Source of the DNA: Lentilactobacillus parabuchneri DSM 5707 = NBRC 107865
GTDB lineage: Bacteria; Bacillota; Bacilli; Lactobacillales; Lactobacillaceae
DNA: 64,000 bases
Assembly: GCF_001435315.1 (NCBI RefSeq)
Contig: NZ_AZGK01000004.1
Span: 62,001-126,000, forward strand
Reading direction: 5' to 3'
Below the pieces are notes generated by a model that searched no databases, was not told the DNA's origin, and was given only the letters and a program-made list of their open reading frames with translations. A program made the translations under genes and the position numbers. This document shows, in pieces, positions 1 through 64,000 of this stretch (its first letter is position 1; every line of letters begins with the position of its first letter).

Positions 1-2677
1 TGACGTTATTGAAGAATGGCATTAAGGTCACCAGAATTGACGAAGTTGCCGCAAATCCCACCGCCAACGTTAATCTGGAGTTGGAAAATGGATTTCGGTC
101 AAATAACGTCTTGACACTTCTTGCGTCGTAAACGTGCCACAACTGGCCAAATACCAAGGTTAGAAAGGCAAGGGTTTGGCTTTGAGCTACCGAATAGCCT
201 TGCATTGCTGCCCAGACAAAGGCCGCAAAAACCATCCCACCCATGACACCACCACGCAGGAGCACTCTTTTTAGCATGCCATTCGCTAAAATTGATTGCT
301 TGGCATCTCGTGGCCGCTGTTTCATCACATCTGATTCCGCTTCGTCATAGCCCAGAGCAAACGATGGCAGTGAGTCGCTGACCATGTTGACCCAAAGCAC
401 CATCAACGCTGTTAGTGTCGGCGTCACTTCAGTCACCTGACCGATGGACGATGTAATCAGGAAGACCCCCAGCAATAGTGATAGAACCTCCGCCACATTG
501 GTTGTTAGCTCATGACGCATAAAGTTCAAAATATTAGCAAAAATTGTCCGGCCGGACTCAACTGATTTTTCGATCGTTGTAAATTGATCATCCAGTAAAA
601 TCAAGTCGGCGGCGTCCTTGGTAACTTCTGTTCCGTTAATGCCCACTGCAATTCCAATGTCAGCCGCCTTTAACGCAGGGGCGTCATTAATGCCGTCCCC
701 GGTCATGGCAACGACTTGTTCATGAGCTTGAAGCTGCTTGATAATCCGCTGTTTGTGCTCTGGGGTCACCCGAGCGTATACCCGCGTATCCAAAACGCGC
801 TTTGATAGCTGGGCGTCAGACATTTCTTCCAAATCACGGCCGGTAATCACGTCGGCATCTTTTGATTGAATAATCCCCAACTGTTTGGCAATCGCCTTGG
901 CTGTCATTGCATGATCGCCTGTGATCATCACCACGTTGACTGATGCGTCCGTCAGTTTTTTCACCGATTGCCTAACTTCTTCGCGCGGCGGATCAATAAT
1001 GCCGACCAACCCGAGAAATGATAAATGTTGCTCAAGTTCAGAACTTGACGCGTTCAAGGCCGCTTCTTTAGTAATCTCGCGTTGGGCAATTGAAATGGTT
1101 CTTAACGCGTCGTTGGCGAATTCCAGCATCGATTCTTCAATGGTTGCAGAAGCGTTTTGAATATCAACTTTTTGACCATCAATTAGTGCCAACTCGGTTA
1201 ATGGCTTAATGACATCGGGCGCACCCTTGGTTAAGCTAAAGTAGCGCCCGTTTTCTTTGATAACCACCGTCATCATTTTTCGAGTACTGTCAAATGGGAA
1301 GATCCGGACAATATCAATATCACGATCGCCCTTATCTTCCAGCAGTTCGTCACGCTTAATGCCCTGTTTTGCGGCCAGTACCACCAAAGAAACATCAGTT
1401 GGATTCCCAAAGGGACGCCAGTTTTGCTTGTCATCCGGCTTAATTTCGGCCTCATTGTTCAAAACCGCAACTTCTAAAAATCGCTGATAGTCAGCTGAAT
1501 GGGTATCGCCACCATCCGCCCGAATAAAATCACCAATCGGTGTATAGCCATTTCCTTCGACGTTATAAATTTGACCGTTTGCTAAAAATCGGGTGACTGC
1601 CATTTCATTTTTCGTCAGCGTCCCTGTCTTATCGGAGGCAATGTAGGTCGTCGACCCCAAGGTTTCCACGCTGCTCAATGATTTAACCAACCCTTTTTGG
1701 CTGGCCATCATCTTCGCGCCAATCGTCAGCACAATCGATAATACCACCGGCATTGCGTCTGGAATCGAGGCTACGGCAATGGCAATCGCCGTCGCGGAGA
1801 TCCCACCAAAGCTATCCATGGAAATGCTGCCGACTTGAATCAGTTGTTTCACTAAATCGTAACCAATCGTAATCACAATGATAATTCCGGCAATAATCAT
1901 CAGTTTTTGACTGAGACTGTAAACAGATTTTTCAATCGGAGTTTTTTGATCATCGATATCCTGCATTAAGCCGGATATTTTACCCAATTCGGTATCCATG
2001 CCCGTTGCGACAACGACGCCGATCCCGTTTCCGTTAACCACCATCGAACCGGAATAACCCATGTTCGTCCGGTCGCCCAACTCAGTCTCCTCATCAATGG
2101 GTTCGACCGACTTGTCAATTGCGTCAGACTCCCCGGTTAGATGCGATTCGTTAATTTGCAACTCAGAAGCTTTTAGCCAGCGCAAATCACCTTCAATGAA
2201 GTCACCTGATTTTACGCTGACGATATCCCCGGGAACGAGGTGGTCGGCAGGAATTGATAGCCAGTTACTGCCCCGCAGGACTTTCATGTGGTGTTGACGC
2301 ATGTCCGCCAAAGCATCCAGGGATTTCTGTGCCGTTCGTGTCTGGTGAAAGGTGATCCCACTATTGATTAAAACAATCAGCACGATTGCAACAGCTTCAT
2401 ACACAGAAGCCATTGCGTGGGCTTGATCACCACTCACGAAAAAATCATAGGCAGCACTTGCCAGTGCAAGCCCGGTCGCAATTAACAGGATCACAATCAA
2501 AGGTTCTTTAAAACTCTTCAAAAGCATTTTCCAAGCCGGCTCGGTCTCTTTGGCGGTCAATTCATTGAGCCCATGTTGCTCAAGCCGCCGTTTTGCCTCT
2601 GCCTCATCCAATCCGGCAATTCGGCTGGTATCAAGCTGTTGTAGTATCGTCGATGCGTTTTGACTGTACCATTTCAT
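1..2677 (-). CDS. P-type Ca2+-transporting ATPase (3' end cut by window edge)
   Basis: The reading frame is open for 892 codons from an ATG at 2677, preceded by AGGAGG, and runs off the left edge, so only the last few residues are missing. It shows the P2-type order: TGES actuator loop, phosphorylation motif DKTGTLT with the aspartate at residue 349, TGDG hinge, then membrane helices. In the metal site, M5 carries NVAE and M6 carries LWVNMVSD, matching the Asn/Glu and Asn/Asp ligands of SERCA-type Ca2+ pumps. M4 reads IPDAMP, so Asp307 stands where SERCA has the Glu of PEGLP. It probably exports Ca2+ at the plasma membrane using ATP; Mn2+ or another cation cannot be excluded. No regulator is next to it. 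Confidence 0.9.
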   Translation of the reverse strand, partial: MKWYSQNASTILQQLDTSRIAGLDEAEAKRRLEQHGLNELTAKETEPAWKMLLKSFKEPLIVILLIATGLALASAAYDFFVSGDQAHAMASVYEAVAIVLIVLINSGITFHQTRTAQKSLDALADMRQHHMKVLRGSNWLSIPADHLVPGDIVSVKSGDFIEGDLRWLKASELQINESHLTGESDAIDKSVEPIDEETELGDRTNMGYSGSMVVNGNGIGVVVATGMDTELGKISGLMQDIDDQKTPIEKSVYSLSQKLMIIAGIIIVITIGYDLVKQLIQVGSISMDSFGGISATAIAIAVASIPDAMPVVLSIVLTIGAKMMASQKGLVKSLSSVETLGSTTYIASDKTGTLTKNEMAVTRFLANGQIYNVEGNGYTPIGDFIRADGGDTHSADYQRFLEVAVLNNEAEIKPDDKQNWRPFGNPTDVSLVVLAAKQGIKRDELLEDKGDRDIDIVRIFPFDSTRKMMTVVIKENGRYFSLTKGAPDVIKPLTELALIDGQKVDIQNASATIEESMLEFANDALRTISIAQREITKEAALNASSSELEQHLSFLGLVGIIDPPREEVRQSVKKLTDASVNVVMITGDHAMTAKAIAKQLGIIQSKDADVITGRDLEEMSDAQLSKRVLDTRVYARVTPEHKQRIIKQLQAHEQVVAMTGDGINDAPALKAADIGIAVGINGTEVTKDAADLILLDDQFTTIEKSVESGRTIFANILNFMRHELTTNVAEVLSLLLGVFLITSSIGQVTEVTPTLTALMVLWVNMVSDSLPSFALGYDEAESDVMKQRPRDAKQSILANGMLKRVLLRGGVMGGMVFAAFVWAAMQGYSVAQSQTLAFLTLVFGQLWHVYDARSVKTLFDRNPFSNSRLTLAVGFAATSSILVTLMPFFNNV

Positions 2678-2807
2678 ATTTGGCCTCCTTTTGGGGGTTC
2701 ATCTGTCGTGGTGCATTACTTATAATAATCATAACAAATTAACGACTACCAATTGTGAATTTTATAAGATTATTTAGTGAAAATTAGTGAAAAATAAATT
2801 TTTAAAC

Positions 2808-2836
2808 AAAAAAAGCCGCAATCACAATTACGGCCA
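2808..2836 (-). terminator. Intrinsic terminator of the DedA gene
   Basis: On the minus strand a GCCGTAAT/ATTGCGGC stem with a four-base loop is followed by seven T residues. It lies 13 bases after the stop codon of the DedA gene. Confidence 0.85.
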
Positions 2837-2848
2837 CACACATGAAGT

Positions 2849-3460
2849 CTATTCACTTTTTCGGGAAAATTGATAGTAAACAAAGCAAGCGGCGATGACT
2901 AAGACAACTACTAAAATCACCATCAACCACTGGTCAATCATCCCTAAGATCTGGGTCCAAGCTCGGCCGGCAAAGTGGCCAACCACAATTAAAACCGTGT
3001 TCCAGACGAGCGTTCCAATTGTGGTTAACAGGCAAAAACGGCTAAATGAAAAGCCAGTCATTCCCGCCGGAATTGAAATTAGGCTCCTGACGACCGGAAT
3101 ACAACGGCCAATTAAAATGGCCTTGCCACCATGATTGTTAAAATACCTGGCGGCTTTCTCAATATCGGTTGGTTTCAGGTGCATCAGTTTACCGAAACGA
3201 CCGGACACTAATTTTTCGATCTGTTTGACGCTCAGGAGCCGGCCCACCCCGTAAAGAACCATTGCGCCGGCCAAGGCACCAAAAGTCGCCGACAAAACGG
3301 ATCCCCAAATTGTCAGTTTGCTGGTCACCGTCAAGTATCCGGTAAACACCAAGACTAATTCAGATGGAATTGGCGGAAAGATATTTTCAATAGCGATTAA
3401 AAATGCAATTCCGAAGTAGCCATACTGATTGATCAGTTCAGTAATTGTATTTTCGCTCAA
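2849..3460 (-). CDS. DedA/VTT-family membrane protein
   Basis: This 203-residue polytopic membrane protein matches the DedA (VTT/SNARE-associated) family in length and motifs. The N-terminus has the re-entrant-loop feature ENIFPPIPSELVL, and the middle has GRCIPVVRSLISIPAGM, the conserved R-x-P-x-x-R stretch. A membrane segment closes the C-terminus. Some DedA proteins recycle undecaprenyl phosphate or move phospholipids across the membrane and affect resistance to cationic peptides. Which of these applies here cannot be told from sequence. It is monocistronic, with its own terminator. Confidence 0.88.
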   Translation of the reverse strand: MSENTITELINQYGYFGIAFLIAIENIFPPIPSELVLVFTGYLTVTSKLTIWGSVLSATFGALAGAMVLYGVGRLLSVKQIEKLVSGRFGKLMHLKPTDIEKAARYFNNHGGKAILIGRCIPVVRSLISIPAGMTGFSFSRFCLLTTIGTLVWNTVLIVVGHFAGRAWTQILGMIDQWLMVILVVVLVIAACFVYYQFSRKSE

Positions 3461-3577
3461 ATTAATATCCCCATTTCATATTTTAAGTAAAGAAATTATA
3501 CCATATTCGCCAACCACGTCTTTTCGCCCTCACCTCTTTTGCCGTATAATTAACTTAAGCAATAAAGGAGGATCAAC

Positions 3578-4531
3578 ATGAAAACTGTCAAAATTGGAAA
3601 CACAAGTTTTGAAGCTTCAGCAGTTGCACTGGGTATCATGAGAATGGCTGGGATGGAAACGGCAGACGCCGCAAAATCAATTGAAGCCGCAGTCGATTCC
3701 GGAATTAATTTTATTGATTCAGCCGATATTTATGGTGATGGTCAATCAGAGACTAAATTCAAGGAAGCGTTGAAGGCTTCTGGCGTTTCACGTGACCAAC
3801 TCTTCATTCAATCCAAAGGTGGTATTATTTTGGATCCGGAACGTAGTCACGATGGCTTAGTGTTTGGTCAGCGTTATGATTTCTCCAAGCAACATTTGAT
3901 CGACGCCGTTGATGGCATTTTGGAAAGAATGGGCATTGACTATCTGGACTCATTCCTGCTTCATCGTCCAGATCCATTGATGGAAGCAGACGACATCGCC
4001 GAAGCTTTTGATACATTGCAGCGTGAAGGCAAGGTTCGTCATTTTGGCGTATCCAACTTCAACCCGGAACAAGTTGAAATGGTTCAGTCATGGATTAGTC
4101 AACGCCTGATGATTAACCAATTACAATTCAACGTGGTTCACTCTGGGATGATCAAGGAAGGCATGCACGTTAACATGGTCGATGATGCAAGTGTCATGCA
4201 CGATGGCGGCATTATGGAGTACTCGCGCCGAAAGAACATGACGATTCAAGCATGGTCCCCATTCAACTATGGCTTGTTTGAAGGCATGTACATCAATGAT
4301 CCGAAGTTTGAGAAATTAAACGATAAGTTAGCCGAATTGGGTGACAAATATCACGTCTCAAAGAATGCAATCGCAACGGCCTGGATTTTGAGACACCCGG
4401 CCCACGTCCAAGTATTACTGGGAACAATGAACCCAGAACATATCAAGGATAGCGCGGCGGGTGCTGATATCGAGTTAACCAAGCAAGAGTGGTATGATCT
4501 GTTCTTCGCGGCGGGAAATGTGCTGCCATAG
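3578..4531 (+). CDS. Aldo-keto reductase (YdhF-like)
   Basis: A 317-residue NADPH-dependent oxidoreductase of the AKR (beta/alpha)8-barrel family, closest in pattern to YdhF. The catalytic tetrad is visible as Asp47, Tyr52, Lys80 and His129. The start ATG follows AAAGGAGG with good spacing, and a TATAAT box lies about 30 bases upstream. Its substrate, probably a small carbonyl compound, is not predictable. A structured 3' element begins nine bases after the stop. It is one of five AKRs in the window. Confidence 0.9.
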   Translation: MKTVKIGNTSFEASAVALGIMRMAGMETADAAKSIEAAVDSGINFIDSADIYGDGQSETKFKEALKASGVSRDQLFIQSKGGIILDPERSHDGLVFGQRYDFSKQHLIDAVDGILERMGIDYLDSFLLHRPDPLMEADDIAEAFDTLQREGKVRHFGVSNFNPEQVEMVQSWISQRLMINQLQFNVVHSGMIKEGMHVNMVDDASVMHDGGIMEYSRRKNMTIQAWSPFNYGLFEGMYINDPKFEKLNDKLAELGDKYHVSKNAIATAWILRHPAHVQVLLGTMNPEHIKDSAAGADIELTKQEWYDLFFAAGNVLP

Positions 4532-4540
4532 AAATGGAGA

Positions 4541-4652
4541 GTGCGACGAGCAACGGTTTGACACGGAGAACTAAGGGTCCTCTAATTGAAATCCTGATTT
4601 TGGATTTTAATTAGAGGACCTTAGATCGCAGTGTCAGTTGCGTCGGAGCACG
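4541..4652 (+). repeat. 3'-end fold-back element, copy 1
   Basis: A 112-base imperfect palindrome starts just after the AKR stop and has the same direction as the gene. The outer arms are GTGCGACGAGCAACGG... and ...GTTGCGTCGGAGCACG. The second arm pair is TGACAC with GTGTCA. An inner stem (CTAAGGGTCCTCTAATT with AATTAGAGGACCTTAG) closes the hairpin. T residues follow the last arm, so it could act as a large terminator. Four further full-length copies are listed at 17163, 22198, 22319 and 27449. Confidence 0.75.
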
Positions 4653-4714
4653 TTTTTCAAGGTAAAAAGAAACAGCGTTCAAAGCAACCACCAATCACTT
4701 CCCTACAGAAAAAA

Positions 4715-4756
4715 CAAAAAATGACGGCCAAAAAGAAAACTTGGCCGTCATTTTTG
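4715..4756 (+). terminator. Intrinsic terminator (bidirectional look)
   Basis: The stem ATGACGGCCAA/TTGGCCGTCAT is followed by TTTTTGCG on the plus strand and preceded by an A-rich run. It lies between the AKR and the nuclease gene and would end AKR transcripts that pass the fold-back element. The rest of 4653-4806 holds nothing I recognise. Confidence 0.8.
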
Positions 4757-4807
4757 CGTATATATAAAGTGATGGCAAAAAAGCCATTGTTGCTTTCCCC
4801 GGCAAAT

Positions 4808-4882
4808 TGCACACAAGTGTGCATACTCTCCTTACACGCTTGCCTTCAAGCATCCCTTTCTGGTATGTTTGAAGGTGAAGCT
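4808..4882 (+). promoter_or_regulatory. Palindrome and 5' hairpin ahead of the nuclease gene
   Basis: TGCACACAAGTGTGCA (4808-4823) is a perfect two-arm palindrome, as expected for a dimeric repressor site. About 15 bases on, GCTTGCCTTCAAGCAT pairs imperfectly with ATGTTTGAAGGTGAAGC (to 4882), giving a hairpin just before the ribosome-binding region. I could not fit a confident -35/-10 pair. The regulator is unknown. Confidence 0.4.
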
Positions 4883-4906
4883 TACATATAGAATCGAGGA
4901 CAAACC

Positions 4907-5728
4907 ATGAGTCAACATAAGAAGTATCATCGCAGAAAAAAATCTACCCTGGGCCTTAAAAGCATCGTCTCATTGATCGTTATTCTCGCCGGCATGTGGT
5001 TTGGATTAGGCCAACAACCGACCAGTCTCAATTCAATAGTTAGTCAGATTTCCAGTTCTTTATTTCACACCAGTAAAAGCGTTCCAAGCGACCAATTGGC
5101 GAAGCTTGACTATCATTCCGGAGATCCCAGTTATATCTTTGTGAACCATAATAAAGCCCAACTGGATCCCAACTCATGGAAAACCAACAAAGTGATTTAT
5201 GCCAACTTGGACAATTTTAACCGGACCAGCACTGGCAATTTAGCCTACTTGGAACCCAGAAACGTGGTCTCCGATGAGAATCGCGTTCGTCAGTACGTTG
5301 AGCCGACTGCTTGGCACCAGAAATTTGTCAACGGTCAGCCAATCATTAACCGGGGCCATTTGATCGCCTATTCGATTTCTGGCGGAATCAGTTCTTCCGG
5401 GCAATATCAACCCAATGACATTTCTGGTGATCAAAACAACCCCAAAAATCTATTTACCCAGACAAGTTTTTCCAACCAACGCATTCAGACCATCTTTGAA
5501 AGTAAAATCCGCGAGTCGCTTCGTAAGGGTAATAAGGTTATCTTCTTTGCCAAACCAATTTTCCGGGGAAATGAGCTAATGGCGAGAGGAATTCACTTGG
5601 AAGCCATTTCAACCAATCGATCGCTTAATTTCAACGTCTACTTATTTAACGTTCAGCCAAATGTGCAATTTGACTACGCAACAGGTCGTTCACACATCGA
5701 CCGGTCGATGACTGTTCCGGAACCGTAA
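4907..5728 (+). CDS. Membrane-anchored DNA/RNA non-specific endonuclease (EndA-like)
   Basis: This 273-residue protein has a basic N-terminus, one membrane anchor at about residues 17-35, and an extracellular beta-beta-alpha-metal nuclease domain like streptococcal EndA. The active-site DRGH motif appears as NRGH with the presumed general-base His151. The family's later Asn-rich helix is seen as NPKNLFTQTSFSNQ. It would degrade DNA or RNA outside the cell, in nutrient scavenging or competence-linked uptake. No competence gene lies nearby. The Asp-to-Asn change next to Arg149 is common enough in lactobacillar relatives that I do not treat it as inactivating. Start ATG at 4907; ribosome site weak (ATCGAGGAC). 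Confidence 0.85.
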   Translation: MSQHKKYHRRKKSTLGLKSIVSLIVILAGMWFGLGQQPTSLNSIVSQISSSLFHTSKSVPSDQLAKLDYHSGDPSYIFVNHNKAQLDPNSWKTNKVIYANLDNFNRTSTGNLAYLEPRNVVSDENRVRQYVEPTAWHQKFVNGQPIINRGHLIAYSISGGISSSGQYQPNDISGDQNNPKNLFTQTSFSNQRIQTIFESKIRESLRKGNKVIFFAKPIFRGNELMARGIHLEAISTNRSLNFNVYLFNVQPNVQFDYATGRSHIDRSMTVPEP

Positions 5729-5765
5729 AAAAACGAGTGCCGGATTAATTGGCCACTCGTTTCAT
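5729..5765. terminator. Bidirectional terminator between convergent genes
   Basis: ACGAGTG...CACTCGT stem with an A-run on one side and T-rich bases on the other. It serves the nuclease gene (plus) and the SDR gene (minus), which converge here. Confidence 0.8.
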
Positions 5766-5779
5766 TTATGTTAATGATT

Positions 5780-6526
5780 TTAAGCCCGTTGTGCGCCATC
5801 AATCACAAAGTCGGCACCATTGGCAAATTTCGATTCGTCGCTGCCAAGATAGACACAAATTTCACCAATATCAACCGGTTCACCCATATGACCAACCGGA
5901 ATGGTCTTGGTAAGTGCTTCTTCATAGCCTTTAGGGACGATATCAGTGGCAATCCAACCTGGGTGGACATTGTTAACTCGAATATCGAGTTTTTGCTGAG
6001 CCAAAGACAGGGCGGTGGCATGGGTTAGTAGACGGCTGCCACCTTTACTTGCGGAATAAGCCGGACTTAACGGCAAGCCAACCAATCCCGCGACAGAAGA
6101 AATATTAATGATTGATCCCTTACCGTTAGTGGTCTGCTTCATTGCCTTAATGCCGTACTTTTCACCAAGAAATGTTCCGGTCAAATTGACATCAATGACA
6201 TTTTGCCAATCTTCGAGGCTGAGGTCGTCAAGTGGGCCATTGACGCCGCCAATACCAGCATTATTAACGACGATATCAACACGGCCAAATTTCTCAATTG
6301 CTTTTTGAGTCGTCTCTTGCCAGGATTTTTCATCGGCAACATTTTGCTGAACAAATAAGGCCTTATCATCGCCAAACTTTTCAACGGCTTTCTTCCCGCC
6401 TTCAACGTTATGGTTGGCGGTAATGACAACCTTGGCTCCCTCACGAATGTAGCATTCCGCAATCCCTAAGCCAATTCCTGCAACGCCCCCGGTGATAATT
6501 GCAACTTTGTCTTTTAATCGATCCAT
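5780..6526 (-). CDS. SDR oxidoreductase, R-specific alcohol dehydrogenase-like
   Basis: A 248-residue classical SDR with the Rossmann motif TGGVAGIG, the NNAG element and the catalytic set Ser143/Ser144, Tyr157 and Lys161. Its whole length resembles the NADPH-dependent R-specific alcohol dehydrogenase of L. brevis, including the GHxGEPxDI and C-terminal GADFVIDG segments. It probably reduces ketones to R-alcohols. I chose the ATG at 6526 because AAGGGAG sits at good spacing before it and the sequence upstream is not conserved; a longer frame to 6589 exists. The C-terminus differs from the L. brevis enzyme, whose terminal Gln binds Mg2+. Confidence 0.9.
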
Positions 6527-6560
6527 GATATGAACTCCCTTCAGGTTTAAATCTGTCACA

Positions 6561-6589
6561 AGTGTACCTGAAGAAAAATGGAATATCAA
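6561..6589 (-). promoter_or_regulatory. Promoter of the SDR gene
   Basis: On the minus strand TTGATA and TACACT are separated by 17 bases, about 35 bases before the chosen start codon. Confidence 0.5.
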
Positions 6590-6694
6590 TTGATTTGCTC
6601 ACTATTTCACTTAAAAATATTGATTCTGCTAATTCCAATCATGGTAAAATTAGTCAAACGCTGCTACTAAAGTACCGACAAGGAGTTTAGATCA

Positions 6695-7357
6695 ATGACA
6701 AAAATCACCGACATAATGCGTCAACAAGCTAACCCATTGTGGGAAGCCAGCTTCAATCATCCCTTCATTGAACAACTTTCAACAGGCGCACTTTCCCCGC
6801 AAACCTTTCGTTATTACTTAAAACAAGATCGTTTTTATTTGGAAAACTTCGCTGCGCTGCATGGCAAAATCGCTGATCAAATAGACGATCCGGACATCAA
6901 GGCTTTTCTCTACGCCGGAGCTGAAGGTTTTAACGATAGCGAAAAGGAAGTTCGGAAAGAATTTTTCAGCGAATTAAAGATTACCCAAGAAGAAATTGAC
7001 CAAACGCATATCGCCCCGACCGCGTATAGCTATGTGACCCATATGTATCATGAATTAAATGAAGGGACCCCTGCCCGGGCCGCCGCGGCGCTATTGCCGT
7101 GCTATTGGTTATACAACGAAATCGGCAAAAAGCTCATTCAATTAGGCTCACCAATTAAAATCTATCAGCGGTTCATTGAAACATATGAAAGTCCCGATTT
7201 TACAACGGCGACTGACAAGATGATTCAAATTGTCGATCAGCTTGCTGAAACCGCCGATCAAAAAGAACAACAAGAGATGATCCAAGCGTTTGTTCGAAGC
7301 AGCTATTTTGAACTTCATTTTTGGGAAATGGCTTATCAACGTCAAGAATGGTCATAA
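6695..7357 (+). CDS. tenA: Thiaminase II / aminopyrimidine aminohydrolase
   Basis: The 220-residue all-helical protein carries the TenA active-site residues: Asp45 (KQDRFYL), nucleophile Cys136 (LLPCYWLYNEIG) and Glu211 (FWEMAYQ). TenA salvages base-degraded thiamine by hydrolysing 4-amino-5-aminomethyl-2-methylpyrimidine to the hydroxymethyl form. There are no other thiamine genes in the window and no TPP riboswitch upstream. The gene therefore looks like stand-alone salvage for an auxotroph. AAGGAG precedes the ATG. The next gene follows after 44 bases and may be co-transcribed. Confidence 0.92.
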   Translation: MTKITDIMRQQANPLWEASFNHPFIEQLSTGALSPQTFRYYLKQDRFYLENFAALHGKIADQIDDPDIKAFLYAGAEGFNDSEKEVRKEFFSELKITQEEIDQTHIAPTAYSYVTHMYHELNEGTPARAAAALLPCYWLYNEIGKKLIQLGSPIKIYQRFIETYESPDFTTATDKMIQIVDQLAETADQKEQQEMIQAFVRSSYFELHFWEMAYQRQEWS

Positions 7358-7401
7358 GCTACTGACCTCCCACTAAAAATCCAGTTAAAGAAGGCTTTTA
7401 A

Positions 7402-7959
7402 ATGACAACTTCACACATCTATATGTTTCACGGCTATACTTCCAACGGAAATGACCACTGGTTTCCCTGGTTGGAACAAAATATCGAATCAAATCACCAC
7501 ATTCCATTTAAAAAACTAAACTTTCCAGATTCCGATCATCCTGACGTCGATGCTTGGAACCAGTGCTGTGATCAAAATATCAAAGCGGAAGACGGCATCA
7601 CGCTGGTCGGGCATAGTCTTGGCTGCATCCAAGTTCTCCATTATTTGGAGCAGCATGACATCAAAAACGTTAACGTCTTACTGATATCAGGCTTTGACGA
7701 GCCCATTTGGACGCTGCCGGAGCTTGATTCATTTACGGCGCATCCTGTTGACTACACCTCCATTTTGCCTAAAGTTCGCCAAGTAACTGTTATTTCGGCC
7801 ATCGACGATGATAGTGTCCCTTATCCTTACACACTGACTTTAGCTAGACACCTTCATGCCAAATTCATCTTGATGCCGTCCGGTCATCATTTCACGGATA
7901 CGGGAAAAGACAAGGTATTGCCAATTGCATTGACCGAACTGGAAAATCTGATTAAATAA
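7402..7959 (+). CDS. RBBP9/YdeN-family serine hydrolase
   Basis: This 185-residue alpha/beta hydrolase has the nucleophile elbow GHSLG with Ser72, a likely acid at Asp136 (AIDDDSVP) and a histidine at 162/163 (SGHHF). The short cap-less form and the N-terminal HGYTSNGNDHWFPWL are typical of the RBBP9/YdeN group. These are cytoplasmic hydrolases of unknown physiological substrate. It is 44 bases from tenA in the same direction and ends in a shared terminator. Confidence 0.82.
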   Translation: MTTSHIYMFHGYTSNGNDHWFPWLEQNIESNHHIPFKKLNFPDSDHPDVDAWNQCCDQNIKAEDGITLVGHSLGCIQVLHYLEQHDIKNVNVLLISGFDEPIWTLPELDSFTAHPVDYTSILPKVRQVTVISAIDDDSVPYPYTLTLARHLHAKFILMPSGHHFTDTGKDKVLPIALTELENLIK

Positions 7960-7960
7960 A

Positions 7961-8004
7961 AAATCGTTTCGAAATCCACCAAGCGGACTTCGAAACGATT
8001 TTTA
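7961..8004. terminator. Bidirectional terminator
   Basis: AAATCGTTTCGAAATCC pairs with the distal GGACTTCGAAACGATTT, flanked by A and T runs. It separates the convergent hydrolase and SGNH genes. Confidence 0.88.
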
Positions 8005-8005
8005 G

Positions 8006-8713
8006 TTAGTTTAAAACCTCTGATACCCGCCGCGCCAATACTCGTGCGTAATAGATATCACCGGTGAGATTCAGGTGGACGCGATCGCTCACATACCAGC
8101 CCTTGTGTCCTTTACTGGCTTTATACCAGTTAACCAGGTGGACGTTGGCATGCTTCTTGGCATTTTTAGCAATCATTCGATTCGTCGTATTTTGCCAATG
8201 CCTTGGAACCCGGGTGTTAATCCAAAAAATCTGTCGTTTCTTGCCAACCGTTTTCAATACGGCATTAATATCGTGTTGGGTTGGTGGGCCGTTAATTCCC
8301 AAGTTAATCACAATGTACTTTGCCAAATGGCCCTGGGCTTTTAACTTACGGACAATTCCCGGCAGTGAATAGAACTGCCGTCCGACCGATCCGCTAACGG
8401 CACTATGGTGAAAGACGCGTTTAACATCGGGCTTCACGTCCAGCATCACAGAATCGCCGATGGCAGTAATGTGCGTTTTCGAAGCGGTTCTGGTTTCTAA
8501 TTTGGTCAATTTATAATGTCTGGCAATCTTTTTTTCGCGTTTTGTCAGGTGAATCTTTGCTGCCTTTTTGGCGGTCTTAGACGTTCGGGTGGCCTCTTGG
8601 CGAGTATTTCCCTGAGAGACTTTACCGATACTGACCATTAAAATGCCAACCGCACAGACCACGGCAAGACTGATCAATAATGACTTCTTCAATGAATGGG
8701 TTGATTTTTGCAT
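8006..8713 (-). CDS. Secreted, membrane-anchored SGNH-family esterase
   Basis: A 235-residue protein with an N-terminal membrane segment at about residues 12-30, a basic linker and an SGNH domain. The family blocks are present: GDSVM with catalytic Ser88, the Gly/Asn of block III (NLGINGPPT) and DRVH with Asp210 and His213. The domain resembles the extracellular half of OatA-type peptidoglycan O-acetyltransferases, but the multi-pass acyltransferase half is absent. It could be an acetyl-esterase or a partner of a separate membrane acyltransferase acting on cell wall or surface glycans. AAAGGAG precedes the ATG. Confidence 0.8.
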   Translation of the reverse strand: MQKSTHSLKKSLLISLAVVCAVGILMVSIGKVSQGNTRQEATRTSKTAKKAAKIHLTKREKKIARHYKLTKLETRTASKTHITAIGDSVMLDVKPDVKRVFHHSAVSGSVGRQFYSLPGIVRKLKAQGHLAKYIVINLGINGPPTQHDINAVLKTVGKKRQIFWINTRVPRHWQNTTNRMIAKNAKKHANVHLVNWYKASKGHKGWYVSDRVHLNLTGDIYYARVLARRVSEVLN

Positions 8714-8783
8714 CTGAACTCCTTTGTTAAATCTAACAACAATATCTCAAACATCTTATACCAAACCATCAAAGAAGTACACC

Positions 8784-10298
8784 TTAATTCGATTCAAATC
8801 GTTGAATTTTGAGTAACGGACCGGTTTTGACAGCCTCAATAAAGGCTTCATCGTGGTCGATGATCAGCATTGTTGGCTGATGCTTCAAGATGAGATCCTG
8901 AATCTGCTGGCGGGTAATGACATCGAGATAGTTCAACGGCTCATCCCAAATGTACAGATTTGCGGCTTCGGACAATGACCTGGCTAAAGAGATCTTCCGC
9001 TTTTGTCCCATACTTAAATCACCCAAATCCTCATCAAAGGCTGCCCGTTCAAACCCCAATTTACGCAATGTATTCAAAAACGTATTTAATTCGATGCCAA
9101 ATCGAACCGCATATGCTTGAATGGACCCACACATCGTTTCAAAGTCCTGACTCAGATAAGAAATCTTGATACTGGGACTTTTTAAAATTGTCCCATTGAC
9201 GATCAGATCACGCTGCCCCATCAGTGCCTTGAAAATTGTCGTCTTCCCCAATCCGTTGGCACCAGATAAAACAAGGCGTTGTCCCCGTTTTAAATCAAAG
9301 CTCAGCGGCTGGTTTAAAATGCGCCCTTCCCGGCCAACTTGAATCTGGTTAACCTGCATTAGATGCACTTGATGCGGTTGTTCATCCTTCATTGTCAATG
9401 GAACCACGGTGTCAACGTTCTTCATTAACACTTGCTTCTCATCAATAGCTGATTTTGTTCGTTTCAACGTATTTTGAGATCGCTGCATGGATTTAGCCGC
9501 TTTATGGCTTAAAAATCCTTTGTCCAACCTAGCATGTAAGTCTGATTTACGTCCCTTTTGTGTCTTTGCCTCAGCACGCTTCGCCCAGCCTTCAATTTGT
9601 TCAGCACTGGATTTGAGCCGCTTAATTTCTTGTTGGAGCTGTTGCTTTTCCTCGATTTCTGATTGTGTTTCCCGCTGATATTCTGCTGCCCAGGTATCAT
9701 AGTTGCCGGCAAACAGCTGAATTTTCGCCCGATCAATCGACAACACGTGGTCAATGACCTGATTGATAAAATGGCGGTCATGACTCACCACGATAAAGCC
9801 ACGCTTGTGTTTCAAATAATCGGCAACCACCGCCCGGGCTTCGACGTCCAAATGATTGGTTGGTTCATCGATTAACTGAAAACACCTGTCGTCGGTAAAC
9901 AGGGCCGCCAAAAGCGCCTTGGTCTGTTCGCCGGGGCTAAGGGTATCAAAGGGCCGATTTAAGACCTGATCGCTTAGTCTCAGTTGGTCCATTTCGACTT
10001 GAATTCGCCATAACTCGCTTGATTCCAATCCAGCAATCGTTAAGAGAACATCTTGCGTTTTCTGCCGTGGATCTGACACTTCCTGCGGAAAAGCCCTGAA
10101 CACCACAGTTGTGTCGATCGTTCCCTGGTAATGTAAGTTTCCTAGAAGAAGCTTGATAAACGTGGTTTTTCCACGTCCATTACGACCGATGAGCCCAAGC
10201 CTCCAACTCTCGTCGATATTAAGACTAAATTGATCAAATAACTTGTGAAGCATGCCATCATATTGAAAGGACAGCTTATTAATTTTGATAGTTCCCAT
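8784..10298 (-). CDS. ABC-F ribosome-protection ATPase (Lsa/Vga-like)
   Basis: A 504-residue soluble protein with two ABC domains and no membrane segments. The first Walker A is GRNGRGKTT, with signature LSPGEQTK and DEPTNHLD. The second Walker A is GANGLGKTT, with signature LSMGQKRK and DEPLNYLD. A charged, helical inter-domain linker (residues about 205-290) lies between them. The N-terminus TIKINKLSFQYDG and overall length fit the antibiotic-resistance ABC-F branch (Lsa, Vga, VmlR), which displaces pleuromutilins, lincosamides and streptogramins A from the ribosome. Actual resistance is not shown by sequence. The upstream leader looks like an attenuator, which fits drug-induced expression. 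Confidence 0.85.
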   Translation of the reverse strand: MGTIKINKLSFQYDGMLHKLFDQFSLNIDESWRLGLIGRNGRGKTTFIKLLLGNLHYQGTIDTTVVFRAFPQEVSDPRQKTQDVLLTIAGLESSELWRIQVEMDQLRLSDQVLNRPFDTLSPGEQTKALLAALFTDDRCFQLIDEPTNHLDVEARAVVADYLKHKRGFIVVSHDRHFINQVIDHVLSIDRAKIQLFAGNYDTWAAEYQRETQSEIEEKQQLQQEIKRLKSSAEQIEGWAKRAEAKTQKGRKSDLHARLDKGFLSHKAAKSMQRSQNTLKRTKSAIDEKQVLMKNVDTVVPLTMKDEQPHQVHLMQVNQIQVGREGRILNQPLSFDLKRGQRLVLSGANGLGKTTIFKALMGQRDLIVNGTILKSPSIKISYLSQDFETMCGSIQAYAVRFGIELNTFLNTLRKLGFERAAFDEDLGDLSMGQKRKISLARSLSEAANLYIWDEPLNYLDVITRQQIQDLILKHQPTMLIIDHDEAFIEAVKTGPLLKIQRFESN

Positions 10299-10342
10299 AA
10301 ATTCACCTCATTCTGACACGCAGAAAAAGGGGATCAGTGCAT

Positions 10343-10475
10343 GAAAATAGCCCACATTGCGAGACCGCAAGTGAGCTATTCTAAATGGGTGCATTCAGGT
10401 TTATAAGGCCACCAAAAAAGTGCCCCTTATGAAGAAGTCCATTTAAATTGCAAAATCGCACAGAATAGCCCCTGT
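10343..10475 (-). promoter_or_regulatory. Attenuator-like leader of the ABC-F gene
   Basis: Read on the minus strand, a long hairpin (10346-10380; AATAGCTCACTTGCG then CGCAATGTGGGCTATT) is followed by TTTTC, a terminator. Its 5' strand, GAATAGCTC (10373-10381), can instead pair with GGGCTATTC in GGGGCTATTC (10463-10472), an anti-terminator. Between them lie two possible leader ORFs: a GTG-started one at 10381-10461, with a GGGG seven bases upstream and a stop at the foot of the terminator, and an ATG-started 13-codon one at 10401-10442 (MDFFIRGTFLVAL) with no clear ribosome site. This is the known layout for drug-induced ABC-F genes. Confidence 0.65.
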
Positions 10476-10814
10476 TTCTAAACAGTGAGTAACTAATATC
10501 TTCTGAATTAACGATTTGCAATCTTCAATGGCGACACATCCTTTTATAGTCGAATAATTTCAAAGTCTATTTTTACATATTACCAATTTATTGTCCAGTC
10601 ATCCTATTTTTTGACGAAAAGTTCGCCAAAATTTTGGTCATAAATAAAACGCTTTAAATCTGAGAAAAAGGCTGTATTTACGGGTGATATACGTTACAAT
10701 GAAGGTGTAAAGAAAGCGCAAACAATTTACTGATTTTACACATTATGTCCGAATGATTTCTCTGTTAATTGCTTGCAATTTTACAATCACTTAATAGTAC
10801 GGGGGAGCGATCTT

Positions 10815-11003
10815 ATGGATGAAAATTTGAAAATCACCGTGATTGGCTTGTTAACATTAGTATTTGGAACTGTGCTGGCTTCCGTTTTGGCTAGTCTTGG
10901 CATTACTAACATCATTCCCGGCTTGTTATCATTCCTTGTCGCAGCTATTATTGTAGTGACCGCATTTACATTTAGAGATCATCATTTGGCATCTAAACAT
11001 TAA
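10815..11003 (+). CDS. Small two-helix membrane protein, unknown
   Basis: A 62-residue protein starting at the ATG at 10815 after GGGGGAG. Two hydrophobic segments (about residues 7-27 and 32-50) are joined by a short turn and followed by a charged His/Lys tail. I do not recognise the family. It lies alone, divergent from the ABC-F gene, with its own strong terminator. The 10476-10814 stretch holds the upstream regions of both genes; TACAAT at about 10695 is a possible -10 box. Confidence 0.6.
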   Translation: MDENLKITVIGLLTLVFGTVLASVLASLGITNIIPGLLSFLVAAIIVVTAFTFRDHHLASKH

Positions 11004-11022
11004 TTTAGATGACGGATGTATT

Positions 11023-11065
11023 GAGGTTGCGTCAAAAGTGTCAGCTTTTGACGCAACCTCTTTTT
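11023..11065 (+). terminator. Intrinsic terminator
   Basis: A perfect 16-base-pair stem (GAGGTTGCGTCAAAAG/CTTTTGACGCAACCTC), six-base loop and TTTTT follow the small membrane-protein gene. Confidence 0.92.
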
Positions 11066-11096
11066 AGTATTTCCAAATTATCCAGTTGAACCGGGC

Positions 11097-11771
11097 TTAA
11101 AGTTTATCGTCGAAAAAATTCTCTTCCCAGTTTATTTCTTTTAGATATTTGCTGGCCTCTTTTTTGGCCAACTTCGACAAGTCGCGATTTTCGACAAACA
11201 TCGATACCCAAAATGGATTGTATTTACTGTAATTGCGCAACGCCCAGCCAATCGCTTTTTGAATAAAAAATTCGTCTGTATCAATATCATAGTCAATTGC
11301 GAGAGTGAGTAAATGCGTATCCAACGTTTCTTTTTCATGAAGTTGCAAAATAATTGAGATCCGACGCATCCACATGTTTGGATGCTTATAAAACAGATTA
11401 AAAACTGCCCCTTTTTGCTCCGAATGCAGCACAACGAATTTGCCATACAGTTTTCGCCACGAATCAACCGTGTCCCACCAGGATTTACGCTGAATGTATT
11501 GGGTGAGCTCCTTTAAATCCGAATAGGTGAATCGGGTTACATTGGCATAAGCCACGTCAATCGCAACGTATTGATATTCCCGTTCAACCCGATCATACAA
11601 ATCAGCAATTAATGAATGAACGGATCGGATCGGCAGTTTCTTGGATTGCTGAATCAATGCCTTAGACTGGGCCTTTCGTTCCGGTGTTTGTAATCCCAAA
11701 AATTGAAATTGCTGCCGCATATATTTTTCCATGTCAGCTTGCTTATCCGGGTTACCAATCATTTCAAACAT
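11097..11771 (-). CDS. DNA alkylation repair protein (AlkD-like)
   Basis: A 224-residue HEAT-like helical repeat protein. Conserved blocks of the AlkC/AlkD family are visible: the WWDTVDSW segment, MWMRRISIILQL, and FIQKAIGWALRNYSKYNP near the C-terminus. AlkD excises N3- and N7-alkylated purines without base flipping. GGAGG with good spacing precedes the ATG at 11771. It lies 20 bases after the displaced stop of the broken AbrB-like gene, so the two were probably one operon. Confidence 0.88.
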   Translation of the reverse strand: MFEMIGNPDKQADMEKYMRQQFQFLGLQTPERKAQSKALIQQSKKLPIRSVHSLIADLYDRVEREYQYVAIDVAYANVTRFTYSDLKELTQYIQRKSWWDTVDSWRKLYGKFVVLHSEQKGAVFNLFYKHPNMWMRRISIILQLHEKETLDTHLLTLAIDYDIDTDEFFIQKAIGWALRNYSKYNPFWVSMFVENRDLSKLAKKEASKYLKEINWEENFFDDKL

Positions 11772-11791
11772 GTCAAAATCCCTCCAACTTC

Positions 11792-12258
11792 TTATTTCAC
11801 AACGTACCTTCGAACCTGAATCGGCTCCAGGTAATCATTCAGCCGCTCGAATAACATGGCCAGCCAGCTAAAGGCCAGTAGAAACGCCAAAATTTCAAAG
11901 GCTGTTAATGATAAATAACCCCGGATGTGCGTTTCAAGCGACTAAAGACCACTGAGAAGCTAATCAGACCACTTAACGTCGTCAGCATCAAGACCATGGT
12001 GGCAACTGATTCACTGCCGACGAGCGAGACCGAATAGATTTTGCGGACCAAAAAATAACCAACAAACACGCAGGTCATCAAAATTGTGAGGACAATCATC
12101 CCCCAGCGCTGCTTTTTGGCTTCGACCGGCTTCGGGGATTGAATAATCAATTCATCCGTTCCCATATGTATTTCGACTTCTAAACCCGACCGGACTCCCA
12201 GCTGGGCTTTCAGGTCATCCGGTAATGCTAAAATATGTTTTTCTGCCACTCGTACCAC
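11792..12258 (-). pseudogene. AbrB-type DNA-binding domain plus membrane segments, frameshifted
   Basis: The first 104 codons from ATG 12258 encode a SpoVT/AbrB swapped-hairpin domain (AEKHILALPDDL...GLEVEIHMG) followed by two membrane segments. The frame then stops at 11905 after a short non-conserved tail (TSGVIYH). The other frame continues from about 11929 as HIRGYLSLTAFEILAFLLAF and on to VRRYVVK, a convincing amphipathic and hydrophobic tail of some 45 residues ending at 11792. One missing base near 11929-11933 explains this. The full protein would be about 150 residues. It may be a real mutation, a sequencing error or, less likely, programmed shifting. Confidence 0.7.
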
Positions 12259-12307
12259 TCCTCAAAAGGTTTATACTAATTTTAACAGTTTATACAGGAG
12301 GGATTCG

Positions 12308-12856
12308 ATGTTTCTTGATAAAGTTGACGACCACGTTTCATTCAAACTACCAACAACCGCAGATGCAGCGGCCATGCTTGACCTGATTGACAACAACCGC
12401 CAGCAGCTTGGTGAATGGCTGCCGTGGGCCAAATCCATGATGGCAATCAGCGATGAAGAGAAATTCCTGGACTATGGGATTGAGAAGATGGCACAGGGTG
12501 ACTTTTGGTTTGCGATTATCTTGGTTGATGATGAACCGGCTGGGATGATTGACCTCCATCAATTTAGTCACAACCATCGCCATGCTGAAATCGGCTACTG
12601 GCTGGCACACCATTTCCAGGGACGTGGCATTGTAACCCGCAGTCTTTCCCATCTCGAACAAATTGCATTTTCCGAACTGGATTTAAATCGAATTGAAATC
12701 CTGGCAGATGTCCGTAATCAAAAAAGCCGCAACGTCGCAAAACGTTGTGGCTTCACTCAAGAAGGGGTTCTAAGAGAATCGGCATTCTATAACGGTGCCT
12801 ACCACGATATGGCCTTATATTCCAAATTAAAGTCAGAATCCTTATTTAGCAAATAG
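12308..12856 (+). CDS. GNAT-family N-acetyltransferase (RimL/YdaF-like)
   Basis: A 182-residue acetyltransferase of the ribosomal-protein-alanine/serine type. It shows the N-terminal 'LGEWLPWA' element of the RimL subgroup, the acetyl-CoA motif A as GYWLAHHFQGRGIVT and the C-terminal RCGFTQEGVLRESAFYNG block. The true target may be a protein N-terminus or a small amine. CAGGAGGGA precedes the ATG. Its last 15 bases overlap the end of the convergent DUF1275 gene, with no terminator between them. Confidence 0.88.
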   Translation: MFLDKVDDHVSFKLPTTADAAAMLDLIDNNRQQLGEWLPWAKSMMAISDEEKFLDYGIEKMAQGDFWFAIILVDDEPAGMIDLHQFSHNHRHAEIGYWLAHHFQGRGIVTRSLSHLEQIAFSELDLNRIEILADVRNQKSRNVAKRCGFTQEGVLRESAFYNGAYHDMALYSKLKSESLFSK

Positions 12857-13495
12857 GATGGTGATCAGTAAAATCAGGGCGGCCACCAAAATCGATTGAC
12901 CGTGCAAATATTGAATCAAATAACCGTTTAATAATGCCCCAACAAAGAAAGCGCCGATGAGTGTTGCAATGTCACCGGCCTTTTTGAGTGCCTGCATATC
13001 GCCCTGAGCCACAAAATCCAGCAGGCTTTCTGACAATGTGCGGACATTTCCGGTCATCATCAACGGCGTAAACGGGGCGTTCTTTAAACGACGAAATTCC
13101 TGGAGCTGAGAAGCGGCGGCCAGCGCCAACAAGCCGGTCGTCAACAGAATCGAAACGTGTCCGGCAATGACGCTCACCACAACGAAAATCACAATTTCAA
13201 AGCTTAAAGTGAGCCGTTTCCTAGTCACGGCGCGTTCGCTTGGGTAATGGTATTGAACGACCCGGATAATGGCAACGCCAACCGCAAACATCACTAATGA
13301 GACCAACGCTTGGACGATGCTGCCATAGTCTCCTCTGCCGATTCGCAAACCCGTCAGGATTAAGTTTCCGGTTTGCAATCCGGCAAAGACGCCGCCATCT
13401 TGAATATAGGTGTATGAATCAAGCACACCAGCTGTCATGACCAGAAGCGCACCACTCAACAAGCGCTCATATGGTCCAATTACCTGTTTTTCCAT
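12842..13495 (-). CDS. DUF1275 (YoaK-like) membrane protein
   Basis: A 217-residue protein with about six membrane helices and the family's features: the early G(V)LDSYTYIQDGGVFAGLQTGN segment and MMTGNVRTL in the second half, a repeated motif around the half-way point. DUF1275 proteins are membrane proteins of unknown function. GGGGGAA precedes the ATG. The gene runs convergently into the acetyltransferase gene with a 15-base overlap. Confidence 0.88.
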   Translation of the reverse strand: MEKQVIGPYERLLSGALLVMTAGVLDSYTYIQDGGVFAGLQTGNLILTGLRIGRGDYGSIVQALVSLVMFAVGVAIIRVVQYHYPSERAVTRKRLTLSFEIVIFVVVSVIAGHVSILLTTGLLALAAASQLQEFRRLKNAPFTPLMMTGNVRTLSESLLDFVAQGDMQALKKAGDIATLIGAFFVGALLNGYLIQYLHGQSILVAALILLITILFAK

Positions 13496-13580
13496 CCAGT
13501 TTTCCCCCTACACTTTTGAAGATAATTCTGTACTAGTTTAACTTCAAGAAGCTGCAGAGGCTAACAAAAGCACCTGGGAT

Positions 13581-14441
13581 TTAATTCAGCACCCGGTTCA
13601 TTTCGTTGTATAAAATACTGCGGTCCACGAATCCGGTATCGGCAACATCAAACGCCTTAATGGTATCCGTTCCCAATAGCAGTGAGCGAGTTTCAACGCC
13701 GATTTGCTGGTCGGTCAGGCTAATAATATTATAGCTGGTGCCGTCAGTGATGAAATGTCTGTGGGGGTTGGCACAGTTGATATGATAGGCAGTTGAATCC
13801 GCCGTCACATTTAAGATGCCATTTTCCAGGAAGAGGTTTGCGTAATGGACATGCCCCGAAAAAATCGCTTTGACGTTGGTATCTTCAATCACGCGCCGGA
13901 GCTCCTTACCATTTTGCAGGATACTATATTTCATTTGTTCGAGTGGTGCGCCTAATAACGGGTGATGCATGAACAAAATTGCCGGTTTGGGCGAAGAGTG
14001 AAGTTCGGCACGTAACCATTCCATTTGGCGCTCGTCAATGTAGCCTTGTTCCAAGTCGCCGCATTTCGTATCCAAGAAATAAAAGTCCCACTCATTGTTA
14101 GAAATACTGTAATAGTAGCGGGTTAGATAGGATTTTTGTAAATAGCCCTGATAAAACGGCCGAGTTCGGTCATGATTGCCAAGAATGACGCGAATTGGGA
14201 CATTGAATCGGCGCTCCTCTTGGTCAATCACGGTCTTAAAATCACGATAATCATTAGCGCTACCTTCGTGAATCAAGTCACCGGTAATCACGATTAGATC
14301 AGGATTGACCCTCGTGGTATAAATGTCATCAAACACCTGCATTAATTTTAACAGTGGGTCGACCCGCTGATTGTTGGCAGGTCTGGCGTTCTTCGGTGTT
14401 AAATGCGTATCAGAAATTTGACAAATTTTGTAATCAAACAT
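13581..14441 (-). CDS. Calcineurin-like metallophosphoesterase (CpdA-like)
   Basis: A 286-residue cytoplasmic metallophosphoesterase. All metal-binding blocks are present in order: SDTHL near residue 10, GDLIHEG, GNHDRTRP, HHPL and GHVHYAN. The arrangement is that of class III cyclic-nucleotide phosphodiesterases, though many members have other substrates. I start it at the ATG at 14441 because GGAGG is correctly placed there; a frame from 14456 lacks a ribosome site. It is monocistronic. Confidence 0.85.
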   Translation of the reverse strand: MFDYKICQISDTHLTPKNARPANNQRVDPLLKLMQVFDDIYTTRVNPDLIVITGDLIHEGSANDYRDFKTVIDQEERRFNVPIRVILGNHDRTRPFYQGYLQKSYLTRYYYSISNNEWDFYFLDTKCGDLEQGYIDERQMEWLRAELHSSPKPAILFMHHPLLGAPLEQMKYSILQNGKELRRVIEDTNVKAIFSGHVHYANLFLENGILNVTADSTAYHINCANPHRHFITDGTSYNIISLTDQQIGVETRSLLLGTDTIKAFDVADTGFVDRSILYNEMNRVLN

Positions 14442-14592
14442 AATTGATCCCTCCATCGCCTAAATTCAGTCATAACTGCAACAAGACTGGTGCTACCAGA
14501 AACGGATAATTGAGAATACCTTTAGGATAACAATTGATTGTAAAAGAACCATTACAGATGTGTATAAGTCATGTAAAACGACATTAAAGAAA

Positions 14593-14628
14593 TAAAAAAG
14601 CTGACGCCAAAACATCATGCGTCAGCTA
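14593..14628 (-). terminator. Intrinsic terminator of the carboxypeptidase gene
   Basis: On the minus strand AGCTGACGC...GCGTCAGCT followed by TTTTTTA, ten bases beyond the stop. Confidence 0.88.
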
Positions 14629-14637
14629 AATTGAGGA

Positions 14638-15945
14638 TTATGGTGTCATAAACTTCACAAAAGCGCCAAAAAATCTAAAAATAACGGCCAGGATGCCACC
14701 AACAAAGCCAAGGATTTCTTGAATCAGTGAGACTTGATGCTGGTGCTTATTTTTAGCCCGCTGCTTCGGCAATTGAAGGCTTTGGTCCGCCTTCATCGGA
14801 ATGACAGCTGAACTGGCATTATCTTTAAGTCTGACAATCGCATTTCCAATTGTGGCGCCTTTTTCAACAGGAAGCTTCGACTGGGTCTGAGTGTAGTTCA
14901 CAACATGAGCACTCTCAGTGCCGACTTTTTGCCAAATAACCGCAGTTTGCTCCTCTGGTGTCGCCTTGATTCGATGACCATTGATTGTAAACGTGCGATC
15001 AGCCAGTGCGACCTTAGTTGGTTGGTACTTCCCATTGACCGCATTAATCAACTTGTTCATCGATGTATACAGCGTATTGCTATCAATGATGGTCGCAATT
15101 AAATGCCGGCCATCGTGCCAGTAAGTGACCGTAATACATAAACCGGCGTTTTCCGTGAAACCGGTTTTTAAGCCATCGACATGCGTACTTTTGTGGTAAA
15201 ACGCCGAACCCGGTAACAATCGATTTGAATTAATGAGTACCTGGCTGCCGACTTTCATTGACGGCTGCTTACTCCACTTGGTAATCGTTGGAAATTCTTC
15301 TAATACATGAGCGGCAACCGTTGAAATTGCCTTGGCGCTTACCATATTCTGGGCTTTGGCAGTCGTGTGCGGCACCTGATAGTGATACTTACTCAAATCC
15401 GTATTATCAAGTCCGGAACTGCTGACAAACGTCGCCTGCAGATGCCACTTTTTGGCCTGCTGGTTCATCATTTTGACAAAGGTCGCATTGCTGCCACCGC
15501 CAACCAGATTTCCAAGGGCAATCGCTGATGAATTAGATGACGCAATCAGAGCCGCCTTGTACAAATCGCGAACGGTATACTGCTTGGTTCGCTTAATACG
15601 AAAGCCACCAACTTCATAACTCTTACTCATCTTACGTAATTCTGAATCAACCGGTACTTTTTGGTCCCAAGAGATTTGGTGATTGTCAATTGCTTTTTTA
15701 GTAAGGTAAAGCGTCATTAATTTGGAGAGGCTGGCAATGGGTCGCTTGGTGTTGCCGTTTTTTTGGTAAAGTACCTGCCCAGTTTTCGCATCCATCACGT
15801 AAGCTTCTTTAGCTTCAAACTTTTGCTGCTGGCCCTTGTTGGCACTTACTTGAATGACCATCAACATTAAAGTGGCCACAAATCCAGCCAATGCGATAAC
15901 CAATTGCTGCCAATGAATGCGGTGGTGTTTGGCCGCTGTTTGCAA
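14638..15945 (-). CDS. D-alanyl-D-alanine carboxypeptidase (S11 family)
   Basis: A 435-residue low-molecular-weight penicillin-binding protein with an N-terminal membrane signal-anchor (about residues 15-35). Active-site motifs are SLSK (Ser72/Lys75), SSN in ALIASSNSSAIA and KTG in DGLKTGFTENAG. A beta-rich C-terminal domain and a final hydrophobic/amphipathic membrane-association segment follow. It trims pentapeptide stems outside the cell. The start is probably the TTG at 15945, about 11 bases after GGAGG; a longer frame begins with TTG at 15963 but would contain that ribosome site. Confidence 0.88.
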   Translation of the reverse strand: MQTAAKHHRIHWQQLVIALAGFVATLMLMVIQVSANKGQQQKFEAKEAYVMDAKTGQVLYQKNGNTKRPIASLSKLMTLYLTKKAIDNHQISWDQKVPVDSELRKMSKSYEVGGFRIKRTKQYTVRDLYKAALIASSNSSAIALGNLVGGGSNATFVKMMNQQAKKWHLQATFVSSSGLDNTDLSKYHYQVPHTTAKAQNMVSAKAISTVAAHVLEEFPTITKWSKQPSMKVGSQVLINSNRLLPGSAFYHKSTHVDGLKTGFTENAGLCITVTYWHDGRHLIATIIDSNTLYTSMNKLINAVNGKYQPTKVALADRTFTINGHRIKATPEEQTAVIWQKVGTESAHVVNYTQTQSKLPVEKGATIGNAIVRLKDNASSAVIPMKADQSLQLPKQRAKNKHQHQVSLIQEILGFVGGILAVIFRFFGAFVKFMTP

Positions 15946-16043
15946 GATTGCGCTCACCTCCAAAAATAATTTATTCAGACGAAATTATCGTACTCCAATC
16001 TGAATCAAATTTGGCCTTTCTTGGAAAAATCTTTAGATATTAT

Positions 16044-16778
16044 TCAAGGTTGCATGCTTCTGCCCATCTTATCAATCCGTTGGCGGACCGCCTGCTCTTT
16101 ACTGCGCATTTCCCACGTTGCCGAGTGAATAATGCTGTTGCTGCGGCTAACTTTAGTGTATAGGGCATCCGGATAATAGAGAATTTTATGTGCAGCCAAT
16201 GTGTACTGGGCGGTAAAAAGCAGATCCTCGGCTAAATCCAACGTTTCATCAAATCGAAGCTGGTTATCCTGGATAATTTTCATCTTGAACCCCTTATTCC
16301 AGGTATAACCACCAAAGTCACCACCACGATGATTAATCGAGGCGTAGGCGTTTGTTTTTGAAATTTCAGTAAAAGCGTGGCGCCCGGATTGACCGCCACG
16401 CCATCCCCACGTGTAACCAACACCTACCAGGTCAACGGTCGGATCAGTAAATCCGGTTGCGATCACCTCAAGGTAGTTTGGTTCCAACAAATCATCGCCA
16501 TCGACAAAAACGATGATTTCACCTTTGGCGTGCTCGATCGCATAGTTTCGCGCCTTTGATACCCCTTGATGGGTGTCAAAATAGTGCGCATGAATCCGCG
16601 GGTCCGCTTGTTCAAATTGGGCGACCGTATCCGCGGTTTTGTCAGTGGACGCGTCGTCTACCAACCAAATTTCGAAGTTTTGATCAGTCTGATGTAGAAT
16701 GCTTTCCAGTGTTTTGTTCAAATACGAGCCTAAATTATAGGTCGGAATCGAAATCGTAATCATTGGTAAATCAGCCAT
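16044..16778 (-). CDS. Family 2 glycosyltransferase
   Basis: A 244-residue GT-A fold enzyme. The nucleotide-sugar elements are visible: ISIPTYNLGSYL at the start, LVDDASTDKT and the metal-binding DGDD (VDGDDLLEPNY) around residue 93. No membrane helices, so it acts in the cytoplasm on a lipid-linked or polymer acceptor for surface polysaccharide or teichoic-acid decoration. The start at 16778 is set by GGAGG eight bases upstream. It stands alone, with no polysaccharide cluster around it. A region of repeat remnants lies upstream. Confidence 0.82.
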   Translation of the reverse strand: MADLPMITISIPTYNLGSYLNKTLESILHQTDQNFEIWLVDDASTDKTADTVAQFEQADPRIHAHYFDTHQGVSKARNYAIEHAKGEIIVFVDGDDLLEPNYLEVIATGFTDPTVDLVGVGYTWGWRGGQSGRHAFTEISKTNAYASINHRGGDFGGYTWNKGFKMKIIQDNQLRFDETLDLAEDLLFTAQYTLAAHKILYYPDALYTKVSRSNSIIHSATWEMRSKEQAVRQRIDKMGRSMQP

Positions 16779-16860
16779 TGTAATCGCCTCCATGGTACTT
16801 TTTGGTGAGTATACGGCTGAAATTTCTTGGGGGCAACTGATTTGCCTGAAAATGCATTCG

Positions 16861-17162
16861 ACACTGACGACAAAAGGAATGCAAACTTGACGACGTCGTG
16901 CAGCGCCTAGTCCTGTGGATGACGACCCTGTCCCCTACTGTGTAAGACAAAAAGTCCATCGACGAGCAAAACGCTTTGGATGGCTACGGGGGTGATCATT
17001 TTTATCCTTTTTTCATGTTTTTCTGCTTTTGAGCTATGCTCCGACGGCCGCAAACACCGTGCAGCGCCTAGTCCTGTGGACGACGCCCCTGATCCCTACT
17101 GCATAAAGAGAAAAGACCAACGATGAACAAACCCGTGTCTCCCCCTGTTATTTTGCCGAAAT
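16861..17162 (-). repeat. Degenerate fold-back repeat arms and fillers
   Basis: About 300 bases without a gene. On the minus strand it contains arm copies of the element at 17163-17277: the arm running from TGGACTTTTTGTC to GGGTCGTC recurs at 16920-16970, and the block GTCCTGTGGACGACG/GTCCTGTGGATGACG with CAGCGCC appears twice (about 16900-16925 and 17060-17085). The unit order suggests repeated insertion or recombination of the element. No coding sense was found on either strand. Confidence 0.55.
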
Positions 17163-17277
17163 GCGTTCCGACGACCCTGTCCCCTACTGTGTAAGACAAA
17201 AAGTCCATCGACGAGCAAACCGTTCGTCAATGGACTTTTTGTCTTACACTCCGGGGCCAAACCGGGTCTCGTCACGC
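17163..17277 (-). repeat. 3'-end fold-back element downstream of araD
   Basis: A 115-base element beginning two bases after the araD stop and read in the gene's direction. The outer arm GCGTGACGAGACCC pairs with GGGTCGTCGGAACGC. GCCCC pairs with GGGG. The inner stem starts GTGTAAGACAAAAAGTCCAT and ends ATGGACTTTTTGTCTTACAC, near-perfect over 25 base pairs. It has the same architecture as the copies at 4541, 22198, 22319 and 27449, with a different inner stem. Confidence 0.75.
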
Positions 17278-17278
17278 T

Positions 17279-18007
17279 CTATTCATGTTCCGCATGCGAC
17301 TTGGACTTGGCACTATTTTGACCATAGTAGGCGTTCTTACCATGCTTACGGTAGTAATGCTTGTCTAATAGATATTGTGGCACGTGGGTTTCATCCCGCG
17401 TTAATTGTAATGCGTGATAGCTGATTTCAGCTGAAACTTCCAATACCTTGGCATTGTACACGGCTTTATCCGCTGTAGGACCCCAGGCAAATGGTCCGTG
17501 TTGGCTGACCAATACTGCCGGAACAGCATCTGGATCCACGCCACGGCGTTCAAATTCGTCCACAATTACTTTACCAGTGTTCAACTCATAAGCTTCTTCA
17601 ATCTGCTTCTTCGTCAAAGCTGGGGCACATGGAATATCGCCATAGAATGTGTCGGCATGCGTCGTACTTACCGCTGGAATATCCATCTTGGCTGCCGCAA
17701 AGGAAACCGCCCAAGGTGAATGGGTATGGACAATCCCACCAATATTTGGGAAGTGATTGTACAAGTAAGTATGGGTTGGCGTATCTGATGAAGGATTCAT
17801 GTCGCCTTCAACAACTTTACCGTCCAAATCCACAACCACCATATCTGATGGCTTTAACTTGTCATATTCAACACCGGAAGGCTTGATAACGAATAAGCCC
17901 TTGTCACGGTCAATTGCGGAAACATTTCCCCAAGTGAAAGTGACCAAATCCAATTGTGGTAAGCGCATATTTGCTTCATATACTTCTTGTTTGAGATCTT
18001 CTAACAT
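17279..18007 (-). CDS. araD: L-ribulose-5-phosphate 4-epimerase
   Basis: A 242-residue class II aldolase/epimerase. The zinc site is seen in HTHSPWAVSFAA (two histidines) with a third histidine in SQHGPFAWGPT. The STTHADTFYGDIPC and TWGNVSAID stretches are characteristic of AraD. It converts L-ribulose 5-phosphate to D-xylulose 5-phosphate for the phosphoketolase route. GGAGG lies ten bases before the ATG, and araB ends 21 bases upstream, so they form an araBD operon. The isomerase gene araA is not adjacent. Confidence 0.93.
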   Translation of the reverse strand: MLEDLKQEVYEANMRLPQLDLVTFTWGNVSAIDRDKGLFVIKPSGVEYDKLKPSDMVVVDLDGKVVEGDMNPSSDTPTHTYLYNHFPNIGGIVHTHSPWAVSFAAAKMDIPAVSTTHADTFYGDIPCAPALTKKQIEEAYELNTGKVIVDEFERRGVDPDAVPAVLVSQHGPFAWGPTADKAVYNAKVLEVSAEISYHALQLTRDETHVPQYLLDKHYYRKHGKNAYYGQNSAKSKSHAEHE

Positions 18008-18028
18008 TAATTTTCAGCCTCCAACTGT

Positions 18029-19636
18029 TTACTTCATTTTCATTGATTTAACGGCTTCGGCTTCTACAGGCAATGCTGCCTTGTAGTTGTCGATGAACTT
18101 GTCATAGCCTTGAACGCTGGCATCTTCAGGATACAAAGTTGCCTTGGTTGAATCTTTAAAGACACGGTTTTCAAGGTAATCTTCCAATGCTTCACCATTT
18201 TCACGATTTACACAGAAGAGGGCCAAAACAGCCATTCCCCAAGGACCACCCTCACCGGCATTTTCCATTACAGAAATTGGGGTGTTGAGTGCATCGGCCA
18301 AAACTTGTTGGGCCACAACCGGTGTCTTGAAGATTCCACCTTGTGCAACCAGCACGTTGGTCTTGATGTGTTCTTCTCGAAGCAGGATATCCATCCCGAT
18401 CTTCAGAGGGGCAAATGCTGAGTAAATTTGAGTCTTAATGAAGTTGGCTAAATTCAACTTGCTGTCTGGCTTGCGGACAAACAATGGACGTCCTTCAGGC
18501 ATTCTTGTGATGTTTTCCCCTGAAAGATAGGCGTAGTTAACCAACCCGCCGGCATCCTGGTCACCCTTAACGGATTCAGCAAACAATGTGCCATACAAAT
18601 CATCCGGCTTCAACTGAAGGCCGAGTGCTTTTGCAAATTCGCCAAAAATGCCAACCCAGGCATTAATATCTGAGGAACTGTTGTTAGTGTGCACCATGGC
18701 AACTGGTGCACCATCTGGTGTCGTTACCATATCAATATCTCGGTGAACTGCCTTCAAAGGTGCATCCAAGACAACCATTGAGAAAGCAGAAGTTCCGGCA
18801 GAAATATTACCAGTCCGTTTCTTAACACTGTTGGTTGAAACCATTCCAGTTCCTGCATCCCCTTCAGGTGGGGCAATCAATGAACCAGCTTGCAAGGTTC
18901 CGCTTTGATCCAACAATTTGGCACCATCAGCGATTAACTCGCCAGCCTTCTTACCAGCAGGCAAGACTTCCGGCAAAATATCCTTGAAGTTCCACGGGTA
19001 TTTTTGAACTTCTGGTAATGAGCTGAATTTGTCAGCCATTTCCTGATTGTAATTAACTGTGGCTTCGTCGATTGGGAACACACCTGATGCATCGCCGACT
19101 CCAAGAACCTTCTCACCTGATAACTTCCAAGTCACATAGCCGGCCAAAGTGGTGATAAAGTCGATGTCCTTAACGTGCTTTTCGTCATTAAGAATTGCTT
19201 GATATAGATGCGCAATGCTCCACCGTTCTGGAATATTGAAGTCAAACAACTTGGTCAATGCTTCAGCAGCATCACCAGTAATATTATTTCTCCAAGTTCT
19301 AAATGGTACTAAGAGTTCATCATTTTTATCAAATGCCATGTACCCATGCATCATGGCACTGACACCAATTGAACCAATATTTTTAATATCAACACCATAT
19401 TTGTCATGAACCTGTAGTGCAAGGGTCGCATAACTTGTCTGAATCCCATCCCAAACTTTTTCGATTGGGTATGTCCAGATGCCATCACTTAATTCGTTTT
19501 CCCAAAGATAATCTCCAGATGCAACCGTCTGGAAATCGTCGGTTACCAAGACAGCCTTAATTCGGGTTGATCCAAGTTCGATCCCCAACGAAATGTTTCC
19601 GCTTACAATTTCATTCCGTACTCGACTTTCGTCCAT
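18029..19636 (-). CDS. araB: Ribulokinase-type FGGY carbohydrate kinase
   Basis: A 535-residue FGGY kinase of the lactobacillar AraB type: the phosphate-1 motif is SLGIELGSTRIKAVLV, the sugar region carries MMHGYMAF, and GNISAGTSAFSMV and QGGIFKTP complete the ATP lobe. It phosphorylates L-ribulose. The start at 19636 is chosen because GGAGG lies just upstream; a GTG at 19651 precedes that site. The promoter holds an AraR operator and a probable cre. It is first gene of araBD. Confidence 0.88.
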   Translation of the reverse strand: MDESRVRNEIVSGNISLGIELGSTRIKAVLVTDDFQTVASGDYLWENELSDGIWTYPIEKVWDGIQTSYATLALQVHDKYGVDIKNIGSIGVSAMMHGYMAFDKNDELLVPFRTWRNNITGDAAEALTKLFDFNIPERWSIAHLYQAILNDEKHVKDIDFITTLAGYVTWKLSGEKVLGVGDASGVFPIDEATVNYNQEMADKFSSLPEVQKYPWNFKDILPEVLPAGKKAGELIADGAKLLDQSGTLQAGSLIAPPEGDAGTGMVSTNSVKKRTGNISAGTSAFSMVVLDAPLKAVHRDIDMVTTPDGAPVAMVHTNNSSSDINAWVGIFGEFAKALGLQLKPDDLYGTLFAESVKGDQDAGGLVNYAYLSGENITRMPEGRPLFVRKPDSKLNLANFIKTQIYSAFAPLKIGMDILLREEHIKTNVLVAQGGIFKTPVVAQQVLADALNTPISVMENAGEGGPWGMAVLALFCVNRENGEALEDYLENRVFKDSTKATLYPEDASVQGYDKFIDNYKAALPVEAEAVKSMKMK

Positions 19637-19663
19637 TGTTTTTTCCTCCACGTCACTACGTTT

Positions 19664-19678
19664 AGTTTTCGTTTACCC
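19664..19678 (-). promoter_or_regulatory. Probable cre site (CcpA) at araB
   Basis: On the minus strand GGGTAAACGAAAACT matches the cre consensus at 13 of 15 positions. It lies just downstream of the -10 box, where CcpA would block transcription. Confidence 0.5.
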
Positions 19679-19682
19679 CCTA

Positions 19683-19711
19683 ATTGTAAAATATTCGTAC
19701 GTATAAATCAA
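19683..19711 (-). promoter_or_regulatory. araBD promoter with AraR operator in the spacer
   Basis: On the minus strand TTGATT (19706-19711) and TACAAT (19683-19688) are 17 bases apart. The spacer and -35 overlap ATTTATACGTACGAAT (19693-19708), which matches the Bacillus AraR operator ATTTGTACGTACAAAT at 14 of 16 positions. This predicts arabinose-relieved repression by an AraR encoded elsewhere. Confidence 0.72.
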
Positions 19712-19753
19712 TCACTTTCGAAATTTGTAGAATAAATATTTTTAAAAAAGTAA

Positions 19754-20425
19754 TTAAACCAGCATCGATAGGCCGTCCTCATCCAAAATACGGACTTTGG
19801 ATCCGGAAACGTCGACCAAATCTTCTGCAGCTAATTGTTTAAATGTCCGACTGATCGTTTCGGGAGTCGTCCCCAAAAATGTGGCGATATCTTTTTTCTT
19901 CAATGGCAGTTTAAACGGATTTTCTTTAAGTCCGGCACTGGTTTCCAGCAGATATTTTGCCAACTTGCCGGCCATATCAGAGGTCGATGAAATCGTTTTT
20001 TCGGCTTGCATGTTATTGATTTGTTGGCTCAGCGTCTGCAGCAGGCTGACTGATAATTCCGGACTCTTTTGAAGCAGCTTTTGAAAGGCCCCCTGCTCGA
20101 TCTGGCAAACGTTGGAATCCACCAGAGCGGTTGCAGTCACGTTTCGTTGATCCCCGTTAAACAGGGCAGCTTCTCCGTCGAAGTCACCGGGTTGAAGGAC
20201 CTTCAATAATTGTTCTTTCCCGTTAGCAGCTACCTGTGAAATTTTGACCTGACCGGCTTCCAGAATCATAAAATGACCAACGGTATCGCCGGCAAGGTAA
20301 ATAATGGTTCCCTTTGGATAGTCGTGTTGAACAACCAATTTGGCAACCTCGGTCTTTTGATCTTCTGGTAGGGAATGAAACATCGGTACTAAGTTGACGC
20401 ACTCTAAAGCTTGTTGTAAATCCAT
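19754..20425 (-). CDS. Crp/Fnr-family transcription regulator
   Basis: A 223-residue regulator with a cyclic-nucleotide-binding-like beta roll (residues about 15-125), a dimerisation helix and a C-terminal winged helix whose recognition region is KKKDIATFLGTTPETISRTFKQL. The N-terminal cysteines of oxygen-sensing Fnr are absent; only one cysteine (SNVCQIEQ) is seen, so the signal is unknown. AGGTGG before the ATG at 20425 sets the start. It follows the unknown gene at 20439 by 13 bases, a likely two-gene operon. Confidence 0.87.
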   Translation of the reverse strand: MDLQQALECVNLVPMFHSLPEDQKTEVAKLVVQHDYPKGTIIYLAGDTVGHFMILEAGQVKISQVAANGKEQLLKVLQPGDFDGEAALFNGDQRNVTATALVDSNVCQIEQGAFQKLLQKSPELSVSLLQTLSQQINNMQAEKTISSTSDMAGKLAKYLLETSAGLKENPFKLPLKKKDIATFLGTTPETISRTFKQLAAEDLVDVSGSKVRILDEDGLSMLV

Positions 20426-20438
20426 CGTTTCCACCTCA

Positions 20439-21080
20439 TTATTCGTTCAGTAACTGGTCAAACCATTGCCTGGTTCCGTCATCGGACGCCGTGTTGATAT
20501 CAAATCCAAATGGTGCGAAGATGTCTGCTACCTTTTCCCAATCGATCAGTCCCCCGGACGTTAAACTATCATTTAATGCGTCCATTTTTTCCATGGTCAT
20601 CTCTTTAAAGATATTCGGATTATCTTTTGAAATAAAAATCAGCATGTTGGCGTCCAACTGTCGGAGAACAACCTCTTGAATATGACTCCCTGGATAAATT
20701 TGAATTCGTTGCGCCAAGGGAACGGCTGGAATTTCACGCCGGAGAAAATGCTCAATCTCTGGCCAGTTTGCGACTAGCCGTTCATAAAATTTAAACGGCA
20801 CATGAACGTTAACTTCCTTTAATGTTTGCGTTAAGACGCTATCTAAATCCCAGACACCAGCAGGCGGATTATCCCGTAACAGTTCCTGCAAAAATCGTTG
20901 AACCGTTTGCTTGTCGACACCGGTTAACCGTTTCTTAAGCGTCAATCCATATCGAACCAAGACAAAATTTTCAAAGTCTTCCGACTTGATTGTGCGACCC
21001 GTGTCGGTGTGCGTCTGTTTTCTAATTGCCTTAATTTGTTTGAGTCGTTTTGATTTGGCGAACCTGCCCTGTTTGACCAT
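20439..21080 (-). CDS. Unknown cytoplasmic protein, operon partner of the Crp/Fnr regulator
   Basis: A 213-residue protein with a very basic N-terminus (about residues 1-30, rich in Lys/Arg), then a mainly helical acidic body and the C-terminal segment DWEKVADIFAPFGFDIN. No signal peptide or membrane helix. I do not recognise the family. Its tight spacing to the Crp/Fnr gene suggests a shared regulatory or stress role. The ribosome site is weak. Confidence 0.6.
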   Translation of the reverse strand: MVKQGRFAKSKRLKQIKAIRKQTHTDTGRTIKSEDFENFVLVRYGLTLKKRLTGVDKQTVQRFLQELLRDNPPAGVWDLDSVLTQTLKEVNVHVPFKFYERLVANWPEIEHFLRREIPAVPLAQRIQIYPGSHIQEVVLRQLDANMLIFISKDNPNIFKEMTMEKMDALNDSLTSGGLIDWEKVADIFAPFGFDINTASDDGTRQWFDQLLNE

Positions 21081-21368
21081 AAATTATGTCACCGCTCACT
21101 TTTCTTATTATTAATCTTCTTCACTTATTATAACGATCAATCGCGGTTTCTCCTAGCATGAGTGTTTAAGTGGCCGTGAAAGAGTGAATTCACCACTTTT
21201 CTAATCTGTAAAGGAAATAATGGGCTCCAGCCACCATTTACACAACTTTTACATTCATTTAATGGGAAAGAGGCTTCTTTAACTTTAACAAGTTTGTAAC
21301 AACCTGCTCGAATGGTACCCGTATCATGGAACGCCATTGTCACACTTTTGTCTTATTTGTAAACGCGG

Positions 21369-21396
21369 TTGACGGTCGAGTGAGATCTGATATTAT
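21369..21396 (+). promoter_or_regulatory. Promoter of the LysM gene
   Basis: TTGACG and TATTAT separated by 16 bases. Transcription from here would give a leader of about 185 bases. The rest of 21081-21368 shows no gene I can support. Confidence 0.55.
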
Positions 21397-21443
21397 ATTT
21401 GCGTGATTGATTTATGCGGCGTTCACTTCAGTTAATCAATCAT

Positions 21444-21523
21444 CTTCCAAAATCATTTTCAAAGCATCCAGAAGTGTTCCGGAACACTTATTTCAATTCA
21501 AGCATTCATCAGATTTTTGGAAG
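21444..21523 (+). promoter_or_regulatory. Structured 5' leader of the LysM gene
   Basis: CTTCCAAAATC (21444-21454) can pair with GATTTTTGGAAG (21512-21523), enclosing the perfect palindrome AAGTGTTCCGGAACACTT (21472-21489). This makes a two-level hairpin between the promoter and the ribosome site. It matches no riboswitch class I know. Confidence 0.45.
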
Positions 21524-21587
21524 TCAGGTTTTCGTTTCAACTGTGAACGTAATTCTAGAAACAGTAATCTAAAAGGTGGTTATTACA

Positions 21588-22196
21588 ATCAAAAAGAGTC
21601 TATTAACATTATCCGTAGTTGCAGGTGTCTTAGGATTCAGTGGCGTGGCTGCAAGCGCAAGCACTTATACCGTTAAGTCGGGAGATACGCTGGCTGAAAT
21701 CGCTGCAAAACACAATGACAGTGTCGACGGAATTGCAAAGCGCAATAAATTAACCGACAAGAACCTCATTTTAGTCGGTCAAAAGCTCGAAATTGGAAAG
21801 AATGCCAAGGCATCAACGTCCAAAGCCAACAAAAAACACTTGAAGACGTCAACGTCAATTAAAAAGGGATCGGCTCACACTGCTGTAACATCCCAATCAT
21901 CAAGTGACAGCAGTTCAACAACTGACGCAACAAGTAGCGCAACAACTACGCCAGAAGCATTCCAGTCACAAGGTGTGATTTACCAGGACGGTAAAAAGTG
22001 GACCTACTATACGGGTGCCGCATTTGCCGATGGAACGACAAATCACGGTGGCTATGATGCAGACGGCTACTTAATCGTCGCAGCCCCATCGGATGTTCCA
22101 TTTGGAACCCATGTCCAAACCCCACTAGGTGAAGGCGTGGTTCATGACCGCGGAACAGCGATTGTGGGAAATCATTATGATCTGGTAATGCCCTAG
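21588..22196 (+). CDS. Secreted LysM peptidoglycan-binding protein, probable AUC start
   Basis: About 202 residues: a signal peptide (KKSLLTLSVVAGVLGFSGVAASA), one LysM module (YTVKSGDTLAEIAAKHN...NLILVGQKLEIG), a Ser/Thr-rich linker and a C-terminal domain of about 80 residues with a YYTGAAFADG...PFGTHVQTP...GVVHDRGTAI pattern, like the 3D-type domains of lactobacillar wall proteins. AAGGTGG at 21573-21579 lies eight bases before ATC AAA AAG, where the signal peptide should begin. The only canonical in-frame start, GTG at 21576, overlaps that site. It probably binds or remodels peptidoglycan. Two fold-back elements follow the stop. Confidence 0.75.
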   Translation: MKKSLLTLSVVAGVLGFSGVAASASTYTVKSGDTLAEIAAKHNDSVDGIAKRNKLTDKNLILVGQKLEIGKNAKASTSKANKKHLKTSTSIKKGSAHTAVTSQSSSDSSSTTDATSSATTTPEAFQSQGVIYQDGKKWTYYTGAAFADGTTNHGGYDADGYLIVAAPSDVPFGTHVQTPLGEGVVHDRGTAIVGNHYDLVMP

Positions 22197-22197
22197 A

Positions 22198-22308
22198 GTG
22201 TGACGAGACCCGGGAGATGCGGTTTCTAAGGGAGCTTTGGGTTGAACCCCGAACTTGGGTTTAGCCCAAAGCTTTCTTAGAAGTTAGCATCTGGGTCGTC
22301 GGAACACG
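22198..22308 (+). repeat. 3'-end fold-back element, copy directly after the LysM gene
   Basis: A 111-base element starting one base after the stop. Outer arms are GTGTGACGAGACCCGGGAGATGC and, distally, GCATCTGGGTCGTCGGAACACG. The inner stem is TTTCTAAGGGAGCTTTGGGTT with the distal AGCCCAAAGCTTTCTTAGAA. TTTT follows. Arm changes relative to the neighbour at 22319 are compensated on the other side. Confidence 0.78.
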
Positions 22309-22318
22309 TTTTAACAGA

Positions 22319-22430
22319 GTGTGACGAGCAACGGGGTGGCACGGAGAACTAAGTTCGCTTTGAATTAAATCCTGGTTTGGGATTTAATTCAAAGCGGCTT
22401 AGATCGCAGTGCCAGTTGCATCGGACCACG
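22319..22430 (+). repeat. 3'-end fold-back element, tandem second copy
   Basis: A 112-base element ten bases after the previous one. Arms GTGTGACGAGCAACGG...GGCAC pair with GTGCC...GTTGCATCGGACCACG. The inner stem is CTAAG..CGCTTTGAATTAAATCC with GGATTTAATTCAAAGCGGCTTAG, allowing one unpaired stretch. It resembles the copy at 4541 more than its neighbour. Confidence 0.78.
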
Positions 22431-22483
22431 TTTCAACTATCATAAGAGCAAAGCTACCACAAACTAAGCAAATAAATGCAAAC

Positions 22484-22532
22484 CAAAAACACCAGTACGC
22501 ATGCAAGCACATGTTGATACTGGTGTTTTTTT
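22484..22532. terminator. Bidirectional terminator
   Basis: AAAACACCAGTA and TACTGGTGTTTTTTT form the stem, with T-rich runs on both strands. It separates the LysM unit from the convergent TetR gene. Confidence 0.82.
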
Positions 22533-22607
22533 GAATCAGTCTGATAACAACAGAAGCTTAACAAATACAATCAACAAAGGATCCCAAGTAAATCGGCGTT
22601 GCCGTCG

Positions 22608-23243
22608 CTACCCAACAATTCCATTTTCAACCATATCCATATACTCCTTTATTTCATCGATAATGTCACCCATATCCTCCATCCGCTTCACTTCTGGGTG
22701 CTGCTCAAAATATTGTTGAATGTCCACCATGACCATTGCGAGTGTGTTCATCAGATACTTTTTGACATGATCCCGATTCAATCCCGGACGTAAAACCATT
22801 TTTTTGAGCATTGCGTTAATGACTTGATTTGATACAACGGTTTCCCATTTTGAGAAAATATCGAAAACTTGTTTGCGAACTTTTGGTGGAATCATTGAAT
22901 CCTGGCTGTATACCCTGGTTAATAACGCAAACTCGCTTGGATATTGGTGCGACAGTTGTGTTTTGTATCGAGTGGCGTTAATAATCATGCTGACCAAGTC
23001 ATCTGAATCCGTCCAGACGCTTAGATCAACCACGTCGATTAAGGTCTTCATTGCCATCTGCACCGCTGCTACATACAATTTCTTTTTATTGTCAAAATAC
23101 CTAAAGACCGAGCCTTTGGAAACCCCCGCCTTCTCAGCGATTGTATCCGTGCTTGCCCGGTATCCGGCATCTCCAAATTCCTGAACCGCAGCGACCAAAA
23201 TTGCCTTTTCCTTGTCAGGATCACGGGGTAATCGTTTTGCCAT
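22608..23243 (-). CDS. TetR-family repressor of the adjacent ABC exporter
   Basis: A 211-residue TetR-type regulator: the N-terminal helix-turn-helix is ASTDTIAEKAGVSKGSVFRYFDNKKKLYVAAV, followed by a divergent ligand-binding helical domain. AGGAGG six bases before the ATG at 23243 sets the start. It is third gene of an exporter operon and begins ten bases after the permease stop. Palindromes in the operon promoter are its likely operator, so the drug or lipid exported probably acts as inducer. Confidence 0.88.
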   Translation of the reverse strand: MAKRLPRDPDKEKAILVAAVQEFGDAGYRASTDTIAEKAGVSKGSVFRYFDNKKKLYVAAVQMAMKTLIDVVDLSVWTDSDDLVSMIINATRYKTQLSHQYPSEFALLTRVYSQDSMIPPKVRKQVFDIFSKWETVVSNQVINAMLKKMVLRPGLNRDHVKKYLMNTLAMVMVDIQQYFEQHPEVKRMEDMGDIIDEIKEYMDMVENGIVG

Positions 23244-23253
23244 TTTCGTCCTC

Positions 23254-24861
23254 CTAACTTTCCAAGTCGCGGTTCTGATAACCGATAAATCCAATGATAA
23301 TCAGGACAATTGCAATCCCCAGCATCCACATTAACGGGGTGGCATTAATTGATTCGATTGGCACCTTTCGCGTCCAGTAAAACGGGGATAATTGAAGCGA
23401 CCACTTTGGTAAATCCATCAGGTTTCCAAAGTATGTGATCATGAACGCCACACCCAGATATGCCCATACTAATGAGCGGATCTTCGGATAAATCCCGATA
23501 AAGGCCACTGTCAGTGACATAAACAGTACAACTGACGGGAAATTTGCAATGAAGGTTTGCCAGTAATCATTAAACGCAATTGGGTGTTTCATCACCACAT
23601 TCCCTGCCGCCATGGCACTTAAAAGGGCAACCATTAACATAACTGCTGAAACGACCAGCCCAAACATGACGTAGGTTGCTAATAGATACCCACGGCTTTG
23701 CGGCTTCGTGAGAACCATCTGTAAGTAGCCACGGCGTTCTTCCGTGACCAAATGGGTGACAATCATCATTCCGGCAATCACTGCTAACAAGCTGAAGATA
23801 ATCCCCAACAAACCGACAAATGAGAGCACCTGCAGCTTTTCAATGTGTTGAACGCCACTTTGACCGAGGACCTTTTGAATCGTTGGTGAGGTGTTAAAAA
23901 TCTTGCCAATACTATTGAACACCGATCCATAACTGGCGCCCAGAACGGCCATCCCGACAATCCAAAAAATCGTCATTGACTTTTGATTCCAAAGTAGAAG
24001 TGTGGCCGGCCCTCGAAGAAAATGACTTCGCCGATTACCCGGATTAACATGAATCACACCGGCATCAATGTCTCGTCTGCTATTTAAGATGATCGCAATC
24101 AGAAACGCGACTACCCCCAGTGCGATTAACAATAAGACCGGAAACCAGTTGTTATGTCGATAGATCTGAGTTTTCTCCAACCAGCCCAACGGTGAAATCC
24201 AGGTGTACTTTGGGTTGGAAACGTCCGTTACCATCCGAATCAGATAAGCAATCCCTAGAAATGCGTAATTGTACATCGCGACGTTATGACTATCCGCTAC
24301 CAACTGAGAAAAGATTAACGAAATCATTCCGAATGCCCAGCCGACAGCGGCAATCGCTACAGCTGCCAACCAGGTCCCATTGACATCACTTCCCGGCATA
24401 TCAGCAATTAACGTGCCGAACCCAGTGATCAACACGAAGCCGACATTTGCGATCAGCAATTCGAGCGCCGCCGCCAAGATTGGTGCCAAGCGACCTACCG
24501 GGTGGCCACCAAGAATCATTTCGGTTAGTCCTGACTCTTCTTGCCCGCGGCTGGCACCAACCGCCAAGGTGTAATTAAAAATGATAATAAACAACCCCCA
24601 GAAAACCGCCATCTCCGAGGCAAAAATCAACGCCGTCGTTAAATGACCGCTGGGAACATTCCCAACCAGTGCGACCATCGCTTTGGATCGCAAAGTCGAC
24701 CCAATTGCCGCAATTTGTTTCGGGGTGCCATAGATGCTGTCGAATTTGGCCGCCACTGCCACAAAGACACCCGCCAAAACGACCAGCCAGCCGATGATCT
24801 TGAACCAATCACGCTTTAAATTAGCCTTTAGTAACGCTAAGGTTTGTGTGTACTGTTCCAT
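23254..24861 (-). CDS. ABC-2 exporter permease (polyketide-antibiotic exporter type)
   Basis: A 535-residue membrane protein with about 12 helices in two similar halves, like the TnrB-type exporters of polyketide antibiotics. The EESGLTEMILGGHPVGR stretch in the first half and EERRGYLQMVLTKPQSRGYLL in the second are the paired cytoplasmic ABC-2 coupling segments. It works with the ATPase encoded just upstream. The start lies at the overlap with the ATPase stop; ATG 24861 has AGGTGA upstream, GTG 24870 is an alternative. Confidence 0.85.
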   Translation of the reverse strand: MEQYTQTLALLKANLKRDWFKIIGWLVVLAGVFVAVAAKFDSIYGTPKQIAAIGSTLRSKAMVALVGNVPSGHLTTALIFASEMAVFWGLFIIIFNYTLAVGASRGQEESGLTEMILGGHPVGRLAPILAAALELLIANVGFVLITGFGTLIADMPGSDVNGTWLAAVAIAAVGWAFGMISLIFSQLVADSHNVAMYNYAFLGIAYLIRMVTDVSNPKYTWISPLGWLEKTQIYRHNNWFPVLLLIALGVVAFLIAIILNSRRDIDAGVIHVNPGNRRSHFLRGPATLLLWNQKSMTIFWIVGMAVLGASYGSVFNSIGKIFNTSPTIQKVLGQSGVQHIEKLQVLSFVGLLGIIFSLLAVIAGMMIVTHLVTEERRGYLQMVLTKPQSRGYLLATYVMFGLVVSAVMLMVALLSAMAAGNVVMKHPIAFNDYWQTFIANFPSVVLFMSLTVAFIGIYPKIRSLVWAYLGVAFMITYFGNLMDLPKWSLQLSPFYWTRKVPIESINATPLMWMLGIAIVLIIIGFIGYQNRDLES

Positions 24862-24862
24862 C

Positions 24863-25786
24863 TTACTCACCTACTTTTTGGTCATCATCAGAATGGTAGT
24901 AACGTAGAAAAAGATCTTCCAGCGTCGGCGGCGTGGTTTTCAGTTGCACAATTGTCTGTGCGGTCAATAAGGTCATCACGGACCCAATTTGGTCGGAATC
25001 CACGGTAAATTCAGCCATGGTGTGCTGGTCATTTTTGAAGTTCAACTGGTGCACACCTGAAGCTTGGTCAAGGCCATCCAGTGGTGAAGCTGTTTTGACA
25101 GCGACCACATTTCGCGTTAAATGCTGCATCGATTCAAGAGAGCCGGTCTCAATGACTTTTCCTTCCCGAATAATGGAAATCGTATCGCACATTTTTTCGA
25201 CTTCCGATAAAATATGACTTGAAAGCAGAACACTTTTGCCGGCATCTTTCAGTGCGGCAACCTGTTGTTGGAAGATGAGTTCGTTCAGCGGGTCCAGCCC
25301 AGAAGTTGGTTCATCAAATATATAAAGGTCAACATCAGTTGAAAACGCCGCAATCAGTGCGACCTTTTGCCGGTTACCTTTGGAATACGTCCGATTTTTC
25401 TTACTGGTATCCAACTTAAAGGCCTTGATTAATTCATCAGTCTTGGCGGTATGCTGCTGCTTTGACATGTGAAGCAACATGTCAATCGTCTGCCCGCCAG
25501 TCAGATTGGGCCAGAGGTAAACGTCGCCTGGAACATAAGCCAAATTTTTGTGGATTTTAACCGAATCTTTCCAAGCATCCTCGCCAAAAACAGTGGCCGA
25601 ACCGCCGGACTCCTTAATCAACCCGAGAATCACGCGAATCGTAGTCGATTTGCCAGCCCCGTTTGGTCCGATAAATCCAAGCACTTCGCCACTATGAAGC
25701 TGAAGATTAACATCTTTTAGGGCCGCCACTTTTCCAAATGATTTTTTGAGCCCCTGAACATCCAAAACTAATTGATTTTCCATCAT
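24863..25786 (-). CDS. ABC exporter ATP-binding protein
   Basis: About 307 residues with Walker A GPNGAGKST, a signature written YSKGNRQK instead of LSGGQ, Walker B IFDEPTSGLDP and the H-loop in SSHILSEVEK. A C-terminal DUF4162-like extension (about residues 225-305) is typical of drug and bacteriocin-immunity ABC-2 transporters. The start is one of two adjacent ATGs (25786 or 25783), with AAAGGAG upstream. It heads the ATPase-permease-TetR operon. Confidence 0.9.
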   Translation of the reverse strand: MMENQLVLDVQGLKKSFGKVAALKDVNLQLHSGEVLGFIGPNGAGKSTTIRVILGLIKESGGSATVFGEDAWKDSVKIHKNLAYVPGDVYLWPNLTGGQTIDMLLHMSKQQHTAKTDELIKAFKLDTSKKNRTYSKGNRQKVALIAAFSTDVDLYIFDEPTSGLDPLNELIFQQQVAALKDAGKSVLLSSHILSEVEKMCDTISIIREGKVIETGSLESMQHLTRNVVAVKTASPLDGLDQASGVHQLNFKNDQHTMAEFTVDSDQIGSVMTLLTAQTIVQLKTTPPTLEDLFLRYYHSDDDQKVGE

Positions 25787-25837
25787 GCCCACTCCTTTCG
25801 AGTAGCCAACGAACCTGTTAATTAAAAATTCACCCTG

Positions 25838-25879
25838 AGTATAGCATAAATGACTGAACAGTCAATAACCGAGCAGTCA
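25838..25879 (-). promoter_or_regulatory. Promoter and TetR-type operators of the exporter operon
   Basis: On the minus strand TTGACT (25860-25865) and TATACT (25838-25843) are 16 bases apart. TGACTGAACAGTCA (25851-25864) is a near-perfect palindrome covering the -35 and spacer, and a related imperfect copy (TAACCGAGCAGTCA) lies at 25866-25879. Binding by the operon's TetR protein here would give autoregulation. Confidence 0.7.
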
Positions 25880-25891
25880 TTATTGGAAAAT

Positions 25892-25920
25892 AAAAAATCA
25901 GGAGCTCAAAACTCCTGATA
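25892..25920 (-). terminator. Intrinsic terminator of the AKR gene
   Basis: On the minus strand ATCAGGAGTTTTGAGCTCCTGAT, then TTTTT. Confidence 0.88.
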
Positions 25921-25935
25921 TAAGTGGGTTTAATT

Positions 25936-26829
25936 TTACTTTTGAATATCTGGAACCTGTTCGATTTCATTGCCATAACGCCCATTTGGATTATGCCAAG
26001 TAAAGTCGTCATACCATAGATCCCGTTTGTTTTCATCTAATTGATTAATGCGTTGAACGTCTTCAGCACTCAGCGTAAAGTCAAAGATGTCACTGTTTTC
26101 GACAATTCGCTTCTCATGAACTGATTTTACAACCGTGACGATGTCTCTTTGCCATTCCCAACGTAAAATAATTTGGGCAGCTGTTCTGCTATACTTCTTT
26201 GCCAATTCATCGATCACTGGGTTCTTTAAAGCTTTACCAGCCCCAAGTGGTGACCAGGCTTCCAGTTGAATACCATGGCTGCTATCAAAGTTCAAAATTT
26301 CTTTTTCTTGTTGTGTTGGGTTGAATTCCATTTGATTAACAGCAGGAACGATTTCTGATTCTTCCAGCAATTTGCTCATGCGGTCGTTATCGAAGTTTGA
26401 AACCCCAATTGCACGGACTTTACCTTCTTTGTAGAGGCGTTCCAATGCGTGGTAGCTTTCCATGTAAGTCGCGTCAACTGGCCAGTGAATTAAATACAGG
26501 TCAACATAGTCAAGACCAAGATCGGATAATTGCTTATCCAAAACCTTGGAAACCTTGTCGTAATCGCCTTGTTCACCGTTGTAAAGCTTGGTGGTAACAA
26601 ACAAGTCCTCACGCTTCAGGCCTTCTTGCTTCATGCCCTCGCGAATACCTGCTCCGGTACCGGGCTCATTGCCATATTCACGGGCAGTATCAATGGCCCG
26701 ATAGCCGTGTTTGATGGCTGTGATGACCGCGTCACGCGAATCATTATTACTGGTTTTCCAAACGCCGAGACCCAGGCGTGGCATCTCGACACCATTATTT
26801 AATTTAATCGTTGATTGTAATCCGTCCAA
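25936..26829 (-). CDS. Aldo-keto reductase (2,5-diketo-gluconate reductase / YtbE-like)
   Basis: A 297-residue AKR5-like enzyme. The catalytic tetrad reads Asp47, Tyr52, Lys81 and His115 (IDTAREYG, VTTKLYNG, LYLIHWP), and the NADPH-site block near the C-terminus is TVVKSVHEKRIVEN. The likely start is a TTG at 26829 preceded by TTGGAG at about ten bases; the frame extends further to 26877 but that part is not conserved. Substrates of such enzymes include methylglyoxal and other aldehydes. Confidence 0.88.
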   Translation of the reverse strand: MDGLQSTIKLNNGVEMPRLGLGVWKTSNNDSRDAVITAIKHGYRAIDTAREYGNEPGTGAGIREGMKQEGLKREDLFVTTKLYNGEQGDYDKVSKVLDKQLSDLGLDYVDLYLIHWPVDATYMESYHALERLYKEGKVRAIGVSNFDNDRMSKLLEESEIVPAVNQMEFNPTQQEKEILNFDSSHGIQLEAWSPLGAGKALKNPVIDELAKKYSRTAAQIILRWEWQRDIVTVVKSVHEKRIVENSDIFDFTLSAEDVQRINQLDENKRDLWYDDFTWHNPNGRYGNEIEQVPDIQK

Positions 26830-26952
26830 GAAAAAACATCTCCAATCTTTAATGTTGGTACCCTTTAAGCATAACATATCGATTGTCGGGAATGAAAATG
26901 ATCAGCTGGAAGTTTTTTGCGGGTTCGCAGTCCGTGAAGTGCGATGAGAAAC

Positions 26953-27361
26953 GTTCATCATTGCCGACTTCTCCTTGGATTGATTTCCCCTGCTAAGTTG
27001 AACGCCATCCTACAAATTGGTTTCGTCTGTTTGGTTACTTTGAGGTAAAGTCAGCTTTTGAAATGCGCTCCGACGACCGCAAACGTAGTGCAGCGTCTAG
27101 CCTCTTGGCGACGGCCCAGGGCCCTACTGTGCAAGAAAAAGTCGACAACGATAAACAAGAACCGTTCATCATTGCCGACTGCTCCTTGGATTGATTTCCC
27201 CTGCTATATTGAACGCCATCCTACAAATTGGTTTCGTCTGTTTGGTTACTTTCAGGTAATGGCAGCTTTTGAGCTATGCTCCAACGACCCAGCGTCTAGC
27301 CTTCTTGGCGACGACCCAGGCCCCTAATATATTAAGGAAAAAAACCAGCGACGAACAAAGT
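26953..27361 (-). repeat. Tandem direct repeat of about 210 bases, two copies
   Basis: The block 26953-27061 recurs at 27163-27271 with about seven differences in 109 bases, a period of 210. Each unit begins (plus strand) CGTTCATCATTGCCGACT and ends in CAGCTTTTGA, followed by fold-back arm sequence (CTCCGACGACC...GGCGACG...CCCAGG). A third partial start lies at 27509. The left edge at 26938 retains GTGCGATGAG, an arm remnant. No coding frame runs through both copies. The region grew by duplication of the 3' element plus about 110 bases of flank. Confidence 0.7.
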
Positions 27362-27448
27362 GCGTTCAGTTCGCATTGTTTATTGAAGATGATGCCACAA
27401 GAATGAGTGCGCTTATTTTATTTACTGCTCCCTTCAGCCTCCGAGCTA

Positions 27449-27563
27449 TGCTCCGACGACCCAGGGCCCTACTGTACAAGAAAAAGCCGACAACGATGAA
27501 CAAGAACCGTTCATCATTGCCGACTTCTCCTTGTACTCCGGGCCCAAACAGGTCTCGTCGCAC
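27449..27563 (-). repeat. 3'-end fold-back element downstream of acetoin reductase
   Basis: A 115-base element starting five bases after the gene's stop, read in its direction. Outer arms are GTGCGACGAGACC and GGTCGTCGGAGCA. GGGCCC appears in both arms. The inner stem GTACAAGGAGAAGTCGGCAA pairs with TTGTCGGCTTTTTCTTGTAC. Same architecture as the element after araD. Confidence 0.75.
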
Positions 27564-27567
27564 ACTT

Positions 27568-28488
<921 letters not shown>

Positions 28489-28534
28489 AGTATGATAAGG
28501 ACAAGGCCGGTGACGTTCGTACCGCCCCAAAACC

Positions 28535-29749
28535 TTAATCTGTTTCACTATTCAAATTTACTGAGAAATGGTCCCGAATCCAATACGTCATCACCCACGA
28601 GATAAATAGGAAAACGATCACGACAAGGTATGGTAAGTGATAGCTAGTGTCCAGTAAGGCCCCAGATACAATCGGGCCAACAATATTGCCGACACTGGTC
28701 AACGACATATTAACCCCGTTGATCAGCCCCTGCTTGGTCACACTAGCCTTTGTCAGCAAAGTGGTAATCGCCGGTCGAATGAGATCGTAGGCGGTAAAGA
28801 CAATCAAGGTGGCAATAATGACTTCTAATTTGGAATGGGCCAGAATAATCCAGCCGGTGCCTAAGAATGAAAGTAAGAAGCAGTATCGAATCAATCGTTT
28901 TTCAGTCAACCAGACAACCAGACGGTCAAACAAAAGCGCCTGAAATGTCAATGACGTTACCCCGTTTAACGTTAATACCAAGGCAATATTACCCATGGTG
29001 AAACCAAAAACTTCATTTACGTACAGACTGTAAATACTTTCAAAACCGACAAGCCCAAATGAGGAAATCAGAATCAACAAGAATAACAATCCCATTGGTC
29101 CTGAAAATAGTTTCTTCGCCTGGGTCCATGAAGCCCGCTTGGGTGGTCGGCTTTGAGCTGGCACCGGGTGGTTGGCCGCAATTTTTTCAATCTCTTTTTC
29201 ATTTGGCAGCATGGTCCACAATGAAATCATACTCAGCAGTCCCAAAACTGCCGCAAACCAAAATGGCGTCTTGTAATCAAATTTGGCCAGGATTCCACCA
29301 ATACCAGGTCCCAGAATCAAGCCCCCGCTGAAGGCCGCTGAAAGCAGGCCAATAATTCGGGCCCGTTGCCTTGGTGTCGTTAAATCAGCTGCCAGCGCAT
29401 TAGTCGTCGGGACCACCATTGCGGCCGATAAGCCACCAATCGTTCGGGAAATATCAAACATCCACAACCAGTTGGTCATCGCAAATAAGACTTCGGACAG
29501 CATGTACAGTAACAGTCCAGACACCAAGATCGGTTTTCGGCCAATCTTATCAGACAACTGGCCGATAATTGGGGAAGCCACCAATTGTGCGATAGCAAAC
29601 AGCGAGTTCATAATCCCCATGTCAGTGGCGGACAAATGTAGTTCGTTCTTGATGAACGGCATGACCGGAAAAATCAGACTCATTCCAATACACACCAAAA
29701 AGTTTCCAAATATCAGGACAATTATCGCGTTTCTCACCTTTTTCGACAA
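28535..29749 (-). CDS. MFS drug/metabolite efflux transporter (DHA1-like)
   Basis: A 404-residue 12-helix major facilitator. The loop 2-3 motif is GQLSDKIGRKP, and the antiporter motif C is GLILGPGIGGILAKF in helix 5, marking it as a proton-driven exporter. It resembles the Tet(A)/multidrug DHA1 group; the substrate is unknown. The start is a TTG at 29749 with GGGGG seven bases upstream. It diverges from the ydbS/ydbT pair. Confidence 0.88.
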   Translation of the reverse strand: MSKKVRNAIIVLIFGNFLVCIGMSLIFPVMPFIKNELHLSATDMGIMNSLFAIAQLVASPIIGQLSDKIGRKPILVSGLLLYMLSEVLFAMTNWLWMFDISRTIGGLSAAMVVPTTNALAADLTTPRQRARIIGLLSAAFSGGLILGPGIGGILAKFDYKTPFWFAAVLGLLSMISLWTMLPNEKEIEKIAANHPVPAQSRPPKRASWTQAKKLFSGPMGLLFLLILISSFGLVGFESIYSLYVNEVFGFTMGNIALVLTLNGVTSLTFQALLFDRLVVWLTEKRLIRYCFLLSFLGTGWIILAHSKLEVIIATLIVFTAYDLIRPAITTLLTKASVTKQGLINGVNMSLTSVGNIVGPIVSGALLDTSYHLPYLVVIVFLFISWVMTYWIRDHFSVNLNSETD

Positions 29750-29927
29750 TTGATGGCCCCCTTTCGTTTTTCGTTAAAAGCATAAAAACAAGTATAACGC
29801 TATAAATGCTCTCATGTCCACCACAACGCTTAATTAATGTAGAATTAATCTATGGTAAAATAACCCGTTTTTTTGTAAACTTAGGGCAACTATCCATGTT
29901 GTGCGCTTATTGAAGGAGGTAATCATC

Positions 29928-30407
29928 GTGAACGAATCATCTCATCTCCCCAAACAAATTAAAACCGTCTGGCGCATTTCAGCCGTTTTGAACGCACTGT
30001 TGGCTGCGGTCGTCGGCCTCGGTGCCATGATTGGTTACCATTTTTTCCACTTCCAGTGGCTCTTCTACGCCGCCGATTTCTTTTTTGTGGTTGCCGTCAT
30101 TGACCTAATCGTTGAACTGACACTAGTCCCATACCGCTATTCCTTTTGGTTATATACCCTGACCGATAATGCCGTTGAATTGCGTTCCGGCTTTATTTTT
30201 CGCAAATTAATTTCGATTCCAATCGCCAGAGTCCAGGACGTTACGTTATCGGCCGGGCCAATTTTACAATTTCAAAAGCTGCAGGAAATCCGCATTACCA
30301 CTGCCTCGACTTCCCATAAGATTGACGGTGTTGAACCGGCCGTCGGCGAACAACTCCGTAAACAAATCATGAAATTGGCGGTGGAGGTGGGCGAAAATGA
30401 CGTCTAA
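29928..30407 (+). CDS. bPH2-domain membrane protein (YdbS-like)
   Basis: A 159-residue protein with two N-terminal membrane helices and a bacterial PH-like domain (YRYSFWLYTLTDNAVELRSG...IPIARVQDVTLSAGP). Start GTG 29928 has AAGGAGG at good spacing. The gene overlaps the following ydbT by 11 bases; such YdbS-YdbT pairs are common in Firmicutes and affect stress and competitor resistance in Bacillus. The pair is probably inactive here unless the YdbT frameshift is an error. Confidence 0.82.
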   Translation: MNESSHLPKQIKTVWRISAVLNALLAAVVGLGAMIGYHFFHFQWLFYAADFFFVVAVIDLIVELTLVPYRYSFWLYTLTDNAVELRSGFIFRKLISIPIARVQDVTLSAGPILQFQKLQEIRITTASTSHKIDGVEPAVGEQLRKQIMKLAVEVGENDV

Positions 30408-31850
30408 TAATCGTCAACACTTAAATCCATTATCTATCGGCTATTTTTTGTTTCACCATACCTGGGACACGCTCATCCTGTTATTTTTGAGTTTGAATCC
30501 CATTACCAATTTGTCGCGGAAAATCGGGATTGACCCAATGATTGGATTTGGTGGCTTACTCTTAATCATTCTTGGCTTATACGGCATCAAATATTGGTTT
30601 TTTACCTTTGAATTTGATAATGAGATGCTGACCATCAACACCGGTGTCTTTGTCAAAAAGCACACCCATATTCCGTACGGCCGCATCCAAACCATTCAGC
30701 ATACCCAATGGTTTTTCCTGGTTCCCTTTCATTTGGAAAAGCTGCAGATTGAAACGGCTGGCCACGACGAAAAAGCCCCAGAAGCAGTTCTTCCCTTGGT
30801 TAATGAACGAGTCAGAGCAGAAATTGAAAGAAAACGACTTGGAAAAACGCGGTCAAATGACATTCCCGTGAGCCGGATCAAGGCGACAACACCGCTTTTA
30901 AGCCAGTTGCCGATTACACAATCGACCCGCATGAGCTGAATTTATTTGCCCTCACCTCGCTTGGCATTTTCCCAATTATCGGTGCCCTATTTGCGTTGTT
31001 TGGTAAAATCCAAGAAGCAATTCCAGAAAAGGTGATTGATTCGGTTGCCTCAAAACTGATTCACCAATCAGCAATCATTATCATGACGGTGGGTATTTTA
31101 ATCGTTTTGATCAGTATTGCCGGCTCGTATCTGACCATCGTTCAAAAGTATTATAAATTCCGGATTAATTCCGACAACACCCAATTAAAAACCGAGCAAG
31201 GCCTTTTTCAACGCAACGCTGTCACTATTCCAATCGCCCGCATTCAAGCACTGCGTATCAAGCAAAACGTGATTCGTCAGTGGCTAAGACTAACCACTGT
31301 CCAAGCACTTGCAGCATCCTCCGCCGGTGACGACGAAAAGGGCAATGATTTAATGATTCTGCCAGTGGTTAAAACCCAAACCGCCTTTTCGACGACTTCC
31401 AGATTTGTCAATTGGGCACCCCATCAGTTGAGCGGGATGGCGCGCTTAAGTCGCCGCAGCTACTGGTACTTTATCCGAAATGCGTCACTCATGAGCCTGA
31501 TCGTTATTTTTCCGTGTCTGTATTTCTTCAAGGGCTGGGGCTTACTGAGCACACCATTATTCTTAATTGCCATTTTGTTGGGCTGGTATTCCGGGAATAA
31601 CACCGGCTGGAAAATTTTGGACGGTCAGCTGGTTCTCCAAAACGGCCACTGGTTCACCCGTTCCCAATACGTCATCCCCCACAAAAATGTGCAGTCATTT
31701 TTATTTGTTCAATCGATTTGGATGACGCACTCCAAGCTCGCCCACATCCGCGTCAACGTGCGCCACGGCAATCAAAACGAACTGATTGAAATTCGCTATT
31801 TGCCCGAAGAATCCGGTAAAGAAATTTTTAATTGGTTAAAAATCAGGTAA
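30397..31850 (+). pseudogene. bPH2-domain membrane protein (YdbT-like), frameshifted
   Basis: YdbT proteins are single chains of about 480-500 residues with three PH-like repeats. Here the first frame (ATG 30397) encodes helices and PH repeat 1, then ends at 30939 in an unrelated tail. From 30861 another frame is open and reads GDNTAFKPVADYTIDPHELN and LFALTSLGIFPIIGALFALF into the second and third repeats, ending at 31850. One gained or lost base in the linker, between about 30861 and 30915, explains it. An ATG at 30996 would give only the 284-residue C-terminal part without its first helix. Confidence 0.78.
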
Positions 31851-31908
31851 CAGTTAATGTGATTAAGCAGTATACTGATAAACAAACGACTTTTAGGAGG
31901 TTCAATCT

Positions 31909-32754
31909 ATGAGAGAAGTCACCATTGGAGATTCAAATGTCCCTGCCATTGGTCTTGGGACTTGGCATATGGGCGATAATAACGCAACCCGGGGAACCGA
32001 GATTAAGGCACTTAAAGACGGCATTGCTGCCGGAGCCCGCGTGCTCGATACGGCAGAAATGTATGGTAATGGTCGCAGTGAGCGTTTAGTTGGAGAAGCG
32101 ATCAAAGGGATGAACCGCGATGAACTTTTCATTATCGACAAGGTGCTGCCGTCAAATGCTTCGGCTTCTCGTCTTGAGCACAGCCTGGACACCAGTCTCA
32201 AGCAAGTTGGGACCGACTACTTCGACTTATACCTCTACCATTGGCGTGGGGCGATTCCGCTGAGTGAAACCATTTTGACCCTTCAGCAGATGCAAACCAA
32301 GGGTAAGATCAAGCACTGGGGTGTCTCCAACTTTGACATTTCTGATATGGAAGAGTTGCTCGAACTGCCCAATGCCGACCAGGTCGCTGCTAATGAAGAC
32401 TTGTACAACCTCGGCAGTCGTGGCATTGAATATAGCTTGTTGCCATGGATGCGAGAGCGAAAGATTCCGTTAATCGCGTATACTCCCGTGGCTGCCGGCG
32501 ATCAACGCGGCCGGTTGACTGCCGATCCCGTTGTCAAGCAAATTGCAGCGAACCATTCTGCTTCCGCTTGGCAAATCATTTTGGCTTGGGCGATCCGTGA
32601 TGGAAATACCATCGCCATCCCCCAGTCAAACGATCCAAAGCACACGGTTGATAATGTCTTGGCGGCAAACATCACGCTGACAGCCAACGAACTCGCCCAG
32701 CTGGATGTGCAATTTCCTAAGCCAAACAGTAAGCAACCATTGGATATGAGATAA
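31909..32754 (+). CDS. Aldo-keto reductase
   Basis: A 281-residue AKR with Asp47, Tyr52, Lys78 and His111 in place (VLDTAEMYGNG, IIDKVLP, LYLYHWRG) and a C-terminal NADPH element IAIPQSNDPKHTVDN. It resembles the 2,5-diketo-gluconate/YqkF-like branch; the substrate is unknown. TTAGGAGG lies before the ATG and TATACT about 40 bases upstream. It is followed by its own terminator, so it is separate from the lipoate genes. Confidence 0.88.
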   Translation: MREVTIGDSNVPAIGLGTWHMGDNNATRGTEIKALKDGIAAGARVLDTAEMYGNGRSERLVGEAIKGMNRDELFIIDKVLPSNASASRLEHSLDTSLKQVGTDYFDLYLYHWRGAIPLSETILTLQQMQTKGKIKHWGVSNFDISDMEELLELPNADQVAANEDLYNLGSRGIEYSLLPWMRERKIPLIAYTPVAAGDQRGRLTADPVVKQIAANHSASAWQIILAWAIRDGNTIAIPQSNDPKHTVDNVLAANITLTANELAQLDVQFPKPNSKQPLDMR

Positions 32755-32806
32755 ATACTAAAAAAGTAAATACACAAACTCGCTCCGTTAATCGGAATGG
32801 GTTACA

Positions 32807-32844
32807 ATGCAGTTAGGCGAATAACGTCCAACTGCATTTTTATT
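32807..32844 (+). terminator. Intrinsic terminator
   Basis: ATGCAGTT...AACTGCAT stem followed by TTTTATTT, between the AKR and the first lipoate ligase. Confidence 0.75.
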
Positions 32845-32889
32845 TAAAGAAATTTGTAACCGCTTACTTTGATAAAGGAGCTGATTATT

Positions 32890-33936
32890 ATTAGGTATAT
32901 AGATATTTCAAATGGGGAAAAGTATTTAAATAGGCCAATGATCACTGATAGCTTGGCTAACTTTTTCATCACAGACCCCAAATTTACTGAACCTGTTTTC
33001 TTCTTTTCACGGCCACCACAATCCGCTGTCGTCATTGGAGTTAACCAAGATGTCTATTCCGAAGTCAATTTGAATTTCATCCATGAGCATAACATTCAAC
33101 TTTCACGTCGTTTTGCGGGCGGTGGCGCTGTCTTTGTTGATTCCGGCAATTTAACTTATACCTTCATCGACAACTACGACGGCACCAACTACGGTGACTT
33201 CAAACGTTACGCTCAGCCCGTTATCTCCACCCTCAAGAAACTGGGGGTTGATGCCAAAATGACTGGTCGAAATGATTTAACCGTCGACGGCAAAAAAGTT
33301 TCAGGAATGTCTGCCTTAAAGATCGGCAACCGTTTCTTATGCGGCGGCACCTTAATGGTCGATGTCGATTTGGCAGCAGCTGCCAAGGCACTGACACCGC
33401 CCAAAGCCAAATTGCAGTCGAAAGGTATCAAATCAGTTCACAGTCGGGTCACCAACATCCGTCAATTCTTTGATCCAAAATATAAAAATATAACCATGGA
33501 AGAATTACAGAATCGGATTTTACTTCAGGTCTTTCACGCCTCTGATCTCCGCGATATCCCGACTTACACGATGACGGATGATGATTGGAAAGCCGTTTTG
33601 GCAATTGCCGATAAAGCTTACACCGGCAACGACTTTGTCATGGGAGAAAAACCAAATGATGATTACTTCCGCGGTCGCCATTTTGATGGTGTCGGCACAG
33701 TTGAAATCAGCTTCTCGGTTCAAAATGACGTCGTCACCCACGCCAAAATCTATGGCGATTTCAACAACCCAAATGGTGACCTAAAGGCAATTGAGGCCAA
33801 CATTACCAACGTTCCGTTTGCCAAAGCCAGCTTGACAGAAGCCTTCCGAACAAGTCACGTCAAAGAAAATATTGGCAACGTTGACCCTGAAGCACTGGCT
33901 GAAATGATGGTTAAAGACAACTACGATCTTAAGTAA
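32890..33936 (+). CDS. lplA: Lipoate-protein ligase A, first copy, probable AUU start
   Basis: About 348 residues. The biotin/lipoate-ligase fold is marked by SRRFAGGGAVFVDSGNLTY (the RRxxGGGAVxHD motif), GRNDLTVDGKKVSG with the catalytic lysine region, and KIGNRFLCGGTLMVDVDL. It activates lipoate with ATP and attaches it to a carrier lysine, presumably on the GcvH encoded 17 bases downstream. AAAGGAG (32874-32880) is nine bases before ATT AGG TAT, where homology begins (RYIDISNG). The only canonical in-frame start, TTG 32869, lies ahead of that site. Confidence 0.88.
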   Translation: MRYIDISNGEKYLNRPMITDSLANFFITDPKFTEPVFFFSRPPQSAVVIGVNQDVYSEVNLNFIHEHNIQLSRRFAGGGAVFVDSGNLTYTFIDNYDGTNYGDFKRYAQPVISTLKKLGVDAKMTGRNDLTVDGKKVSGMSALKIGNRFLCGGTLMVDVDLAAAAKALTPPKAKLQSKGIKSVHSRVTNIRQFFDPKYKNITMEELQNRILLQVFHASDLRDIPTYTMTDDDWKAVLAIADKAYTGNDFVMGEKPNDDYFRGRHFDGVGTVEISFSVQNDVVTHAKIYGDFNNPNGDLKAIEANITNVPFAKASLTEAFRTSHVKENIGNVDPEALAEMMVKDNYDLK

Positions 33937-33953
33937 TGGAAAGGATGATTCAC

Positions 33954-34262
33954 ATGGCAGATAAAATAGATGATTCAAAGTACTTATGGACAGACAAAAC
34001 CGATGACGGTCACACCCGAATTGGATTGAACGATCTGGCTCGAAATGAAATTGGTCAAGTCACCTTCGCTGAATTCCCGGAAAAATTGACACAAGTCGAA
34101 GACGGCGACCCAATTCTTTCATTTGAGGGTGCCAAAGCCGTTACTGAAATTCACACTCCGGTTGCCGGCAAGGTTGCCAGGATTAACTCCGATTTGATCG
34201 AACATCCTGAGTTATTAAACGAAGATAATCGGGACAAAACTTGGATTGTGGAACTTTTTTAG
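33954..34262 (+). CDS. gcvH: GcvH-like lipoyl carrier protein, first copy
   Basis: A 102-residue lipoyl domain, shorter than the usual 125-130-residue glycine cleavage H protein. The lipoylated lysine is Lys61 in LSFEGAKAVTEIHTPVAG, where classical GcvH has ESVKA. The N-terminal DDSKYLW and GHTRIGL features of H proteins are present. No gcvP or gcvT is nearby, so it more likely serves as a lipoyl relay or as a dedicated carrier, as GcvH-L does in SirTM-type operons. GAAAGG before ATG 33954. Confidence 0.88.
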   Translation: MADKIDDSKYLWTDKTDDGHTRIGLNDLARNEIGQVTFAEFPEKLTQVEDGDPILSFEGAKAVTEIHTPVAGKVARINSDLIEHPELLNEDNRDKTWIVELF

Positions 34263-34286
34263 CTAAATCGATTTAAATAACGATAA

Positions 34287-34326
34287 GACGGGCTTCATGT
34301 GAGTACACGTGATGCCCGTCGCCTTT
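34287..34326 (+). terminator. Terminator after the first lipoyl module
   Basis: GACGGGC...GCCCGTC stem with an extended inner CATGTG/CACGTG pairing, then GCCTTTTG. The T-run is weak. Confidence 0.6.
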
Positions 34327-34401
34327 TGCAATTCATTAACCCCATGCTATACTATTTTTATGTAATCGCTACCAAGTCTATTTGAAAAGGAGGGCAAACT
34401 C

Positions 34402-35457
34402 ATTTTATTTGTTGATTTATCAGATCCAATTTCACAGCAACACCTACGAAAACCCGGAGTTGGCGGCAGCTTATCAACATTTTTTATTACTGCCGATCAA
34501 TTTACCGATACCATTTTCCACTTTTCGCGGCCGTTTGAGGCGTCGGTTGTGCTGGGTGTTAACCAAGATGCCTATTCAGAAGTGAATTTAGATTACATCA
34601 AACAACAGCACATTCATTTATCAAGACGGGCAGCCGGTGGCGGTGCCGTGTATGTGGACCATGGTAACCTGACCTACGCTTTTGTGGACAACGATGACGG
34701 CACAGACTACTTAAACTTCAAGAAGTACGCGACACCCGCAATCAACGTATTGCATCAAATGGGTGTCAACGCTGAAATGACCGGACGAAATGATTTGACC
34801 GTTGACGGCAAAAAATTCTCTGGCATGTCATCACTCAAGATTGGCAATCGCTTTTCCTGCGGTGGCACATTAATGATCGATGTCGATTTGGACCGGGCGG
34901 CTAAAGCGCTGACCCCACCCAAAACCAAATTAAAGTCAAAGGGTGTCAAATCAGTGCATAGTCGAGTGACCAACATTCGGCAGTACTTCTTGCCAAAGTA
35001 TCGAGACATTACCTTCGCCGGCATCAAGGAATTGATGTTAAAAGAGGTCTTTTCCACCGACGACCTTACCTCAATTCCGACCTATAAAATGACGGCATCC
35101 GATTGGCAGGAAGTCGAAAAAATCGCCAGCGGCAAATTTACCGACCCTGATTTCATCATGGGAACCAAACGTGATGATGACTTCTTCCACGGGGAACATT
35201 TTGACGGTCTTGGAACAATCGAGATTAGCTTTTCCGTTAACGACGGCATTATCACCCACGCCAGAATTTTTGGCGATTTTAACAAGGCCAATGGCGATCT
35301 TCGCGCAATTGAAGACCAGATTACCGGGGTGCCTTTCCGAAAAGACAGTTTAGTTGAAGCGTTTCGGATCAGTCATCTAAGTGATAATATCGGCCAAATT
35401 TCACCCCAACAGATGGCCGAACTCATGTTAGACAAGCAATTTCGGGAGGTGAATTAA
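34402..35457 (+). CDS. lplA: Lipoate-protein ligase A, second copy, AUU start
   Basis: 351 residues, alignable from end to end with the first copy (SRRAAGGGAVYVDHGNLTY, GRNDLTVDGKKFSG, KIGNRFSCGGTLMIDVDL). AAAAGGAGG (34385-34393) is eight bases before ATT TTA TTT GTT. Between the upstream in-frame stop at 34363 and the GTG at 34549 there is no ATG, GTG or TTG in frame. The conserved N-terminal part (SLSTFFITADQF...TIFHFSRPFEAS) can therefore only be made from the ATT. The stop overlaps the lyase start (TAATG). It probably loads GcvH copy 2. Confidence 0.88.
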   Translation: MLFVDLSDPISQQHLRKPGVGGSLSTFFITADQFTDTIFHFSRPFEASVVLGVNQDAYSEVNLDYIKQQHIHLSRRAAGGGAVYVDHGNLTYAFVDNDDGTDYLNFKKYATPAINVLHQMGVNAEMTGRNDLTVDGKKFSGMSSLKIGNRFSCGGTLMIDVDLDRAAKALTPPKTKLKSKGVKSVHSRVTNIRQYFLPKYRDITFAGIKELMLKEVFSTDDLTSIPTYKMTASDWQEVEKIASGKFTDPDFIMGTKRDDDFFHGEHFDGLGTIEISFSVNDGIITHARIFGDFNKANGDLRAIEDQITGVPFRKDSLVEAFRISHLSDNIGQISPQQMAELMLDKQFREVN

Positions 35458-36860
35458 TGACCAGTGGCGAAATGTTAGGCTCCTTTTTTAACCAAAACGG
35501 GTACTCGACTGCAAGAATGCGGCAGATATGGTCCGATGAAAATCGGGTCAAAGTCGTCTGCCAAGCAGAGGTCGCCGTCGCCTATGCAATGGCTAAAAAC
35601 GGGCGAATCCCCAAGAGGGCCTACGATGAAATTTCATCTAAACTTGTTTTCGACAACATTGACCTGCGCCAATTAAAAATTGAATCGGCCAGGGCCGGCC
35701 ATTTTCTGGCAGGATTTGTCAAAGTCGTCCAGCCGTTATTTGATGATGAAAGCGGCCAGTACGTTCATTTCGGCGCGGCGAGTGAAGACATCGAGGATAC
35801 GGCCTTTGTCCTGCAGTTGAAACAATCCGATGCCGTCCTAAAAGATTATCTTCGCCAATTGGGAGACGTCTTATATCAGCTTTGCGAGAAATACAAGACA
35901 ACCATCACGGCTGCCGTTGCCCACAAGACGTTCGCTGCGCCGACAACGTTAGGGTTTAAGCTGGGCATCGTGTTAAATGAACTGGATCATTTGATGACGA
36001 AATTGGACTCGCTTGGCCCATTTACCTTCGCGGGCAGCTTGGCAGGCGCGGACGGGACGTCTTCGATGCTCGGTTCCGACTACCGCAAAATTGAACATGA
36101 TTTTTGTGAACACTTGGGACTAGCCACCCCAGAGATGTATTGGCACACCCAACGGGAGCGGTTCACGGAATACAGTCACGTGGAAACCATGATTGCCCAA
36201 GTGATTGGCCGGCTCGGCAAGAATCTGCTGTACATGAGCGAAACGATCGTCGGCGAATTTCAGGAAGGCTATGCCCCCGGCCGGCAGGGTTCCACTGTCG
36301 TGCCAACCGTTCGGAACCCCTACATGGTTGAAGCGGTGGTCAACTTAGCGACGGTTATCCGCAATGAAATGGGCTTAATGTATGATACGATGAGCGTTGA
36401 TGGTGAAAAAGATACCACTGTTTGGCGAGATCTATACGTCGCTTTACCCGAGATGACCATGTATCTGTCCGGGCAATTAAACTATGCCATCAATATTCTC
36501 CAATTTGGCAAGTTTAGCCCGCAACGGATGCTGAAAAATTTAGCCGCCGACGATGGGACGATGTATTCCGGTGCGCTCATGTTGAAGCTGGCTGAATCCA
36601 TGGGTCGCGAGAACGCCCACAACTTGTTGGTGGCGTTACGTGCAAAAGCCGACGACCAAGAAATCCCGCTGAAACAATTATTTTATTCCGATTCAACTAT
36701 CAGTCAATACCTCAGCCATGCCGACTTAGACGGCCTAATGACCCCTAGTGGCCACGTCGGCAACGCCATCGCCAAGACAAACACAATTCTCAATCTCTAT
36801 TCAAAACGACACTTAACTGACGATCAACGAAAGGAAGATTCACATGGCACAAAAAATTGA
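35457..36860 (+). CDS. Fumarase/adenylosuccinate-lyase superfamily enzyme in the lipoyl operon
   Basis: A 467-residue member of the aspartase/fumarase superfamily, closest in pattern to adenylosuccinate lyase and 3-carboxymuconate cycloisomerase: the N-terminal block NGYSTARMRQIWSDENRV, AVAHKTFAAPTTLGFK around the usual THxQ histidine, and the flexible signature loop. That loop reads GSTVVPTVRNP where the family has GSSxMPxKxNP, so the usual Met and Lys are both Val. The chemistry, C-N or C-O elimination, may be altered or lost. It is translationally coupled to lplA upstream, and gcvH copy 2 starts inside its 3' end, so its role is tied to the lipoyl carrier. Confidence 0.8.
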   Translation: MTSGEMLGSFFNQNGYSTARMRQIWSDENRVKVVCQAEVAVAYAMAKNGRIPKRAYDEISSKLVFDNIDLRQLKIESARAGHFLAGFVKVVQPLFDDESGQYVHFGAASEDIEDTAFVLQLKQSDAVLKDYLRQLGDVLYQLCEKYKTTITAAVAHKTFAAPTTLGFKLGIVLNELDHLMTKLDSLGPFTFAGSLAGADGTSSMLGSDYRKIEHDFCEHLGLATPEMYWHTQRERFTEYSHVETMIAQVIGRLGKNLLYMSETIVGEFQEGYAPGRQGSTVVPTVRNPYMVEAVVNLATVIRNEMGLMYDTMSVDGEKDTTVWRDLYVALPEMTMYLSGQLNYAINILQFGKFSPQRMLKNLAADDGTMYSGALMLKLAESMGRENAHNLLVALRAKADDQEIPLKQLFYSDSTISQYLSHADLDGLMTPSGHVGNAIAKTNTILNLYSKRHLTDDQRKEDSHGTKN

Positions 36861-37152
36861 TGATTCAAAGTACTTATGGCAAACAGAAACAAAGGATGGT
36901 CACACCCGAATTGGACTGAACGATTTGGCCCGCGGTGAAATTGGTGAAATTTCGTTTGCCGCCTTCCCTAAGGACTTGAGCGAAGTCCAAGATGGCGACG
37001 TGATTCTCTCATTTGAGGGTGCCAAAGCCGTCACGGAAGTGCATTCACCAAAGGCTGGCAAGGTTGCCAAAGTCAACTCAGCCTTATTGGAGCACCCCGA
37101 ATTATTAAACAATGATGATCAAGATAGCAACTGGATTATTGAATTATTTTAA
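36844..37152 (+). CDS. gcvH: GcvH-like lipoyl carrier protein, second copy
   Basis: A 102-residue lipoyl domain, about two-thirds identical to the first copy, with Lys61 in LSFEGAKAVTEVHSPKAG. Its ATG lies 17 bases inside the lyase gene, after GAAAGGAAG, which implies coupled translation and similar dosage. No glycine cleavage genes are present. The two carriers probably hold lipoate for different partners, this one for the lyase module. Confidence 0.88.
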   Translation: MAQKIDDSKYLWQTETKDGHTRIGLNDLARGEIGEISFAAFPKDLSEVQDGDVILSFEGAKAVTEVHSPKAGKVAKVNSALLEHPELLNNDDQDSNWIIELF

Positions 37153-37192
37153 CCCCGGTAAGCACACCGACTTTGCAATATAGGTACCACTG

Positions 37193-37228
37193 AAAAAGGG
37201 AATTGACTCAACTGTCAATTCCCTTTTC
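37193..37228. terminator. Bidirectional terminator
   Basis: AAAAGGGAATTGAC TCAACT GTCAATTCCCTTTT. It ends the lipoyl operon and, on the other strand, contains the stop codon of the secreted-protein gene. Confidence 0.9.
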
Positions 37229-38050
37229 GCCGATTTCGGTATAAAACTTTTGATTTCCAACTATATAATCATGATAATAAACGTTCGCAACAAATGCCTG
37301 CTTGCCGCCATCCCAAACCGTTTGCGTCTGCATTCGATTTGGCCCTGAAATGGTCAATCGATAACGGGCTTTGCCGGTCTTTTCAACGCGGACATCATGC
37401 ACACCTTTCAAATGGGCGCGGTAATATAAGAACGTTTTTTGGCCACGGCGTTGATACTTGGTAATTTTTGCAACTCCTGCCGGTCGGTTCAAAAAGCCTT
37501 CCGGTAAGCGCGTCGAACTGTATGGATAGGTTTCGACATAACCATCCGTGGTCAGTGCGAGCTTATTACTTTGAAATGCATTGGGAAAACTCTTCGGAAC
37601 TGTTCCGGCAAATAAGTTCCCATTGCTTGCCTGTGGCATGTATCCCGGTCGTTTAGCCGTTATAAACTTGGCCTTAGAGTACGGAATATCGCCGGTAAAG
37701 TCCTGCAGTTGTTCAAAGAAATAACCCGAACGATCGGCCGTTTTCTTAACGTGGTAACTCAAGGCTGTCGCATCAATCGCAATCGTTTTAATCCGGTGGT
37801 CTTTGACGAATGTCGGGTGCCCAGCAACAACCGTGTTTTTCGGAATCGTGATTGCTTTGTTTACGTAACGATTCGACTGAGGATCAGTTAAACCAATCGT
37901 CGTCTTAATTGGCACCTTGGTTTGATAAAAGTAAAAATCGATCCGGGCATTCTTTGGCGGCGTCATTGAATTGGCATTTGCCGCGCCACCCAAAATAAAG
38001 CCAAATAAAATTGTCGAAACAATTGTGATTGTCAATTTGATTGCATGCAT
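37208..38050 (-). CDS. Secreted protein of unknown function
   Basis: 280 residues with a signal peptide (about residues 1-28, ending GGAANAN) and a beta-rich, Lys/Tyr-rich mature part without cell-wall anchor, LysM or known enzyme motif. Local features such as KFITAKRPGYMPQASNG and TDGYVETYPYSSTRLP do not match a family I know. The start at 38050 follows GGGGGCGGT; a TTG further upstream is less likely. Probably a surface or exported protein of lactobacilli. Its stop lies in the terminator hairpin. Confidence 0.6.
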   Translation of the reverse strand: MHAIKLTITIVSTILFGFILGGAANANSMTPPKNARIDFYFYQTKVPIKTTIGLTDPQSNRYVNKAITIPKNTVVAGHPTFVKDHRIKTIAIDATALSYHVKKTADRSGYFFEQLQDFTGDIPYSKAKFITAKRPGYMPQASNGNLFAGTVPKSFPNAFQSNKLALTTDGYVETYPYSSTRLPEGFLNRPAGVAKITKYQRRGQKTFLYYRAHLKGVHDVRVEKTGKARYRLTISGPNRMQTQTVWDGGKQAFVANVYYHDYIVGNQKFYTEIGEKGIDS

Positions 38051-38064
38051 GGCACCGCCCCCAG

Positions 38065-38565
38065 TCAATCTTCATGTTTTAAAATTCCACTGCCAATCAG
38101 CAGCAGTTCCATCGTAGTCGGGCCAACGAAGGTAAAGCCCCGTTTTTTCATGTCTTTAGCAACTTCAGCGCCCAATGTCTTTGAATCTTGCGTCAATGTC
38201 CCTTTGACAACATCGTCCTTGGGCTTAAATGACCATAAATAATCCGCCAGATCCTTGAACTCCGGTGATAAATCAATGGTTGCCCTGGCATTTTGGACGA
38301 CAGCCCGAATCTTTCTTGGATTGCGAATCATCTCAGGATCGGCCTCCAAAGCTTCAAGATCGGCTTCATTCAGCTTAACAATTTCATTCACATCAAAATG
38401 CTTGAACACTTTATCAAACACTGGAATCTTGCTTGCGGCGACCCGCCAATTCAATCCAGGTTGAAAAACATTGACCGTTAACATCTCGAACAAAACCCGC
38501 GAGTCGTGAATTTGGGTTCCAAATAACGAGTGATATAGTGCAACACCATTAACTTTATCTGCCAT
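38065..38565 (-). CDS. Tag-like DNA-3-methyladenine glycosylase I relative, catalytic residue missing
   Basis: 166 residues alignable to Tag from YHSLFGTQIHD (E. coli YHDNEWGVP) through NPRKIRAVVQNA to KDMKKRGFTFVGPTTM. The N-terminal zinc-ligand Cys of E. coli Tag, the C-terminal His/Cys pair and the catalytic Glu38 are absent; the last aligns with Asn32 here. Tyr11 and Trp40 of the base pocket are kept. It may bind DNA or have another activity. GGGGAGG nine bases before ATG 38565. The gene lies upstream of the secreted-protein gene with 14 bases between. Confidence 0.75.
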   Translation of the reverse strand: MADKVNGVALYHSLFGTQIHDSRVLFEMLTVNVFQPGLNWRVAASKIPVFDKVFKHFDVNEIVKLNEADLEALEADPEMIRNPRKIRAVVQNARATIDLSPEFKDLADYLWSFKPKDDVVKGTLTQDSKTLGAEVAKDMKKRGFTFVGPTTMELLLIGSGILKHED

Positions 38566-38639
38566 GGCCATCAACCTCCCCTTTATTCTGCTCTCAGGTT
38601 AACACCCTTTCGTCAAATGATAGCAGGAAACGCCTAAGC

Positions 38640-39272
38640 TTATGATTGTGACAATAATGCCTTGAGTTTGTGGGAATCGGCGTCGACAATTTCTTTCATG
38701 TTTTTAAATCGCTTGGAATATGAAGGATGATACAGCGGGAAAATGCGATAACTTTCTTTAGTCAATTCAAATTGACCGGTTTTTTGATTGTACTGCTGAA
38801 TCGGTCGGTTTAATAATTGCCCGTGCAAGTCACCGACTTTGGCTTGGTTTCCCAACAACCGTTGTAAGCTGGCGTTGCCCATCGGTACGAGCAAGACATC
38901 CGGAAAATGCGCCAGCTCCCAATCAAACATTGGTGCCGACGTTTTGACTTCAGTCTGGTTGGGCCGCCGATCGCGTTTTCGGCCAGTCTTTCCAATTGAA
39001 AACGGTCGGGAGTTGACCACTCCTGTGATATAAATATCTTCGCGACTTAGCCCTAAAGACGCCAACCAGCGGTCGAGTTCTTTTCCTGAAGGTCCCATAA
39101 ATGGCCGACCAAGCCTGACCTCTTTGTCACCAGGCGCCTCACCCAATAGCAGAATGCGTGGGTTTTCACCGCCTTCACTGGGGACGAAGCCTTCCAGACG
39201 AGGATTTTCTGCAGCAATCAGCTTACCCCGGTGGATCCATTCCGGTGTCAAAATTGTATGTAGTGTCATCAT
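38640..39272 (-). CDS. Uracil-DNA glycosylase superfamily protein
   Basis: A 210-residue UDG-fold protein with the family-4/5-like motif 1 GEAPGDKEVRLGRPFMGPSGKELDRWL, the NSRPF element and motif 2 as YHPSYSKR. The four Fe-S cysteines of family 4 enzymes are absent, which is usual for the short Firmicutes subgroup. It would remove uracil or a related deaminated base from DNA. GAAGG precedes two adjacent ATGs; I keep the first. Confidence 0.82.
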   Translation of the reverse strand: MMTLHTILTPEWIHRGKLIAAENPRLEGFVPSEGGENPRILLLGEAPGDKEVRLGRPFMGPSGKELDRWLASLGLSREDIYITGVVNSRPFSIGKTGRKRDRRPNQTEVKTSAPMFDWELAHFPDVLLVPMGNASLQRLLGNQAKVGDLHGQLLNRPIQQYNQKTGQFELTKESYRIFPLYHPSYSKRFKNMKEIVDADSHKLKALLSQS

Positions 39273-39315
39273 GGTAGCCTTCTTTCAATCGTGATTTACC
39301 TTCATTATATAATAA

Positions 39316-39349
39316 AACGGCCGAGACATCTGCCACGGCCGTTGTTTAA
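39316..39349 (-). terminator. Intrinsic terminator of the L,D-transpeptidase gene
   Basis: AACGGCCG...CGGCCGTT on the minus strand, followed by TTATTATATAA. Confidence 0.75.
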
Positions 39350-39380
39350 AGGCGCTCATTCATTTATAGGCAACTAAATT

Positions 39381-39947
39381 TTAGTGGATCACAACTTTTG
39401 TGCCAAACGGAACTGTTTTATACATCCACTTGGCGTCCGGAATCGACAATCGAACACACCCGTGGGATACCGGAACACCGAGCTTCTCAGCTTCGGAAAC
39501 CACGTACTTACCCGCCTTATTTGTTGGGACGCTATGGAACAAATAAACACCGTGATCATGCCAGGAAACCCAATAGTGGGCACCTTCATGAGACTTCGCA
39601 TTATAAAATGAATAGCCACGTTCTTTTTGAATATGGTAGGTTCCCGTCGGCGTTGGACTCGTCGGCATCCCAGTCGAACAGTTCATCACATACTGAACTT
39701 TGCCGTTGCCGTGAATGTATACTTTTTGCTGCCGAAGACTCACGTAGATCCAAGGTTTACGCATCTCAGACCACTTTGGATAGGCCTTATTTTCAGATGG
39801 CGCCTTCCAAGGAACAGAAGCAGAGCTCTCAGTGCTTCCGGTTGAATCGGACGCCTTTGGAATCGCAAATGAATGCTGCGCGGCCACCAAGGCCATCACA
39901 ACAAACAGTGAAGCAAAGATTAATGCAATCACATTTTTAAATTTCAC
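39381..39947 (-). CDS. L,D-transpeptidase (YkuD domain), secreted
   Basis: A 188-residue exported protein with a signal peptide or anchor at about residues 5-28, a short Ser/Pro linker and a YkuD catalytic domain. The active site is His138 (YLFHSV) and SHGCVRLS with Cys164. It would form 3-3 cross-links or attach proteins in peptidoglycan. The start is GTG 39947 with AGAGGGGG about eight bases upstream. Confidence 0.9.
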   Translation of the reverse strand: MKFKNVIALIFASLFVVMALVAAQHSFAIPKASDSTGSTESSASVPWKAPSENKAYPKWSEMRKPWIYVSLRQQKVYIHGNGKVQYVMNCSTGMPTSPTPTGTYHIQKERGYSFYNAKSHEGAHYWVSWHDHGVYLFHSVPTNKAGKYVVSEAEKLGVPVSHGCVRLSIPDAKWMYKTVPFGTKVVIH

Positions 39948-39975
39948 TATGTAGTCCCCCTCTTAACAAACAACG

Positions 39976-40821
39976 TCAATCTGTCACCGGCATCCCCCAC
40001 GCCGCTCGCAGATAATCATAACTGGCACGCATTTCCTGACTGTTAAATTGATCTTTCAAATTGATTTCAAAAATATTCGTCGCGTTCACGTTCACGACTG
40101 ATTTCAACGACTGCCAATCAATCGCCCCTTTGCCCAATTCCAAGCTGTCATGAAATTTGCCCATTGAATCCACAAAATGATAGTGGACCACTTGAGGACG
40201 CAAATTTTTAAGGCTGGCCCGGAGCTTGGCGTTATCGCCGTGCAGGACAATGAACCCATGACTGGTATCGTAACACAATCGATATTGGTGCTCAATGACG
40301 GTCCGTTCAATCTCGGGATCACCAAAGTCAAATAATGGCGAAATCGAGTTTTCAAACATCACATGATCACCGCCAATTGATTGGAAATAGTCCAGTCGAC
40401 TAAATGTCACCTTTCGAGCAGCTTCAATCGAGGGATAATTGCTTAAAATTGCGGATTGAGGCGAGTTATAAGCACCGTGAATCAGCACCTGAACGTCCAT
40501 TTGAATTGCGAGTTCGATTAATTTCTTTGAACTGGTCATCAAAAATTGATAGCCATCTGGATTACTCGTTTGGTCAACAGCAACCTCATTGTGTTCACCT
40601 TGATAGCTCATTGGATGATGAATCACAATTTTATCGACGCCGGCATCTTGAACGTGGCCGACCATCGCCCGCAGGTGGTCCAACCCAGCAGGCGTCATGT
40701 CATTTGCGGTTGTGAAGAACTCAAACACTTTCGGCTGATATTGAAGTCGTTCATCAATTTGGTTCCGATCGGTGCTGGCCTTGAGCCCAAGATACGGAAA
40801 CACAGCAATCCCCCATTTCAT
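39976..40821 (-). CDS. Sugar-phosphate isomerase/epimerase-like TIM-barrel protein
   Basis: A 281-residue protein of the xylose-isomerase/AP-endonuclease-2 fold: metal-site residues fall in VIHHPMSYQGEHN, the central MFENSISPLFDFG, CYDTSHGF and VVHYHFVDS, in the expected barrel order. The substrate is unknown. Homologues act on sugar phosphates, inosose or similar. No clear operon partner; it lies 28 bases upstream of the transpeptidase gene. Confidence 0.72.
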   Translation of the reverse strand: MKWGIAVFPYLGLKASTDRNQIDERLQYQPKVFEFFTTANDMTPAGLDHLRAMVGHVQDAGVDKIVIHHPMSYQGEHNEVAVDQTSNPDGYQFLMTSSKKLIELAIQMDVQVLIHGAYNSPQSAILSNYPSIEAARKVTFSRLDYFQSIGGDHVMFENSISPLFDFGDPEIERTVIEHQYRLCYDTSHGFIVLHGDNAKLRASLKNLRPQVVHYHFVDSMGKFHDSLELGKGAIDWQSLKSVVNVNATNIFEINLKDQFNSQEMRASYDYLRAAWGMPVTD

Positions 40822-40970
40822 AATTGGTTCAACACATCAATTATATCGCGAATCAAGCAAAATGTTTGAAAACGCAAATTTGTTAAACATTTTGTAACCC
40901 TCTAGCGGTTCAGTGTGCTACATTTAAATCATAATGTGGATCTATCAATTTGAGTCCTGGGGGAATTTCA

Positions 40971-42311
40971 ATGAAAAAGCTTAAGACACGGCTGGATGCA
41001 TTTAGCGATGCCGTTATCGCAATTATCTTGACCATTATGGTGCTGGATTTAACACCGGTTCTAAAAAACAATTGGTCAGATTACATATTTTTAAGTAAAC
41101 AGATTGGTATTTACGTCATTAGTTTCGCCTTCGTTGCCAACATGTGGTATCAGCACGCGACGTTGTTTAATGAAATTGACGACATGACCTATCGAATCAT
41201 GCTGTATGACTTTTTATTCTTAATCCCATTGTCATTGACACCACTGGCTACAAACATGATGGCCAGCAACACGACTCGAATTCCGGTCATGGCCTATGGT
41301 GTTTTACTGGGCGTCGTCTCGGCATGTTTCCGGCTGCTAACCAGCTCGGTGATGCATTTTGAGTATACTGACACGTCAAAAATGCGGCAGCTCTATCGAA
41401 AAATCTTTGGCCGCCACAACACCATCTACATTGTTTCAAACGTTGTCTTGATTGTACTGGCTTACTTTTTCCCACAAATCGTCTTGTGGTTCTACCTTCC
41501 ATATCCACTCGTCTACCTGCTGTTAAGCAGCCGGGATCGCCAACAAATGTACGATGCTTCTCAATTGACGACTGAACAGCGACAACAGTATTTGAAGCTG
41601 CCTCAAAACGCCATCAACCGATTCCGGGAAATCGTCCAGAACCAGGCCCAGCCTGCTAACGGAACTACTCAAACGGCTAGCCATCCCCAAAATTCACTGA
41701 CTGGTTGGCTGGACCATCCAGTTGGTGCAGACAGTGCCGGCAACCCAATTAATCCACTTGATCATAATAGTAGTGGTGATGCCGAGGCGATCCGTAAACA
41801 ACGTCAGGCTCAGTGGGAAGAATTTGCCAAACAAATGAAGCAAGCTTCCAAAACCTATCGGGATCAAGCCCACAAAAATCACAAGCAGGAACAGGATATC
41901 AAGCACGATCAAGTTAAGCAAGCTGAACGGGTTGCTGAACAACAACAGGATCAACGAAAACATGACGCCGAACAAGCAGCTAAAGAAGCCGAGTTAAAGC
42001 GAAAAGCCCGCGAGGAAGAATCCAAGCAGGCAGCTAAGGAGGCTGAGCGACAGCAGGATCTTGAAAAGGATTCCGCCCGCCAAGCGGCTAAAGATCTGGA
42101 ACGCCAAGCAAAGGCCAAACGCCGAGTGGCCAAAGAAGAAATTAAAATTGCTGAGCGCCAACAAAAGGCCCAGCACAAAGCGGAACGAGAAGATGCCAAA
42201 GCAGAGATCCGAAAACAAAAGTTAGCCCAAAAGGCCAAGCAATATGGTGATCATACGCCGGATGCGCAGCCAAAGCCTGATTCCGATAAGGAACCCAACA
42301 ACAAGGACTAA
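40971..42311 (+). CDS. TMEM175-type (DUF1211) channel with long charged coiled-coil tail
   Basis: 446 residues. The first 190 form a TMEM175/DUF1211 unit with the RLDAFSDAVIAIILTIMVLDL signature (R-x3-FSD) of bacterial K+ channels and about six helices. The remaining 250 residues are cytoplasmic: a Gln/Asn/Pro-rich linker, then a long Lys/Glu/Ala/Gln repeat (about residues 280-440; KEAERQQD, KEAELKRKAREEE, KAEREDAKAE) predicted to be a coiled coil. Most bacterial members end after the helices. The start at 40971 follows TGGGGGAA. It has its own terminator. Confidence 0.85.
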   Translation: MKKLKTRLDAFSDAVIAIILTIMVLDLTPVLKNNWSDYIFLSKQIGIYVISFAFVANMWYQHATLFNEIDDMTYRIMLYDFLFLIPLSLTPLATNMMASNTTRIPVMAYGVLLGVVSACFRLLTSSVMHFEYTDTSKMRQLYRKIFGRHNTIYIVSNVVLIVLAYFFPQIVLWFYLPYPLVYLLLSSRDRQQMYDASQLTTEQRQQYLKLPQNAINRFREIVQNQAQPANGTTQTASHPQNSLTGWLDHPVGADSAGNPINPLDHNSSGDAEAIRKQRQAQWEEFAKQMKQASKTYRDQAHKNHKQEQDIKHDQVKQAERVAEQQQDQRKHDAEQAAKEAELKRKAREEESKQAAKEAERQQDLEKDSARQAAKDLERQAKAKRRVAKEEIKIAERQQKAQHKAEREDAKAEIRKQKLAQKAKQYGDHTPDAQPKPDSDKEPNNKD

Positions 42312-42387
42312 TATTGACGATGCTGATTGTAGTGTGATATCCGCTTGGTGACACAGTTCATCCGAAAAACAGGGAATCACGAGGAAC

Positions 42388-42428
42388 GGCCCGAGTCAAA
42401 AGTTGTTAGTTTTGGCCCAGGCCTTTTT
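42388..42428 (+). terminator. Intrinsic terminator
   Basis: GGCC...CAAAA and TTTTGGCCCAGGCC form an imperfect stem followed by TTTTTTCTG. The remaining 42312-42597 stretch holds the pepX upstream region; I see no gene in it. Confidence 0.75.
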
Positions 42429-42597
42429 TCTGTCCACATGTTCTGGTTGAAACGCTGTCCTTTAGCAGCTTCCGGCCGCATAAACAATTATCTTCTGGAA
42501 GCTAACCGCTATTTGTCTTAGATGATTTTAGTAAAACTGGTCACTTTTAACCAATCAACTTGTATAATGGCATTAATTACATTTTAGGAGGTTTCCA

Positions 42598-45012
42598 ATG
42601 AAAATTAATCAGTTTTCCTACATACCGACACCCCATGACCAAATCATCACTGAGTTGAAGGCCACCCGTTTTTTGGACGCCAACAACCTCAAGTTGGTTG
42701 ATCCCTTAGCACTGTTTCGTGATTTATTATTAAAATACTTTTCAGAAAATATCTCGGCAACCACCAGAGTCGAAAAGCTTCGCAACTTAATGGCGACTGA
42801 AAATACGGACGCCAACAGTTACACCAATGGTGGCGGTTCAGTTGCCCGTTCAGCATTTTACAATATTGGCCTTCAATTATTAGGCTTTCTTGACGACTTG
42901 GACTTCACACTCAGCGATCCGCTTGGCTCTATGGCAAAGCTGGGACTTCCGACCGCTGACGTTCCCGCTATTTTGTCCCGTGACCAAGTGATTGATGCTT
43001 GGTATAGATTATTGAATACCCGCAACAAATACGGCCAATTACTCATCGATTACATAGCTGGCAGAGGTTACTACCATCAATTTTGCCAAGACAGCAATTT
43101 CAAGAAACCATTATTTTTCAACGGCAAAGCACAGGCTGTTTTTGACACTGACAAACTCATCCGTGAAGTTGTTTACGTGGAGTCGCCACTAGACACCGAT
43201 CACGATGGCCACCGGGATCTTCTCAAGACCAACATCATCCGACCGGCCGAAACTGCCGATGGTTTCAAGGCCCCTGTCATCTTTACTGCCGACCCCTATG
43301 CGCAAGGAATGAACGAGAAGTGGTCTGAGGCCTATTCCCATAACAACGTCCGACCGCTCAAACGAAAGCAACCCAATTCCCTGACTTACGCCGATGTGGC
43401 GGCAACTGAGCCATCCACCGATTTACCCAAACCAAGAGACATTAAGGGTCACACCCGCCAAACAGGTGAAACCTTCACCAAGTTTTGGTCATACTCACTG
43501 AATGACTATTTTCTAGCTCGCGGATTTGCGGTGGTCTATTCTTCAGGAATTGGCACCAAAGATTCCGATGGGTTCCGAACCACAGGGACCAAGGCCGAAA
43601 CGTTGAGTGCAACTGCCGTAATCGAGTGGCTTCATGGCGACCGAGTGGCATTCACCAACCGTTTCGACCAACTTGCAATCAAAGCTTGGTGGAGCAATGG
43701 GAATATCGGCATGACCGGTCGTTCTTATTTGGGCACCCTTGCCACTGCAGCAGCATTTACTGGCGTTAATGGCCTCAAAACGGCAATCGTAGAAGCGGGC
43801 TTGTCAGATTACTATCCGTACTATCGTGAAAACGGCTTGGTGGTTGCCCCCGACGGAGACGATGCGGACGTTCTTGCCGAATGGACCTTCAGTCGCCAAC
43901 AAACTGCCGGGGATTACAACCGGATCAAAGACCAGTGGCTGACCCATCTCAAACGACTCACCCATGATCAGGACCACGATAACGGCAGCTTTAACCAATT
44001 TTGGGATGCCAGAAACGTTACTAAAGAAAATCACACCGTAGCGGATATGCTATTAGTTCATGGCCTCAACGACTGGAATGTTAAAACCGGCCAGGTCTGG
44101 AACTCACGTCATCAACTAAAAAGCCGCCCAATTACCCAAAAGTTGATTTTACATCAGGGACAACACGAGTATTTAAATAACTTCCGTTCATTTGATTACA
44201 CGGACTTGGTCAATTTGTGGCTGTCCAACAAATTACTGGGGGTTCAAAATCAAGTTGACGCCATCTTCCCGGATGTCATTGTACAGGATAATGCCAAAGC
44301 AGAAACTTGGACGCCGTTTAAGGACTGGGGTGGCTCAGAAACCGTTTCAAAGTCTTATTCCTTAGCCCAACTCATCAACCTGAGTGATCATAATCACTTT
44401 TCAGATCAGTTACCTGAAGTTGATTTTAACCGTTATACTCAGAAGCTCGAGCAGTGGCGTTCCGATCTTTACCAGCGAAACGGCTCACCCATGGATCGCC
44501 ACTGTATTCGCTTAGTGACTAAACCGCTGGATGACGATCTGGTGATTGATGGGCAGCCATCCGTTAAGCTTAAGGTCCAAAGCAGTGCCGATGTCGGCAT
44601 GATCAGTGTGGCTCTGGTAGACTATGGACTCGCTCATCGACTCACGGACGTCCCCCAAACATTGGTTTCAAGAAAAATTCTCCAAGGATATCATTGGCGA
44701 AAAGATGATCTCAAAGAATTTTTACCACAAGCCGATGAAACAGATTTTAAACGGATTACGGAAGCGCACATCAATCTCCAAAATCGCGAGAACAGCTATC
44801 AGGTTGATGATCTCAAGCCAAATCAGTATTACGAACTGAATTTTCCGCTTCAACCAACGTTCTGGCACCTATTGAAGGGCCATCAAGTCGGCTTGGTGAT
44901 CTACGCCAGCGACATGGTGTACACCATCCATGGCAATCAGGATATCCAATACACTGTCGATCTGGATAACTCGGAGTTGGTGCTGCCGATATTGAATTCA
45001 AAAAATCAATAA
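42598..45012 (+). CDS. pepX: X-prolyl dipeptidyl aminopeptidase
   Basis: An 804-residue S15-family serine peptidase. It has the N-terminal helical domain of lactic-acid-bacterial PepX, the catalytic block GMTGRSYLGTLATAAAF with Ser376, LLVHGLNDWNVKTGQ (Asp region), LHQGQHEYL (His region) and a C-terminal jelly-roll domain. It releases X-Pro dipeptides from peptides in the cytoplasm, completing casein-type peptide use. TTAGGAGG precedes the ATG. It ends in a bidirectional terminator. Confidence 0.95.
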   Translation: MKINQFSYIPTPHDQIITELKATRFLDANNLKLVDPLALFRDLLLKYFSENISATTRVEKLRNLMATENTDANSYTNGGGSVARSAFYNIGLQLLGFLDDLDFTLSDPLGSMAKLGLPTADVPAILSRDQVIDAWYRLLNTRNKYGQLLIDYIAGRGYYHQFCQDSNFKKPLFFNGKAQAVFDTDKLIREVVYVESPLDTDHDGHRDLLKTNIIRPAETADGFKAPVIFTADPYAQGMNEKWSEAYSHNNVRPLKRKQPNSLTYADVAATEPSTDLPKPRDIKGHTRQTGETFTKFWSYSLNDYFLARGFAVVYSSGIGTKDSDGFRTTGTKAETLSATAVIEWLHGDRVAFTNRFDQLAIKAWWSNGNIGMTGRSYLGTLATAAAFTGVNGLKTAIVEAGLSDYYPYYRENGLVVAPDGDDADVLAEWTFSRQQTAGDYNRIKDQWLTHLKRLTHDQDHDNGSFNQFWDARNVTKENHTVADMLLVHGLNDWNVKTGQVWNSRHQLKSRPITQKLILHQGQHEYLNNFRSFDYTDLVNLWLSNKLLGVQNQVDAIFPDVIVQDNAKAETWTPFKDWGGSETVSKSYSLAQLINLSDHNHFSDQLPEVDFNRYTQKLEQWRSDLYQRNGSPMDRHCIRLVTKPLDDDLVIDGQPSVKLKVQSSADVGMISVALVDYGLAHRLTDVPQTLVSRKILQGYHWRKDDLKEFLPQADETDFKRITEAHINLQNRENSYQVDDLKPNQYYELNFPLQPTFWHLLKGHQVGLVIYASDMVYTIHGNQDIQYTVDLDNSELVLPILNSKNQ

Positions 45013-45025
45013 TCCTCCATTAACA

Positions 45026-45058
45026 AAAAACTCGATACCGAAATGGCATCGAGTTTTT
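45026..45058. terminator. Bidirectional terminator
   Basis: AAAAACTCGATACC GAAAT GGCATCGAGTTTTT, between the convergent pepX and surface-protein genes. Confidence 0.9.
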
Positions 45059-45062
45059 GAAT

Positions 45063-48000
45063 TTAGTTGATCACTTTAACAAAATGGGTGTTTGCGGTCA
45101 CATACCCACCGGCAACGAGGTATCGTTTCGCCCCAAAGGTTGTGGTTGAATACTGATATGAGTAATCCCACTTCTTAACTTTGAGGATGGTTCCCTTCTT
45201 GATGTGTTTGAGCCGTTTACCAAAGTCCACGTTCTTGTAGAGGTAAATTGACTTCTTAACTTTGATTTTGGTTGGTTGTGTGTGTTTACCCGCCATCACC
45301 AACTTTCTGTTTCCAGTGATATAGTGGCCATTGGATAACAGATAACGTGTCGTCAGGTTGTGTTTAACAAATCCTTTCACTTTCAGTTGCGTTCCCTGCT
45401 TGAAATTCTTGATTTTTCCAGTCAAATTCTTATTAGTGTACTCATTGACACCGGTTGGATTGATAACCGTCAGTGTTTGGTGCTTGCTGTGGTAGTAGAC
45501 CGGACGAACATAGGCATACTGAGCAGTAATATAGCCCTTCATGCCATCGGACTTGGCGTGGTGATTAACATCTTTTACGACGTACCGTAACGCGCCGTTC
45601 TTTGACTTGGCATAATCAGTTACCACAAACATCGGCCGATTAATCCGTGGCTTCTTGGCATATCCTGCCAGTCGTTCACCCTTCTTAAAGTCAGCGTGTT
45701 GATAGAGATAGATCTTCTTTAAGGCATAGACTGCTTCACCTTTTTTAGCGATAGCTGCCGATTCTGTCGTCTCTTTAACCGCCGTTTCTGGCTGTGGTTG
45801 TGGTGTTGGACTTGGGTCCGGTTTAGGGACCGGTTTCGGCGTCACTGGATTTACTGGAGGATTAACCGGTGTTGGTGGCGTAGGTGCCTGATCCTTTGTA
45901 TACCGGTAATAGACGGTGTGTCCAACGTCGCCAAACGTTCCGGTTGCCTCTCCTTGAATGTCTTTAAATGTGTAACCATTAATACTTAGTTTATATTGAC
46001 CAGCAGTAACATCATAGCGATCCCCCATTGCACCAGCTACCGTCCGCTGAGGCCCAATTTCGTGCGGCATATTGTTGGCATCCACGTACCGAATGGTTAC
46101 CGGTTTAGCTTCGTTTTTAGCCTGATCTCGTTTGTAACGATAATAAACTGTCTGGCCTGATTCACTAATTTGTCCGGTTGCCGGTCCTTGGATATCTTTA
46201 AATGTGTAGCCGTCGATATTGAGTTTGTATTGGGCTTCCGTTGCATTGTAAGGATCTCCGATTTTGCCCGTAATGACTTTTTCAGGCCCAATTTCGTGTG
46301 GCATATTATCGATGTCGACATATCTGATTGTGACAGATTTTGGCTGGGCAGGATTCTTGGTGTACTGCATGTAAACCGTCTGCGCGGTGTCTTCAAACGT
46401 TCCAGTCGCATTGCCAGAGATTCCCGCAAATGTGTATCCAGGAATTGCCAGCTTGTAGTCATCGTTCACATTATAAGTCTCGCCAAGCTTTCCAGTGATT
46501 ATTTTTTGTGGCCCAATTTCGTGTGGCATATTATCTTTGTCAACGTATTTCACGGTCACTGGTTTGGCTTCGGTTGGTTTAACCTGATAGATATACGTCA
46601 GTGATTCATCGACGAAATCAAATTTAGCTGGCACTGTTTGGCCGTCCTTCAACCCTTTTAATGTATAAACAACATCGTCTTTGGTGATTGTTTCAGGAAT
46701 GGTTGGCAGCGCGAAATCAGTGTTGGTGTTTCCAGTCACTGAAGTTGGCGCTTGCAGTTGATTGCCTGCCTCATCTTCGTAATTGATTGTGACCGTCGAT
46801 GAATCTGAAGCAAATACGATGGTTCTGGTCTGCGGCTGTTCAGTATAAGTCCCTGCCTGACCAACCGAGTTTGCTTTGCCGTTGTTGGCTTTAAAGTCGG
46901 CATACCGGCCAGTGCCATCGAAAATTCCAATTCCTTTGAGCTTATCTTCGACAAACAACTTATTTAAGGTGTAATTGGTACTTGGGTTATTCAAGATATC
47001 GTAATTGGTGCCAACGTTTCCTGACATCGTACTTGTCGGGGCCAGCTGTAACTGGTTGCCATTTGGCTGCAACAGTTGGTAGTTCACAAAGACGTTACCC
47101 GCTGTTTCGTTAAATTGATAAGGAACCATGATCCAGCCTTCAAAATCGGAGTTCGGATCTGTCCAGTGGCTCGATAAGGATCCATACAGATTTGTTTGAT
47201 CAGGCAGGAAATTCGTCCATGTCAGGGTAATTGGATCAATGTTACCGGCGTCTGACGTGCTTGGGTATAAACTAGGATAATTCGACTTTTCTGCCTTCAC
47301 ATCAAATGGTTTAACTGGTAAATTAGCAGACTCCAAATCTTTAATAATAAACGATGGTGTCGTAAAGGACGTCTCAGCTGCCGTCGTTTTATTTCCCCGC
47401 AAAGTGATTGGCTGAAGGAGAATATGCTGATAATTAAATCCAGAAGTCAGGCTCAGCCCCTTGTTGCCTTTGTTTGTAGCCAATGGTGACAAATCCGCAA
47501 TTTGGTTATAATGTAAGGAAATACTGCTTAACTTGGGTTTATTAGCCAGCGAAGAAATATCGTTGACTGAAAACATTTGAATCATCACTGTCTCTAATTC
47601 GTTCAAATTCTTTAAAGCATCGATGTCCCATAAGTTCCCATTTTTGGCAGCGGTCTTAAATGTTGCTGCACTCACAGTAGCGTCTGGACTTAAGTGAATC
47701 GAGGCCAATTGGGATGCGTATTGTAGGCCTTCAAGGGACTGCATCGACATTAATGCCATATAATACTGCGAAGCTTTCGGGTTATCGTAAGTCCCAGCAT
47801 TTTGCTTATCTCTATCGCTAGATAGTGACGTCAATGATTTCATATCGTTTTTGGTGAAATTGTAAAAGAAATCATCAGCAGTTTTGTACTTGTCGGAAAA
47901 CGCCGTCTGCCAGATGAAATACTCAAACATATTATCTGGCATCCACTCGCTCAAATATAGATTACCAGTTTGAGGATCAATTCCTTTGGCATCGTCTGGA

Positions 48001-48272
48001 ATTGCTGCTGCGTAATCGGCGCCCTTCCAAGCCTTAGCGCCCAATTTATCTAAGCCAACATGAACATACGTGTACTGCAGCGGACTAACCTTACTGATAT
48101 TAAACTCGTCCGTGCGTGGCACCATATTTTCAACATCTGCCGCAGAAGCATGCATTGCTCCCAACCCAAAGAATACCGCGATGATTGCAATGGTCCCCGT
48201 TACCATTTGTCGTAACCGCTTACAATTCGTTGCAAGTCGCCCTGTCTTAGAATTGTCTATTCTGCTAAACAT
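45063..48272 (-). CDS. Large surface protein: LRR, MucBP repeats, DUF5776 C-terminus
   Basis: 1069 residues. After a long signal peptide (to about residue 45, AMHASA) come a short leucine-rich-repeat block (SLEGLQYASQLASIHLSPDA, DISSLANKPKLSSISLHYN), a beta region, one divergent and three clear MucBP repeats (VTVKYVDKDNMPHEIGPQ, VTIRYVDIDNMPHEIGPE, VTIRYVDANNMPHEIGPQ), a Pro-rich spacer and a C-terminal DUF5776 region of SH3-like, Lys/Tyr-rich repeats. No LPXTG motif, so DUF5776 probably holds it to the wall. It fits a mucus- or surface-adhesion role. GAGGGAG before ATG 48272 sets the start. Confidence 0.88.
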   Translation of the reverse strand: MFSRIDNSKTGRLATNCKRLRQMVTGTIAIIAVFFGLGAMHASAADVENMVPRTDEFNISKVSPLQYTYVHVGLDKLGAKAWKGADYAAAIPDDAKGIDPQTGNLYLSEWMPDNMFEYFIWQTAFSDKYKTADDFFYNFTKNDMKSLTSLSSDRDKQNAGTYDNPKASQYYMALMSMQSLEGLQYASQLASIHLSPDATVSAATFKTAAKNGNLWDIDALKNLNELETVMIQMFSVNDISSLANKPKLSSISLHYNQIADLSPLATNKGNKGLSLTSGFNYQHILLQPITLRGNKTTAAETSFTTPSFIIKDLESANLPVKPFDVKAEKSNYPSLYPSTSDAGNIDPITLTWTNFLPDQTNLYGSLSSHWTDPNSDFEGWIMVPYQFNETAGNVFVNYQLLQPNGNQLQLAPTSTMSGNVGTNYDILNNPSTNYTLNKLFVEDKLKGIGIFDGTGRYADFKANNGKANSVGQAGTYTEQPQTRTIVFASDSSTVTINYEDEAGNQLQAPTSVTGNTNTDFALPTIPETITKDDVVYTLKGLKDGQTVPAKFDFVDESLTYIYQVKPTEAKPVTVKYVDKDNMPHEIGPQKIITGKLGETYNVNDDYKLAIPGYTFAGISGNATGTFEDTAQTVYMQYTKNPAQPKSVTIRYVDIDNMPHEIGPEKVITGKIGDPYNATEAQYKLNIDGYTFKDIQGPATGQISESGQTVYYRYKRDQAKNEAKPVTIRYVDANNMPHEIGPQRTVAGAMGDRYDVTAGQYKLSINGYTFKDIQGEATGTFGDVGHTVYYRYTKDQAPTPPTPVNPPVNPVTPKPVPKPDPSPTPQPQPETAVKETTESAAIAKKGEAVYALKKIYLYQHADFKKGERLAGYAKKPRINRPMFVVTDYAKSKNGALRYVVKDVNHHAKSDGMKGYITAQYAYVRPVYYHSKHQTLTVINPTGVNEYTNKNLTGKIKNFKQGTQLKVKGFVKHNLTTRYLLSNGHYITGNRKLVMAGKHTQPTKIKVKKSIYLYKNVDFGKRLKHIKKGTILKVKKWDYSYQYSTTTFGAKRYLVAGGYVTANTHFVKVIN

Positions 48273-48463
48273 AGTCAACACTCCCTCATTTTTTGTGTTC
48301 ATGTTCCCCCGTTACAGTGTAATAATAACATGCTGTGTCGATTATTAGTACTATTTTGGCTTATTTTATATAACATAATCATCATGTTAATCTAATCCCT
48401 TATTTTAAGAACACAAGGTTTACAATTGCGTTCACGGTGGGATTGATGAGTGTTTTACACATT

Positions 48464-48501
48464 AAAAAGCTCTGAAGCATTTCAACTTCAGAGCCTTTTT
48501 T
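48464..48501. terminator. Terminator of the flavoprotein remnant
   Basis: GCTCTGAAG...CTTCAGAGC with T-runs on both strands. The rest of 48273-48463 is the promoter region of the surface-protein gene, AT-rich, with no gene seen. Confidence 0.8.
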
Positions 48502-48523
48502 AAAAAAAATTTGAATCCGTCTA

Positions 48524-50057
48524 CTAATTTTCTGTGGCATGCTTGGCCTTTTGTTCAGCATCCTTAACTGCACTCTTTAAAGCACGACTCGATGTGGATG
48601 CACCAGTAACAGAGTCCACCTCATAGGTATTTAACTCTACCATCGTCTTCGGTAATTGATCCATTGCCTTTTGACCAACGTCCTCACTCTCGTGTTCCTC
48701 CAGAACTTCAACTTTTTTCAGTTGATCGTCAGAATAAGTAATCCGGACAATAACACGGCCGCCAATTCCGGCCTCACTGACACCAAGATACTGGTCTTTG
48801 CCGGTTGAGTAGTGGCTTAAAACACTGGCAGATGCAAGATCATTACCACCTAAATTAACGTTCTCTTTGGCTGATTGATCTAACTTAGCTTCCAAGTCTT
48901 GCTTAACAGCTGCAGCATTTTCTCCAGCAATCTTGCCAAAAATTAAGCACTCAGCTAAATTACCCCCACCATTATATTGGTTTGCATTAATGCCACCAAA
49001 CTCTCCGGCACTATATAAATGTGGAATTGGATTATTTTGCGCATCCAATACTCGAGCCTGTTCGTCACGCTTGGCACCTCCCTGTGTATTCAACATTGCT
49101 GTTGCCAAGGGAGTCGCATAATATGGGCCATCATCAAATGCGCGCATTGAATCACCACTACGTCCTAACGCCAAGTCTACGCCATCATTGCTGAAACGAT
49201 TAAAGTGTTGCATCGTTTGTTTCAATGTTATTGGATTAGCCTTAATTTTCTCAGCTAACTCTTCAATCGTATTTGCCTTAACGGTAATATTAAAAAACTC
49301 AGAATAAGGCAACTCGCCATTCTCCTCAATCTGATGATATTGCGTTTCGTCAAATATCAGGTGAGGGTGAGAAAAGACTGTCGGATTTTTCCAGCTTCCG
49401 CCTTCAAAGGCATGTCCATGACGCCCACTTTCATCTTCTCTGACGTATCGACTGCCATCATCAGCTGCGACAAAAATACTGCCATGTGAAAGATCCGGCC
49501 ATGGGCTCAAAATAAACTTCCCACGGTCTTCTTCAGGATTTTCAAATGTAAAGCCGGTGTTAAAGCTAAATCCTTCAAATGACTTCATGTGCCACAATGA
49601 GGCTCCGACCTCCTGGGCCATACGGATACCATCACCTTTGTTATATAGTGTACCGATCACTTTTAGCTTGGGAACGCCAATAAAGTTTTGAATATACTCA
49701 GTGTTGTTTTCAAAACCACCCATGCTCATGACAACGCCATTACGAGCTTGAATATTGACTAATTGGCCATTTCGCTCAATTTGAACACCCATCACTGCAC
49801 TTGTTTCCGAATCAGTAATTAAGTGCCTAGCCGGTGACCCTAACCAAACATCAATTTGCTTCTCCCGCTGAATAACTTGTCCTCGCAATGTTTTCCATAG
49901 GGAGGCATCAAAGTAGCCATCATGAACAGTGGTTAAATCGATGGTGTCAGAGCCTTCAAACTCCGGATATTCCGGAGAAAGCCCATTTGCAAATGCTTCA
50001 AAATCTGGATCTCGATGAACTTTATTATATGAAACAGGTTCCTTAATGTCTAAATAC
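48524..50057 (-). pseudogene. FAD-dependent fumarate/urocanate reductase-like flavoprotein, 5'-truncated
   Basis: The frame codes for the C-terminal two-thirds of a flavocytochrome-c-type reductase: substrate and FAD domains (SMGGFENNTEYIQNFIG, YSAGEFGGINANQYNGGGNL, AECLIFGKIAGENAA) and a C-terminal FMN-binding domain with VDSVTGASTSS. The N-terminal FAD dinucleotide-binding fold is missing. Homologous coding continues upstream (KVHRDPDFEAFANGLSPEYP, FDASLWKTLRGQ) as far as the stop of the SDR gene, where it ends abruptly. A TTG at 49888 would start only a core fragment. I take it as a remnant cut by insertion of the cassette at 50058-53990. Confidence 0.78.
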
Positions 50058-50801
50058 TTAAATATCTTCCTTGATCGGCCGAATAATCATTTCATTGATA
50101 TCCACATTCTCAGGTGCATCAATGGCAAACGCTACTGCTCGTGCAATATCCTCAGCTGCTATGCCTACCTGCTTTTCAAACATAATTTCAGCTTGCCGCC
50201 GTTCTGCATTATTGATTGAGGTGTACAACTCTGTTGCCACTGATCCCGGTGAAACAATCATCGTTCTGATATTGTTATTATGCTGCTCTTTTCGCAAGCC
50301 TTCCATAATTGCCCGAACAGCAAATTTTGAACCATTATAAACTGCTAAATTCGGTACAACTACGTGACCAGCTACTGAGTCAGTTGCCATGATTTGACCC
50401 GCTTGTTGCTTTATCATGATCGGTAACACTGCGGCAATGCCATTAAGCACCCCCATCACATTGACATCTAAAATTTGCTGCCACTCATCCCGCGCCACAT
50501 TAATCAATGCATTTTGCGGCATCACTCCAGCATTGTTATAGAGGACATCTATATGCCCAAACTTCGTCATTGCTAGATCAATCAGTGACTGTACCTGATC
50601 AAATTTAGTCACATCGACCTGTTGTGCATAAATTGCTTCATCTGGAAATGTATTTTTTAATTCGACAAGACGATCCATGCGACGAGCACCAATTACTAAC
50701 TTAGCATGTTGTTCAGCCAATGTTCTAACGGTTGCAGCACCAATACCACTTGATGCACCAGTAATGATAACTACTTTATTTTTAATACTCATTTTCTTCA
50801 T
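50058..50801 (-). CDS. SDR oxidoreductase of the LysR cassette
   Basis: A 247-residue classical SDR: TGASSGIGAATV, NNAGVMPQ, catalytic Ser (TDSVAG) and YNGSK. It resembles the YdfG/NADP-dependent 3-hydroxy-acid or short-chain alcohol dehydrogenase branch. It is last gene of a minus-strand run NmrA-like, hydrolase, SDR. The start could be either of two in-frame ATGs (50801 or 50792) near AGGAGA. Its stop coincides with the breakpoint of the flavoprotein remnant. Confidence 0.87.
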   Translation of the reverse strand: MKKMSIKNKVVIITGASSGIGAATVRTLAEQHAKLVIGARRMDRLVELKNTFPDEAIYAQQVDVTKFDQVQSLIDLAMTKFGHIDVLYNNAGVMPQNALINVARDEWQQILDVNVMGVLNGIAAVLPIMIKQQAGQIMATDSVAGHVVVPNLAVYNGSKFAVRAIMEGLRKEQHNNNIRTMIVSPGSVATELYTSINNAERRQAEIMFEKQVGIAAEDIARAVAFAIDAPENVDINEMIIRPIKEDI

Positions 50802-50852
50802 AATCTCCTAAATATTCCACTTCTTCAGCAAAAAATAGACCTCTGACGCAAA

Positions 50853-51827
50853 TTAGTTTAAATATTTCTGAAAGAAAGCTGTCATTTTATCAAATGGAAT
50901 AATAGCCACTTGATCATATAAATCAGTATGTGTCGCATTAGGCACAATCATTAATTCCTTATTATCGCCGGTTAACTTTTTAAAAGCGTCCTGACTAAAG
51001 TACAAAGAGTGTGCCTTTTCGCCATGAATCATTAAAACGGCATGCCGAATCTCATTTGTATATTGCAAAAGCGGCATGTTCATAAAGGAAAGTGCTGAAG
51101 TAGCGTTCCATCCTTGATTTGAATTAACTGAACGAGCATGATAACCGCGGCTAGTCTTATAGTAGGCTTGATATTCTTTCATAAATTGTGGTGCGTCAGC
51201 CGGTAATTTTTCCGGAATGCCACCAGCCGGTGCATAACTGCCATTTCTATAATCGTCAGTACGCTGTTGATTTAATGTTTCTCGTTTGGCATACCGCGCG
51301 TTGGCATCCATTGAATCGAAATAATCATTTGCGTTCAACCGCGACATATCATACATGGTTGCAGTAACGGTCGCTTTAATTCGTGTATCAATAGCTGCAG
51401 CGTTCAACGCCATGCCGCCAAAACCACAAATTCCGATAATACCAATTTTTTCAGCATCAACATTATCTTGTACTGATAAGAAATCTACTGCAGCTTGAAA
51501 ATCTTCTGTGTTAATATCGGGTGAAGCTACATTGCGGACATTACCGCCACTTTCACCGGTGAAAGAAGGATCAAAAGCAATCGTTAAAAATCCTCTTTCC
51601 GCCATAATTTGCGCGTATAAACCTGATGATTGTTCCTTAACCGCACCAAATGGACCACTAACCGCAATGGCGGGCAACTTATCACTCGCATTTTTGGGTT
51701 CATACAAATCAGCAGCTAACGTAATCCCATACCGATTATGGAAAGTCACTTTGCGCTGGTTAACTTTATCACTTTTTGGAAAAACCTTGTCCCAAGTTTG
51801 GGGCATTGTTAATTGTTCATTCATCAT
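50853..51827 (-). CDS. Alpha/beta hydrolase (dienelactone-hydrolase/YcjY-like)
   Basis: A 324-residue alpha/beta hydrolase: oxyanion region PAIAVSGPFGAVKEQ, the nucleophile elbow is GICGFGG with a cysteine at the centre (family variant of GxSxG), VLMIHGEKAHSLYFS (Asp/Glu region) and a histidine in NATHTDLYD. It belongs to the YcjY/DltE-like group often paired with short-chain dehydrogenases. The substrate is unknown. AAAGGAG precedes the start. Middle gene of the cassette operon. Confidence 0.82.
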   Translation of the reverse strand: MMNEQLTMPQTWDKVFPKSDKVNQRKVTFHNRYGITLAADLYEPKNASDKLPAIAVSGPFGAVKEQSSGLYAQIMAERGFLTIAFDPSFTGESGGNVRNVASPDINTEDFQAAVDFLSVQDNVDAEKIGIIGICGFGGMALNAAAIDTRIKATVTATMYDMSRLNANDYFDSMDANARYAKRETLNQQRTDDYRNGSYAPAGGIPEKLPADAPQFMKEYQAYYKTSRGYHARSVNSNQGWNATSALSFMNMPLLQYTNEIRHAVLMIHGEKAHSLYFSQDAFKKLTGDNKELMIVPNATHTDLYDQVAIIPFDKMTAFFQKYLN

Positions 51828-51878
51828 ATTTAACTCCTTTAAAATAAAATTTAAGTCACAGATTATTGATGCTTTAGG

Positions 51879-52529
51879 TTAATAGACAGGTCGTGGTTCA
51901 CCCTGTGTATCGGGGTTGGCTAAGCCTAAGCTTTCTCGCGAACCAATGGTAGGATCTTTAACCATTTTTAAAACGAAATCAGCAATACTTTTTCTTGAAC
52001 CAGAAACGCCAATATATTCTTGGCCCTTTTTAGTCACTGTATATTTAATCTCATCGCGGTCATTTAAGAAAGGTAAGCGTAACGTTGTGTAGTCAAGACC
52101 AGAATCAGCCAATAATTGATCGCTATTGATTGATTCATTAATCACATTTTTCGTCCAATTACGATTAAATTCACCAAATTCGCCGGGCACTTCATCATAT
52201 AAACCTTCAATATTGGCGTATAAAACACGATTAACTTGATGATGCTGCATCGCTTTAATCACGTTTTTAGTCATTGGGTTACCCGGTTCTTGATCAATTG
52301 CGGCAACAAAAACCATGTCTTGCCCTTTGACTGCACGATCAACTGATGCAGCACTTTCAAGGTCAACTTCCAGCAAGGTTACCCGGTTATTTTTATTTAA
52401 TGCAGCTAACCGTTGACTATCTCTTAAACCTAAAGTTAAATTAACCCCTTGAAAAGCTGTTTCATTTAAAATTCGTTGTTCGACAATACGGGCAATTTGG
52501 CTATTGGCACCTAAAATCAATAAATTCAT
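51879..52529 (-). CDS. NmrA-like NAD(P)-binding protein
   Basis: A 216-residue atypical SDR with the N-terminal nucleotide motif LILGANSQIAR (GxxGxxG-like) and a conserved YDEVPGEFGEFN segment, but no YxxxK catalytic pair in the usual place. Such proteins often act as redox sensors or quinone/azo reductase relatives. It is first gene of the cassette operon. A paralogue with the same YDEVPGNFGKWN signature lies at 60363. Confidence 0.82.
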   Translation of the reverse strand: MNLLILGANSQIARIVEQRILNETAFQGVNLTLGLRDSQRLAALNKNNRVTLLEVDLESAASVDRAVKGQDMVFVAAIDQEPGNPMTKNVIKAMQHHQVNRVLYANIEGLYDEVPGEFGEFNRNWTKNVINESINSDQLLADSGLDYTTLRLPFLNDRDEIKYTVTKKGQEYIGVSGSRKSIADFVLKMVKDPTIGSRESLGLANPDTQGEPRPVY

Positions 52530-52591
52530 AATTTTATTCCTCCGTTTGTTTATTTGTTTGCTGCCTGTAGTTAATATAATAGATGCTCACC

Positions 52592-52612
52592 GGTATAATT
52601 ACCAATACCTAT
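52592..52612 (-). promoter_or_regulatory. Likely LysR operator at the cassette promoter
   Basis: On the minus strand ATAGGTATT, three bases, then AATTATACC. The same ATAGGTATT...TAAT..ACC pattern recurs at 53631. TATTATATT just downstream may be the -10 box of the operon. Confidence 0.55.
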
Positions 52613-52656
52613 ATTGAATTTCGAAAAATACTTTAAAAGCATAGTTTTTGCAGTAA

Positions 52657-53556
52657 TCATGCTTTTGAGGCGAAAGTAGCCTGTATTTTTTTAAACAGAA
52701 CTTCTGCTGCAGGTGAAAATACCGGATACTTTTTCCACGCAATATATAATTTAGACTTAGCCAGTGGCTCGAGCGGTCTAAAGCATAAGGGACTTTCACT
52801 GGAAACATCTACTAACTTGTCAAAAGTAATCATGTAGCCAATGCCTTGGGCCACAAATTGCGCCGCGGTATAAACTAAATTAAAGGTTGCCACTACATTT
52901 AAATCCGCAAAACGTTTACCAAACCATTCATCATAGGTATCGCCATTTTTGGTTTGCTGGGTCACTTGACTAGATAAGATCAAAGGTAAATCTACCAAAT
53001 CTTCTTTTTTAATCGCTGTTTTTTTAGCCAATTCGCAATCTTTGCGCATGACTACACCCCAAGTGTCTGCCACCCGCATATCTGCATAATTATATTTTGA
53101 TAAATCGACTGGATCCATGAAAATACCAAAATCAAGCAGGCCTTTATCTAACCTTTCAGCCACATTATTAGCATGCCCGCTGTACAAATCATAATGAATC
53201 AGCGGGTACTCAGCTTGCAGCTCCGCAATCAGCTCGGTTAGTCGCTTAATTGAACTGGATTCACCACCGCCAATCGTCACGGTGCCGCCAACTAAATCCC
53301 CCATCGAGGTAAAATCTTCTTCAGTTTTATCCACTATTGAAAGAATTTCTTCAGCTCGCTTGCGCAATAACATTCCAGCATTCGTTAACGTAATTGTTTG
53401 CTGGTGCCGCTCAAACAGTTGGGCATTTAACTCGTCTTCTAAACTTTGCAATTGACGTGAAATTGTTGGTTGTGTAACGTGTAAAAAATTAGCGGCATTG
53501 GTGATGTTACCCTCACGCGCGACAGTCAAGAAATATTTTAGTACTCTTAATTCCAT
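52657..53556 (-). CDS. LysR-family transcription regulator
   Basis: A 299-residue LysR protein: N-terminal winged helix (ITNAANFLHVTQPTISRQLQSLE), linker helix and a periplasmic-binding-type effector domain. It lies upstream of the NmrA-like/hydrolase/SDR operon in the same direction and divergent from a small ORF. Matching palindromic sites at 52592 and 53600-53652 suggest it controls both the operon and itself. Confidence 0.9.
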   Translation of the reverse strand: MELRVLKYFLTVAREGNITNAANFLHVTQPTISRQLQSLEDELNAQLFERHQQTITLTNAGMLLRKRAEEILSIVDKTEEDFTSMGDLVGGTVTIGGGESSSIKRLTELIAELQAEYPLIHYDLYSGHANNVAERLDKGLLDFGIFMDPVDLSKYNYADMRVADTWGVVMRKDCELAKKTAIKKEDLVDLPLILSSQVTQQTKNGDTYDEWFGKRFADLNVVATFNLVYTAAQFVAQGIGYMITFDKLVDVSSESPLCFRPLEPLAKSKLYIAWKKYPVFSPAAEVLFKKIQATFASKA

Positions 53557-53599
53557 GTATTATCATGCCTCTCAATTATTTATGAATTACTTATTATAA

Positions 53600-53652
53600 A
53601 ATACCTAAAAAGCATTGTTTGTTATTATTTATAGGTATTAGCTAATAACACC
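53600..53652 (+). promoter_or_regulatory. LysR operator region upstream of lysR
   Basis: AATACCTA at 53600-53607 and ATAGGTATT at 53631-53639 are inverted, and the latter continues as the ATAGGTATT...TAATAACACC pattern shared with 52592. This fits a LysR tetramer site between lysR and the divergent small ORF. Confidence 0.5.
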
Positions 53653-53692
53653 AGTCTATTATAAAATAAAATAAAAAAAAGAGGCAAAATAC

Positions 53693-53917
53693 ATGAATAA
53701 CGAGCAAATTTTAGATGGCTTACTGGCAAGCGGCTGTAATGAGACTATAATTAAAGAATTTAAACGGTTACAAAAAAATCAAAAAATTAATGAACAATTA
53801 CTATTACTATCAAGATATAAAAGAACATTATTAGAAAAGTTACACAGTGATCAGGCAAAGATTGATCGTCTGGATTACCTCACCTATCACATCAAAAAAG
53901 AAAAGCCAACGACTTAA
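53693..53917 (+). CDS. Small helical protein next to lysR, unknown
   Basis: 74 residues, charged and all-helical by look (NEQILDGLLASGCNETIIKE, SRYKRTLLEKLHSDQAKIDR), with no membrane segment. AGAGG precedes the ATG. It is divergent from lysR and shares its operator region. I do not recognise the family; similar small proteins occur beside redox regulators in lactic acid bacteria, but that is from memory and no function is known. 53918-54054 holds nothing recognisable. Confidence 0.6.
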   Translation: MNNEQILDGLLASGCNETIIKEFKRLQKNQKINEQLLLLSRYKRTLLEKLHSDQAKIDRLDYLTYHIKKEKPTT

Positions 53918-54054
53918 CAGCATTCAACAAATAGCCATTCCAGTGATGCGTATAGGCAGATTGCAGTTGCGTGACTATAGGTCTTAAATAGCGTTATAGC
54001 TGGTCAAATATAGCCATCGGGAAAAAATTAAACACTTTACTACAATTTAAGTTA

Positions 54055-54477
54055 AGTATATCCCTCGATTTTATAGCATTGCTAACAATTGTTTTATTTA
54101 CAAATGATTTAGTTATGAACCTCGCATCATTTGTTATCGGATGTACTGCAGCAGGTGGCGTAATGCAAATTGGGCTAACTTTAATGGGTGATTTATTCCC
54201 GACAGCCAAAGGCCGAATCACAGGGATTTACTATACAGCTAGTGGTCTTGCTTCATTCTCTATCCCCGTTGTAACCGCCCTGATTTCTAAGACAAGCGTT
54301 GTTAATATCATGTGGTTTGACGTTGCAATTGCGGTCGTTGGAATTTTGTGTAGTTTGATCGTTTTGCTGTTTTATCGAAAAGACGTTGTCCCTCAACCAA
54401 ATAACAAAGATATTATTTTGAATAAACCCGAAGACGTTCAAACCCAATCAAATTTTGAAATTAAAGAAGAATACTAA
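54055..54477 (+). pseudogene. MFS transporter remnant (C-terminal third)
   Basis: The open frame (54055-54477) encodes about the last four helices of an MFS protein (SISLDFIALLTIVLF, GCTAAGGVMQIGLTLMGDLF, GRITGIYYTASGLASFSIPV) and a hydrophilic tail. A stop closes the frame upstream at 54052, and nothing before it encodes the first eight helices. It has no ribosome site. With the flavoprotein remnant at 48524 it frames the LysR cassette, both remnants having lost their 5' parts. Confidence 0.78.
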
Positions 54478-54488
54478 AAATCATTTAG

Positions 54489-54535
54489 AGCATTTGGCTA
54501 TGTTGTCAGCAATCTACATAACCAAATGCTTTTTT
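54489..54535 (+). terminator. Intrinsic terminator
   Basis: AGCATTTGG.TATGT with ACATA.CCAAATGCT, then TTTTTTG, downstream of the MFS remnant. Confidence 0.78.
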
Positions 54536-54688
54536 GCTGATATCAACTTTAAAAGCCAGCCGAGCCATCTGTTGTGGATGAGTGGGTCCACGCCACATCC
54601 CATTCTTTTCCTACCCCGATCAATCCAACAGCGGTAAAATAAAACCATAAGTGCAGGGGCACAATTGATATGAGGGGAAATGAATGCG

Positions 54689-55300
54689 ATGTTTCATTAT
54701 TCGAAATCACGTTTAATTGGCATCTCGGATGGGGTATTTGCCGTTGTTTTGACCATCATGGTACTGGATATCAAGTCACCTGTCAGCACGGCGCGGGGAC
54801 CGATGATCGATTTGATCAAACACTTACTGATTTATTTCATTAGTTTTGGAATTGTTTCAGAGTATTGGGTCTACCACCAAGAATTACTGAGCGGCATCAA
54901 GCGAACCACACCGCTTCTGACAATTACCAACATTTACTACTTGGTTTTCATTAGCTTAACGCCATTTGCGACTGGTTGGCTGAATGACGCTTTTATGGAG
55001 CGCATGCCCTCAATGGCTTATTCAGTTGTCATTATTTTGGTCAATTTCACTCAAGCGGTCATGTTCCACGAAGTTGTCGACATTGGCGAAGAAGATGGTA
55101 TGAAAATGACTGCTCATGACCGTGAGGAATATCTTGCCTCAGAAGTGATGCTGGGAATCAGCGTCATCTACCTCGTCTTTGCCTACTTCACGCCAAAATA
55201 TTTTTTAATTGTCATCTGGATTGGACTTGCCTTAAGAACGATCGTTACCCATGTGGCGCGGGCAATCAACCGGATTCAAACACGAAAAACAAACAAATAA
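54689..55300 (+). CDS. TMEM175-type (DUF1211) channel
   Basis: 203 residues, about six helices, with the signature RLIGISDGVFAVVLTIMVLDI of the family (R-x3-SD). It lacks the long tail of the protein at 40971. Bacterial TMEM175 proteins conduct K+ at the plasma membrane. The start ATG 54689 has GAGGGGAA about ten bases upstream; an ATG at 54680 is too close to it. Confidence 0.85.
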   Translation: MFHYSKSRLIGISDGVFAVVLTIMVLDIKSPVSTARGPMIDLIKHLLIYFISFGIVSEYWVYHQELLSGIKRTTPLLTITNIYYLVFISLTPFATGWLNDAFMERMPSMAYSVVIILVNFTQAVMFHEVVDIGEEDGMKMTAHDREEYLASEVMLGISVIYLVFAYFTPKYFLIVIWIGLALRTIVTHVARAINRIQTRKTNK

Positions 55301-55401
55301 TTTTAATTTTAATGAACCCCTATGGAATAATTTGCTATAATGAAATTGCAAACACTTAAGAAATTCTTAACAATTTCAGATCCGTATTGGGGGGAATATA
55401 G

Positions 55402-56208
55402 ATGAAATTAAGAAATCAATTATTAACAATACTCGGTGTGGGCCTTGGTCTAGTCGGTGCGGGCGTCCTGGGAAATACTGCTGAAGCTGCCAAAACGATG
55501 ACGGTCAACTATGTCTCAACCACTGGCCAACAACTTCGGGCACCAATCACCTACACCCGCGTTTCAAATGGGATCAACGCCTTTGGGACAACTTACACCT
55601 ACACGACAAGCGGCTATCCAAACACACAATCTGGTTACGTCAAGACGATCAAAGGCTACGTTCCCCACAAGGTTCAGCAAAACTACACCTATCAAAGCAT
55701 GCCAAGTTCGCTGACGGTGAAGTACATAAAGGAATCGACGTTGGCACGCAAAGTTGAAAAACAATATCTCAAACAGATTAACGCATACCGGGTAACTAAG
55801 GGACTAAAAGAATTCAAGCATCGCGCATCCCTCAAAACCAAAGCGATTGTTCGTTCAAAAGAACTCTGGACCAAACTCAGCCACGTGCGGCCAAATGGGC
55901 AATCGTATAATTCATCAAACAGTGGTTACGCAGAAGTGATGGCCGTCCTACCAACCTATTTCACTTCTTACGGGATTTCCACTTATAATTCCGGTCAGGG
56001 TGCAACCATCGTTTATAATTCCAACGGCTACGTTTCTTATAAAAAGACCGCTCAAACCGCCAGCAACGAATTATTAACCTGTGACGCTGAACACAGGGAT
56101 ACCGAATTAAACAACTGGGCAACTTACAGTGAAGTCGCCTTTAGCTTCCACGCCGACGGGTCGGCCAAGATGGCCCAGTTATTTGAATTGGCGGGGGCCA
56201 AGGAATAG
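55402..56208 (+). CDS. Secreted CAP/SCP-domain protein
   Basis: 268 residues: signal peptide (to about residue 29, ending AEA), a short MucBP-like beta module (MTVNYVSTTGQQLRAPITY) and a CAP domain (QYLKQINAYRVTKGLKEF, SHVRPNGQSYNSSN, and the late CDAEHRDTELNN). CAP proteins are secreted and their bacterial role is mostly unknown; some bind wall components. GGGGGG before the ATG; TATAAT at about 55336. It ends in a strong terminator. Confidence 0.85.
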   Translation: MKLRNQLLTILGVGLGLVGAGVLGNTAEAAKTMTVNYVSTTGQQLRAPITYTRVSNGINAFGTTYTYTTSGYPNTQSGYVKTIKGYVPHKVQQNYTYQSMPSSLTVKYIKESTLARKVEKQYLKQINAYRVTKGLKEFKHRASLKTKAIVRSKELWTKLSHVRPNGQSYNSSNSGYAEVMAVLPTYFTSYGISTYNSGQGATIVYNSNGYVSYKKTAQTASNELLTCDAEHRDTELNNWATYSEVAFSFHADGSAKMAQLFELAGAKE

Positions 56209-56227
56209 CAAGTAAGTTAACTAAAAC

Positions 56228-56269
56228 CGGCGTTCATTGTGCTTTTGTACATTGAACGCCGATTTTTTT
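56228..56269 (+). terminator. Intrinsic terminator
   Basis: CGGCGTTCA...TTGAACGCCG stem, then seven T residues. Confidence 0.88.
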
Positions 56270-56288
56270 AATCGACATCATTCACAGC

Positions 56289-56319
56289 TTGACTTGAAGT
56301 CCACTTCAAGGTGTAGGAT
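56289..56319 (+). promoter_or_regulatory. MerR-type promoter with 19-base spacer
   Basis: TTGACT and TAGGAT are 19 bases apart. The spacer region holds the perfect palindrome CTTGAAGTCCACTTCAAG (56293-56310). Long spacers with a centred dyad are the mark of promoters activated by MerR-family regulators. No merR gene lies in the window. Confidence 0.7.
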
Positions 56320-56369
56320 TTCTAGTGTAGAAACATATGTATGAACTGCTATGAAGGGGAGTGTGTGTT

Positions 56370-57377
56370 ATGCAATACGTTCGATTAGGAAATACGGATA
56401 TCAACGTTTCAAAGATTTGTGTCGGCGCCATGAGTTTCGGTCAGCCGGGGACCATGCATGATTGGTCGTTGAACTACGACGACAGCAAGCGCGTCATTGA
56501 CCACGCATTGGATCAGGGAATTAATTTTTTTGATACCGCAAATGTCTATTCCAAGGGAACCAGTGAAGAATATCTTGGCATGGCCTTGAAAGAAAATGGG
56601 ATTCCTCGTGATCAAGTTGTGATTTCTTCAAAAGTGTATTTTAATCCTGGCCGACTTTCTAGTCAGGCAATTCATCGAGAAATTGAAGGTTCCCTCAAGC
56701 GGCTTCAAACAGATTATCTCGATTTATACATCATCCATCGGTTTGACTACGAAACGCCCATTGAAGAAACCATGTCAGCATTAAATGATCTTGTCCAATC
56801 CGGAAAGGTCCGAGCAATTGGCGCTTCAGCAATGTATGGCTACCAATTCATGAACATGCAGCAAGTTGCCAAGGATAACGGTTGGGCGATGTTTCAAGCG
56901 ATGGAAAACCACTATAACCTGCTGTATCGGGAAGATGAACGGGAATTAATTCCAATCTGTCAGCAGCTAAACGTTTCTTTGATGCCGTACAGTCCCCTTG
57001 CAGCTGGCCACCTCAGTCATAAGAACTGGCAGTCTGGTACGCTGCGTAGTAAAACCGATCGCGTTGCCATGGGTAAATATGATCGTGCAGAAAAAAACGA
57101 TCTGCAGATAATTAATCGGGTCAGCGACTTAGCCGATAAGTATCACGTCTCCATGAGTCAAATTGCGCTGGCTTGGCAATGGTCAAAAGGCGTCGCTTCT
57201 CCAATTATTGGCTCAACCAAGGTTCGTCACTTGGATGACGCCGTCGCTGCTTTATCAGTCAAGTTAACCTCCGAGGATATCCATTATCTTGAGGAATTGT
57301 ACGCGCCCCACGAAATTGTGGGTGCGATCGATCAAAACCCAGCACAAGGAACGATTCTGATCGATCAAAAGAAATAA
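56370..57377 (+). CDS. Aldo-keto reductase (YhdN/Kvbeta-like)
   Basis: A 335-residue AKR11/AKR6-like enzyme: Asp55, Tyr60, Lys88 and His123 are in place (FFDTANVYSKG, VISSKVYF, YIIHRFD), and the NADPH-binding C-terminal block is SPIIGSTKVRHLDDA. Related enzymes reduce methylglyoxal and other aldehydes in stress. GGGGAG eight bases before ATG 56370 sets the start. The MerR-type promoter upstream fits induction by an aldehyde or electrophile. Confidence 0.88.
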   Translation: MQYVRLGNTDINVSKICVGAMSFGQPGTMHDWSLNYDDSKRVIDHALDQGINFFDTANVYSKGTSEEYLGMALKENGIPRDQVVISSKVYFNPGRLSSQAIHREIEGSLKRLQTDYLDLYIIHRFDYETPIEETMSALNDLVQSGKVRAIGASAMYGYQFMNMQQVAKDNGWAMFQAMENHYNLLYREDERELIPICQQLNVSLMPYSPLAAGHLSHKNWQSGTLRSKTDRVAMGKYDRAEKNDLQIINRVSDLADKYHVSMSQIALAWQWSKGVASPIIGSTKVRHLDDAVAALSVKLTSEDIHYLEELYAPHEIVGAIDQNPAQGTILIDQKK

Positions 57378-57385
57378 GCCAGACT

Positions 57386-57438
57386 AAAATAGCTTTAGGT
57401 AAAGTCGATTATCTTCAACTTTATCCAAAGCTATTTTT
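57386..57438. terminator. Bidirectional terminator
   Basis: AAAATAGCTTTAGGTAAAGT and ACTTTATCCAAAGCTATTTT pair across a short loop. It serves the convergent AKR and GPH genes and contains the stop of the latter. Confidence 0.88.
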
Positions 57439-58753
57439 CGACGGCATCTAATATTCGCTGCTCATCGTACAAATTTAAAACCACGTACATCGCTGCATAG
57501 ATCACTAGTGGAATCCAGACATAATTCCAATTAATCATCACTAAAGTTGCGGCATTTTGGGAATGATTTGCGACGTATCCTGACAAATGAAAGAGACCGG
57601 CGGTGATCAATCCACCCATTCCAAGGCCAAAATTAACGCCAAAGTCATCCGTGGAAGCCAAGATTCCTTCTGCTTGAATTCCCATACTGGCACCGTAACG
57701 AATGGTATCGGCAATCATAATTGAAACCAAGCCGATGATAATACCATTCCCAATTGAATTGATAAAGACACCGCCAAATAAGACCCACAACCATTTGGCA
57801 TAAACGCCAACCGCAATAATGGCTTGTCCGGCGAGTGCAATTAAGATCCCGTGAAGCATGGTTTTCTTTTTGCTTTGATGATCCGTTAGACGAATAATCA
57901 TCAAAACCCCAATTAGGGCAGCTAAGGTAAACCCGTTTGCCCAGGGAACCAGGCCTTCATTGCCAAGGGTATATTTGAAGTAATAAATGGTCGTCTGGTT
58001 TTTAATCGCAGTTACCAGCCAATACATAAAAATCACAATCGACATTACAATCCACGGCTGATTATGCCGCAGCATCGTTAACACGACTTTGACCGGCTGG
58101 TGGGCAATGTGTGGATTTGAAAAGCGCTCTCGAACGTGAATAAAGGTGTTAAGAATCAGGACTAGTGAGATCGCACCAAAAACGATGATCGTCCCCAAAA
58201 AGCCTTTCTGCTGGTTACCATGACCGAACAACCAGACCAGCGGCAAAGTAAAGACGGCAACGACGATTTGAACGGAACTACCAAAGAATTGGCGGATGAC
58301 TCCGAGTAAAGTCAATTCGCGGGTATTTTGAGACATCGTTGGTAAAATCGACGTGATCGGTAAATTAACGGCGGTATACAGAAAACCTAATCCAAGGTAG
58401 GTTACGTATGCCCAAATGAGTTTGCCACCATAGGAGAAATTGGGCGTCACAAAGGTTAAAATTGCAAACGCCACATACGGAACGGAATACCACAAGAAAA
58501 AGGGACGGCTCTTTCCAAATCTTGAATGGGTATGATCAATCATGATGCCAATGATAAAGCTTTCGACCACGTCGGCAACCCGCGCCACCACAAATAAAAT
58601 TGCCACCGCACTTGGCGTCAATCCATAAACGTCCGTATAAAAGAACAACAAATACGTTGTCATCATTTGAAAAATTAAGTTGTCGGCCGCATCACTTAAG
58701 CCATAACTAATCCGTTCCGGCCACCGGGTTGACCATTCGGCGCTCGCTCTCAC
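57431..58753 (-). CDS. GPH-family sugar:cation symporter
   Basis: About 440 residues, 12 helices, of the glycoside-pentoside-hexuronide family: N-terminal ERISYGLSDAADNLIFQMM, loop DHTHSRFGKSRPFFLW (the family's cytoplasmic motif) and MIADTIRYGASMGIQAEG in the second half. There is no IIA-like C-terminal domain. The substrate is probably a pentose, pentoside or glycoside, but no glycosidase or isomerase is adjacent. The start is uncertain: GTG 58753 has GGTGG upstream, and GTGs at 58765/58762 are also in frame. Confidence 0.85.
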   Translation of the reverse strand: MRASAEWSTRWPERISYGLSDAADNLIFQMMTTYLLFFYTDVYGLTPSAVAILFVVARVADVVESFIIGIMIDHTHSRFGKSRPFFLWYSVPYVAFAILTFVTPNFSYGGKLIWAYVTYLGLGFLYTAVNLPITSILPTMSQNTRELTLLGVIRQFFGSSVQIVVAVFTLPLVWLFGHGNQQKGFLGTIIVFGAISLVLILNTFIHVRERFSNPHIAHQPVKVVLTMLRHNQPWIVMSIVIFMYWLVTAIKNQTTIYYFKYTLGNEGLVPWANGFTLAALIGVLMIIRLTDHQSKKKTMLHGILIALAGQAIIAVGVYAKWLWVLFGGVFINSIGNGIIIGLVSIMIADTIRYGASMGIQAEGILASTDDFGVNFGLGMGGLITAGLFHLSGYVANHSQNAATLVMINWNYVWIPLVIYAAMYVVLNLYDEQRILDAVEK

Positions 58754-58844
58754 TATTCCCACCACCAGTCAAATTAAAACTTCTAAACTAATTGTACGCA
58801 ACTTTTCGGACCGCAACAATCAAAAACACGCCAAAACAGACAAA

Positions 58845-58876
58845 AAGAAAGTCCTGCTCGCATACAGGACTTTCTT
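58845..58876 (-). terminator. Intrinsic terminator
   Basis: On the minus strand AAGAAAGTCCTG...CAGGACTTTCTT followed by TTTTG. It lies far (about 500 bases) downstream of the nearest minus-strand gene at 59386. Confidence 0.7.
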
Positions 58877-58889
58877 AGGGAAATTTATA

Positions 58890-58967
58890 TTTCATATTGA
58901 GGGGTATTTCATTTTAAAACATATTGAGGGGTAATTCTTGTTCATTTCATATTGAGGGGTATTTCAT
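58890..58967 (+). repeat. Three short direct repeats
   Basis: CATATTGAGGGGTA occurs at 58893, 58920 and 58948 with similar flanks (TTTCAT on one or both sides), spacing 27 and 28 bases. The last copy runs into ATG at 58966 and a 13-codon frame (MKLRILLILLGIS). The 58968-59385 stretch has no convincing gene; it holds SD-like tracts and very short frames, the longest a basic 27-residue one at 59137-59220 on the minus strand. Confidence 0.55.
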
Positions 58968-59385
58968 GAAGTTAAGAATTTTGTTAATCTTGTTGGGTAT
59001 TTCTTAGTAATTATTTGAGGGTGAATATATTTTATTGTGAAACGCTAGTGATTCTGAATTTTCTCCATGGCATCAGTCCTTTCAATGTTGTGGTGAGTTT
59101 CAGCGCACAGTCTTTAATTAACTCGGAACTTTGGTTTTAGTAGCAGCTCCAAACAACAAACCTCGGATGTCGATTGGAACTGTGCGTCTGGTACTTAAAC
59201 TTGGATTTTGTTTTAGGCATTTGCAGCGAATCCTTCCTTTCGAATGTCAATTTGTTTTGAAGCTGGTCATTTTTTTAGGGGTTTGGTTCGGTAATTCAAT
59301 GTTGCCTCCTCTCTTATTTGATTGTCTATAGATTACAGCAGCCAACTTAAACGAAGCTTAAATCAACTTTTAAATGTCAATTTTT

Positions 59386-60066
59386 TTAGTCAACGGACAA
59401 ACCGCCGGTGTAATGGGTTGATTGGCTAGTGTAAACTCTCAGCGTATACGTGCCTTTTGGTGCCTTAAATGAACCACTGATCGAGCCTGAAGAAGCATTG
59501 ATGGTTTTGTAAAGACTGCCATCCTTATAAATTTTGATTTGGAACGGCTTGCTGCTTGCAGACCCATCTGATTCATAGGTATTAACAGAATACTTAACAT
59601 TAACATCCTGGTTTGCGTGGGAATTCTTTACAGAAGTTTTGAATCCGGCGTTTTCACTCTTATAGGAAGCCCCCGTTAATCGAGGTGCCCGCTGGTCAAA
59701 GTTCGTTGATGTTGCATTGTTGGTTTTTGTAGCAGTTTGATTATTTGAACTTTGCTTGTTGGTATTGTTATTTTGGTTATTCGTGGCTGGCGTCTTCTTA
59801 CTAGTGGTTTCCGATTGGTTTGCGTTTTGATTGGACTTGGTTGCTGAATTGCCAGCCGTATTCTTTTGACTTGTCGATTGATTATCTTTATTTTGTGTTG
59901 CTGGCGTTGTCGTACTATTTTGCTTTGTTTGATTACCTGCCTTAGTAGACTGTTGAGTTTGCTGGTTGGGGGTAACTGCCGCGTTGGCAGTGACACCTGC
60001 GACTGCACTTGTTGTAAAGATTCCCATTGCTGCTCCGGTTACGTATAAGATGTTTTTTAAATTCAT
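59386..60066 (-). CDS. Secreted low-complexity surface protein
   Basis: 226 residues: signal peptide (to about residue 30, GVTANAA), a roughly 90-residue Thr/Asn/Gln/Ser/Lys-rich stretch (e.g. NNQNNNTNKQSSNNQ) and a C-terminal beta-sandwich-like domain of about 95 residues (PFQIKIYKDGSLYKTINASS, GSFKAPKGTYTLRVYTS). No anchor motif. Probably wall-associated by the linker or released. AAAGGAG precedes the ATG. Role unknown. Confidence 0.7.
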   Translation of the reverse strand: MNLKNILYVTGAAMGIFTTSAVAGVTANAAVTPNQQTQQSTKAGNQTKQNSTTTPATQNKDNQSTSQKNTAGNSATKSNQNANQSETTSKKTPATNNQNNNTNKQSSNNQTATKTNNATSTNFDQRAPRLTGASYKSENAGFKTSVKNSHANQDVNVKYSVNTYESDGSASSKPFQIKIYKDGSLYKTINASSGSISGSFKAPKGTYTLRVYTSQSTHYTGGLSVD

Positions 60067-60302
60067 ATTGATGATCTCCTTTAATTTTGAGTTTTTAGTT
60101 TTTGTAATTAGTTATTCGTTAGTTGGTTTTAGTTGTCTGCACTATGGCTGATGTGTCATTGGCATTGCTCCTTTCGTTATTGATTGTTACCAGATTATCG
60201 TTGCCAGCTTAAACGCAACTTAAAAACGGAAACCAACGTCAAAAAGTGGACATTCCTTACGAAAAACGCAAACCTTTTTAGGAAGTCATAATTTTTATGT
60301 AC

Positions 60303-60335
60303 AAAAATAGGATAGGCACAGTGGCCTATCCTATT
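60303..60335 (-). terminator. Intrinsic terminator
   Basis: On the minus strand AATAGGATAGGC CACTGT GCCTATCCTATT followed by TTTG. Confidence 0.82.
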
Positions 60336-60362
60336 ATTGATACCTTATTTAATTTTGAATGG

Positions 60363-61004
60363 TTAATAAAACGAAGGCTTGTCCCCATCAGTGTTTGGCT
60401 GATTGACCCCAAGCGAATGGCGAATTTCCTTACTTGGATCATTAATTAAGCTGACCACTAAGTCGGCGATACTCTTTCTTGAAACCTCAGTTCCTTTAAA
60501 TGGTTCACCCTTTTGTGTCGTTTCATAACTGACAATGTCTTTGTTGGATAACCAGGCAGGACGAATGATTGTGTAATCCAGATCGGATTCCTCAATCACT
60601 TTAGCAGCGGCGCCATAGGTTTCCAAATAACCGCCATCCAACTGTTGATGATTCCATTTGCCAAAGTTGCCAGGGACTTCGTCATAGATCCCCAAAGTCG
60701 AAATCCAGATCAATCGTTGAACATTAGTCCGATCAATGGCGGAGACAACTGCTTTTGCTTGATCCTCAATATTTTTGCCACTCAGATTAGCATACACAAT
60801 GTCGATGCCATCCAGCGCTTTAATTAATTCGCCCTTATCAGCTGCGTCTCCTTCAATTACCGTTTCGCGTTTTGAATCAGTCACGTTCAGGCGATCGGCA
60901 TTTCGAAGAAACAACGTTAAATGATGATCCGTTTCAGCCAACAATTGTGTTTCCACAAGCTGGGCAATCTTTCCATGAGCACCTAAAATTAATACATTTG
61001 CCAT
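60363..61004 (-). CDS. NmrA-like NAD(P)-binding protein
   Basis: 213 residues with an N-terminal LILGAHGKIAQL nucleotide loop and the YDEVPGNFGKWN segment shared with the paralogue at 51879. The C-terminal EVSRKSIADLVVSLINDP matches SGSRKSIADFVLKMVKDP there. Atypical SDR; function probably redox or stress linked. An 18-base dyad TAGTGTCTACTTCCACTA (61027-61044) lies at the promoter, next to a TATAAC box, and may bind a regulator such as HxlR type. AGGGGAA precedes the ATG. Confidence 0.82.
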   Translation of the reverse strand: MANVLILGAHGKIAQLVETQLLAETDHHLTLFLRNADRLNVTDSKRETVIEGDAADKGELIKALDGIDIVYANLSGKNIEDQAKAVVSAIDRTNVQRLIWISTLGIYDEVPGNFGKWNHQQLDGGYLETYGAAAKVIEESDLDYTIIRPAWLSNKDIVSYETTQKGEPFKGTEVSRKSIADLVVSLINDPSKEIRHSLGVNQPNTDGDKPSFY

Positions 61005-61026
61005 AAATTACATTCCCCTTTTCAAA

Positions 61027-61044
61027 TAGTGTCTACTTCCACTA
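61027..61044 (-). promoter_or_regulatory. Dyad at the promoter of the NmrA-like gene
   Basis: TAGTG and CACTA separated by eight bases, immediately upstream of the ribosome site region. A candidate repressor site; regulator unknown. Confidence 0.4.
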
Positions 61045-61056
61045 TAACAAACATTT

Positions 61057-61095
61057 AAAAAAACGGGTCGCCAAAGCTTGGCAATCCGTTTTTAC
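61057..61095 (-). terminator. Intrinsic terminator of the AKR gene
   Basis: On the minus strand AACGGATTGCCAA...TTGGCGACCCGTT with a mismatch, followed by seven T residues. Confidence 0.85.
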
Positions 61096-61097
61096 GA

Positions 61098-61922
61098 TTA
61101 AATATCTGTCGAAGTTAAACTGTTTAAAACTTTCATATCTGCTGAACTGACTTCAAAATCCAGCTGGGTATTATTTTTGATATGTGTTTCATGGGTGGCT
61201 TTCGGCAATGGCAGAACATCGTTTTGAAGAACAAACTTTAATGCCAACTGAGCCACGCTGACCCCGTACTTTTCAGCAATCTGCTTAATATCTTGATTTT
61301 CAAGAATGCCGCCGGTCGCAAGTGGTGAATAAGCCTCCACCAAGATGTCATTGTCTTTAGCAAACTGAGTTGTTTGAGGTTCGGTGTAGCCAACGAAGTA
61401 GCGAATTTGGTCCACCATTGGCTTAACGTCTGCGTGGTCCAAAATATTCTGTAAGTCGTGAACATTGAAATTGGAAACGCCAATCGCCTTAACGTCGCCA
61501 CTAGCATAAATATCTTGCATGGCTTTCCAGACTTCAACGTTGGCTTCATCGTAATTGGTAGACCCACGTTCACCCCATGGCCATGGTGCGTGAATCAAAT
61601 ATAAGTCCAGATAGGACAGGTTCAAGGCCTTCATGGTAGAACGAAAATCAGCAATCGCACCGTCATAAGACTTGGTAGCAGCTGGTAATTTTGACGTCAC
61701 AAAGACGCTTTCCCGATCGACATCAGAATCGAGGATGGCTTCACCAACGCTCTTTTCGTTTCGATAGGCTTTGGCAGTATCAATGTGGCGATAGCCAGCT
61801 TGAAGTGCCATGCTGACGGCATCATAGGTATCTTGGCCGCCCGGAATCTGCCAGGTTCCAAAACCAACTTTGGGAATTGCAATGCCATTATTTAATTCAT
61901 AGGTATCAGTTAAAATCGACAT
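61098..61922 (-). CDS. Aldo-keto reductase (YvgN-like)
   Basis: 274 residues with Asp48, Tyr53, Lys78 and His111 (HIDTAKAYRN, VFVTSKLP, LYLIHAPW) and NADPH-site residues in LPLPKATHETHIKNN. It belongs to the AKR5 group (YvgN, 2,5-diketo-gluconate reductase) that reduces methylglyoxal and related aldehydes. AAAGGAGG precedes the ATG. It has its own terminator. Confidence 0.9.
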   Translation of the reverse strand: MSILTDTYELNNGIAIPKVGFGTWQIPGGQDTYDAVSMALQAGYRHIDTAKAYRNEKSVGEAILDSDVDRESVFVTSKLPAATKSYDGAIADFRSTMKALNLSYLDLYLIHAPWPWGERGSTNYDEANVEVWKAMQDIYASGDVKAIGVSNFNVHDLQNILDHADVKPMVDQIRYFVGYTEPQTTQFAKDNDILVEAYSPLATGGILENQDIKQIAEKYGVSVAQLALKFVLQNDVLPLPKATHETHIKNNTQLDFEVSSADMKVLNSLTSTDI

Positions 61923-62084
61923 TTAAAATGCCTCCTTTTGCTTTTTGCGAGTAGTTATATTATGAACCTTCACACGAAAAAACGCGAGAAATCGCATTTT
62001 TGTAGTCGAGTGGGTCAAATAATATCGAAGTACCAAAAAGGCGTCGAGTTAAAAACTGATACTTTTGGCCCGGCCCCTCGTTTA

Positions 62085-63392
62085 TTATCTTTGTGGTTGC
62101 GTATAGTAAAGCTTCAAAGTATCGCCATATTTGGCAGAAGCGTTGGCAGCAACCGTAGCTGATTTATTGAAATAATAAGTCGGTGTAGACGTTGTGCCAT
62201 CAGCGTTGGTAACCGCGACACCAGTGAGTGTTGCCAACTTGTTAGAGTCACTAAAGATCGTATTATCAAATACTTTGGCAGGAATCGTTCCCTGGGTATT
62301 ACTTGAAAAGACCGCCATTTCAGCATCTGTCAAAATTGGATAAGTGTTCGCCTTCAACTGTGAAGGGCTAATCTGTTGACCCGTATTCGTCAGATAATAG
62401 GCCACGGGTGACGTAAAGTTCATGGTCACCGGATCAACGTAGATGAGATAATCGTTGGTCCCCACCGTCACACTGGCAGGCAAATTTGTGGGGCTTTGGG
62501 TATCGCTAATCTTATACCCAGTTGGGACGTTCTTGGTCGCCACCGTCGTTAGTTCAGTTGGGTTATTAAGAATGTCACCTAATTTGGCGCCGTTTGTCAA
62601 AGTGGCACTATCCTTTAAATCCGTTTTTTGAATAATCCAAGTGTAAGCGCCGACTGATTGTCCGGCAGCATTAACGTAGTTGATCTTCACACTGTTATCC
62701 TTGGTGGCTGGTTGTGAGTTTGGGGCGTTCAAACCACCAGAATAAACCCAACCCACAATCGCAGAATTCTTATCATCAGTGACTTTGTAATATAGGTAGT
62801 TTTCCCGAGTCTTCATTGCTGCATCTGAAATTGTAAATGTATCGCCGGCGGTATAGCTACTCATGTCGACTTGCTTAGCCTTATACTGTGACCATTTTGG
62901 ATCAACCCACAGCGTATATTTATTGATATTATTAAGCGTATAACCGGTTTTTTGAACCGGCATATTGGCATTTTCCATGGTGTTGGCGGGATTCACCCCA
63001 CCCGAAAAGGTGCCTGAAACATTGCCACCGTAAATCCAACCACGGTAGACGCCATTAAACGACACAATTTTGTAGTAAACAGACCCCCGGTTAGTGGTGG
63101 CAACCCGGTAAGCTCTGAAATACTGACTTGATTTTTTAGACGTCCCGTATCTTTGCAGCGTGTACTTTGATGCAATAACCCGTGCACCCCGCAACGTACC
63201 AGCTTTAGTGTACAAGGCACTGGTTCCGTTGGTCGTCACGTTACGATTTTGTGGTGCAGTCTGTAAAGCTTGGTTACTTGTTATTCGTGCGTAAGACTTC
63301 GCACTTACATTGGTGGTTAAAATACCCGTTGTAGCAGTCAATGAAATTGCCGCAAGCCCCAAAATCAGCGATTTGTTGAGATTCAAATGCAT
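62085..63392 (-). CDS. Secreted surface protein with SH3-like modules
   Basis: 435 residues: signal peptide (to about residue 31, NVSA), a first wall-binding-like module (TKAGTLRGARVIASKYTLQR, GSVYYKIVSFNGVYRGWIYG), a second (YTLNNINKYTLWVDPKWSQY, YYKVTDDKNSAIVGWVYSGG), a MucBP-like segment (VKINYVNAAGQSVGAYTWI) and a C-terminal beta domain. No LPXTG. The modules resemble the GW-like/SH3 repeats of S-layer-associated lactobacillar proteins. GGGGAG eight bases before ATG 63392 sets the start. Confidence 0.75.
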   Translation of the reverse strand: MHLNLNKSLILGLAAISLTATTGILTTNVSAKSYARITSNQALQTAPQNRNVTTNGTSALYTKAGTLRGARVIASKYTLQRYGTSKKSSQYFRAYRVATTNRGSVYYKIVSFNGVYRGWIYGGNVSGTFSGGVNPANTMENANMPVQKTGYTLNNINKYTLWVDPKWSQYKAKQVDMSSYTAGDTFTISDAAMKTRENYLYYKVTDDKNSAIVGWVYSGGLNAPNSQPATKDNSVKINYVNAAGQSVGAYTWIIQKTDLKDSATLTNGAKLGDILNNPTELTTVATKNVPTGYKISDTQSPTNLPASVTVGTNDYLIYVDPVTMNFTSPVAYYLTNTGQQISPSQLKANTYPILTDAEMAVFSSNTQGTIPAKVFDNTIFSDSNKLATLTGVAVTNADGTTSTPTYYFNKSATVAANASAKYGDTLKLYYTQPQR

Positions 63393-63525
63393 AACCTTCA
63401 CTCCCCATAATCTTTCGAATCCAATCATAATTGGCGTTAATTAAATGTTACCATGTTAAATTTTAATATGGTACCTTTCCAGCTGAATTAACCCAATCGA
63501 CTCGGTGTTGTAACCTTGTAGACAC

Positions 63526-63553
63526 AAAAAGCTGGAGAGTTAACTCCAGCTTC
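63526..63553 (-). terminator. Intrinsic terminator
   Basis: On the minus strand AAGCTGGAG TTAACT CTCCAGCTT then TTTG. Confidence 0.85.
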
Positions 63554-63564
63554 CCGACTACAGA

Positions 63565-64000
63565 TTACTTTTTGTAACTCATCACCACAATCCGATGTGA
63601 TTCGCCCTCAATGACCAACTTTTTATTGGCAGTCACATAGTCACCGTTCTTTAGCTGATAACGCGTCGTCAGATTATGTTTGACTAACCGTTTCACGTTC
63701 AAAATGGTCCACTTCTTATACGTTTTGGTTCGCCCTGTCAGATTCTTATTCTTATACGCGTGAATTCCATTTTTGGCGATAACCGTGATTTTTTTGTTCC
63801 AACGTGCCGATTGATAATAAACATTTTCCACATAGTTTCGATTAGCCGTAATGTAACCAACTTTGCCAGCCGTTTTGGACTTATGATTAACGTCACGAAC
63901 CTTGTATCTTAACGCACCCCCATTTGAACGGGAATAGCCCGTCACGACAAACATCGGCCGATCAGTTTGCTTAACCTTAGGATACTTAACAATTCGTTGT
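63565..64000 (-). CDS. DUF5776 surface protein (5' end cut by window edge)
   Basis: The frame is open to the right edge. The visible 144 residues are a DUF5776 region nearly superimposable on the C-terminus of the protein at 45063: RPMFVVTGYSRSNGGALRY (there RPMFVVTDYAKSKNGALRY), KNLTGRTKTYK and KHNLTTRYQLKNGDYVTANK. It is therefore the C-terminal end of another exported, wall-associated protein whose N-terminal domains lie outside the window. A Met at 63954 is internal, not the start. Confidence 0.85.
   Translation of the reverse strand, partial: QRIVKYPKVKQTDRPMFVVTGYSRSNGGALRYKVRDVNHKSKTAGKVGYITANRNYVENVYYQSARWNKKITVIAKNGIHAYKNKNLTGRTKTYKKWTILNVKRLVKHNLTTRYQLKNGDYVTANKKLVIEGESHRIVVMSYKK

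Follow-up and report, generated by a model that had tools for sequence, protein, structure and literature searches.

A five-gene locus of Lentilactobacillus parabuchneri DSM 5707 points to a so far undescribed role for lipoic acid, that of a thiol carried on a protein. The locus lies in a window of 64,000 nucleotides, which is the whole stretch of DNA that was analysed, and it consists of lplA1-gcvH1 followed by lplA2-lyase-gcvH2, the lyase being a member of the fumarase/aspartase superfamily. The evidence presented below makes it highly probable that the lyase and the lipoyl carrier are functionally coupled. A literature search, confined to open-licence papers and hence weak evidence of absence, retrieved no description of this module. 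The genes and signals are listed here in the coordinates of the window.

32887..33936, plus strand: lplA1, lipoate-protein ligase (TIGR00545, 312.5 bits against a cut-off of 280; PF21948 and PF10437)
33954..34262, plus strand: gcvH1, stand-alone lipoyl carrier of 102 amino acids, predicted lipoylation site Lys61 (PF01597, 75.9 bits)
34287..34320, plus strand: terminator-like hairpin between the two modules (two stacked 7-bp stems; fold of 34263-34345, -25.7 kcal/mol)
34325..34353, plus strand: weak sigma-70-like promoter match upstream of lplA2 (TTTGCA/TTGCAA-TATACT, TG before the -10)
34402..35457, plus strand: lplA2, lipoate-protein ligase (TIGR00545, 294.7 bits against a cut-off of 280)
35457..36860, plus strand: fumarase/aspartase-superfamily lyase of 467 amino acids (PF00206, 94.3 bits; also tree, residues and model)
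36844..37152, plus strand: gcvH2, stand-alone lipoyl carrier of 102 amino acids, predicted site Lys61 (PF01597, 62.4 bits)
37194..37227, plus strand: strong terminator-like hairpin 3' of gcvH2 (14-bp stem; fold of 37150-37240, -29.4 kcal/mol)

All five genes were found in the order and on the strand given by an earlier, sequence-only reading of this DNA, and the tight packing that it had described in the second module was borne out, the overlap of lplA2 with the lyase gene being TAATG and that of the lyase gene with gcvH2 being 17 nt. Start analysis of the two ligase genes revealed no ATG, GTG or TTG at the expected spacing from the Shine-Dalgarno sequence; judging from the sequence signals, lplA1 probably starts with ATT at 32887 or 32890, following AAAGGAG, and lplA2 probably with ATT at 34402. 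Sigma-70-like promoter matches in the region numbered 10, against 7.3 expected, and an Rfam scan of 31800-37400 returned no RNA element.

The two ligases are 60% identical, each has the LplA-B_cat and Lip_prot_lig_C domains, and both pass the TIGR00545 equivalog cut-off. The two carriers are 72% identical, score above the gathering threshold of PF01597 (GCV_H), and fall below the cut-off of 115.85 bits of the gcvH equivalog TIGR00527 (75.5 bits for GcvH1 and 60.5 for GcvH2). Both are indeed 102 residues long with Lys61 in an FEGAKA context, as the earlier reading had it, and the lipoylation-motif Lys was present in every module GcvH compared. Of the paired modules that it described, lplA1-gcvH1 is a lyase-less paralogue, so that the lyase is to be assigned to the second module. 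Elsewhere, the same genome contains a further lplA-lyase pair without an adjacent gcvH.

Macrodomain, sirtuin and GcvP genes are all absent from the five-gene set, in agreement with the earlier reading. Its proposal of a lyase and a dedicated carrier operating without glycine cleavage was upheld more widely, since the search for GcvP (PF02347) gave no match over the cut-off in this genome or in the 11 other lyase-bearing genomes, the control matches being positive in this genome and, across genomes, in 10 of 14.

The lyase matches Lyase_1 (PF00206) and ADSL_C (PF10397), which places it in the fumarase/aspartase (lyase class I) superfamily, and it scores below every equivalog cut-off, namely 223.1 against 326.2 for purB, 268.1 against 600 for XcbD, and 255.1 against 595 for CMLE; a separate purB-like gene is present in the same genome (G000:C34:357-1574). 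In the PHROGs collection one unnamed family matched the lyase, and nothing matched GcvH2. The structural model of the lyase (pLDDT 82.5) shares its fold with CMLE (1re5; Z 41.4 over 435 residues) and with the trans-aconitate decarboxylase Tad1 (9h3i; Z 39.9), and likewise with adenylosuccinate lyase, although these enzymes, at 25-30% identity, form separate clades and differ in active-site motif and genomic context. In the tree, the lplA-linked lyases form a single clade (support 100/100), and their sister is a clade of the type of S-(2-succino) lyase (2SL), an enzyme that breaks thioether adducts down to fumarate and a thiol (own support of the 2SL-type clade 94/97); the lyase sits beside this clade and not inside it, and the union of the two is moderately supported (91/85) in a tree that left out the two characterised 2SL sequences (UniProt E6LDH5 and E0SKP1). 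‘ASL-like’, as the lyase had been called, is therefore not the best label, its nearest relatives in the tree being C-S lyases of the 2SL type. The sister-clade gene clusters contain a GNAT acetyltransferase, an M20 deacetylase, an ABC transporter and mostly MmgE/PrpD, which matches the content of the published 2SL/yxe clusters. The 2SL of the yxe/scm clusters belongs to the same lyase class I, its catalytic Ser and His are kept by the module lyase, and its linkage to a cystine-type ABC transporter is common to part of the module clade. The lplA-linked clusters, in contrast, lack both the acetyltransferase and the deacetylase and have lplA and gcvH instead.

The active sites of the two groups also differ. 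Whereas 2SL-type lyases keep GSSxMPxKxN, the module lyases have lost its Lys in Lactobacillaceae and Atopostipes, and at positions 284 and 318 they have Thr and Lys, respectively, as against His/Gln and Arg in the 2SL type. The lyase of the window departs from the superfamily signature G-S-x-x-M-x-x-K-x-N with GSTVVPTVRN, in which the Ser is kept, Met is replaced by Val, and Lys by Val285. Across 14 aligned rows, the signature Lys is V or S in 11 of 11 Lactobacillaceae and M in Atopostipes, and is kept in G343 and G280; in Lactobacillaceae, moreover, the Asn two places further on is often E or C, and the GRTH motif has become A-[IVM]-A-H. Conserved in all 14 rows are Ser279, His82, His156 and Glu292, and Asp319 is also invariant in the clade. 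The lyase is under purifying selection (pN 0.06-0.14, pS 0.68-0.87). As the invariant superfamily Lys is lost in Lactobacillaceae, the acid substrate there is probably something other than plain fumarate.

Gene neighbourhoods were compared in relatives with a simple ORF picker, not with curated annotation, and at this resolution every complete clade lyase examined has lplA in its cluster, in Lentilactobacillus and its relatives, Bombilactobacillus, Atopostipes and two further Lactobacillales genera. A gcvH is in the cluster of all but two of them, and these two lplA-lyase pairs are additional copies, their genomes having a full set as well; the linkage of lyase and gcvH suspected from this one genome is thus strongly kept across several genera. 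Lyases with the canonical GSSxMPxKxN had neither lplA nor gcvH as a near neighbour. Gene content is kept while the order shifts between lineages, from lplA-lyase-gcvH to SBP-lplA-lyase-gcvH-permease-ATPase-GST and gcvH-lplA-SBP-permease-lyase-GST. The module LplAs come from several lineages, with at least three label changes on the starred branches of the LplA tree, and since ligase lineages were replaced while the lyase clade stayed single, the partnership has outlasted its own ligase. A cystine-type ABC transporter, whose nearest models are cystine ABC components at scores below the curated cut-offs, is present in the G343 and G280 clusters and partially in Atopostipes; the Lactobacillaceae copies have neither transporter nor GST. 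The cluster GST of two genera has its best match in the YqjG/glutathionyl-hydroquinone reductase family, whose members reduce thioether conjugates. The idea that the GST tracks the lyase in Lentilactobacillus was rejected, as GST homologues occur there with and without it. Among plasmids, the best tblastn match to the lyase, in Niallia taxi (33%), lies in a 2SL-type operon that is not lplA-linked. A class-wide search of 399 genomes yielded no lplA-linked lyase beyond this genome's own.

By a rival explanation, LplA and GcvH scavenge lipoate and relay it to the E2 of pyruvate dehydrogenase, the lyase being merely a co-regulated enzyme of sulfur metabolism that never touches the carrier. GcvH does take part in the lipoyl relay of Bacillus subtilis, a PDH-type E2 was found in 12 of 12 lyase-bearing genomes, some clusters include transporter genes, and the seven LplA homologues of this genome imply that scavenging is important. 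However, this genome has other ligase and carrier genes for E2, the lyase-LplA linkage has been kept over several genera although the genes were rearranged and one LplA lineage gave way to another, and a relay would explain neither the presence of a lyase nor the clade-wide changes in its active site. We therefore regard this explanation as unlikely.

As to how the two are coupled, we lean, with modest confidence, towards the dihydrolipoyl arm of GcvH being the thiol substrate of the lyase. Judged by family membership alone, LplA2 would attach lipoate to Lys61 of GcvH2. With the arm in its reduced dithiol form, the lyase may then use thiol addition or beta-elimination to make or break a C-S bond that joins an arm thiol to a small unsaturated carboxylic acid, by analogy with the action of 2SL on N-acetylcysteine and fumarate. 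The same lyase may also serve GcvH1, LplA1 and GcvH1 being a duplicated ligase and carrier. 2SL splits N-acetyl-2SC into fumarate and N-acetylcysteine, it succinates DTT, a dithiol, singly or doubly, and it showed no activity on GSH and CoA, which are larger thiols (PMC9706529); this means that a protein-bound thiol would need a remodelled active site. More speculatively, where the cluster includes the transporter, the system could be fed by an amino-acid-like thioether taken up from outside or by the acid set free from this compound, and the adduct could there be taken off reductively by the glutathionyl-hydroquinone-reductase-like protein as the second lipoyl thiol closes a disulfide. The complete scheme, in which protein-bound dihydrolipoate is a tethered thiol cofactor, the C-S lyase joins or removes an unsaturated acid, a GST-like enzyme reductively releases the product in some lineages, and lipoyl-GcvH replaces glutathione or N-acetylcysteine, is offered tentatively, as a possibility.

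Alternatively, the lyase could strip S-adducts, such as those of succination, off lipoyl groups or off lipoate derivatives taken up by the cell, making these available to LplA again; the carrier would then be a client and not a cofactor. The cleavage of S-succino adducts by 2SL and its action on a dithiol would suit such repair, as would the chemistry of the GST family and the possible import of lipoyl-amino acids by transporter and LplA. Repair ought to benefit E2 too, but the lyase goes with a stand-alone GcvH that has no partner enzyme; the 2SL equilibrium favours adduct formation (PMC9706529), and the lost Lys speaks against succinate adducts in Lactobacillaceae. On these grounds repair appears quite improbable. 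The same loss, with the variable Asn and the altered GRTH motif, could instead mark the Lactobacillaceae lyase as a pseudoenzyme, a scaffold or regulator binding lipoyl-GcvH, but this is very unlikely given the five residues invariant in the clade, the strong selection, and the two Lys-keeping genera (G343/G280) with the same partners. A SirTM-like redox system, with the lyase as accessory to a switch of GcvH-L by lipoyl-dependent ADP-ribosylation, has in its favour a macrodomain gene that directly follows the module gcvH in four relatives. It is nevertheless scarcely credible, since this gene is convergent, of the YmdB type and without a SirTM gene beside it, E. coli YmdB failed to remove the SirTM modification (PMC4518038), and the only sirtuin found on searching this genome for sirTM has CobB-type motifs and is unlinked to the module.

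The extended SirTM operon (LplA2, GcvH-L; PMC4518038) is nonetheless comparable in having an operon-specific ligase and a short GcvH-like carrier, coupled to accessory enzymes and independent of glycine cleavage; its OYE, a precedent for the reading favoured here, binds GcvH-L only if lipoylated, and the cargo of GcvH-L was left open (PMC4518038). The module differs in having a fumarase-superfamily lyase in place of SirTM, the paired macrodomain, OYE and LLM. A true SirTM operon was observed in another genome (G152, L180), with a different gene set, and the idea that the LLM monooxygenase of SirTM operons corresponds to the LLM oxygenase of 2SC operons was unsupported by blastp of L180 against the Niallia LLM. 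LbpA of sHdr sulfur oxidation (PMC6067878) is likewise a lipoate-binding protein that stands alone, has a dedicated ligase and plays a part in sulfur chemistry outside glycine cleavage, whereas the module occurs in fermentative Firmicutes; inspection by eye of the ORFs flanking the module in related genomes recognised no hdr-like genes.

Lactobacillales commonly have GcvH-like carriers that stand alone, come with a dedicated ligase and would function independently of glycine cleavage. Here, such a carrier is linked with an enzyme for whose close relatives a thiol reaction is known and easily assayed. If the proposal is true, lipoate would have a further use besides those in 2-oxoacid dehydrogenases, in glycine cleavage, in sulfur oxidation and in SirTM signalling, and the C-S branch of the fumarase superfamily would come to include an enzyme with an altered active site and a substrate that is probably carrier-bound.

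The five genes described in the sequence-only reading, together with their layout and Lys61 of the carriers, were borne out: a lyase-less lplA1-gcvH1 pair is followed by the module lplA2-lyase-gcvH2, in a Lentilactobacillus genome of 2.57 Mb and 50 contigs.

32890-34262, plus strand: lplA1-gcvH1
34287-34320: terminator-like hairpin between gcvH1 and lplA2
34402-37152, plus strand: module, with the lyase (467 aa) at 35457-36860
37194-37227: strong hairpin closing the lplA2-lyase-gcvH2 set

Within the second set, lplA2 and the lyase gene overlap at TAATG (35457), and the lyase gene and gcvH2 overlap by 17 nt (at 36844). GcvH1 and GcvH2 are each 102 aa long, carry Lys61 and have a clear GCV_H domain, with scores far under the curated gcvH equivalog cut-off. 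No ATG, GTG or TTG was seen at the normal Shine-Dalgarno distance in either lplA (32881-32892; 34402-34404), nor in the L. parakefiri and G006 counterparts (loci L040, L041); ATT or ATC occupies that position, where ATG or GTG is usual among the remaining lplA genes of the clade. An in-frame TGA ruled out an upstream start for L. parakefiri lplA1. AUU initiation is probably conserved in these genes.

The lyase or its profile was searched for in relatives (150 genomes) and at the levels of order (395), class (399) and family (398), and species genomes of GTDB 220 that carry named records were searched as well. An lplA-linked lyase occurs in L. parakefiri (two copies), L. hilgardii, L. parafarraginis, L. 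raoultii and L. farraginis; in the genome G006, Lactobacillaceae UBA5807, Bombilactobacillus apium (L056, again as G814) and its probable genus-mate G031; and, outside those, in Atopostipes suicloacalis and in G280 and G343, two genera of another Lactobacillales family. The suspected linkage of lyase and gcvH is thus conserved elsewhere, with lplA in the cluster of all complete lyase copies across several genera. The gcvH gene is missing only beside second lyase copies of this genome and L. parakefiri, and is retained in L. farraginis, where the lyase is truncated at a contig end. These second lplA-lyase pairs (L036:7987-10421, i.e., G000:C12:297-299 kb, and L039:7645-10088) have a 64% identical lyase; CRISPR-like repeats and Cas-like genes, noted by eye, are not far from the pair in this genome. 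Since the class search gave no lyase over threshold except in this genome, the module is rare and confined to Lactobacillales as far as sampled. In the hilgardii group (L170, L171, L173), the window-syntenic site, where AKR and PH-domain-like genes are again the neighbors, contains lplA-gcvH pairs plus an extra lone gcvH; it has no lyase, and the lyase module is located elsewhere.

One competing explanation is lipoate scavenging, with the lyase a mere passenger; this genome encodes four short GcvH proteins and seven LplA homologues. The module ligases of Lactobacillaceae fall into one clade (23 rows, 100/100), together with the LplAs of lplA-gcvH pairs that have no lyase and of an lplA-dehydratase set. 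Outside it lie the ligases of the G343/G280 modules and of the Atopostipes module, the latter a long branch of unsure placement; at least three label changes are forced by starred branches of the LplA tree. Since the lyase is monophyletic and the ligase is not, it seems that a lipoyl ligase stayed necessary even as the LplA lineage changed. Another lplA of this clade, following an OppA-type binding protein and without gcvH, adjoins a galactonate/gluconate-dehydratase-like enolase-superfamily gene, so that LplA is linked to two unrelated lyase/dehydratase superfamilies.

L175:6514-10431 (G000:C23): lplA-dehydratase, ORFs overlapping by 1 nt
L178:6504-10421: lplA-dehydratase
L172:6612-11633: lplA-dehydratase

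The lyase model has the fumarase/aspartase fold (pLDDT 82.5, pTM 0.84; active-site loop 273-287 poor, pLDDT <50), with Z of 41.4 to CMLE 1re5 and 39.9 to trans-aconitate decarboxylase. Maximum-likelihood analysis placed the 14 lplA-linked lyases in a single clade (100/100), to which its sister group is joined at 91/85. Lyase genes of the sister clade are accompanied by those for a GNAT acetyltransferase, an M20 deacetylase, an amino-acid ABC transporter and, mostly, an MmgE/PrpD protein, a set that matches the yxe clusters where the S-(2-succino) lyase, 2SL, was discovered (PMC9706529); the tree was built without the two characterized 2SL sequences, and the label "2SL-type" therefore rests on neighborhood and family. 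Two further ASL-superfamily lyases with the canonical motif (L048:9528-10895 in G015; L081:9472-10764 in G354), one adjoining an ABC transporter, fall outside both clades. 2SL converts N-acetyl-S-(2-succino)cysteine to fumarate and N-acetylcysteine, its reverse reaction runs readily, and it succinates DTT on either one thiol or both; neither glutathione nor CoA is accepted (PMC9706529). A second rival is that the lyase repairs adducted lipoyl groups.

A third holds that the lyase is a pseudoenzyme scaffold. Ser279, His82, His104, His156, Asp111 and Glu292 do not vary across the lplA-linked clade, and the catalytic core is therefore kept; purifying selection on the lyases is strong (pN 0.06-0.14 vs pS 0.68-0.87). 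Clade-wide changes are Thr280 (mostly Ser elsewhere), Thr284 (His/Gln elsewhere) and Lys318 (Arg elsewhere). The Lys of the GSxxMPxKxN signature is retained in G343 and G280; Atopostipes has Met instead, and the Lactobacillaceae enzymes have Val or Ser, often with Glu in place of the Asn. Among family-level matches with flanks examined, lplA lay within 1.5 kb of all lyases without the canonical Lys motif and of none with GSSTMPQKRN. As these Lys and Asn residues bind the substrate carboxylate in the superfamily, the acid bound by the Lactobacillaceae enzyme is probably not plain fumarate.

Gene order is lplA-lyase-gcvH in Lactobacillaceae, SBP-lplA-lyase-gcvH-permease-ATPase-GST in G343 and G280, and gcvH-lplA-SBP-permease-lyase-GST in Atopostipes (SBP, transporter binding protein). 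The GST of these three groups with YqjG/glutathionyl-hydroquinone reductase structures (E 2.5e-29 for the G343 copy), and the best NCBIfam models for the transporter, with scores under cut-off, include cystine ABC components; by homology, the two partners point to sulfur and thioether chemistry. Lactobacillaceae clusters have neither. A GST tracking the lyase in Lentilactobacillus was rejected, as its homologues elsewhere do not follow the lyase.

The claim that these H proteins have no GcvP also held: PF02347 had no match in this genome (10 of 14 control genomes match) and none over cut-off in the 12 lyase-bearing genomes, all of which have a PDH-type E2. Directly established for the module are its genes, families, linkage, phylogeny and residue conservation. 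By analogy with the SirTM operon pair (PMC4518038), LplA2 would lipoylate GcvH2 at Lys61, and the reduced lipoyl arm may supply the thiol for the lyase, which would join it to an unsaturated acid or take it off one; more speculatively, the GST-like protein could release the product reductively while the lipoyl disulfide closes. There is precedent for an enzyme that recognizes a stand-alone GcvH by its lipoyl arm, since the Old Yellow Enzyme-type oxidoreductase (OYE) of the SirTM system binds only lipoylated GcvH-L (PMC4518038). A SirTM-like switch is poorly supported, the sole sirtuin in this genome having CobB motifs and being unlinked to the module. In four Lentilactobacillus species, the module gcvH faces a convergent YmdB-type macrodomain gene:

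L042:10750-11253
L043:10514-11020
L044:7427-7996
L049:1285-1779

L180:5676-11363 in G152, a genome that additionally has a 2SL-type cluster, appears to hold an extended SirTM operon with all its parts (lplA, SirTM, macrodomain, gcvH, LLM, divergent OYE). A different short gcvH is seen across families downstream of an FtsW/RodA-like gene (L037:7256-8767, L183:8694-10637, L184:8091-9989), in two genomes with an ArsC-like gene in between.

Carriers that stand alone, with a dedicated ligase plus an accessory enzyme, are already known from SirTM operons (PMC4518038) and from LbpA (PMC6067878); no description of a lipoyl carrier and ligase paired with a 2SL-related lyase was found in the open-licence literature. 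If the arm of GcvH2 indeed serves the lyase as a thiol cofactor, lipoate would have a new function.
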